Positions 1 to 31,455 of a stretch of DNA of 31,455 bases are shown here, one piece after another. The translations under genes were made by a program, and so were the position numbers. Where the stretch lies: positions 1 through 31,455 of the IMG/VR virus record IMGVR_UViG_3300034190_000298. One strand, written 5' to 3'. This DNA is from a virus. The notes below the pieces were generated by a model, which was given only the letters and a program-made list of their open reading frames with translations, ran no database searches and was not told where the DNA came from. The stretch's first letter is position 1, and each line of letters starts with the position of its first letter.

Positions 1-23
1 TCCTTTCGTAAGAGGTAATTACA

Positions 24-533
24 ATGGCACAGACCACTTTTGCTGGCCCGATCAAATCTTTGGCGGGTTTTATAAATGCAGGCGTTAACACTACTGTTAG
101 CCTAACTGCAGACACTTCGCTAACTGTTGCAGCTCACGCAGGTAAAATTCTGTTGTGCAACGATGCGGATGGAAAGTTTACACTTCCTTCGATTGTTACT
201 ACTGCTCCAACTGATCCTACGTCTCCTGATCAAGCTAATAATGTAGGTGCGTCTTTCTTTTTCTACATTGAAACTGCAGCCACAGATTTGGATATTTTGA
301 CGGACGGCACTGATAAGTTTAAAGGCGCTGCCATGGTCGCTGTTGATGACAGCACTAAAAAGGCATTTATTCCAGGAGCATCAAACGATGTGATGACTCT
401 GAATGGTTCAACTAAAGGTGGTTTAGTCGGCAGTGTTGTTCAAGTAACGGCGATTGATGCTGCGACCTATCTCGTACACAATACTTTATTGCTTGGCTCC
501 GGAACGATTGTTACGCCTTTTGCTGACGCATAA
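24..533 (+). CDS. Head decoration-like virion protein
   Basis: 169-residue protein, acidic and rich in Thr, Ala, Val and Gly, with no membrane segment or catalytic motif. The pattern (alternating short beta-like stretches, 'LTADTSLTVAAHAGKILLCN', then 'GASFFFYIETAATDLDI') is typical of small beta-rich capsid decoration or cement proteins, which sit on the outside of phage heads and are usually encoded just after the major capsid gene. The ATG is preceded by AAGAGGT at 10-16, seven bases away, so the gene is complete although it lies at the window edge. It is followed by a hairpin and then the connector genes, which fits a place at the end of the head module. Role is inferred from sequence style and position; it could also be another abundant head protein. 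Confidence 0.75.
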   Translation: MAQTTFAGPIKSLAGFINAGVNTTVSLTADTSLTVAAHAGKILLCNDADGKFTLPSIVTTAPTDPTSPDQANNVGASFFFYIETAATDLDILTDGTDKFKGAAMVAVDDSTKKAFIPGASNDVMTLNGSTKGGLVGSVVQVTAIDAATYLVHNTLLLGSGTIVTPFADA

Positions 534-551
534 GAGTTATAACGATTATAT

Positions 552-575
552 TAGGGGGAAGGGTTCTTCCCCTTA
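552..575 (+). terminator. Hairpin between head and connector genes
   Basis: An inverted repeat with a seven-pair core (GGGGAAG at 555-561 with CTTCCCC at 566-572, loop GGTT), extendable by three weaker pairs to 552-575. It sits in the only real gap of the early virion block. There is no T-run after the stem, so it is at best a weak intrinsic terminator; it could instead protect or mark a processed mRNA end, so that the upstream gene is expressed more than the downstream ones. Confidence 0.45.
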
Positions 576-588
576 TAGGAGATAAGAT

Positions 589-996
589 ATGGCAGATGCA
601 GTTAGTACAACTGTTTTAAGTGACGGTACTCATAGGGCTGTTATACAAATAACAAACCTTAGTGACGGCACTGGCGAAGCAGCAGTTACAAAAGTAGACG
701 TTAGTAGTTTGACTGCGAGAGCAGACGGCACAGCATGTTCAAGTGTTCGAATTGAAAAAGTAACACATTCCATAACAGGGTTTACTCAAGTACAGCTTCT
801 GTGGAATGCATCGACGGACACAATTGCTTTAGCTTTAGCCGAAGCAAGTAATGGCCACATGGACTTTAGCGAGTTTGGAGGGTTATACAATACGGCAGGC
901 AGTGGTAAAAATGGCGACATTAACTTAACTACGCTAGGTGCTGCGTCAAACGACACTTACGTTATTGTTCTTGACTTAATAAAGAATTACGGATAA
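589..996 (+). CDS. Conserved phage virion-type protein
   Basis: 135 residues with no recognised catalytic motif. It carries a 'VRIEKVTHSITGFTQVQLLWNA' style beta-rich core and a Gly/Asn-rich 'GSGKNGDINLTT' turn, a composition I associate with small structural proteins next to connector genes in marine phages. The start has AGGAGATAAG (577-586) just upstream. Its stop overlaps the next gene's ATG by one base (TAATG), so the two are probably translationally coupled. Function is not known; a head- or neck-associated structural role is inferred only from the neighbours. Confidence 0.75.
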   Translation: MADAVSTTVLSDGTHRAVIQITNLSDGTGEAAVTKVDVSSLTARADGTACSSVRIEKVTHSITGFTQVQLLWNASTDTIALALAEASNGHMDFSEFGGLYNTAGSGKNGDINLTTLGAASNDTYVIVLDLIKNYG

Positions 997-1664
997 TGGC
1001 GACCTCTGGGACTAGGACGTTTACTTTAACTGCAGCCGATGCTATCGAAGAAGCATACGAACTAGCAGGTCTTGAATACCGTACCGGATATGACGGAGTA
1101 ACGGCTAGACGGTCTATGAATATTATGTTCGCAGACTGGTCTAACCGAGGTATTCAGATTTGGGAAGTAGAGCAGGTTTCTCTTGACTTAGTTAAAGGGA
1201 CAACTACTTACGACTTAAATCAGTACGACATTGATGTGCTAGATGCAGTAATTCGAAGAACGACTAATGGTATACAAACAGATTTTCAAATAGACCGTAT
1301 AAATCGCGGGGATTATCTAGATATACCAAATAAAGAGACTCAAGCAAGAGTTACTCAATACTATGTTGAGAGAACGATAACTCCCAAACTATATGTTTGG
1401 CCTGCTCCTGAAAACTCTACGGATAAGTTTGTTTCTTATCGTTGGAAGCGTATCCAAGATATTTCTGCTTCCGTAGACGATGTTGACTTACCTAGTCGTT
1501 TTCTTCCGTGTTTAACTACAGGATTAGCTTTTAATCTAGCGTTGAAAAAGAACCCTGAAAAAGCAGGATTATTGCAGCCGTTGTATGAGCAGAATTTAGT
1601 TAACGCAATTAAGTACGATGACGATAGTTCATTACGGTTGGTTCCTAGACGGACATATCTCTAA
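996..1664 (+). CDS. P22 gp4-like tail accessory / head-completion protein
   Basis: 222-residue protein resembling the tail accessory factor family (P22 gp4-like), which binds below the portal and extends the connector for tail attachment. Visible family features are the N-terminal helical region with 'RRSMNIMFADWSNRGIQIW' (about residues 38-56), the 'SLDLVKGTTTYDL' strand pair, the 'INRGDYLDIPNKETQARVTQYYVER' stretch and 'PKLYVWPAPENSTDKFVSYRW' (about 128-149). Length is as expected for the family. It lies between a small virion protein and a zinc-ribbon protein, both joined by one-base TAATG overlaps. I see no strong Shine-Dalgarno before its ATG, so expression may depend on reinitiation after the upstream gene. 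Confidence 0.8.
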   Translation: MATSGTRTFTLTAADAIEEAYELAGLEYRTGYDGVTARRSMNIMFADWSNRGIQIWEVEQVSLDLVKGTTTYDLNQYDIDVLDAVIRRTTNGIQTDFQIDRINRGDYLDIPNKETQARVTQYYVERTITPKLYVWPAPENSTDKFVSYRWKRIQDISASVDDVDLPSRFLPCLTTGLAFNLALKKNPEKAGLLQPLYEQNLVNAIKYDDDSSLRLVPRRTYL

Positions 1665-2032
1665 TGGCTTTTGCGGTAGGGAAGTATTCACACGCTGTTT
1701 GTGATCGCTGTGGTTTTAGGTATAAGTACCTTGATCTGCGTATGGAGTGGACAGGGTTTAAAGTTTGTTCAGAGTGTTATGAGCCTAAACATCCACAGTT
1801 AGATCCGCCACACCATCTAACTGATCCGCAAGCCCTGAGACAAGCAAGACCTGAAGTACCGTTACCGCAGTCTGAATTAGGACGAGTTTCTACAACTGGG
1901 CCTAGTAATACTACAGTCAGCGGAGTAAATGTTGGGGGACAACCTTTAGCGATAGTTGACCCAATAGGTACTAAGTTTGAAGGTGTTTTTGCAACAGGCG
2001 GCGTTGGACAAGTTGAGGTAGAAACAACATGA
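1664..2032 (+). CDS. Small zinc-ribbon protein
   Basis: 122 residues. Two CxxC pairs, Cys13/Cys16 ('CDRC') and Cys35/Cys38 ('CSEC'), spaced as in a treble-clef or zinc-ribbon fold. The rest (about residues 45-122) is Pro/Gly/Thr-rich and probably flexible ('LDPPHHLTDP', 'STTGPSNTTVSGV'). Zinc-ribbon proteins occur among connector genes of marine phages, but I know of no proven role; a structural plug or assembly factor is possible. It overlaps its upstream neighbour by one base and its downstream neighbour by four (ATGA), fixing it in the same translational chain. Confidence 0.75.
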   Translation: MAFAVGKYSHAVCDRCGFRYKYLDLRMEWTGFKVCSECYEPKHPQLDPPHHLTDPQALRQARPEVPLPQSELGRVSTTGPSNTTVSGVNVGGQPLAIVDPIGTKFEGVFATGGVGQVEVETT

Positions 2033-2664
2033 GTTTTACGTTAGCGACTTTAAAATCTACCGTACAGGATTACTGTGAAACTGCAGAAACAACTTTTGTT
2101 TCTGATTTAGATACGTTTATTAAAGAGGCTGAAGAACGAATTTTAAAGGCAGTAGAGCTGCCAGTCTTTAGAAAAAACGTAACAGGTTCTGCTTCTGCGA
2201 GTAATACCTATTTAAGTACGCCGGATGATTTTCTAGCACCTTACAGCTTGGCTGTGATTTCTAGCAACGTATACAGTTATCTACTATATAAGCACGTTTC
2301 TTTTATTAGAGATTATACTCCTAATCCCGCGACAACAGGGGTTCCTAAGTATTACGCTTTATTTGACGACAATTCGTTCATGTTAGCGCCTACTCCAGAT
2401 CAAGGTTATTCATTTGAGCTACATTATAAATATCGCCCCGCTTCGCTAACAACGACTTCAGGTTCAGAAACGACATGGCTTTCTGATAATGCTCCCGATG
2501 CGATGCTATACGGCACTTTAGTTGAAGCAGCTACTTTTTTAAAAGTTCCTGAAGAAGTTGCGCAATATGAACAGCGTTTTGTACAAGCGGTTAACGGTCT
2601 TAAAAACTTAGGTCAGGGCTATGGTTCAAGAGATGAATACCGATATGATATTGCTAAGGGATAA
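2029..2664 (+). CDS. Phage adaptor protein (SU10-type)
   Basis: 211 residues resembling the adaptor family that forms a ring under the portal in podoviruses such as SU10. Features seen: an N-terminal helical stretch 'TFVSDLDTFIKEAEERILKA' (about 22-41), then 'STPDDFLAPYSLAV' (about 61-74), a beta-rich middle ending 'NSFMLAPTPDQGYSFELHYK', and a C-terminal helix 'NAPDAMLYGTLVEAATFLK' where subunits are thought to pack. GAGGT upstream of the ATG gives a good ribosome-binding site, and the start overlaps the previous stop (ATGA). With the gp4-like protein at 996 this phage encodes two successive head-to-tail ring components. Confidence 0.8.
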   Translation: MSFTLATLKSTVQDYCETAETTFVSDLDTFIKEAEERILKAVELPVFRKNVTGSASASNTYLSTPDDFLAPYSLAVISSNVYSYLLYKHVSFIRDYTPNPATTGVPKYYALFDDNSFMLAPTPDQGYSFELHYKYRPASLTTTSGSETTWLSDNAPDAMLYGTLVEAATFLKVPEEVAQYEQRFVQAVNGLKNLGQGYGSRDEYRYDIAKG

Positions 2665-2672
2665 GATAAAAC

Positions 2673-2963
2673 ATGCTGATTGAAGCGCCACAAATGGAAA
2701 TAGGAAATGTACTCGTGACTACCACGGTGGACCGTGGACACGATCCGGCGTTCTGGGCACAATCTGCGGCAGACCGTATCGTAAGTGTAGGTAGCGGTTG
2801 CCACCCCGCAATAGCGCAGCAAGCGCAAGCATTTAAAGAGGCGGTTAGGGCTACGGCACTACACTGCATACAAGAGGCAATTAAAAGTGATAGAACCACT
2901 TTGATTGCTGAATTTGAACGTCAAGGCCATAAGGACATGGCAGACATAATTAGGAGTCTATAA
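2673..2963 (+). CDS. Conserved hypothetical phage protein
   Basis: 96 residues, mostly predicted helix in its second half ('AIAQQAQAFKEAVRATALHC'). The N-terminal 'LVTTTVDRGHDPAFWAQSAADRIV' stretch is of a type I recognise from short proteins near connector genes of marine phages; no function is known to me. A Shine-Dalgarno-like AAGGGAT lies in the end of the previous gene. It ends in a TAATG overlap with the next gene, with AGGAG just before. A role in tail or connector assembly is a guess from position only. Confidence 0.7.
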   Translation: MLIEAPQMEIGNVLVTTTVDRGHDPAFWAQSAADRIVSVGSGCHPAIAQQAQAFKEAVRATALHCIQEAIKSDRTTLIAEFERQGHKDMADIIRSL

Positions 2964-3394
2964 TGGCTATTTCGACTGCGATGTGTACGTCTTTCAAGAA
3001 AGAACTTATGGAAGCCAAGCACAATTTCCTGGCTAGTGGTGGCAACACCTTTAACTTGGCGCTGTATACAAGTAGTGCTTCTTTAGGCGCAGGTACTACC
3101 GCATACACGACATCTAACGAAGTATCTGGGACAGGATACACCGCTAAAGGTGCGGCTTTGACGAATGTAAACCCAACAACGTCTAGCACTACCGCGTTTA
3201 CGGACTTCGCTGACCTTACGTTTAGTTCAAGCAGTATTACTGCAAGAGGCGCACTTATTTTTAATGACAGCGCGTCAGGCGACCCTGCTGTATGTGCGTT
3301 AGATTTTGGTGGCGATAAAACATCTAGTTCAGGTGACTTTACGATTCAGTTCCCAACAGCGGATGCGTCTAACGCCATTATCCGTATCGCATAA
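2963..3394 (+). CDS. Virion structural protein, beta-rich
   Basis: 143 residues. An N-terminal helical segment containing 'CTSFKKELMEAKHNF' is followed by a Ser/Thr/Gly/Ala-rich beta-type body with 'FNLALYTSSASLGAGTTAY', 'GTGYTAKGAALTNV' and 'ARGALIFNDS'. This pattern is common in marine phage structural proteins next to tail fibre genes. No catalytic motif, no membrane segment. AGGAG precedes the TAATG start overlap. Position right before the repeat-rich and fibre proteins suggests a tail-associated role, which is inference. Confidence 0.75.
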   Translation: MAISTAMCTSFKKELMEAKHNFLASGGNTFNLALYTSSASLGAGTTAYTTSNEVSGTGYTAKGAALTNVNPTTSSTTAFTDFADLTFSSSSITARGALIFNDSASGDPAVCALDFGGDKTSSSGDFTIQFPTADASNAIIRIA

Positions 3395-3404
3395 CGGATA
3401 GTTC

Positions 3405-5588
3405 ATGGCTAACATCAACGGCTGGGGCCGTGGTGGTTGGGGCGAAGGCGCGTGGGGATCTCCCCTACCTGTCGAAGTCACAGGCACCGCAGGAACGGGT
3501 GCAATTGGCTCCGTCACAGTTGTTGAGGGGGCTGGCGTTGCCGTATCTGTTACCGGCGTATCTGCTACAGGTGCTGTCGGCACAGTCACTGTTAGCACGG
3601 ATGCAAATGCCTCTGTAACAGGCGTTGCCGGTACAGGCTCTGCTGGTTCAGTTTCTGTTGTTGAAGGAACTGGAGTTGATGTCTCTATTACAGGGGTATC
3701 TGCTACAGGTGCTATTGGCACTGTAAATGTCGATTTAGGTATAACTGTACTGCCCACAGGTGTTACAAGCACTGGTGCGGTAGGTACAGTCACTGTTAGT
3801 GCAGATGCCAATGTTTCTGTCACAGGTGTAGATGGAACAGGTGCTGTTGGCACTGTTGATGTTGATCCAGATGCCGTAGTCACAGGTGTTTCCGCAACAG
3901 GCGCGATTGGCTCAGTTACTGTTGTTGGTGTAGCTAATGTTTCTCCCACGGGTGTTTCAGGCACGGGGGCAGTAGGTTCAGTAGCCGTTGTCGAAGGCTC
4001 TGGGGTTGATGTTTCTGTTACAGGCGTATCTGGAACAGGCGCTGTTGGTTCAGTTACGGTTGCACTTGCCCCAACTATTACACTTACAGGTGTTTCTGCA
4101 ACAGGCGCTATTGGCTCAGTAACTGTTGTTGAAGGGTCTGGTACATCGTTCGCAGTCACCGGAGTCTCTGGTACTGGCGCTGTCGGTGTTGTTGACGTTG
4201 ATCCAGACGCCGTAGTTACAGGTGTTTCTGCAACAGGAGCTATTGGCACAGTCAGCGTTGTCGAAGGCTCTGGCACATCTTTCTCGGTTACTGGCGTTGA
4301 GGGAACAGGGGCTGTTGGTTCGGTCACTGTATCAGCGGTTAGAAATGTAACCGTCTCCATAACAGGCGTTGAAGCTACCGGCGGCATTGGTTCGGTCACC
4401 GTTGTTGAGGGAACGGGTGTTGCTGTTTCTATCACTGGTGTTGCGGCTACAGGCAGCGTTGGAACACTTACTGTAACAGGGGATGCAGATGTCGGCGTTA
4501 CAGGTGTTGAAGGAACGAGTTCTGTTGGTTCCGTTACGGTTACTGAAGGTTCGGGTATTACCTTTTCTGTTACGGGAGTGGCAGGAACGGGATCTGTCGG
4601 AACGGTTACTGTATCGGCAGGCGCGATTGCTAGTGTTTCTGGCGTTTCTGGTACTGGAGCAATTGGTACAGTTACACTCGAAACTGATGCCAATGTTTCA
4701 GTCACTGGCGTTGAAGGCACGGCTGATGTTGGAACGGTTACAGCAAGTGCAAATGCAGATGTATCTGTCACAGGTGTTGCTGCTACTGGGGCCATTGGGA
4801 CGGTCACTTTTGATGCAGACGCGAATGTACCTGTCACGGGCGTTGCTGGTACTTCGGCTGTCGGAACGGTTACGGTTGATACGTCAGGCAACACAACAGT
4901 TTCTGTTACGGGCGTCTCAGGCACTGGAGAGGTGGGCACAGCTACCGTTGCCGCAGCAGCTAATGCGGCTGTCACTGGCGTTCAAGGAACGGGTGAAGTC
5001 GGTGATGTAACCGTAGCTTTCGATATAACGGCATCTCCAACGGGAGTTTCGGGTACTGGGGCTGTTGGGGTTGTCGATGTTGACCCAGATGCGGTAGTCA
5101 CCGGAGTTGTAGGTACTGGCGCAGTAGGTTCTGTAACCGTAATCGGTGCAGCAAATGTTAGTGCTACGGGCGTTGCTGGTACTGGGCAAATTGGAACAGC
5201 TTCGGTAGAGCAAGGTCTAGTTGTTCCCGTAACAGGAGTTGCGGGCACAGGTGAAGTTGGGTCAGTTACTGTTGCGTTTGATACAACAGCTTCTCCAACA
5301 GGGGTTTCAGCCACAGGTGAAGTTGGTAATGTAACCTTCATTGGAGGCGTAACCGTTGTACCGACAGGAGTTTCGGCAACGGGCGAAATAGGATACTTTA
5401 ACGTCTGGGGGCTTGTAGATGACTCTCAAACGCCAAATTGGAATAATATAACGGACAGTCAGACACCCGGATGGTCTGAAGTGTCAGATAGTCAAACGCC
5501 GAATTGGACGGCGGTTACAGACACACAGACACCCGGATGGTCTGAAGTGTCGGATAGTCAAACCCCTAACTGGGATGAGGTAGCTTAG
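3405..5588 (+). CDS. Giant tandem-repeat virion protein, likely fibre or solenoid
   Basis: 727 residues in three parts. The N-terminus has a Trp/Gly-rich tag 'GWGRGGWGEGAWG' (residues 6-18). Residues 25-667 hold about 29 repeats of 19-24 residues with core T-G-V-x-(G/A)-T-G-x-(V/I)-G-(S/T)-V-(T/x)-V, and the linker often contains 'VEGSG' or 'DVDPDAV'. Residues 673-727 hold five 11-residue repeats starting D-(S/T)-Q-T-P-(N/G)-W. There is no enzymatic motif. The alternating turn/strand pattern and the roughly 22-residue period suit a beta-solenoid or a trimeric fibre shaft, but the fold is not known. It sits directly before the S74 tail fibre (2-base gap), so a fibre, needle or adhesion role is the best inference. 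The opposite strand is open for 548 codons only because the repeats exclude stops there. Confidence 0.85.
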   Translation: MANINGWGRGGWGEGAWGSPLPVEVTGTAGTGAIGSVTVVEGAGVAVSVTGVSATGAVGTVTVSTDANASVTGVAGTGSAGSVSVVEGTGVDVSITGVSATGAIGTVNVDLGITVLPTGVTSTGAVGTVTVSADANVSVTGVDGTGAVGTVDVDPDAVVTGVSATGAIGSVTVVGVANVSPTGVSGTGAVGSVAVVEGSGVDVSVTGVSGTGAVGSVTVALAPTITLTGVSATGAIGSVTVVEGSGTSFAVTGVSGTGAVGVVDVDPDAVVTGVSATGAIGTVSVVEGSGTSFSVTGVEGTGAVGSVTVSAVRNVTVSITGVEATGGIGSVTVVEGTGVAVSITGVAATGSVGTLTVTGDADVGVTGVEGTSSVGSVTVTEGSGITFSVTGVAGTGSVGTVTVSAGAIASVSGVSGTGAIGTVTLETDANVSVTGVEGTADVGTVTASANADVSVTGVAATGAIGTVTFDADANVPVTGVAGTSAVGTVTVDTSGNTTVSVTGVSGTGEVGTATVAAAANAAVTGVQGTGEVGDVTVAFDITASPTGVSGTGAVGVVDVDPDAVVTGVVGTGAVGSVTVIGAANVSATGVAGTGQIGTASVEQGLVVPVTGVAGTGEVGSVTVAFDTTASPTGVSATGEVGNVTFIGGVTVVPTGVSATGEIGYFNVWGLVDDSQTPNWNNITDSQTPGWSEVSDSQTPNWTAVTDTQTPGWSEVSDSQTPNWDEVA
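3477..5405 (+). repeat. About 29 in-frame tandem repeats, 57-72 bp
   Basis: Coding repeats inside the 3405 gene, counted by eye on the recurrent V/I-T-G-V-x-x-T-G core. Unit length varies by whole codons (19-24). Most copies differ at the DNA level through synonymous changes, but some neighbours are nearly identical, for example around 3876-3925 and 4085-4130. The block with 'DVDPDAVVTGV' appears three times (near 3858, 4197 and 5079), a higher-order repeat. This suggests growth by duplication and recombination followed by selection on the protein. Confidence 0.85.
5421..5585 (+). repeat. Five 33-bp repeats at the end of the repeat gene
   Basis: Five units of 11 codons encoding D-(S/T)-Q-T-P-(N/G)-W-x-x-(V/I)-x. 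Units alternate between Pro-Asn-Trp and Pro-Gly-Trp, giving a 66-bp higher-order unit; 26 bases at 5460-5485 recur exactly at 5526-5551. Confidence 0.85.
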
Positions 5589-5590
5589 AG

Positions 5591-7945
5591 ATGGCAACTT
5601 ACGTTAACGATCTTAGATTAAAAGAAATTTCAACAGGCGATGAGTCAGGAACGTGGGGCACAAGCACAAACACCAACCTTGAGTTGATTGGTGAAGCCCT
5701 TGGATACGCGACTGAACAATCTTTCGGCTCAGATGCAGACGCTACTACTACTGTTGCTGACGGTGTTTCTGATCCTGCTCGCGCTATGTACTTTAAGGTT
5801 ACCTCCGCAGGCAACTTGACAGCTACTAGAACGCTGACCATCGCACCCAACACTGTTTCTCGCGTTATGTTCATCGAGAACGCAACCTCTGGTTCGCAGT
5901 CTATTGCGATCAGCCAAGGCTCTGGCGCGAATGTAACGATTGCGACGGGCAAAACTGCGATTGTTTATTTGGATGGCGCAGGCTCTGGCGCTGCGGTAGT
6001 TGACGCTATGGCTGGGGTTGATCCCGGTGTGACGGATACGCTGGCGGAAGTTTTGACTGCTGGCAACACCACTGGCGGTACAAGCATGGTGATTTCGTCT
6101 GGCGATGATGTCACTTTTACAGGCGCTTCAGCGAACATCGTTTTTGATAGTTCCGACTCTGCGCTTGAGTTTGCCGACAACGCGAAGGCCATCTTCGGTG
6201 CTGGCTCTGACCTACAGATTTATCATGATGGGTTGAATAGCTATATCGTTGATGCAGGGACTGGTGATTTATATTTTAGGTCAGCATCTAATCTTTATAT
6301 TGGCAACGCGGCTGGTACACAAAGCTATATCACGGCGACTGATGGCGGCGCTGTTGACCTTCGTTACAACGGTTCAGCCAAACTAGCCACCACGAACACA
6401 GGCATAGACGTTACTGGCACCGTTGTTAGCGATGGTTTGACTGTTGATGGAAATGCAGTAATAAACAACGGCACAAACGCTACGCTACAACTGCAAGCAA
6501 CTGGCGGTAATGCTTATCAACTACGAACTGATGTAAATGATGTTTTCATTTATAACGCAACTGGCGCACGTCCTTTAGCAAAATTTGCTTTTGGCGGCGA
6601 TGTCAGCTTCTACGAGGACACAGGCACAACGCCCAAGATGTTCTGGGATGCTTCTACGGAACGGTTAGGCATTGGTACTACCAGCCCAGCGTCTTTGCTA
6701 ACAATTCAAGATGCCACGCCCGTTTTTGAAATTGATAGCACTACATCTTCAAACACAGCCACAATCCAGTTCACAAGCAGTGGCACTGTGGATAGCAAGA
6801 TTACGCATGTCGGCAACACCGGAGTAATGACGATTGACTCAGGCCGTAACTCTTCTTGGGGCGGCAAGATTGCTTTCGTTACCGACACGGTAGAGCGTAT
6901 GCGTATTGATAATTCAGGCAATGTCACTGTTCAAGCAGCAGGCGAGCTACGCATCCGTGACGATGGCACCTTCATCAAAGAAGACCAAGGCTTGCAAATT
7001 GGTAACACAAGTGGCACTGGCACGACGAGACCAATACGCTTTTTCACTGAAAGCGCAGAGCGTATGCGTATCGATTCTAGTGGTCATATCGGCATTAACG
7101 TTACTTCATCTTTAGACCAAAAGATAAATATGTCTGACACTGCTGACGTTGGCATAAAGATGACCAAGACAGGCTCAATCACAACTACAGTGAGAGCCGT
7201 TGGTGGAGCATTAGCATTTGGTGTTGACGGCAGTGCTGGCACCACAGAACGCATGCGTATCGACTCTAGTGGTCGGTTGGGAATTGGTACTAGCTCGCCT
7301 AGCAATAAATTGCATGTTACTTCAGCCTCTACAGGAAACATTGCATCATTCTTTGAAGCAAGCACAGGCAATACAAATCGCTTATATATAGGAGCAAATA
7401 GCGGCCTGTCTTATATAGATGCTACCGCAGGAGTAGGAAGTACGGCTTTAGGATTTAAAGTAGCTTCCACAGAACGTATGCGTATCGACTCATCAGGCCA
7501 CATAACTAGCCTGCCAACCTATAACAACGGTTCGGCAAGTTCCGCAAACATGGTGGTGAATTCTAGTGGTTTATTCTTGCGCTCTGTTTCTTCAGCTAAA
7601 TACAAGACAAACATTGAAGATGTGCAGGATGCTTACGTTGATTCTTTGTTAAACATCCGGCCTGTTTATTATCGGTCAACTCTGGAAAACGACAATACTG
7701 AGCACAGTCACTGGGGGTTCATTGCAGAAGAAGTTGCAGAAATTGACCCAAGGCTTGTTCACTACAAGACAGTTGATATTTCTTACAGCGATGACGGTGA
7801 GCGAGTAGAGACTGAACTTGAAACCCCAGAACCAGAGGGCGTCCAGTACGACAGGTTCGCGCCTTTGATGCTCAAATTAATACAAAAGCAACAAGCAACA
7901 ATCACTGCGCTAGAAGCGCGTATCACACAACTGGAGAACAACTAA
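5591..7945 (+). CDS. Tail fibre with C-terminal Peptidase_S74 chaperone
   Basis: 784 residues. The N-terminal part 'YVNDLRLKEISTGDESGTWG' is a conserved attachment-type region of marine phage tail fibres. The shaft carries repeats ending 'ERMRIDSSGHIGI' or 'RLGIGTSSP' (four ERMRID copies near 6893, 7060, 7249 and 7474). The C-terminus from about residue 667 is an intramolecular chaperone: 'SSAKYKTNI' holds the Ser667/Lys672 pair matching the S-x-x-x-x-K dyad of Peptidase_S74, followed by 'HWGFIAEEVAEIDPRLV', 'QYDRFAPLMLKLIQKQQ' and a terminal coiled coil. Such domains trimerise the fibre and then cut themselves off. Ser667 is preferred over Ser668 from spacing only. It is the likely receptor-binding protein. 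Confidence 0.9.
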   Translation: MATYVNDLRLKEISTGDESGTWGTSTNTNLELIGEALGYATEQSFGSDADATTTVADGVSDPARAMYFKVTSAGNLTATRTLTIAPNTVSRVMFIENATSGSQSIAISQGSGANVTIATGKTAIVYLDGAGSGAAVVDAMAGVDPGVTDTLAEVLTAGNTTGGTSMVISSGDDVTFTGASANIVFDSSDSALEFADNAKAIFGAGSDLQIYHDGLNSYIVDAGTGDLYFRSASNLYIGNAAGTQSYITATDGGAVDLRYNGSAKLATTNTGIDVTGTVVSDGLTVDGNAVINNGTNATLQLQATGGNAYQLRTDVNDVFIYNATGARPLAKFAFGGDVSFYEDTGTTPKMFWDASTERLGIGTTSPASLLTIQDATPVFEIDSTTSSNTATIQFTSSGTVDSKITHVGNTGVMTIDSGRNSSWGGKIAFVTDTVERMRIDNSGNVTVQAAGELRIRDDGTFIKEDQGLQIGNTSGTGTTRPIRFFTESAERMRIDSSGHIGINVTSSLDQKINMSDTADVGIKMTKTGSITTTVRAVGGALAFGVDGSAGTTERMRIDSSGRLGIGTSSPSNKLHVTSASTGNIASFFEASTGNTNRLYIGANSGLSYIDATAGVGSTALGFKVASTERMRIDSSGHITSLPTYNNGSASSANMVVNSSGLFLRSVSSAKYKTNIEDVQDAYVDSLLNIRPVYYRSTLENDNTEHSHWGFIAEEVAEIDPRLVHYKTVDISYSDDGERVETELETPEPEGVQYDRFAPLMLKLIQKQQATITALEARITQLENN

Positions 7946-8259
7946 TGGCTACATGGACAATAGCAACACTTGAACGAGACTTACAGGGCGACCTAGCGGG
8001 AGGCGTTATCGTTGCCCACTGGCGGGTAACTGAAGAAGAAACTGTGGGTGAGGAGACTTATAGTGCTTCATCCTATGGAACCTGTGGGTTTACCCCAGAC
8101 CCTTCCTCAGAGGGATACATTGCCTATGATGACCTAACTGAAGCTGATGTCATTGGCTGGTGTCAGGGTGAATTAGATGTTGAGGCCATTGAAGCTGGTC
8201 TGACTGCAAGCATTGAAGAACAGAAGAACCCAACAACCGCTGATGGAGTGCCTTGGTAA
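7945..8259 (+). CDS. Small conserved protein following the tail fibre
   Basis: 104 acidic residues. The N-terminus 'ATWTIATLERDL' with 'GVIVAHWRVTEEE' and a central 'GTCGFTPDPSSEGYIAYDDL' matches a short family often found just behind S74 or other tail fibre genes in marine phages. Its role is not established; a fibre tip or fibre-assembly partner is a plausible inference. It is translationally coupled to the fibre gene (TAATG overlap, GGAG upstream) and to the next gene in the same way. Two Cys residues are present but no clear metal site. Confidence 0.75.
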   Translation: MATWTIATLERDLQGDLAGGVIVAHWRVTEEETVGEETYSASSYGTCGFTPDPSSEGYIAYDDLTEADVIGWCQGELDVEAIEAGLTASIEEQKNPTTADGVPW

Positions 8260-8489
8260 TGAGTGAAGAGCAAACAATCGTCATTAACGACGAAGAACAT
8301 AACGTGTCTGAGTTGACTGTTGAAACCCAGATGCACGTTGCCCGTATCGCTGAGATTCGCCAAGAAATCGCACGTCTGCAAATGCAGATTAACGAGCGTC
8401 AGGTTGTGTTGAATGCTTACGGCGAAGCTATCGTCAATGCAGTTAAGCCTGCTGAAGACGAAGAGCCAGAAGCGGAAGTGGTGCAGTAG
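8259..8489 (+). CDS. Small coiled-coil protein
   Basis: 76 residues from the ATG at 8259. A TTG two codons upstream (8253) is also in frame, but the ATG forms the TAATG overlap used at many other junctions here. An N-terminal strand-like part 'TIVINDEEHNVSELT' is followed by a continuous helix, about residues 22-60 ('HVARIAEIRQEIARLQMQIN'), with heptad-like Ile/Leu spacing, then a very acidic tail. It is probably a small oligomeric accessory protein of the fibre region. No function known to me. Confidence 0.7.
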   Translation: MSEEQTIVINDEEHNVSELTVETQMHVARIAEIRQEIARLQMQINERQVVLNAYGEAIVNAVKPAEDEEPEAEVVQ

Positions 8490-8492
8490 ACT

Positions 8493-8699
8493 ATGGACGT
8501 GGGTTCGGTAAGCGGATCTGCTCAAGTAAGTTGGAAACAGATCGCTGTTGAAAAGCAAGAGCGTCTGCGTACAGGCGCAGAAGGCGAACCCGTGAAAGAG
8601 ATGGTGGAGACAGTAATGCCTACCTTGTATACCCAGAAAGGTAACAAGATTGAGGCTACAGCACTTGCTCCAACACAAAGGGTAGATATCTCAGTCTAA
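8493..8699 (+). CDS. Small hypothetical protein
   Basis: 68 residues with ATG at 8493, three bases after the previous stop. No motif recognised. It contains a Lys/Glu-rich segment ('KQIAVEKQERLRTGAEGEPV') and a beta-like C-terminus ('GNKIEATALAPTQRVDISV'). No convincing ribosome-binding site besides GGTG in the preceding gene end. Coding is supported by tight packing between real genes and the absence of any better frame; function unknown. Confidence 0.55.
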   Translation: MDVGSVSGSAQVSWKQIAVEKQERLRTGAEGEPVKEMVETVMPTLYTQKGNKIEATALAPTQRVDISV

Positions 8700-8720
8700 G
8701 AAGAAAGGAGCTAAGTAGTC

Positions 8721-8882
8721 ATGGATTTACTTACAATAATCAATACGGTTACAACGATTGTCACTATCGCATCGTTGATTGCTGCAAGCACCCCGACACC
8801 CAAAGATGATGAGTGGATCGCAAAGCTGTATAGCTTCATTGATTTGCTTGCCATCAACATAGGTAAGGCTAAAGACAAGTGA
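8721..8882 (+). CDS. 53-residue membrane protein in lysis region
   Basis: 53 residues. It has the best Shine-Dalgarno of its neighbourhood (AAGAAAGGAG, 8701-8710). The N-terminal hydrophobic helix 'LLTIINTVTTIVTIASLIAA' (residues 3-22) would cross the membrane; the rest, 'PKDDEWIAKLYSFIDLLAIN' and a Lys-rich end, is a short amphipathic helix. This shape (TM, then 'TPTPKDD', then 'DLLAINIGKAKDK') is a conserved small protein of marine phages as far as I recall. It starts the lysis-type cluster, so a pinholin-like, antiholin or membrane-anchor role is possible but not shown. Its stop TGA overlaps the next gene's GTG start. Confidence 0.7.
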   Translation: MDLLTIINTVTTIVTIASLIAASTPTPKDDEWIAKLYSFIDLLAINIGKAKDK

Positions 8883-9064
8883 CACCCACTGAAAAAGCTA
8901 TAGCAAAGATTGAAGCGCATGAGAAAGAGTGCGCTATACGCTACCAAGGCATTGAGCAGCGCCTCCAAGACGGGAGTAAGCGGTTTGATCGCCTTGAGCT
9001 AATGATTTGGGGCGTATATGTCACGGTGGTTGTTGCAGTAGCTTTACCGCAGTTTATGGCCTAA
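8879..9064 (+). CDS. Small tail-anchored membrane protein, XhlA-like shape
   Basis: 61 residues starting with GTG at 8879, overlapping the previous stop by four bases (GTGA). Residues 1-40 form a charged amphipathic helix ('KAIAKIEAHEKECAIRYQGI'), and residues about 42-58 ('MIWGVYVTVVVAVALPQ') a single C-terminal membrane helix. A cytoplasmic coiled coil plus C-terminal TM is the layout of haemolysin XhlA-type proteins, which help holins. Sequence alone cannot prove the role; a spanin subunit is less likely because there is no signal anchor at the N-terminus. Confidence 0.7.
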   Translation: MTPTEKAIAKIEAHEKECAIRYQGIEQRLQDGSKRFDRLELMIWGVYVTVVVAVALPQFMA

Positions 9065-9066
9065 CC

Positions 9067-9516
9067 ATGATTGGTGAAATCGCGGCTATCGTGGCTGGCG
9101 TAAATGCTGCTACCAGTGCGATAAAACAGGTCGCTGAGACCACCAACGACATCTCCAGTATTTCCAGTTTCTTATCGACTCTTGGCGGTGCCGAAGTTGA
9201 GCTTCAACGTGCCCAGAATGAGGGTAAGCTGTCAGAAGCTGATGCTGTAAAAGCCGCTTTAGCAAAGAAACAGATCCAAGAGACCATGCGTGAGATCAAG
9301 GACATGTTCACCGTCTCTGGGAACGGGGATCTGTACCAAGAAGCGATGACCGCTATGGCTGAAGCTCGAAAAGCTAAACAACAAGAACTAGCAAGAAAAG
9401 CCGCTGCCAAGAAAAAGTTCTGGAAGGATGTCAGAGAGATAGGGGCGGTTTTACTGGTTCTGCTTATTCTTCTCCCCTTGACCTTGGCTGTTTTATTAAC
9501 TTGGTTGACTAGGTGA
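9067..9516 (+). CDS. Helical protein with C-terminal membrane anchor
   Basis: 149 residues from ATG 9067. An upstream in-frame TTG (9007) would overlap the previous gene by 58 bases and is less likely. Residues 1-25 are mildly hydrophobic ('IGEIAAIVAGVNAATSAIKQ'); a long helix follows, rich in Ala, Lys and Glu. Residues about 115-149 go from a basic stretch ('KAAAKKKFWKDVREIG') into a membrane helix 'AVLLVLLILLPLTLAVLL' and end 'TWLTR'. It sits among lysis-region proteins and also resembles small accessory proteins of marine phages. It might be a membrane partner of the lysis or DNA-ejection machinery; no firm assignment. Confidence 0.75.
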   Translation: MIGEIAAIVAGVNAATSAIKQVAETTNDISSISSFLSTLGGAEVELQRAQNEGKLSEADAVKAALAKKQIQETMREIKDMFTVSGNGDLYQEAMTAMAEARKAKQQELARKAAAKKKFWKDVREIGAVLLVLLILLPLTLAVLLTWLTR

Positions 9517-9722
9517 TGATGGCTTTCCTGCTTGTTGTGGTTGTAAACGGTGAGCCAATTCCTGACCAGTTCTACTTTCGTGATATTACGCGGTGTAATA
9601 CGTTTGCTTATTATGTAAGCACCGGCAAGACCCAGATCAATCGAAACTACCAGATGCAAGAAAACATAACGGCTTATTGCATACCGAAGCGGGTGCCAGC
9701 CAACACACGGACATGGGACTAA
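9516..9722 (+). CDS. Small conserved phage protein
   Basis: 68 residues from the ATG at 9516, which overlaps the previous stop (TGATG); GTG 9513 and ATG 9519 are also in frame. It begins with a short hydrophobic run ('AFLLVVVV'), too short for a normal TM helix, and then a small folded domain with 'FYFRDITRCNTFAYYVS' and 'ITAYCIPKRVPANTRTW'. The Cys-Asn and Tyr-Cys-Ile-Pro-Lys pattern is one I recognise from cyanophage and other marine phage small proteins of unknown function. The two cysteines could form a disulfide if the protein is exported. Confidence 0.7.
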   Translation: MMAFLLVVVVNGEPIPDQFYFRDITRCNTFAYYVSTGKTQINRNYQMQENITAYCIPKRVPANTRTWD

Positions 9723-9725
9723 ATT

Positions 9726-10517
9726 ATGACCAGAGAAATCTCATCAATCAGCCGCGTAGGGACTACAGAACCTTTTGAACTACAGGTAAAGCGAGGTCAA
9801 GTCGGTTGGCATTACGCTATCTTCAAGTTTGGGTTTAACCCAGATGTTGATGACAGCTTAGAGACCGTATGGGCTGAAGGCGGACTGTATAGCTACATCG
9901 AAACCGCTACGGTGTTAAAAGTATCCAGTTCTTCTACAAACGATACATCAGCAGGCACAGGTGCGCGTACCGTTACCTTATCTGGACTAGATGCTAACTA
10001 CGCAGAAATCAGTGAGACGGTGACGCTGAACGGTCAAACAGCGGTCAACACCACAAATACTTATATCCGTATCAACCGCATGGTGGTCAACACTGCCGGT
10101 TCTGGTGGGCAAAACGCAGGTGTTATTTATGCAGGTGACGGCACTGTTTCAAGCGGAGTTCCTGCTGATAAATACGCAACGATTGCAGCAGGTGATAACC
10201 AGAGTCTAATGGGGTTGTGGACGGTTCCCGCAGACCATACGGCGTACCTACTCCAAAAAGATATTACTGCCGCTACGGCGCAAAACAACAAATATGCAAC
10301 CATTCATTTGGTTGCACGACCTTTTGGTGAGGTATTTCAAACTAAGGACAAGCACGTTATTGATAATGGCGTTCTGCATCAGGCTTACAGTATTCCGCTC
10401 AAGTTTGAAGAAAAAACAGACATAGAGGTTCGCTGCATTGGAGATTCTTCTGGTGCAAACATAGCGGTATCGGCAGGTTTAGACATCATCTACATACGAA
10501 ACGGTGACTCCCTGTGA
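9726..10517 (+). CDS. Virion structural protein of marine phage type
   Basis: 263 residues, beta-rich. The N-terminus 'GTTEPFELQVKRGQVGWHYA' and the following 'FKFGFNPDVDDSLETVWAEGG' are characteristic of a virion protein found in many cyanophage-like and pelagic phages. The middle is Thr/Gly/Ala-rich ('TVTLSGLDANYAEISETVTL'), and the end has 'FEEKTDIEVRCIGDSSGANI'. No enzymatic motif. It interrupts the lysis genes. Its stop TGA overlaps the GTG start of the EF-hand protein. A tail, neck or baseplate position is inferred; the exact place in the particle is unknown. Confidence 0.8.
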   Translation: MTREISSISRVGTTEPFELQVKRGQVGWHYAIFKFGFNPDVDDSLETVWAEGGLYSYIETATVLKVSSSSTNDTSAGTGARTVTLSGLDANYAEISETVTLNGQTAVNTTNTYIRINRMVVNTAGSGGQNAGVIYAGDGTVSSGVPADKYATIAAGDNQSLMGLWTVPADHTAYLLQKDITAATAQNNKYATIHLVARPFGEVFQTKDKHVIDNGVLHQAYSIPLKFEEKTDIEVRCIGDSSGANIAVSAGLDIIYIRNGDSL

Positions 10518-10840
10518 ACGCAAAATGGCTAGAGGAAGGCAGCGAGTACGCCGAATACGATGCGGACGGGGACGGTGTTGTCACAGATGAAGAGCTAAAC
10601 ACCAGCAAGGAACTGCAAGAGCTACGTCTACAGCATGAACGTGCGGATGCTCAACGAGCTATGAGTTGGTTCGCCTTGTGGGGAATGCTGCTGTACCCGT
10701 CATTAGTCGTTGCATCGGAGCTTTTTGGTCTTTCTCAAGCCGCAACGATATTAGGTGATATGGCCGCAGTCTACTTCGTATCCGTTGCGGGTATACTTGC
10801 AGCCTTCTTTGGCGCACAAGCGTGGTCGAATAGGAAATAA
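10514..10840 (+). CDS. Holin-like membrane protein with EF-hand loop
   Basis: 108 residues, GTG start at 10514 in a GTGA overlap with the previous stop. Residues 16-27 form a textbook calcium-binding EF-hand loop: D16, D18, D20, G21, V23 and E27 occupy loop positions 1, 3, 5, 6, 8 and 12. A charged helix follows ('ELNTSKELQELRLQHERADA', about 28-47), then two hydrophobic segments, about 50-72 ('SWFALWGMLLYPSLVVAS') and 80-102 ('LGDMAAVYFVSVAGILAAFF'). It lies directly before the 3-TM holin and lysozyme. A holin, antiholin or channel role is inferred from layout and context. Only one EF-hand is visible, so it would have to pair by dimerisation. Confidence 0.75.
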   Translation: MNAKWLEEGSEYAEYDADGDGVVTDEELNTSKELQELRLQHERADAQRAMSWFALWGMLLYPSLVVASELFGLSQAATILGDMAAVYFVSVAGILAAFFGAQAWSNRK

Positions 10841-10842
10841 AC

Positions 10843-11226
10843 ATGAGTTTAGTTGCACAGTTAGTCGGGCCAGTTACAGGGCTGTTAGACAAGTTCATAG
10901 AGGACAAGGATCAAAAGAACGCCTTGGCTCATGAGATTGCCACGATGTCCGAGAAACACGCTCACGAGGCGCTAAAGGGCCAGCTTGAAATCAATAAGAT
11001 GGAAGCTGCACATAAGTCGTTATTTGTTGCTGGGTGGAGACCTTGCATCGGCTGGATATGCGCCCTTGGCCTGCTGTACAACACCATAATTGCCAACATC
11101 CTTGGTATTTGGTTCGCAGTGCCGGAAGTAGATACAACGCTGCTTGTGCCCGTTATGATGGGGATGTTGGGCTTGGGCGCTATGCGCTCCTACGAAAAGG
11201 TTAACTCTGTCGCACGGGAGAAGTAA
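10843..11226 (+). CDS. Holin, 3-TM family
   Basis: 127 residues. The N-terminal half is an amphipathic or charged helix ('LDKFIEDKDQKNALAHEIAT'), followed by the family signature 'AGWRPCIGWICALGLLYN' (residues 63-80) and hydrophobic segments about 66-92 and 99-115 ('TLLVPVMMGMLGLGAM'). This matches the holin family known from gene transfer agents and many phages of marine Proteobacteria. Holins collect in the inner membrane and open it at a set time to release the endolysin. It overlaps the lysozyme gene by one base (TAATG, with GGAG before it), the usual holin-endolysin order. Confidence 0.88.
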   Translation: MSLVAQLVGPVTGLLDKFIEDKDQKNALAHEIATMSEKHAHEALKGQLEINKMEAAHKSLFVAGWRPCIGWICALGLLYNTIIANILGIWFAVPEVDTTLLVPVMMGMLGLGAMRSYEKVNSVAREK

Positions 11227-11645
11227 TGGGCGAGCTAATTGAAATGGTTAAGCGCCATGAAGGCGTCAAATCCCATGTTTACAAATGTACTCAGGGCTTT
11301 GAAACCATAGGCGTAGGCCGAAATATATCCGAGTCTGGGCTGGGCTTGTCGCAAGATGAAATTGATTACTTGCTACACAATGACCTAGAGCGTTGTCACC
11401 AAGAGTTGCAAGATGCGTATTACTGGTACGGTGGGCTGAACAAAGCTCGACGGGACGCCATGGTTGATATGTGTTTCAATCTAGGTATTACACGATTGCG
11501 TGGGTTTGTTAATGCTCTGGAAGCTATGTCTCGTGAGCAGTTCGACATTGCCGCTGATGAGTTTATGGACAGCCGTTGGGCCAAACAAGTAGGTCGAAGA
11601 GCCGAAGAAGTTACTGAAATGATAAGGACTGGGGAGTATCGCTAA
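11226..11645 (+). CDS. Endolysin, T4-type lysozyme (GH24 muramidase)
   Basis: 139 residues. Catalytic residues fit the GH24 pattern E-x8-(D/C)-x5-T: Glu12 (in 'RHEGV'), Cys21 (in 'YKCTQG') and Thr27 (in 'ETIGVGRN'). Cys takes the place of the Asp20 of T4 lysozyme, a natural variant in this family. Later conserved parts are 'NKARRDAMVDMCFNLG' and 'RWAKQVGRRAEEV'. The enzyme cleaves the MurNAc-GlcNAc bond of peptidoglycan. There is no signal peptide or N-terminal membrane anchor, so it should be cytoplasmic until the holin opens the membrane. Slightly short for the family (T4 is 164) but all motifs are there. Confidence 0.92.
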   Translation: MGELIEMVKRHEGVKSHVYKCTQGFETIGVGRNISESGLGLSQDEIDYLLHNDLERCHQELQDAYYWYGGLNKARRDAMVDMCFNLGITRLRGFVNALEAMSREQFDIAADEFMDSRWAKQVGRRAEEVTEMIRTGEYR

Positions 11646-13525
11646 TGCCTTTGCAGAAGTTTATCTTCAATCCAGGAATCAACAAAGAAGGCACCGACTA
11701 TTCAGCGGAGGGCGGCTGGTTTGACGCTAATCTAGTACGGTTTCGTCAGGGGCTTCCAGAAAAGATTGGCGGCTGGGTAAAGTATATTCAGTCTTCTTTT
11801 ACAGGGACAGGTAGAAAGTTACATGGCTGGGTAGCTTTAGACGGTACTAAAATCCTAGGCATAGGAACAACGTCTAAATTGTATTGGCAGCAGGGCGCGG
11901 CGTACAACGACATTACTCCTCTTCGAGAAACTACCGCTGCAGGAGACGTTACTTTTTCTGCAACCAATGGTTCTTCTACTATCACAGTTACTGATACAGC
12001 TAACGGGGTGGTTTTGAATGATTTTGTTACGTTTTCCGGAGCAGCTTCGTTAGGCGGCAATATTACAGCAGCTGTTTTAAACCAAGAGTATCAAGTCGCT
12101 TCTGTAGTAACTACCAATTCTTATACAGTGGAGGCTAAAGACACCTCTGGAGCAGCCGTAACAGCTAATTCTTCGGACACTGGTAATGGTGGATCCTCCA
12201 CAGTAGGCGCGTACCAAATTAACGTCGGCTTAGATGTTTTTGTAGCCGGTGCTGGCTACGGTGTTAATGCATGGGGTAGCGGTTCTTGGGGTTCAAGTAG
12301 CTCACTATCGTCCACTAATCAGCTACGTTTGTGGTCAATGGATAATTTTGGTGAAGACCTAATTTCCAATGTGCGAGCAGGCGGTGTTTTTTACTGGGAT
12401 TTTTCTACCTCTACTCAGCGAGCTAAAGCTCTTAAAGACATCGTAGGAGCTAATCTTGCACCTACAGTTGGGCTACAAGTTTTAGTTTCTGATGTTGATA
12501 GACATGTTGTTTTATTAGGTGCAGACCCAATAGAAAACGGCAGTAGGTCTGAGGTAATAGATCCGCTACTTATTGCATTTTCAGATCAAGAAAACCCGTT
12601 TGATTGGGAGCCACGCGCTACAAATACTGCGGGTTCGTTACGATGTTCAGCAGGCTCAGAGATTATTGGTGGGTTACGAGCTAGACAGGAAACGCTCGTA
12701 TGGACTGACGTAGCAATGTATAGCTTACAGTTTATTGGCCCTCCAAATACGTTTGGTCTTACTCTTATTAACGAAGGCGTAAGTTTGATCAGTCCGAATG
12801 CTGCGGTAAACACTCCTAACGGTGTTTTTTGGATGGATAAGAAAGGCTTTTATACTTACAACGGAGCTGTACAACCCGTACCGTGTAGTGTCCATTCTTA
12901 TGTCTTTGACAATTTAAACGTCGGTCAAGCCTTCCAAGTATTTGGATTCGTAAATAAGCAGTTTGACGAGGTTGGTTGGTTTTATTGTTCTGGAACTAGC
13001 ACTGAGCCAGATAGCTATGTTAGTTACAACTACATCGAACAATCATGGTCTATTGGACAGCTTTCTCGCACCGCATGGTTAGACGAAGGAATCGAGTCTT
13101 TTCCTCGGGCTACTGGTAAATATAGCTCTACTTCTTACGTTTATTCCCACGAATCAGGGAACGATGATGACGGGGTTCCTATGGATAACGTCTTTATTGA
13201 AAGTGCTGATTTCGATATTGGGGAAGGAGACCAGTTCCAATTTATTCGTAGATGTATCCCAGACGTTAAGTTTACGGGTAATTCCGGCAGTACGCAGGCG
13301 ATTAACTTCGTGTTAAAGGCTCGTAATTATCCTGGAGATTCCCTTACGACGGATATAACGTCTTCCTTTACCGGAAGTACGACTAAAATAGATACCCGCG
13401 CTAGGGGCCGACAAGCGGCGGTACGCTTCGAATCTGACGATGACGGAGAAATGGGAGATCGTTTAGGAGTAGGGTTTATAATTGGTGCAACTCGTTTAGA
13501 AATACAGCCTAACGGTAGACGGTAA
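11645..13525 (+). CDS. Tail hub / nozzle-like protein (P22 gp10-type)
   Basis: 626 residues. The N-terminal 'FNPGINKEGTDYSAEGGWFD' and 'ANLVRFRQGLPEKIGGW' (about residues 8-44) are typical of the packaged-DNA-stabilisation or tail-nozzle family. Around residues 100-180 there is an inserted beta-rich module ('GSSTITVTDTANGVVLNDFV'). About 205-216 is a Trp/Gly/Ser tag 'NAWGSGSWGSSS'; then come propeller-like strands such as 'VSDVDRHVVLLGADP' and 'MDKKGFYTYNGAVQPVPCSV'. Such proteins form the channel below the adaptor that keeps DNA in the head and connects to fibres. It starts one base into the lysozyme stop (TAATG with GGGGAG upstream). Assignment is by family resemblance; position in the particle is inferred. 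Confidence 0.8.
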   Translation: MPLQKFIFNPGINKEGTDYSAEGGWFDANLVRFRQGLPEKIGGWVKYIQSSFTGTGRKLHGWVALDGTKILGIGTTSKLYWQQGAAYNDITPLRETTAAGDVTFSATNGSSTITVTDTANGVVLNDFVTFSGAASLGGNITAAVLNQEYQVASVVTTNSYTVEAKDTSGAAVTANSSDTGNGGSSTVGAYQINVGLDVFVAGAGYGVNAWGSGSWGSSSSLSSTNQLRLWSMDNFGEDLISNVRAGGVFYWDFSTSTQRAKALKDIVGANLAPTVGLQVLVSDVDRHVVLLGADPIENGSRSEVIDPLLIAFSDQENPFDWEPRATNTAGSLRCSAGSEIIGGLRARQETLVWTDVAMYSLQFIGPPNTFGLTLINEGVSLISPNAAVNTPNGVFWMDKKGFYTYNGAVQPVPCSVHSYVFDNLNVGQAFQVFGFVNKQFDEVGWFYCSGTSTEPDSYVSYNYIEQSWSIGQLSRTAWLDEGIESFPRATGKYSSTSYVYSHESGNDDDGVPMDNVFIESADFDIGEGDQFQFIRRCIPDVKFTGNSGSTQAINFVLKARNYPGDSLTTDITSSFTGSTTKIDTRARGRQAAVRFESDDDGEMGDRLGVGFIIGATRLEIQPNGRR

Positions 13526-13854
13526 TGGCTAGAATTCTTAACGGAAGATTGCCTGTTGTTAACCAAGATCCGGTAGATAGTGGAGCTTTTAACAGGGCTA
13601 TGCGGGTGTTGGAGCTTGGTTTAGGGTCGTTCGATCCTACAGCAACCCCGCAATACACCAGCTCTAATAGAGACGAGCTAAGTTTTGCGGTAGGCGATAT
13701 TATTTGGAATACTACAGAAGAGGTTCTTCAAGTATATTTGGGCAATTCTTGGCAGAATATTTCAACGCCAAGCACCTCTGGACTGAGCGCAACAGGGAGC
13801 GTAGGTACAGTTCAGGTTGTTACTAACGGCAACATTACGGTAGCGGTGACTTAA
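13525..13854 (+). CDS. Small tail-region protein ending in one TGV-type repeat
   Basis: 109 residues. The first 85 residues ('NGRLPVVNQDPVDSGAFNRA', 'FAVGDIIWNTTEEVLQVYLG') look like a short phage structural domain. The last 24 residues, from 'GLSATGSVGTVQVV', are one copy of the repeat that occurs about 29 times in the protein at 3405. Both its ends are TAATG overlaps, with the hub protein upstream and the 316-residue protein downstream. Possible role: an attachment or docking piece of the tail whose C-terminal repeat adds on to the solenoid-like protein. That is inference from sequence sharing. Confidence 0.75.
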   Translation: MARILNGRLPVVNQDPVDSGAFNRAMRVLELGLGSFDPTATPQYTSSNRDELSFAVGDIIWNTTEEVLQVYLGNSWQNISTPSTSGLSATGSVGTVQVVTNGNITVAVT

Positions 13855-14804
13855 TGGCTAGTATTTACAACGATGACCAACGTCAATCTTTAATAAATTC
13901 GATGACTAATCCTGAATCCAATGCCACTAAATTTGTAGAACAGGGCGAAGATATCGGGCTACCTCGCGACGTTACGATGGATATTCTTAACCGTTACGCG
14001 ACTTATGGCGCGAATACGGGAATCGGGAATCTTGGTGGCGAACGATTAGTTAACGCTCTTAATGACGAATACCGTAAACGTGTTGATGAGCCGTTACAAA
14101 GTAATCCTCCAGAAATGCTTTACGGAGGGTTTACAGCTATAGCAGATATCCTAGCGAACCTTGGTTCGTCTGCTATACAGGGGATAGGAAATGTCGGTAG
14201 TAGTATCGCGGATGTTTTTACCAGCGGTGGGGCGGAAGCTGCCAGTGGGGCAGCAGACGCTTCTGCCACTGCAATCGAAGCAGTAAACTCTCCCGTAACT
14301 ATAAGTTCCGAAGGAACACGAACAGCTGGAGAAGGTTTAGGAGAGGTTACTTTAGATGTTGCTGCTCCAGATTTAGCGAGCGTTGACCCAAGTCCTGATC
14401 CGACTCGCTTAGAAAAGTTTCAAAAGTATTTAGACGAAAACCCATTAGTTGCTAAACAGCTTATGGCTTCAGGACAAGATATTGGTAAAGTTCTTGGCCA
14501 AGCTCTTGGTGGTGGCGGTAAACGTGAAAGTAGAGTTCCTGTTCGCGCTCCGCGCCCTAGGTTTCAGCCAGGAGCTATCCGCAGCCAACGTATTGGCATG
14601 GAAGATGGCGGGAGTGTACTAGGCCGTAAATTGTTTTTAGAAGGCGGCGAAGTTGACGGGCCTGGAGGCCCAAAAGAAGACCTAGTACCAATATGGGCGA
14701 GCGATAAAGAATACGTTGTTTCACATCAAGGCGTAAAGAATATGGGCGGTGGTGATTTCGATAAAGGAATCGCGGCTCTTGATAAGGTTAACTTTGGTAA
14801 ATAA
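13854..14804 (+). CDS. Virion-associated protein with GGEVDGPG C-terminal domain
   Basis: 316 residues. The N-terminal 100 residues are helical with 'LGGERLVNALNDEYRKRV'; the middle (about 110-200) is Ala/Ser/Gly-rich and low in complexity. The C-terminus from about 248 ('GMEDGGSVLGRKLFLEGGEV', then 'DGPGG', 'WASDKEYVVSH', 'NMGGGDFDKGIAALDKV') is a domain I know from the ends of many marine phage internal-virion proteins, of unknown function. It opens the cassette of large proteins that lies between the tail hub and the replication genes, so a DNA-ejection or internal core role is likely. Confidence 0.78.
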   Translation: MASIYNDDQRQSLINSMTNPESNATKFVEQGEDIGLPRDVTMDILNRYATYGANTGIGNLGGERLVNALNDEYRKRVDEPLQSNPPEMLYGGFTAIADILANLGSSAIQGIGNVGSSIADVFTSGGAEAASGAADASATAIEAVNSPVTISSEGTRTAGEGLGEVTLDVAAPDLASVDPSPDPTRLEKFQKYLDENPLVAKQLMASGQDIGKVLGQALGGGGKRESRVPVRAPRPRFQPGAIRSQRIGMEDGGSVLGRKLFLEGGEVDGPGGPKEDLVPIWASDKEYVVSHQGVKNMGGGDFDKGIAALDKVNFGK

Positions 14805-14806
14805 TT

Positions 14807-16687
14807 ATGAGTGAAAACGATACCGCGTATAGTTATCAGGCTCCCGATCAAAATATCTATGACCTTCTTATGGGGTCGCGGGGTCGATTTGGCCTCATGC
14901 CTCAAGTTGAAGCGTATTATCGTAGTCAACTTGAAAATCTAGGTGGGCCAGATACTAACCCATTTACCTATACTGGAGAACGTATTGCGGGATTCTCTCC
15001 TAGAGAAGAATATGCAATGGAACTTGCTGATCAAGGTATCGGTGCATACGCCCCGTATCTTTCTCGCGCAAAAGGGTTGACCGAAGAAGCGTTAGCTACG
15101 ATGGCAGGCGGTAGCGCAGAAGCTAAAGCCGCACTACTTCGTGCACAACAACAAGGTGAAGATTATACTCGTACAGGATTACAACAAGGAACTGATTTCC
15201 TTGGTCGAAGTATAGATAAAACGTCCGAAGCAGAACAAGGACTTATGGGTCGTCTTGGTCAAGCGGAAGGCTCTTTTCGTGAGGCAGAGCGAGAAGGGTT
15301 AGATTACGCTTCTGAAGCAGAACGCATCGCTCGCGAAGGTCAAGCAATAACCGATCCTTTTTATAAAGAAGGTATTGCAGGAGTACGACAAGGTCGCGAA
15401 GCAGAAATAAGTGGTTTAAGTGCCGCTGACCAAGCTGCCCGTCGAGGCGTATCTGCCCAGAGTCCGTATTTAGAAGAAGCTCTGCAACAAACTCGCGCAA
15501 GCACTGCCGGATTCGACCCGTCTTCTGTTTCTTCGTATATGGATCCATATGAAGATGCAGTTGTACAACAGACCATTAAAGATATTCAAAAGGGACAATC
15601 TCAAAGCGATATCGCTAGGCGAGCTAGTGAAATTGGTTCAGGAGCGTTTGGTGGTTCCCGTAGTCGATTAGGGCAAGAAGAATCCGATATAGCCGCGAAC
15701 CGTGGGATGATGGAAGCTGTTGGCGCATTGCGTAGCCAAGGCTATCAAAGTGCTCGTGACGCTGCGATGGGAGAGTTTGGTAGGGCTAGAGCCGCTGAAG
15801 CAGGCGCGGCAGGTATGACGGCTGGCTTAGGTGCGCAGGCAGGAGGCGCGGAGTCAGGATTAGCCCAGCTACTAGCGGGAACCGCTGGTCAACGAGGTTC
15901 AGCTTACCGTGGTTCCGGAGCTGAGATTGCTGGATTAGGCGGGGCGATGGGCGGAAGCCGAGAGCGTCTCGCAGGCACTGTCGGTGCTTTAGGTTCTCAA
16001 CGGTCTGGTTATCGCTCGGGGCTAGGTACTAACCTGAGTAATATCGGTCAAACTGGTTACGGTGCTAAAATGGGTACAGCAGGCGCGTTGTCGGGAGCTG
16101 GCTCAGAACTATACGGTATGGGTACGGGCGCAGGACGACAGTTTTACGATATGGGCGCAGGAGCTTCATCAGGATTAGCTGGTTTAGCTGGACAATTATC
16201 CGGAGCGCAAACAGGGGCTGCTGGCGCTTATCAGGGTCTGGCTGGCGCTGAACAAGGTTTCCGTCAAGGCGATATCGGTTCGATGATGAATATCGGTGCG
16301 ATGAATCGCGCTAGAAACCAAGCTGGTTTAGATTTAAATTATCAAAACTTTGTTGGGCAATATAATATGCCGCAACAGTTAATGTCCGGTTACGCAAACT
16401 TCTTAACTGGCGCTGGCCCGTTAGCTGGTGGTACAGGATATTCTGGAACCACGCAAGCAACGCCGTTTAGCGGATATGGAACAGCTACAGGAAGTAATTT
16501 CTCGTATCCTGCTTACGGAATGCAGGACGGCGGTCGCGTTATACCTCAAGGTAATAAAGGATTAGCGGCGTTATCGCGAAAAGCACCTGAAGTAGTACGC
16601 AAGATGGGGTTTACTCCAGCTAAGAAAAACATGGGCGGAGTTGTTAATCCTCGATTCCCGATGGCATCCCGTAAATTAGGGGCATAA
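14807..16687 (+). CDS. Gly/Ala-rich probable ejection (internal virion) protein
   Basis: 626 residues. Residues 1-230 are helical and charged, with many Gln and Glu ('LRAQQQGEDYTRTGLQQGTD'). About 245-290 has a conserved-looking block 'SSYMDPYEDAVVQQTIKDI' then 'IGSGAFGGSRSRLGQEESDI', a pattern found in large phage structural proteins. About 300-500 is extremely rich in Gly and Ala. The end has 'GMQDGGRV' and a basic tail with 'KKNMGGVVNPRFP'. The Gly/Ala-rich body could unfold during passage through the tail. Function is inferred from composition and from its place among the large late genes; no enzyme motif was seen. Confidence 0.75.
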   Translation: MSENDTAYSYQAPDQNIYDLLMGSRGRFGLMPQVEAYYRSQLENLGGPDTNPFTYTGERIAGFSPREEYAMELADQGIGAYAPYLSRAKGLTEEALATMAGGSAEAKAALLRAQQQGEDYTRTGLQQGTDFLGRSIDKTSEAEQGLMGRLGQAEGSFREAEREGLDYASEAERIAREGQAITDPFYKEGIAGVRQGREAEISGLSAADQAARRGVSAQSPYLEEALQQTRASTAGFDPSSVSSYMDPYEDAVVQQTIKDIQKGQSQSDIARRASEIGSGAFGGSRSRLGQEESDIAANRGMMEAVGALRSQGYQSARDAAMGEFGRARAAEAGAAGMTAGLGAQAGGAESGLAQLLAGTAGQRGSAYRGSGAEIAGLGGAMGGSRERLAGTVGALGSQRSGYRSGLGTNLSNIGQTGYGAKMGTAGALSGAGSELYGMGTGAGRQFYDMGAGASSGLAGLAGQLSGAQTGAAGAYQGLAGAEQGFRQGDIGSMMNIGAMNRARNQAGLDLNYQNFVGQYNMPQQLMSGYANFLTGAGPLAGGTGYSGTTQATPFSGYGTATGSNFSYPAYGMQDGGRVIPQGNKGLAALSRKAPEVVRKMGFTPAKKNMGGVVNPRFPMASRKLGA

Positions 16688-16688
16688 C

Positions 16689-18854
16689 GTGGCGAATAAT
16701 TTTGGTTTTAATATCGGTGGTGGCGGTGGTGGTATTGCTAATTTAGTTCAAGCCCCTAAAGTTACGCCTGTTCGTACTCAGCAGTTTGCGCCTACGCCCC
16801 GACGTAGCGTACAACGTGACGAAAAAGATCCTAAAAAACAGATCCTTGGTGCGTTGTTAGGCGCATCCTCTCCGTTTTTAGCTGAAGCGGGACTCGCGGG
16901 TCTTGCAAAAATCCCAGGTTTGGAAGATAAAATCTTCAAACCCGAATTTGATGTTCGAGATGAGTTTGGAATAAGTTCCCCGACTACCGGAACAACGCTT
17001 GCTACAGACCCTTATTCTGCAGAGCAAACAAAACTTCGCCAAAGAGTTGACGCCGCACTACCTTCGACTAGACTCCCTCGTCAAAAAACATTACTTGGTA
17101 AAGGTTTAGGTGAGTTACTTACTTACGCCCCCGCGATAGCTATGGCAGGCGATGAGGATGACGGAGGTGTTTCCGCATATATTTCCGCTGCTCAGTCTGG
17201 TAAAAAGCTAGAAGGCGCGTTAGACGAGCAGCGTCTTAAAGCCTATTTAGATAGAGAAACGAAACGTGGTGAGAAACTTACCGATATAGGTGATTTTACC
17301 CGTAAGGTTTCATATAGCGCGGTACTGCAAGACGATGGTACGTTTGCACCTATTAAACGTACTGCTTTAATCTCTCCTGATAAATCTACCCGCTATGTTC
17401 TCAGTCAAGGGGATGCGGCGGTTGATTTCGTTATTGGGGAAGATGGTTCACAAGTACCTGTTCCTAAAGGGCAATACTTTATTCGTGAATCGCTTACTTT
17501 AGACGATACAGATCCAGGAAAACCGGAAGATGTAAAATTATTTGACACTAACAGTGGACAGATTGCCTACGGAACTGTGCAGTATGCTCAAACTCCTTCA
17601 GGTCGCGAAGCTCGTATTTTACTTCGAGATCCTCGTAACCGTCGAGGCGATGACAAACAAACGACAGCTGAATCATTAAGAGAAGAGTTCGGTGATAATT
17701 GGGTTCCGTATGATCAAGAACTCGCGCAGTTAGAGGCACGTGAAAAAGGTGATCCGCAACTATATAAAAAATTCGACGCAAGAATGGATCGTGAAGTATC
17801 TACGTTTGAAGTAGCTAATATCGCGTCTACGATTATCCCTATTGCAATGCAAGCAGAAGAAAAACCTGAGCTTTTAACTAACGTCGGCGCACTTCCTGGA
17901 TTTTTTGATCAAGTTCGTAAAGAAATAAATTCTGTCTACAATATATTTAACGCTTCAGGGAATCCTGTTCGTAATGTAATTTACGATAGTGCTGCAGATG
18001 CGCAATCTGCAGCGAGCATGAGTAATCTTTTATTGGCTGCAAATAACTTTAGTCAAATCCAAAGCAACTCTAGTGCAACGCAAGCAGATATAGACGCTGC
18101 TAAAGATCAGTTGGTTTCTGCATTAAAAGTCGTTCAAGACAGAGCTAAAGAACAAGGGGCGACTGGTTCATTCATTAATATGAATCTAGAGGGAGCAGGG
18201 TTCCAAGATCTTATTGAAAAGCGAGGTCTATTAGCTGCGGGTCAATTACGGCTTGCTTACGCTGCTGCAGCAGCAGATGGCCAAACAGGTACTTCTTTAT
18301 CCGATAGAGACGTTACAAACTTCCTTTCTCAGTTAGGTTTTGGCGATACTAACGCTAAACTTATCGGTAAAAAGATGACTAATTTCGTTGTTAATCGTTT
18401 TCAAATGTTCGATGAACGAGAGTTTAGAAATCTGTCTAATAACGCTAGAAACCACTCAGAAATAGACGTTAGAGAAACTAATGATTATTTATCAGGCACG
18501 TTCGGAGTAAGTCGTTCTGATTTAAACGCGCTCCGAGATCCTGAACGCTCTCAAGAAGATAAAGAAGATATTGCTTCTAAAATTCAAGAGCGCATTGCAA
18601 TGGTTAGTCGAGGTACAGCCGCACCTGACTTTGTATACGATAGGGAAAACCAGCGGATCCGCTATGTTCCGATTTTAGAAAGATTAAAAGGCCGAGAACT
18701 TTTATATAACCGTTATATGCAAGATATTTTCCCACATTACGGTATTACTGAAGATCAGATTAACTTGGTTGGCGAAAGCGATATTGACCTTGGGTCAACT
18801 GGTCGTAGACCTACTAAGTCTCGTCCCCAAGCCGAACTCAGGATTCGTCAATGA
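16689..18854 (+). CDS. Large probable internal virion protein
   Basis: 721 residues, GTG start at 16689 just after the previous stop, preceded by TAGGGG. The N-terminus is unusual: 'FGFNIGGGGGGIANLVQAP', then a basic stretch and a mildly hydrophobic helix 'ILGALLGASSPFLAEAGLAG' (about 52-71). The rest is soluble and charged, with a long helical C-terminal half. I recognise no enzyme motif. Its stop overlaps the next gene by four bases (ATGA), so it is probably made together with the 1125-residue protein. Membership of the DNA-ejection complex is inferred from size, position and the Gly-rich N-terminus. Confidence 0.72.
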   Translation: MANNFGFNIGGGGGGIANLVQAPKVTPVRTQQFAPTPRRSVQRDEKDPKKQILGALLGASSPFLAEAGLAGLAKIPGLEDKIFKPEFDVRDEFGISSPTTGTTLATDPYSAEQTKLRQRVDAALPSTRLPRQKTLLGKGLGELLTYAPAIAMAGDEDDGGVSAYISAAQSGKKLEGALDEQRLKAYLDRETKRGEKLTDIGDFTRKVSYSAVLQDDGTFAPIKRTALISPDKSTRYVLSQGDAAVDFVIGEDGSQVPVPKGQYFIRESLTLDDTDPGKPEDVKLFDTNSGQIAYGTVQYAQTPSGREARILLRDPRNRRGDDKQTTAESLREEFGDNWVPYDQELAQLEAREKGDPQLYKKFDARMDREVSTFEVANIASTIIPIAMQAEEKPELLTNVGALPGFFDQVRKEINSVYNIFNASGNPVRNVIYDSAADAQSAASMSNLLLAANNFSQIQSNSSATQADIDAAKDQLVSALKVVQDRAKEQGATGSFINMNLEGAGFQDLIEKRGLLAAGQLRLAYAAAAADGQTGTSLSDRDVTNFLSQLGFGDTNAKLIGKKMTNFVVNRFQMFDEREFRNLSNNARNHSEIDVRETNDYLSGTFGVSRSDLNALRDPERSQEDKEDIASKIQERIAMVSRGTAAPDFVYDRENQRIRYVPILERLKGRELLYNRYMQDIFPHYGITEDQINLVGESDIDLGSTGRRPTKSRPQAELRIRQ

Positions 18855-21800
18855 GCACTAATCCAAACATTCAAGTTTTACCCGATTATTTAAAAACACC
18901 TGAATTTGATGAATTTAAGTCAACTCTTATTGAAGAGGGCGTGGGAGATTTTTCAATCGGTGAAATTTTCGAAAACGACCCTATTCGTTTAAATAGATAT
19001 TTGCAATCGGAATATTTACAACAAAAAGCGGAACAAGGCGACGAACAAGCTCTTGCACTTGTAGACGATGACGATAAAGAAATAACTAATGCAGTAAACA
19101 CTTATTTACGGCGTTATTTACCGCTGGACGATGTAGAACAAATTCGATTAAGTCTAGATACGCCACCGAGACCTGTTGCTTTAGGTAGAGAGGAAGGTCT
19201 ACCAATAGATATAACTACGAGCTTTGGACAAACTCCTTCAGACTACAGTCGTTTAACTGAAAATGTACTGACCAGTGAAGAAGATCGTCAAAACTTAGCT
19301 TCATTGGGTATAGACCCAGATGTAGTTTATCAGGGCGACCAGAGTTTTTACGAAAAATATATGGAAGGCCAGTTTCCCACTGGTTCTATTGATAAAGACT
19401 CTCCTTGGCGTGTTAAAGCGTTTTTCTTCCCGATTAATATGACGCCGTTCGAAGCTGAAAAGTTATTAGAGCAAGAATCACCTAACGCTGAATTTAGATA
19501 TATCAATCCTCGCGATAAAAGTATGGGACTTGCGATCCGTGATGAGTCTACTAACGGCAGGTTCGTACCTTTACGTCCTCAGTTTGGTTTAGAAGCTGGA
19601 ACAGAAGGATTAATTACAGGATTAGGGCAGGAGATGGGTGCTCTAGTTACTGAAGCTATCGGATTAAAAGGTTTAGGTAAATTAATCGGTGAAGGTGTCG
19701 AACAAACGACGCTTAGTCGTAAAGCCGGACGTGGAGCAGGCACAGTTGCACTTGCTGGTTTTTCCGCAGGGATGGGAAGATTTGCACAATTAGCTTACGG
19801 TAATGCTCAAGGTATTAATGACGTATCTATCGAACGAGCTTTCCAAGATGCAGGGTTAGCGGCTGTTTTAGGCGGGGCTGGCGCAGCTGTTGTTGGTACG
19901 GCAATGGCAACAGTAGGTCAGGTTTGGAAAACTATAACAGGCTCTAATATCCCGCAGCCAGTAATAGATAGATTACAAGCGTCTATCGCTAAAATTAAAA
20001 CAAAAGGAACTGGCGAAGAGTTTACCTCTGAAGAATTAGCGGAAAGAACTCGGCAGGCGGCTCTTACAGTGGGGGACTCAGTAGCAGAGTATCGCCCAAC
20101 AGCAGGGGAACTTACTCAAGACGATTTCTTAAAATCATTAGAGATAGAATTGTTTTCGCAACTATCTACTACTGCTAAGGGCAGACAAGCCTACGAAGAC
20201 ATTGTTAATAATAACGCTAATGCTGCATTTAACTTTTGGCAGGAGCTTACTGAAAACGCCCCTGAACTAAAGGGTATTTCATATACAGATTTTCGTGAGT
20301 TTTTAAAGAAACAACAAGACGATTACGCAGCACAGGCTGCGGAAGCTGCGAAACTCAAGATCCGCGATATTGAAGAAGGGGCAAAACTAGACGAAGTTTT
20401 ACCTGAACAACCTCCTGAACAGATGCTTACGATTGATGAGCTAGGTTCTACGTTTACGAGAGACCAAGAATCAGGAAGTTTGATTTTTAAACGTAACAGT
20501 CCTGAATTTTTAGCTCAGTCCGACGAAGCGTATAACGCTGCAAAAGATTCAGTAGCTAGGGAAATAGATGCGTTATCAGGTCTTAAATACGATCGTAAAA
20601 CTGATTCAGCAACGCAAATAATCCCAGCTTTCCGTGAAGCGTTTAATGCTGGCGAAGATAAAGACGCGATTATGCGTACTTTAGGCGAAGTTGAAGCGTC
20701 GGATGTAATTAAAAGTATGATCCCGATGCGAGATGGGGTCAGTATTCTTAAACAACTACTTGGCGTAACTGTTGATGATCAAGGTAAGTTTTTAAAACAA
20801 GCTGATTTAGATTTCGGGCAGTTAGCAGGAATGCAAAACGCACTAAATAGCTTGTTTATGGAAAGCTCTGACCGAGGAGTTAGAGAAGTAGCTATGAACT
20901 TGCGCGATGCTGTAGAAGCGCAAATAGATGATTTAATTACTTTTCAAGCGCGTAAGCAATTAGCAGCTGAAGGGGTCGAAGCTCCTACTCCTAAAGTGCT
21001 GGGAGAAAAAGTCCAGGAAATAGCTGGCCCATTAATTGAAGCCCAAGCTGGGTTACGTCAGGCTAATCAAGCGATTGAACGAAGATTTATTCGTGAACTG
21101 GTAGATAAAGAACCTTCGGAAATAGCCGATTTCGTTTTATCGTCTAGCCCTAAGCAAATTACTCAGCTATTAGATCAGATCTATCAGCTACCTGATTCTA
21201 TCGTCCGTATGCAAAACTTACGTCAACTAGTTGTTGAAAATATGCGTAAGTCTATGGGCGACTTGCCGTTGGCAGAACAAAATAAAGCCTATGCTAAATT
21301 TTTAGAAAAGAACGCTGATCAACTAGAGGCGTTATTCCCTGAAGCTCAGTTTTTAAAGCTAACTAATTTTCAAGAAGTTCAAGAGCAGGCTCTAAAAGAT
21401 ATTGCTGAAACGGCTGAAACATTAGCGGAGTTAGAAAAGAAATTAGGTAAGCCTCCCGCTGAATTTATTAGCGACTTTTTATTGCAGGGACGTAGCGCAC
21501 GATTGACTGGTGCAGCAGAGATGTCTCGTCGGGAGTTTGGAGAATTAATCAAACAAAACCCAGAACTACAACCCTATGTTACGGCACTAACTAGAGACTT
21601 TTTCCAAAAGAACTTTGAGACGACTAGAACCGCAGGAGACACGATGTTTTCTGGAGGGTTAGACGTAAACCGTTTTATTGATTTTGTTCAAAGTGGCGTA
21701 AGAAGTGGTCAAGAAGGTAGTTCCGAATTAGGACAAATTTTTAGCCCTCTACTTGGTAAAGAAGAAGGACAGAAGTTTGCTAAAAACTTGCGGATGTTAG

Positions 21801-22228
21801 CACAAATTTTAGATCGTGGGGTGCGGAGATCAGCACGAAGTCCTATGTCTCAAGGCCCAGCAGCTAACCAGACGATAGATGATTTTTTACAAGAAATGTC
21901 GTTTGCACAGCGAATCCTTATTCCTCCACTGACGCAAACAGGACGACGAGTTACTGCTTTAATGATGGGTTATCGTGATCAAGCGAAAAGTGACCTGTTA
22001 GAAGTTTTAGCTGATCCAACTAAACTTGACATACTTCTTAAAAACAGAGCAGATCAAATTTCTCGTCGAGATTTTTACAAGTTTCTTGGCGCGTTAGCCG
22101 TAGCTAGAGAAGTAGATATTGGCACTGAAACTAGTGAAGATACATATGACAGGGCGATAAAAGGATTGCAAGGGCCAGTAGAAGGTATCGCTGACCTATT
22201 CTCAAGGATGTTTGACGATGAAGATTAA
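18851..22228 (+). CDS. Very large ejection-type protein with Gly-rich hydrophobic core
   Basis: 1125 residues, the largest product here. Residues 1-240 are acidic and globular. About 247-320 is Gly-rich ('GLITGLGQEMGALVTEAIGL', 'AGTVALAGFSAGMGRFAQLA'), followed at about 334-358 by 'GLAAVLGGAGAAVVGTAMAT', a stretch hydrophobic enough to enter a membrane. From about 380 to the end it is almost all predicted helix with charged heptad-like runs. A long helical protein with one internal Gly-rich hydrophobic region is what is expected of podovirus ejection proteins that build a channel across the cell envelope (compare T7 gp15/gp16 and P22 gp16/gp20). I see no clear lytic transglycosylase active site. 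Function inferred. Confidence 0.75.
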   Translation: MSTNPNIQVLPDYLKTPEFDEFKSTLIEEGVGDFSIGEIFENDPIRLNRYLQSEYLQQKAEQGDEQALALVDDDDKEITNAVNTYLRRYLPLDDVEQIRLSLDTPPRPVALGREEGLPIDITTSFGQTPSDYSRLTENVLTSEEDRQNLASLGIDPDVVYQGDQSFYEKYMEGQFPTGSIDKDSPWRVKAFFFPINMTPFEAEKLLEQESPNAEFRYINPRDKSMGLAIRDESTNGRFVPLRPQFGLEAGTEGLITGLGQEMGALVTEAIGLKGLGKLIGEGVEQTTLSRKAGRGAGTVALAGFSAGMGRFAQLAYGNAQGINDVSIERAFQDAGLAAVLGGAGAAVVGTAMATVGQVWKTITGSNIPQPVIDRLQASIAKIKTKGTGEEFTSEELAERTRQAALTVGDSVAEYRPTAGELTQDDFLKSLEIELFSQLSTTAKGRQAYEDIVNNNANAAFNFWQELTENAPELKGISYTDFREFLKKQQDDYAAQAAEAAKLKIRDIEEGAKLDEVLPEQPPEQMLTIDELGSTFTRDQESGSLIFKRNSPEFLAQSDEAYNAAKDSVAREIDALSGLKYDRKTDSATQIIPAFREAFNAGEDKDAIMRTLGEVEASDVIKSMIPMRDGVSILKQLLGVTVDDQGKFLKQADLDFGQLAGMQNALNSLFMESSDRGVREVAMNLRDAVEAQIDDLITFQARKQLAAEGVEAPTPKVLGEKVQEIAGPLIEAQAGLRQANQAIERRFIRELVDKEPSEIADFVLSSSPKQITQLLDQIYQLPDSIVRMQNLRQLVVENMRKSMGDLPLAEQNKAYAKFLEKNADQLEALFPEAQFLKLTNFQEVQEQALKDIAETAETLAELEKKLGKPPAEFISDFLLQGRSARLTGAAEMSRREFGELIKQNPELQPYVTALTRDFFQKNFETTRTAGDTMFSGGLDVNRFIDFVQSGVRSGQEGSSELGQIFSPLLGKEEGQKFAKNLRMLAQILDRGVRRSARSPMSQGPAANQTIDDFLQEMSFAQRILIPPLTQTGRRVTALMMGYRDQAKSDLLEVLADPTKLDILLKNRADQISRRDFYKFLGALAVAREVDIGTETSEDTYDRAIKGLQGPVEGIADLFSRMFDDED

Positions 22229-23744
22229 GATATTCGAGCCACCGTTACCTTCATTAGACGTTGAGCAGATGTCCAACGGCGGTGAAGTCGAACCTCCTAA
22301 AATGTTCGGTGGCGGTAATCTTGGTAATTTTAGTATCAATGTCGACCCTGACCGTATTGCCGCGTATATGGCAAACAATCCGATAGTTGCGGATACAGTT
22401 AGTGAGAGTCCTGCTGCGACAGCTGCCGAAACTGTGTATCCTGTTGGCGATTTCGGCCCTTCAGCTTCTGAAGCACTGGGCTTTAATGTTGAGCAAGGTG
22501 CATACGGTAACGATTATGCTCAATACGATCGCGGGGATTACGTTCGTTCACAAGATCCAGAAGCCGCGAGACAGCGAGCAGAAGCCGCGAGAAAAGCTGC
22601 TGAAGAACGCGCTGCTAAAGCAGAAGCTGATAGGGCTGCGGAAGCAGAAGCCGCTGCCGCTAGGGCTGCGGAAGCAGAAGCAGAATTTGCCAGACGACTA
22701 GCTAATGCCGAATTAAGTTCGCAAGAAATTCAAGAACTTATCGCAGGTGGGATGCTTAACGAAGAGCAAGTCCTCTCAATTATTCAAAACTATCAACTTA
22801 GTGAAGATCAATTAGCTCAGTTGTACACCCAAGGCTTACTTACTGAAGAGCAGATTCGAGAGATTATCGAAGGCGAAGTTGCTGCTCAGTCCGATGAAGA
22901 GCCTAGCGCCCAAGAAACCGCTGCCGCCGCAGGTTTAACACAAGAACAAGTTCAAGACTTAATTAACGAAGGCAGACTTACCGAAGATCAGGTTTCTGAG
23001 TTAATTTCTAGTCAATTAAGTGATTACAATCCGAATGTTGATCTGTCTGGTTACCTTACTGCTGACGATTTATCAGGGTATGCAACACAAGAACAGGTGG
23101 AAGGTTTAGAAAGTTTGTTCCAAAACTACCTCACTCCTGAACAATTACAGTCATATCTCCCACAAGAAGGTCAGTACGTTACTCCTGAGCAATTAGCTGA
23201 AGCTACCGCTAATGACTACGATTCTGTTATTCAAGGTTTAACAGATCAATTAGGTGAACTTGAAACTAAGTATCAAGACGTACAATCTCAATACGAAGCT
23301 GACGCAGTTAACCAGCAAATACAAGATACGAAAGAAGAGTTAAATAACTATTTTGCAGCCGCTTCACCTAGCGGCCCAAGAACAGGGTCTACTTCACAAT
23401 TTGATTCTGGTACTTCGTTCCTTCCAGGAGGTAGCCCGATGGCCAGTCTTATCGGTAGCCAGCGAGAAGGGCAAGGTCAAGATGCATTTACGTCGTATTT
23501 AAAAACATTTACTCCGAGTTATGGCGATTACAACAGACCGTTTAGCCCTGAAGAATATGACGAAAGAAACCAACCGTTTACCGGCGGTATGTATAACAAC
23601 CCGTTTACCGGCGGTATGTCCTACAATCCTGAGAAAAGAAGTATGGGCGGTCAAGTATCAAACGGTATAATGGATCTCACTGATTTCGATACAAACGTAC
23701 AACCGTTTCAAAACGCCTTTCGGCCTAACGTACCAAGGAACTAA
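22218..23744 (+). CDS. Helical-repeat virion-associated protein
   Basis: 508 residues from ATG 22218 with AAGGA at 22204-22208; an upstream TTG (22212) is less likely. It overlaps the previous gene by 11 bases. Order: N-terminal 'MSNGGEVEPPKMFGGG' motif; Ala/Glu/Arg coiled coil about 115-160; six exact 14-residue repeats (residues 166-221 and 240-267) of form L-(S/T/N)-x-(E/D)-Q-(V/I/L)-x-x-(L/I)-(I/Y); Gln/Leu-rich helices to about 380; then a low-complexity end with the duplicated 'PFTGGM' (residues about 455-470) and 'SMGGQV'. No enzyme motif. It probably belongs with the ejection proteins; another possibility is a scaffold or assembly factor for them. Confidence 0.75.
   Translation: MKIKIFEPPLPSLDVEQMSNGGEVEPPKMFGGGNLGNFSINVDPDRIAAYMANNPIVADTVSESPAATAAETVYPVGDFGPSASEALGFNVEQGAYGNDYAQYDRGDYVRSQDPEAARQRAEAARKAAEERAAKAEADRAAEAEAAAARAAEAEAEFARRLANAELSSQEIQELIAGGMLNEEQVLSIIQNYQLSEDQLAQLYTQGLLTEEQIREIIEGEVAAQSDEEPSAQETAAAAGLTQEQVQDLINEGRLTEDQVSELISSQLSDYNPNVDLSGYLTADDLSGYATQEQVEGLESLFQNYLTPEQLQSYLPQEGQYVTPEQLAEATANDYDSVIQGLTDQLGELETKYQDVQSQYEADAVNQQIQDTKEELNNYFAAASPSGPRTGSTSQFDSGTSFLPGGSPMASLIGSQREGQGQDAFTSYLKTFTPSYGDYNRPFSPEEYDERNQPFTGGMYNNPFTGGMSYNPEKRSMGGQVSNGIMDLTDFDTNVQPFQNAFRPNVPRN
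22713..23018 (+). repeat. 14-codon repeats (4 + 2 copies)
   Basis: Four back-to-back 42-base units (22713-22880), an 18-codon acidic/Ala spacer, then two more units (22935-23018). At the protein level each begins Leu-(Ser/Thr/Asn) and carries a Gln at position 5. The DNA has drifted, so the period is kept by the protein. Confidence 0.8.
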
Positions 23745-23746
23745 TA

Positions 23747-24148
23747 ATGGCTATACCAATGAATGAAATGCCGAATCGCTTAGACCAAATACGAGCTGAT
23801 GCTGAAAGAGCAGCTCCCCCCTTGCCCCCTGCCGGTGGTACTCCAACACCTCCTCCCGCCGGTAGGGGAGCACCTATGCCGCCGATGCCTCCCGCTGGTG
23901 GTGGTACGCCGATGCCTCCGCCTCCTATGGCTGACGCTCCTGCTCCAGAAGAAGATCGCCTAGCTGAACTAATGGGCGGTATGGATGAAGAGCCGATGAT
24001 GCCAGAAGAAGATCCGATGGCGGATGTAAAGCCTCAAGACCTTGCAGTAGGTATCGCGCAATCTGCGCTAGATATTTCTGATTCTCCTGAAGAAGCGTTA
24101 GCGGCTGTAGAAGCAGCGGCTGCAGAGCTACGGAACTTGTTAGCTTAA
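23747..24148 (+). CDS. Small proline- and methionine-rich protein
   Basis: 133 residues. Residues about 22-65 are low-complexity Pro/Gly/Met ('PAGGTPTPPPAGRGAPMPPM', then more of the same), followed by an acidic Met-rich stretch ('MGGMDEEPMMPEEDPMADV') and a C-terminal helix rich in Ala and Glu ('SPEEALAAVEAAAAELRNLL'). Likely disordered in the middle and helical at the end. It is the last plus-strand gene of the virion block, two bases after the 22218 gene, and its last nine bases overlap the end of the convergent SNF2 helicase gene. No function recognised; a linker or scaffold within the ejection complex is a guess. Confidence 0.65.
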   Translation: MAIPMNEMPNRLDQIRADAERAAPPLPPAGGTPTPPPAGRGAPMPPMPPAGGGTPMPPPPMADAPAPEEDRLAELMGGMDEEPMMPEEDPMADVKPQDLAVGIAQSALDISDSPEEALAAVEAAAAELRNLLA

Positions 24149-25585
24149 CCAGTTTTCCCACTTTTCATCGCCTAAGACTTCTTGGGCGAGGTCAAGTTTG
24201 TTACGCAACGCTGTTACGATCTTTTCGTCTACCGTATCTTTGGCTACGAGGTCAACGTAAGTTACGTTGTTCTTTTGTCCAATACGGTGCGCTCTATCTT
24301 CTGATTGCAATCTCTTTTCTAAGTCGAAGTTGTTCGAGTAGTAGATTACGTTTTGCGCTTCGGTAAGCGTGATACCGTACCCACCTGTTTGCGTATTACC
24401 TACGAAAAACCTGAGCGGCGAATCGGGGTTCTGGAAATCTTTAATAACTCGTTCACGTTCATCGGGGCTTGTATCCCCGAAGTATGCAGCTACCGAATCA
24501 GCTCCGAACAGTCCTTGTAATGTCTCAACGATTTCTAAAATATTTTGGCGGTAGTTTGCCCAGATAATCACCTTACCCTGCATCTCACCGATAACTTCAA
24601 TAAGTTCGTCGATACGATTGCTATCTACGGGAGTTTCTACGCCGTCATCGCTTTTTACATGACCGCATATAATCTGGTGTAACCTGAGCAGCTGAGTGAG
24701 TACATTCGTAACACTCACCATTTCTTGATTTTCAAGTTCCGTTATCGCCAGTTCTTTTAATTCAGCGTATAGTTTCTTTTGTTGCGCGGTCAGGGTTACT
24801 TCTCTCCGGATATACAGTTTTTCCGGTAGGTCGAGGCAGTCGTTTTTAAGTACCCTATAAGAGAACGTATCTAGCTTAGACGTTAGTTCGTCTAGGTTCC
24901 TATACCCTACTACCTGTTTAACGGTACGGCCCCCGAAATAGCGATTTACGACCTCTCCGAAGTGGTTCTGGAAAGAGTAGAACGAGCTGTACCCGAGTAG
25001 GCTTGTTCCAAGCACCTCAGTTTGGCTGTATAAGTCCAGCGGTGATTGGGTTATTGGTGAGCCAGTCAAGATCCTACGGAACTTGGTATTCTTTGCCAGC
25101 TTCGTAATAGCCTTGGTTCGCGAGGCTTTCGGGTTTTTAATCGTCGTGGATTCGTCAACCGCGAACAGCACTTGATGACCGAGGATAAAGTTCTCAGTAA
25201 ATTTGACACCCTTAGCTGTACTAAACGCTTCGACGTTAATAACGAAGATTTTGAGTTTATCTTCGCCTACGTCGAATAGTTTTATCAGATCAGCTTTTTC
25301 TTGTTTACGAGGGGCAGGAGACCATACCGCGACATGCCGGTCGATATATTCCGGCATATGGTCAGGTATCTCTTTCGTAGACCAGTTTTTGTATACGCCT
25401 TTTGGCGCGACGATAACGGCTGCGTTGATCGCACCTTTACCGTACAAAATACCTATGGTGTCGATAAGGACTTTCGATTTACCTGTTCCCATTTCCATAA
25501 AGAAGCCGTAATGAGGCTTGTTCCATGAACGGGTTAACGCCGTCTTTTGATGCGCAAACGGTTGCGTTTTGAATTCGTACTTCAA
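24140..25585 (-). CDS. SNF2-type superfamily 2 helicase/ATPase
   Basis: 481 residues on the minus strand. Motifs: 'PFAHQKTAL' (residues 9-17, Q-like), Walker A 'MGTGKS' (32-37), motif II 'DEST' (144-147), motif III 'LTGSPI' (173-178), motif V 'TQTGGYGITLTEA' (398-410) and motif VI 'QSEDRAHRIGQ' (427-437), which is the SNF2 signature. These enzymes use ATP to move along double-stranded DNA and remodel it or displace bound proteins; many phages carry one in the replication module. The start is TTG (25585), as a TAG lies five codons upstream in frame and AGAAAGGA is well placed six bases before it. It is divergent from the replication operon and convergent with the virion block. Confidence 0.92.
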   Translation of the reverse strand: MKYEFKTQPFAHQKTALTRSWNKPHYGFFMEMGTGKSKVLIDTIGILYGKGAINAAVIVAPKGVYKNWSTKEIPDHMPEYIDRHVAVWSPAPRKQEKADLIKLFDVGEDKLKIFVINVEAFSTAKGVKFTENFILGHQVLFAVDESTTIKNPKASRTKAITKLAKNTKFRRILTGSPITQSPLDLYSQTEVLGTSLLGYSSFYSFQNHFGEVVNRYFGGRTVKQVVGYRNLDELTSKLDTFSYRVLKNDCLDLPEKLYIRREVTLTAQQKKLYAELKELAITELENQEMVSVTNVLTQLLRLHQIICGHVKSDDGVETPVDSNRIDELIEVIGEMQGKVIIWANYRQNILEIVETLQGLFGADSVAAYFGDTSPDERERVIKDFQNPDSPLRFFVGNTQTGGYGITLTEAQNVIYYSNNFDLEKRLQSEDRAHRIGQKNNVTYVDLVAKDTVDEKIVTALRNKLDLAQEVLGDEKWENWLS

Positions 25586-25668
25586 AGCTGTTCCTTTCTA
25601 AGTTCTATAAGTAAGTATATAGAAATAGAATAATAAAGAAATGAATTTCTGAATTCGTAGGAAGCCTG

Positions 25669-25767
25669 TAATAGATATAATATATTCTATTAGTTTTACT
25701 CTCTCACAGTTTCCTATGTAAAAACAGTAACTTAGACTCTAATCTATTACTTCTATTACTCTATTAG
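25669..25767. repeat. Iteron-like TCTATTA repeats
   Basis: Five occurrences of TCTATTA or its complement: 25669-25675 (inverted), 25686-25692, 25743-25749, 25752-25758 and 25760-25766. The last three stand 8-9 bases apart, close to one helical turn. In such AT-rich DNA some matches are expected by chance, so significance needs a shuffled control. Confidence 0.45.
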
Positions 25768-25831
25768 ACGTTTCTGTTAATTTTTTTATAAAAAATTTTA
25801 TTTTAGATATAGGTAATACAGGAAATAGGGG

Positions 25832-25862
25832 TTTACTTCCGAAAAGGCGCTAAGGTAAGGTA
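25832..25862 (+). promoter_or_regulatory. Promoter-like element A before replication operon
   Basis: TTTACTT at 25832-25838, then GGCG at 25846-25849 and CTAAGGTAAGGTA at 25850-25862. The same blocks occur upstream of 30698. Read as a sigma70-like promoter it is TTTACT, 18 bases, TAAGGT, a weak match. It is followed by AAAGGAGAAA (25872-25881), a strong ribosome-binding site, seven bases before the ATG at 25888. It may be used by host polymerase for early genes or be bound by a phage regulator. Confidence 0.5.
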
Positions 25863-25887
25863 TAGCCCTATAAAGGAGAAATTAGAA

Positions 25888-26223
25888 ATGACAGTTTATA
25901 TTGTCCAAGACGTTCCTGGAAGGAACTTCGTCCCTGCAGCTAAGTACGGGGAACTCGTTTCGCTACTCCCAGCGAAAACGAACCTGATGCTTACAACGGG
26001 GCCAGAGGTAGCACGCCTCAAACGAAAGCTCATTGATTTCAATGACGACGATTACCTACTTCTTGTTGGTGACCCTGCCGCTATCGGTCTATGTTGCGCA
26101 GTAGCTGCGGCAATAAATGGCCGGTTTACGGTACTGAAATGGGATCGCCAAGAGATGACGTACTACCCCGTATCGTTCGATATTAGGGGTGGCTCACAAG
26201 AACTAGGAGAATTACATGTCTGA
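25888..26223 (+). CDS. Conserved phage protein at head of replication operon
   Basis: 111 residues. It begins 'TVYIVQDVPGRNFVPAAKYG' and contains 'FNDDDYLLLVGDPAAIGLCC' and 'NGRFTVLKWDRQEMTYYPV', a pattern I recognise from a short protein that opens replication modules of many marine phages. Its function is not known to me. It has the strongest Shine-Dalgarno in the window (AAAGGAG) and follows promoter-like element A, so it should be made early and in quantity. It overlaps the next gene by eight bases. Confidence 0.75.
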   Translation: MTVYIVQDVPGRNFVPAAKYGELVSLLPAKTNLMLTTGPEVARLKRKLIDFNDDDYLLLVGDPAAIGLCCAVAAAINGRFTVLKWDRQEMTYYPVSFDIRGGSQELGELHV

Positions 26224-26797
26224 TGAAAAAGATACACCGTTATCCTTCGAGGAATTAACAGGTGCAGCTTCGCAAGAAGAATGGAACGAATCGACACTCG
26301 ATAGCGAGTTCGCAAAGATCAGTGCTACTGCAACAAAAATGCAGGAACTGCAAAAAACGATAGCATCTTTAGAAGATGACCTAAAGCAAGCCAAAGAAGT
26401 CCTCCGCGTTGTAGAAGAACAGGAGCTACCCGAGGCGATGCAAGCGGCGAATCTTAAAGAGATTAAACTAACAAACGGTGCCAAAGTCACGATTAACGAG
26501 TTCTATAAAGGGTATATCTCGGAAAAGAACCGCGAAAAAGCGCACGCTTGGCTCCTCGCAAACAACCACGGCGGCATAATTAAGCACGAAGTCAACCTAA
26601 AGTTCGGTAAGGACGAAGGGGATAAAGCTGCAGACGCCGTAGCAAGTCTTCAACAGAAGGGGTTAGACCCAGCTGTTAAAGAGAGTGTTCATCCGCAAAC
26701 GCTAAATGCATTTGTGAAAGAACAGATGACGAGCGGGAAAGACCTTCCTGCAGACCTATTCGGGATATTCGTCGGATCCCGCGCCAAACTAAAATAG
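26216..26797 (+). CDS. Conserved phage replication-module protein, coiled coil
   Basis: 193 residues, ATG 26216 with AGGAG before it. Residues about 35-75 form a coiled coil ('KMQELQKTIASLEDDLKQAK'), followed by 'LPEAMQAANLKEIKLTNGAK', a beta-type part 'VTINEFYKGYISEKNREKAH', 'WLLANNHGGIIKHEVNLKFG' and a C-terminal 'VHPQTLNAFVKEQMTSGKDL'. The combination is a conserved family found just before SSB-like and primase genes in marine phages. Function unproven; a DNA-binding or recombination-accessory role is possible because of the neighbours. It lacks any ATP-binding or nuclease motif. Confidence 0.75.
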   Translation: MSDEKDTPLSFEELTGAASQEEWNESTLDSEFAKISATATKMQELQKTIASLEDDLKQAKEVLRVVEEQELPEAMQAANLKEIKLTNGAKVTINEFYKGYISEKNREKAHAWLLANNHGGIIKHEVNLKFGKDEGDKAADAVASLQQKGLDPAVKESVHPQTLNAFVKEQMTSGKDLPADLFGIFVGSRAKLK

Positions 26798-26808
26798 AGG
26801 TAACTCAT

Positions 26809-27606
26809 ATGGCTGATAAGAAAGTTGCTGAGGCTTCGTCCTCAGATTTGATACCCTTCGATGACGATTTGTTATCGGCAGGTACTGGACTCGAAGAAGC
26901 GAGTGCAGATGATTACGCGATTCCGTTTTTGCGGATTCTACAATCAATGTCGCCACAGCTTAAAAAGAGCGACGGCAAATATATCCAAGGTGCCGAGGAA
27001 GGAAACTTTTTCAATACCGTTACCGAATCGGTATACGATGGCACTGAAGGCGTGATGATAATTCCTTGTGCCTACAAGAAAAAGTATATCGAATGGGTTA
27101 CACGGGAAAACGGTGGCGGGTTCGTATCTGATGACCATGCAGCTTCGATTCTTAAAGAATGTAAGAAAGACGATAACGGTCGGTTTATTTGGACGAATGG
27201 CAACCAGATCGCAGAAACTGCAGAGTATTACTGTATCTTAGCGCAAGACGAAGATGCGCCAGAGCAGGTTTTGTTAAGCCTTACATCCTCGCAGCTTGGC
27301 TTTTCTCGACGTTGGAATACTATGCTGAACAACGCACGGGTAAATAACGCGAAAGGTGAAACGGTAGCTGCGCCGATGTTCTCTTATATGTACAACCTAA
27401 AGACGATTGCTCAATCGAATGACCAGTACAGCTGGATGGGACTATCTGTAGAAAAGAGTAGACCTACACCTATGCCACTGGCCATGGCTGCGCTCGACTT
27501 CATGAAAGCCGCACGTTCTGGTGCAGTAGAAGTTAGACAAGAGCAGGAAGGAGCAGCAGCCTCAGCTGAGGCAGAAGTAGTCGACGGAGACGATGTCCCG
27601 TTTTAG
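26809..27606 (+). CDS. Probable single-strand DNA-binding-type protein with SSB-like tip
   Basis: 265 residues, AGAGGT before the ATG. The body contains 'YAIPFLRILQSMSPQLKKSD' (about 36-55), then 'EGVMIIPCAYKKKYIEWV' and 'LLSLTSSQLGFSRRWNTMLN', typical of a conserved phage replication-module family. The end is Ala/Glu-rich and finishes 'VDGDDVPF', very close to the 'DFDDDIPF' tip of bacterial SSB, which docks partner proteins such as helicases and nucleases. The primase and UvrD-like helicase genes come next. The tip and place suggest the phage's ssDNA-binding protein or recombination mediator, but I do not see a clear OB-fold by eye, so the body's function is inferred. Confidence 0.72.
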   Translation: MADKKVAEASSSDLIPFDDDLLSAGTGLEEASADDYAIPFLRILQSMSPQLKKSDGKYIQGAEEGNFFNTVTESVYDGTEGVMIIPCAYKKKYIEWVTRENGGGFVSDDHAASILKECKKDDNGRFIWTNGNQIAETAEYYCILAQDEDAPEQVLLSLTSSQLGFSRRWNTMLNNARVNNAKGETVAAPMFSYMYNLKTIAQSNDQYSWMGLSVEKSRPTPMPLAMAALDFMKAARSGAVEVRQEQEGAAASAEAEVVDGDDVPF

Positions 27607-27623
27607 GTTTATAAGGGTGAGCA

Positions 27624-29147
27624 ATGTCAATACACGAGCAGTTTGCCACCCGTTTCGTGGGGTTGAGACACGGCTATAGTGTCTTTACCCCGACGAAAGA
27701 AACACGGGAAGATGGCAAAGCGAAAGGGAAATATGTAACTATTTCACAAACGCTCAACCAGAAAGAGTTATTCGCTATCTGGGCAGAGCATATTAGAGGG
27801 GAAAGAAGTCTCGGTATCGTACCGATTGATGAGAATAATATGTGTTCGTGGGGGTCTATAGACATAGACGATTACCCGCTAGATCTCAAAGCGTTAGCTA
27901 AAAAGATCAAGAAGTTCAAGCTACCTATGGTCGTTACACGATCGAAGAGTGGCGGAGCGCATATCTTTATGTTTGTATTTGACCCAGTTCCTTGTTCTAC
28001 GATGCAACGTAAACTGAGACAAATATCCGCAGCGATAGGCTTTGGTCAGTCTGAGGTATTTCCTAAACAGACTAAGCTCTTGTTAGCAAGAGGAGATAGA
28101 GGAAGTCCGTTACAGATGCCGTATTTTGGCGGCGAAGACTCTACTAGCTATGGGTTCGGTGCCACTGGCAACGTCCTTACGCCAACAGAGTTTTTGGATT
28201 ACTGTGAAAGTATCGTCCTTACTGAAGAAGAACTGGATAAGCTCGAAGTCACGCCTATCTTAGAAGATATGGAATGGCTCGACCACTCACCGCCATGCCT
28301 AGAGCATTTGATTGCTCAAGGTTTCCCGAAAGGTATGCGTAACTCTGGGCTGTTTAACGTGGGAGTATTTCTGCGTAAAAAGTTTCCAGACGATTGGGAA
28401 GGTCGGCTAGAGCAGATAAACCACAAACACTTTAGCCCACCGTTGAGTGCGCAAGAAGTGTTGTCGGTAGCAAAGCAAGTTCAGAAAAAGGATTACTTCT
28501 ATAAGTGTAACGACCAGCCGATAGCTGGCCATTGCAACAGCCCACTGTGCCGTACACGCAAGTTCGGTATCGGTGCGTCAGGAGGTACGCCTTTGTTTAG
28601 TAACTTGACTAAACAGAATAGTGATCCACCAATCTGGTTCTTAGATGTCGAAGGCGGCAGGCTAGAACTCGAGACGGAGGAGTTACTTAACCAGACTCGG
28701 TTCCAACGAAAGTGCATGGATAGCCTCAACATTATTCCGCCGAAAGTACGGGATAACGTATGGCGCACTATTATCCAACAGCTTCTCGATACGCTGACAA
28801 TTATCGAAGTACCAAAAGATGCTTCGACAGAAGGTCACTTTAACGAGTTGTTAGAAACATTTTGTACCGAAAGACCGGCTAGGGAACGGGACGAGCTACT
28901 ACTTGGTAAACCTTGGACAGATAAAAGCAGGACGTATTTCCGTTTAGCTGACCTAATGGACTTCTTACACCGTAAGAATTTCAGGGATTACCCTCGTAAT
29001 AAGCTAACCGCCAAGCTCAAGAATATGGGCGGCGATTCGCATTTCTTTAACATCAAGGGCAAGGGCGCTAACGTCTGGCATATACCAGAGTTCCAAGCGC
29101 AAAACGAATCCCATTCGTTGCCTGAGTTCAACGACTCACCCTTGTAA
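27624..29147 (+). CDS. AEP-family primase (TOTE-like primase-polymerase)
   Basis: 507 residues. Archaeo-eukaryotic primase motifs: metal-binding D-x-D at Asp80/Asp82 ('WGSIDIDDYPLD'), motif II 'SKSGGAHIFMF' with His113, and 'EVFPKQTKLLLARGDRGSPL' then 'QMPYFGG' (about 144-170), which matches the 'FPKQ...LPYFGG' pattern of TOTE-type phage primases. A possible zinc knuckle follows: Cys295, His303, Cys304 and Cys309. The C-terminal 180 residues look like a helical or winged-helix accessory domain. It should make primers (perhaps also extend them) at the replication fork. AAGGGTGAG precedes the ATG; the stop overlaps the helicase start by one base (TAATG), so primase and helicase are co-translated. 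Confidence 0.88.
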   Translation: MSIHEQFATRFVGLRHGYSVFTPTKETREDGKAKGKYVTISQTLNQKELFAIWAEHIRGERSLGIVPIDENNMCSWGSIDIDDYPLDLKALAKKIKKFKLPMVVTRSKSGGAHIFMFVFDPVPCSTMQRKLRQISAAIGFGQSEVFPKQTKLLLARGDRGSPLQMPYFGGEDSTSYGFGATGNVLTPTEFLDYCESIVLTEEELDKLEVTPILEDMEWLDHSPPCLEHLIAQGFPKGMRNSGLFNVGVFLRKKFPDDWEGRLEQINHKHFSPPLSAQEVLSVAKQVQKKDYFYKCNDQPIAGHCNSPLCRTRKFGIGASGGTPLFSNLTKQNSDPPIWFLDVEGGRLELETEELLNQTRFQRKCMDSLNIIPPKVRDNVWRTIIQQLLDTLTIIEVPKDASTEGHFNELLETFCTERPARERDELLLGKPWTDKSRTYFRLADLMDFLHRKNFRDYPRNKLTAKLKNMGGDSHFFNIKGKGANVWHIPEFQAQNESHSLPEFNDSPL

Positions 29148-30640
29148 TGTTAAAATCGAATGCACAAATAATCCTTGGGCCTCCAGGAACAGGGAAAACG
29201 AGCACACTACTAGGGCTATTAGAAGAAGAATTAGATCGGGGGACTTGCCCAGAAGACATTGGGTTCTTCACCTTTACCAAACAAGCGGTACAGGAAGGCA
29301 AGACTAGGGCGATGTCAAGGTTTGCGATAACGAATGGACAGTTACCGTATTTTAGAACCTTACATTCTCTTTGCTTTTTCCAGTTAGGGCTGTCGAAAGA
29401 TAGCGTCATGAGTTCGAGAGATATTGGTGATTTAAACCAGAAGTTGAACTTGCGTCTAACTGGCTCTATTAGTTCCGAAGAAGGACATATCTCGAGCATC
29501 TCTAAAGATGACCGATTATTGTTCATAGAAAACCTTGCTCGAATGAGACAGGTAAATTTAGAAACCCAGTGGCACGATTCTGATGACGTGGTGGGTTGGT
29601 TTGAACTAGAGCGGTTCGCGAACGGATTACGACTGTTTAAGGATGACAGACTGCTTATCGACTATACCGATATGTTGCAACTGTTTTTAGATCGAGGTCG
29701 TGCTCCGAAGTTAGATGTAATGTTCGTAGACGAAGCTCAAGACTTATCGCCGTTACAGTGGGCGGTAGTTCGTAAGTTATGTGAATCAGCGGATCGTATT
29801 TATATCGCAGGCGATGATGATCAAGCGATCTATCGTTGGGCGGGTGCCGACGTTGATTATCTAATTCGTAATTCAAAAGACGCGATGATTTTAAAACAGT
29901 CTTATCGCGTTCCATCTTCGATACATAAGCTCGCGCAAAACTGTATCGGGCAGGTTGTTTCGCGAGTACAGAAAAGCTGGAACCCTCGTAAAGAAGCTGG
30001 ACACGTTTCGTGGGAACCGTCTTACGAAACGATCGACATGGAAAGCGGTGAGTGGTTAGTGCTTGCTAGGACAAACTACTTACTAAATGGGATCGAAGAA
30101 CATTGCCGGTCAGAAGGCTGGTTCTATAAAAGTAAAAACCGCAACTCAGTTTCTGAGAAAAAAGTCAAGGCGGTGCGCGATTGGGAAACTCTGCGGCAGG
30201 GCGGTGAAATACCGATCGTAGATCTTACCAAAGTCTTAAATTATATGAAGATCCGCGTACCTATCTCCCTAGAGAGAAACGACTTTGATACTAATATCTC
30301 ATTTGATCAGGCGCAGCAGTTCGTACCTGACCTTAAAAAAGAATATTGGTACGACTTGTTCGACGGAATCTCAGTTTCGGAACGCAGCTATATTCGTGCG
30401 ATGCTTAGACGAGGAGAAAAAATAACTAAAGAACCACGGATCAAGCTATCGACCATTCACGCAGCTAAAGGAGGTGAAGCTGAAAACGTAATCTTGCTAA
30501 CCGATATCTCGAACAGGATTTATAAATCGTACCAGTCAAACCCTGACGACGAGTCACGGGTGTTTTACGTTGGACTAACCCGAGCAAAGGAGAACTTGTT
30601 TTTAATTGAGCCGCAAACTCAAAAATACTTCCCGCTTTAG
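29147..30640 (+). CDS. UvrD/Rep-like superfamily 1 DNA helicase
   Basis: 497 residues. Motifs in order: Walker A 'GPPGTGKT' (11-18), Walker B 'DEAQD' (195-199), motif III 'GDDDQAIYRWAGAD' (222-235), 'QSYR' motif IV (251-254), motif V 'STIHAAKGGEAENV' (435-448) and motif VI 'VFYVGLTRAKENL' (472-484). All SF1A helicase motifs are intact; the protein is shorter than UvrD (about 720) because the 1B/2B subdomains are reduced. It probably unwinds DNA at the phage replication fork with the primase encoded just upstream. It has no ribosome-binding site of its own, so translation depends on coupling. It ends before promoter-like element B. Confidence 0.93.
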   Translation: MLKSNAQIILGPPGTGKTSTLLGLLEEELDRGTCPEDIGFFTFTKQAVQEGKTRAMSRFAITNGQLPYFRTLHSLCFFQLGLSKDSVMSSRDIGDLNQKLNLRLTGSISSEEGHISSISKDDRLLFIENLARMRQVNLETQWHDSDDVVGWFELERFANGLRLFKDDRLLIDYTDMLQLFLDRGRAPKLDVMFVDEAQDLSPLQWAVVRKLCESADRIYIAGDDDQAIYRWAGADVDYLIRNSKDAMILKQSYRVPSSIHKLAQNCIGQVVSRVQKSWNPRKEAGHVSWEPSYETIDMESGEWLVLARTNYLLNGIEEHCRSEGWFYKSKNRNSVSEKKVKAVRDWETLRQGGEIPIVDLTKVLNYMKIRVPISLERNDFDTNISFDQAQQFVPDLKKEYWYDLFDGISVSERSYIRAMLRRGEKITKEPRIKLSTIHAAKGGEAENVILLTDISNRIYKSYQSNPDDESRVFYVGLTRAKENLFLIEPQTQKYFPL

Positions 30641-30643
30641 TGC

Positions 30644-30673
30644 TTTACTTTCAGGGGCGTCTAAGGTAAAGTA
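30644..30673 (+). promoter_or_regulatory. Promoter-like element B before 30698
   Basis: TTTACTT (30644-30650), then GGCG and CTAAGGTAAAGTA (30661-30673), nearly the same as element A at 25832. Read as a sigma70-type promoter it is TTTACT, 17 bases, TAAAGT. AGAAAGGAGAAA follows and the ATG is at 30698. Two independent copies of the same layout before two replication-region genes raise confidence that it is a real signal. Confidence 0.55.
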
Positions 30674-30697
30674 GTAAAACCTAGAAAGGAGAAATAA

Positions 30698-31198
30698 ATG
30701 AATATCTTTGTAACTGACTCTTGTCCTGTACAAAGTGCGCGTGAACAATGTGATAAACACTGTGTGAAGATGGTTCTAGAATCTGCCCAGATGTTATCTA
30801 CTGCGTGGCGCGTATTTAATAACGAATATGCAGAAAAAGAGAGCTTGTACAAACAAGCGCATCTAAACCACCCATGTAGTATCTGGGTTCGTGAAGAGCC
30901 AGAAAACTACATCTGGTTATATCGACACTTTTCGGAGTTGTGTAAAGAGTATACACACCGCTACGGTAAAGAACATAAGTCGTCGAGGCTTTTGTGGTCG
31001 CTGTTCTGGCTACCCTTCCCTGATTACCGAATACAACGCGCAAATAAAAATCCAGAGGGCTTTGCGTTAGCAATGCCTGATGAATATAAATCCGAAGATG
31101 TTTACGCTTCGTACCGCAACTACCTGATTGGCGAGAAATCTTATTTCGCTAAATGGGTAAAAGACCCTTCAAGAAAACCAACATGGTGGATTAGTTAA
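30698..31198 (+). CDS. Conserved phage protein, 'CDKHCVKMVLESAQ' family
   Basis: 166 residues with AAAGGAG eight bases upstream. It opens 'MNIFVTDSCPVQSAREQCD' and 'KHCVKMVLESAQMLSTAWRV', then 'HLNHPCSIWVREEPENYIWL', 'ELCKEYTHRYGKEHKS' and ends 'KPTWWIS'. This is a widespread family of T4-like and marine phages, sometimes labelled pyrimidine-dimer DNA glycosylase, though I see no resemblance to T4 DenV and would not accept that function without evidence. The conserved Asp, Cys and His residues near the N-terminus could form a metal or active site. It is the first gene after promoter-like element B and overlaps the methyltransferase start by one base. Confidence 0.82.
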   Translation: MNIFVTDSCPVQSAREQCDKHCVKMVLESAQMLSTAWRVFNNEYAEKESLYKQAHLNHPCSIWVREEPENYIWLYRHFSELCKEYTHRYGKEHKSSRLLWSLFWLPFPDYRIQRANKNPEGFALAMPDEYKSEDVYASYRNYLIGEKSYFAKWVKDPSRKPTWWIS

Positions 31199-31455
31199 TG
31201 GCCTCTATTAGAAAGACCCTTCAAGAAAACGCTAACGACAGCAAAAATACCCGCATGGATATTGCCAGCGGCAATATGCTAGGGAACTGGCGACCTGACG
31301 AAATTACGCATATGACGCGCTTCGATAAGTGTTCGTCACTTTGCATCGGAGAAGCGAAGTATCGCGACAGACCTATCGACGTGCTTGAAGCAGGGTGCGG
31401 AGAACTTTGGGTATTGCGTAACTTGTATAAAGCCTACACCGTAAAGAAGTCGGAC
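31198..31455 (+). CDS. SAM-dependent methyltransferase, N-terminal part (cut by window end)
   Basis: 86 codons up to the last base with no stop, so the gene continues to the right. ATG 31198 overlaps the previous stop (TAATG). The N-terminus is 'MASIRKTLQENANDSKN'; residues 61-69 'DVLEAGCGE' match motif I (E/D-x-G-x-G) of the Rossmann-fold methyltransferases, where SAM binds. No target-recognition part is visible, so the substrate (DNA base or other) cannot be stated. A phage DNA methyltransferase against host restriction is one possibility. Confidence 0.75.
   Translation, partial: MASIRKTLQENANDSKNTRMDIASGNMLGNWRPDEITHMTRFDKCSSLCIGEAKYRDRPIDVLEAGCGELWVLRNLYKAYTVKKSD

Follow-up and report, generated by a model that had tools for sequence, protein, structure and literature searches.

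Bacterial single-stranded DNA-binding protein (SSB) ends in a tip of the DDDIPF type. In phage T7, the tail of gp4 binds basic patches of the gp5 polymerase and the tail of gp2.5 has been implicated in contacts with the polymerase and the primase-helicase, as set out in excerpts of PMC5686142, PMC5997990 and PMC12593628. Enc34 ORF6, formerly a hypothetical phage protein, has proved to be an SSB of OB fold that carries an acidic tail (PMC5686142, in excerpt). In the titles and abstract openings of open-licence PMC papers (most T7 biochemistry is published elsewhere), no function is given for the gp34 family that we analyse here, and there is no mention of a match between SSB and primase tails across a range of phages. 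The gp34 of phage Pam1, an integrase according to an excerpt of PMC9382816, is distinct from the present gp34 protein.

The window, that is the whole stretch of DNA analysed, is an entire virus record of 31,455 bases. Its gp34 gene is flanked by a Pam3 gp33-like gene and an AEP-type primase gene, with a UvrD-like helicase gene next and an SNF2-type helicase gene and a Pam3 gp32-like gene upstream; no polymerase gene was seen within the window before its end. The relevant features are the following:

25888..26223, + strand: Pam3 gp32-like protein (PF23992/phrog_5888), a conserved neighbour, from profile matches
26216..26797, + strand: Pam3 gp33-like protein (PF23984/phrog_2378), a conserved neighbour, from profile matches
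26809..27606, + strand: gp34-like open reading frame (ORF; PF23977/phrog_2402) of 265 aa, with a predicted OB-like core and disordered ends
27526..27606, + strand: acidic C-terminal linker and tail of gp34, residues 240-265 plus stop (pLDDT 50-60), the linker variable and the end conserved
27589..27603, + strand: DDVPF, the proposed C-terminal tag of gp34, from the sequence and the ends of relatives
27624..29147, + strand: AEP-type primase (phrog_21866, PF22548), from profile matches; it is proposed to carry the tag as well
29100..29144, + strand: primase tail (residues 493-507), disordered in the model (pLDDT <50), with the end NDSPL
29147..30640, + strand: UvrD/Dda-like SF1 helicase, candidate receptor, from profile matches; its own tail does not track the tag

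A pyrimidine dimer DNA glycosylase-like protein (PF03013, phrog_624) is encoded at 30698-31198, close to the end of the window.

With 225.9 bits against a curated cut-off of 27, gp34 belongs to PF23977 (Pam3_Gp34), and it matches the phrog_2402 profile at E 1.7e-67; both families are without assigned function in Pfam and PHROG. Relatives were found in 504/50,697 phage records at E 0.01 and in 505/50,697 at the loosest limit, E 10 (362 from Pseudomonas phages), with Pseudomonas Pbunavirus members among the carriers, and among the matches listed they are mostly hypothetical or unannotated. A scan of genome contigs, tried as a hint to the host, returned no relative. The gp33-like gene that precedes gp34 (L039:5295-5921) is annotated as a host-nuclease inhibitor in Burkholderia phage WTB.

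A preliminary description of this DNA noted that the protein encoded from 26809 ends in VDGDDVPF. We confirmed this terminus, which reads AEVVDGDDVPF followed by the stop, although the span of 27583-27606 assigned to it encloses only DGDDVPF plus stop, the quoted V beginning at 27580. As in bacterial SSB, the DDVPF end consists of acidic residues closing on hydrophobic-Pro-Phe. Since composition predicts [DE][DE][ILVM]PF at a single C-terminus with a chance of about 5e-6, the tip is not a chance ending. First, among close relatives whose C-terminus is complete, 33/33 end in [DE][DE][VI]PF (L016 and L036, whose C-termini are cut, were left out of this count). Second, across 35 distinct close gp34 genes Pro(-2) and Phe(-1) are invariant with synonymous codons in use (Pro CCG 24/CCA 11; Phe TTT 32/TTC 3), position -3 is V or I from five codons, positions -4 and -5 are D or E only, and positions -6 to -14 of the linker vary freely. 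Invariant residues despite synonymous changes, next to a variable linker, indicate in these aligned genes that the tip is under purifying selection.

Relatives at about 35% identity have mostly DEIPF-like ends, DDHF and DDPF being among the exceptions. From the family at large we assembled a dereplicated set of 59 members by dropping eight rows (five near-duplicates and the three divergent members L172, L186 and L188). A terminal F, Y or W is present in 50/59 of this set versus 36/496 other ORFs of the same loci; none of the three divergent members has an aromatic end, and the count that includes them is 50/62. The strict tip, [DE][DE].?[ILVM]PF, occurs in 13/59 members versus 4/496 other ORFs of the loci, namely an annotated SSB and three primases. 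In the disordered N-terminus of gp34, LIPFDDD (26848-26868) resembles the tip read in reverse; it is kept in most close relatives and altered in L031-L033 and L077-L080.

Between lineages, the end of gp34 changes: it is EAEEF in a Pbunavirus member, DAEEF in Wifcevirus, GKKAPF in Ab19, GGKPVF in CN1, NSGEF in 2AB-P and FPDEM in VP2, and metagenomic lineages end in SEY, QDIV, EFAD and others, TEL also being found. On a tree of the gp34 core, computed without the last 30 residues and with L171 and L189 as long branches of unsure placement, the PF state changes at least six times on well-supported branches. The PF tip was therefore gained or lost repeatedly, and a single origin was rejected. Homologues without the tip, which had been put forward as the finding that would speak against its function, do exist; many of them, however, carry tails that track the primase tail, so their existence does not refute a docking role.

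Specifically, gp34 ends SEY, EEF, KKAPF, QDIV and TEL are accompanied by primase ends SEF, EDF, KKDPF, DIV and SEL, respectively. By clade, gp34 and primase end in DEIPF and NDIPF around L083, in SEY/SEF-type tails in L178-L183, in GDY and TGY in L177, in QDIV and ENIV in L189, and in EFAD and GEFS in L167 and L168. When the last three residues of gp34 and primase were compared by BLOSUM62 in 30 dereplicated genomes, the score was 4.93 versus 1.10 for shuffled pairs (P 5e-5), and 4.05 versus 0.26 (P 2e-4) when ten clades were permuted as blocks, a post hoc test with clades drawn by hand after the tails had been seen. Residues -5 to -12 in these 30 genomes did not match above shuffles.

For a fresh test, new loci were fetched by primase core motifs in three scans (best 80 each), the seed alignments of which came from phages with tails already seen. 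Among the 239 new primase loci so obtained from the best 80 of each scan, 216 have a gp34 homologue as neighbour of the primase and 215 yielded complete pairs, of which 94 were dropped (gp34 sharing 60% identity or more with a previously examined one) to leave 121 fresh pairs. A few contigs appear under two locus ids (L298/L393, L329/L387, L301/L406), a repetition absorbed by the cluster-level permutation, which is not a phylogenetic model. The last 2-4 residues of the 121 fresh pairs again match (P 5e-5 to 2.5e-4, with 44, 33, 21 and 10 clusters), there is no match in residues further in (P 0.22-0.77), and the broad ending class agrees in 83/121 pairs, or 19/33 by cluster. It is the protein sequence that keeps the two ends alike, since matching residues share a codon in 88/187 cases where 82 are expected, and the last 12 nt of the two genes are identical in 0/121 pairs. 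Gene conversion, considered as the cause of the match, is unsupported by these codon counts. Both tails are disordered in the models.

The correspondence extends to other kinds of primase. In datas, the gp34 end EAEEF is paired with GEDF on a VapE-like primase encoded about 17 kb away; in ECO71P1, the VapE-like ORF 00023 ends in KDEF and gp34 in DAEEF; the DUF5906 primases of Ab19 and CN1 end in KKDPF and KPPF beside gp34 ends KKAPF and KPVF; and in WTB the primase ends in DGGF and gp34 in EAEGF. On these sequences, the tail match recurs with unrelated, unlinked primases. Mismatched pairs also occur, namely FPDEM/SDTEE in VP2, NPF/PKE in L284 and IPF/EKM in L304 (gp34/primase).

Ten gene families occur in 25 or more of the 121 loci, and besides gp34 itself the primase is the only one that follows gp34; two families have too few clusters to test, and names other than primase and gp34 were assigned from length and ends. 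The helicase was rejected as a tag bearer, its tails not following gp34 in the 30 genomes or in the 121 loci (P 0.025 at a negative score in the latter, uncorrected for the families tested). The ends of a 621-aa family, the presumed DNA polymerase, do not match gp34 either (P 0.97, 121 loci), which is expected of a receptor and equally of any unrelated protein. It had been proposed that the tip recruits the phage's own helicase or primase. Because the gp34 tail covaries with the primase tail, the primase is probably itself a carrier of the tag and not its receptor, and the proposal has to be recast in this respect. By analogy with T7, gp34 and the primase are likely to offer a common tag to a single receptor.

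Our main reading, to which we assign a probability of roughly 60%, is that gp34 is an SSB, that its tag is shared with the primase tail, and that both dock on one replisome receptor. The folded OB-like core of gp34 would coat ssDNA, and its disordered acidic linker would present the C-terminal tag, one copy of a docking peptide whose second copy is found at the primase end. The two tags would dock in turn on the single receptor and thereby keep coated strand, primase and receptor tethered for handover, as reported for the gp2.5 and gp4 tails around T7 polymerase. This receptor would most likely be phage-encoded, with the polymerase as first candidate and the SF1 helicase as second, and the SSB-like tag of the window's clade could possibly also reach host SSB partners.

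PriA, RecO and the chi subunit are among the host proteins that bind SSB, and DDVPF might instead imitate the bacterial tip in order to recruit such proteins, the primase match then reflecting a shared host site. All tips in the window's clade have the bacterial form, [DE][DE][VI]PF, and the primase match appears weak at the sequence level: DDVPF faces NDSPL in the window, with agreement at Asp and Pro and not at the end, primases of near relatives end in DDSVL or DERII beside gp34 DDVPF, and the clade's mean score for the last three residues is -0.43. Since this clade keeps the PF tip with a weak primase match, recruitment of host SSB partners is a possible explanation here. Consistent with it, a PF00436 SSB was found in none of 50 related records (50/50 without), although PF00436 is uninformative on small phage SSBs because it missed the annotated SSBs of VP2 and VLCpiS6a. 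Moreover, a bacterial-type tip coexists with a private tag in L179 and L181, in which a small SSB-like protein ends in DDIPF and gp34 and primase have SEY/SEF-type ends, which suggests that some phages use both. Against this stands that a host receptor should keep the tip constant, whereas the SEY, QDIV and TEL lineages replace it yet keep the match to the primase; to our knowledge, these three tails are unlike any known bacterial SSB tip. On balance, we regard capture of host proteins as unlikely to be the main role of the tip.

Small SSB-like proteins that start with YDNxxxG (phrog_18154/7364) and have a bacterial-type tip were observed in at least 8 of the 50 related records (L206, L223, L231, L205, L244 and others), mostly where gp34 is without a PF end. 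In VP2-like records with the phrog_18154 protein gp34 is without PF, and the annotated VP2 SSB also has a DDDIPF-type tip. The notion that gp34 has the tip only when the phage is without another SSB was rejected, G027 having PF on both proteins. A 334-aa oxidoreductase-looking protein (phrog_4828) on a Pbunavirus-like contig (L226:1504-2505, - strand) ends in KFDDDIPF.

That the body of gp34 is no recognisable SSB, as stated in the preliminary description, holds by sequence: PF00436, the canonical bacterial SSB domain, is absent from its Pfam matches up to E 1, and a sequence search for a solved relative gave chance hits only. Profile comparison with T7 gp2.5, Enc34 SSB, T4 gp32 and phiC31 gp3 as single-sequence targets revealed no similarity (hhalign probability 0.3 or less for gp2.5 and Enc34 SSB). 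An AlphaFold2 model based on 57 family sequences has a mean pLDDT of 85, with a core (residues about 36-239) at about 95 and both termini disordered. The structure prediction that had been recommended as a check gave a mixed outcome, in that the best rows are mostly OB proteins but Z is 8.5 at most and Foldseek against the PDB gave no match at E <= 1e-3, RPA, SsbA and PrgE being among the weak rows. The top VIA-align row is a phiC31 integrase-RDF (gp3) fusion (Z 8.5), followed by BRCA2, the RB69 and T4 gp32 cores and a gp32-Dda complex (Z 6.2 to 5.4), and further down by PRD1 P12 and RPA (Z 4) and bacterial SSBs (Z 3 to 3.7); BFVD returned phage proteins named single-stranded DNA-binding protein (E 4.6e-4 to 1.2e-2). 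Because of these fold rows together with the gene order of a replication module, gp34 is most likely the phage's ssDNA-binding protein. Of the original SSB-like reading of the tip, what remains is a conserved docking-type peptide on a likely, predicted ssDNA-binding protein, the PF form being restricted to some lineages. In phiC31, the gp3 gene is the second one downstream of an exonuclease gene and lies upstream of primase and polymerase, so that gp3 may be kin of phage SSBs.

Alternatively, gp34 could be an OB-like accessory protein (an annealing protein, a nuclease-inhibitor partner or a recombination-directionality-like factor), with an acidic tail, the tail match then serving as a shared stability or processing signal. 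The lack of a Pfam or PHROG function for the family, the integrase-RDF fusion (Z 8.5) at the head of the structural rows, the other SSB-like protein in at least 8/50 related records and the host-nuclease inhibitor annotation of the preceding gene in WTB would all fit such a factor. Conversely, the gene order with primase, helicase and polymerase, the gp32, RPA and SSB rows in VIA-align and the terminal aromatic residue as in T7 gp2.5 argue for an SSB, and we judge a non-SSB role quite improbable. A similarly small chance is given to the idea that the gp34 core itself receives both tails in its ssDNA groove to tune DNA release, the primase tail displacing gp34 from the template, which agrees with tails reported to tune DNA binding in T7 gp2.5, T4 gp32 and Enc34 ORF6 (PMC5686142, in excerpt) and would explain a tag restricted to SSB and primase, but sits poorly with a single-chain gp34 model in which the tail is undocked and disordered.

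Returning to a tag shared by gp34 and primase, a wider generalisation can be offered tentatively and with more doubt than confidence: phages may place a private code at the C-termini of several replication proteins (SSB and primase, in some also exonuclease and helicase), to be read by a single receptor pocket. The copies of this code would change together as it drifts between lineages, and DDVPF would be one of its states. If so, private codes could keep the replisomes of co-infecting phages apart, or could direct proteins to a replication compartment. In BcepNazgul (L497, L499), a terminal GL is seen in 11/210 ORFs of 60 aa or more, including SSB, primase, exonuclease and helicase and four that end in DPAAGL, conceivably a genome-wide C-terminal tag. 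In Enc34 (L238), a [DE]EV end is found in 6/131 ORFs of at least 60 aa, among them SSB, primase and exonuclease, the remaining three being 191, 124 and 94 aa long. Our main reading proposes a function for a large unnamed phage family (505/50,697 records). It would also turn knowledge of the T7 tails into a testable replisome-wiring rule for phages that have primases of no relation to gp4, and could make phage SSBs and their receptor findable from sequence alone by seeking the protein that ends like the primase.

Compared to known systems, the gp34 core aligns in VIA-align with T4 and RB69 gp32 over most of its length (Z 5.9-6.0, 144-156 residues), at 6% identity and with Z below the level for a sure shared fold; T4 gp32 differs in its end, DDLLNDL. 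As a further parallel, the gene after gp34 in Ab19 and CN1 encodes an SF1 Dda-like helicase. We recognised no SSB in phiKMV and no clear SSB/primase tail match in SP6. Like bacterial SSB, gp34 closes, after a disordered linker, on acidic residues and then hydrophobic-Pro-Phe; unlike it, the body is not PF00436, and the tip is swapped in other lineages and follows the primase. Enc34 ORF6 belongs to a different Pfam family (PF10991, DUF2815), is shorter and is without a PF end, but in Enc34, too, SSB and primase end alike (both DEDEV), with DDDEV on the exonuclease. With respect to T7, gp34 has no detectable sequence kinship to gp2.5 (a single-sequence target), the primases of its phages are of AEP or VapE/DUF5906 type and not gp4, and the putative docking tag varies between lineages. 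Nevertheless, like tails on SSB and primase, as seen in T7 (gp2.5 DEDGDF and gp4 SNDTDF, or GDF/TDF), are found in the gp34 family, weakly in the window's clade, and in this respect the gp34 phages resemble T7.
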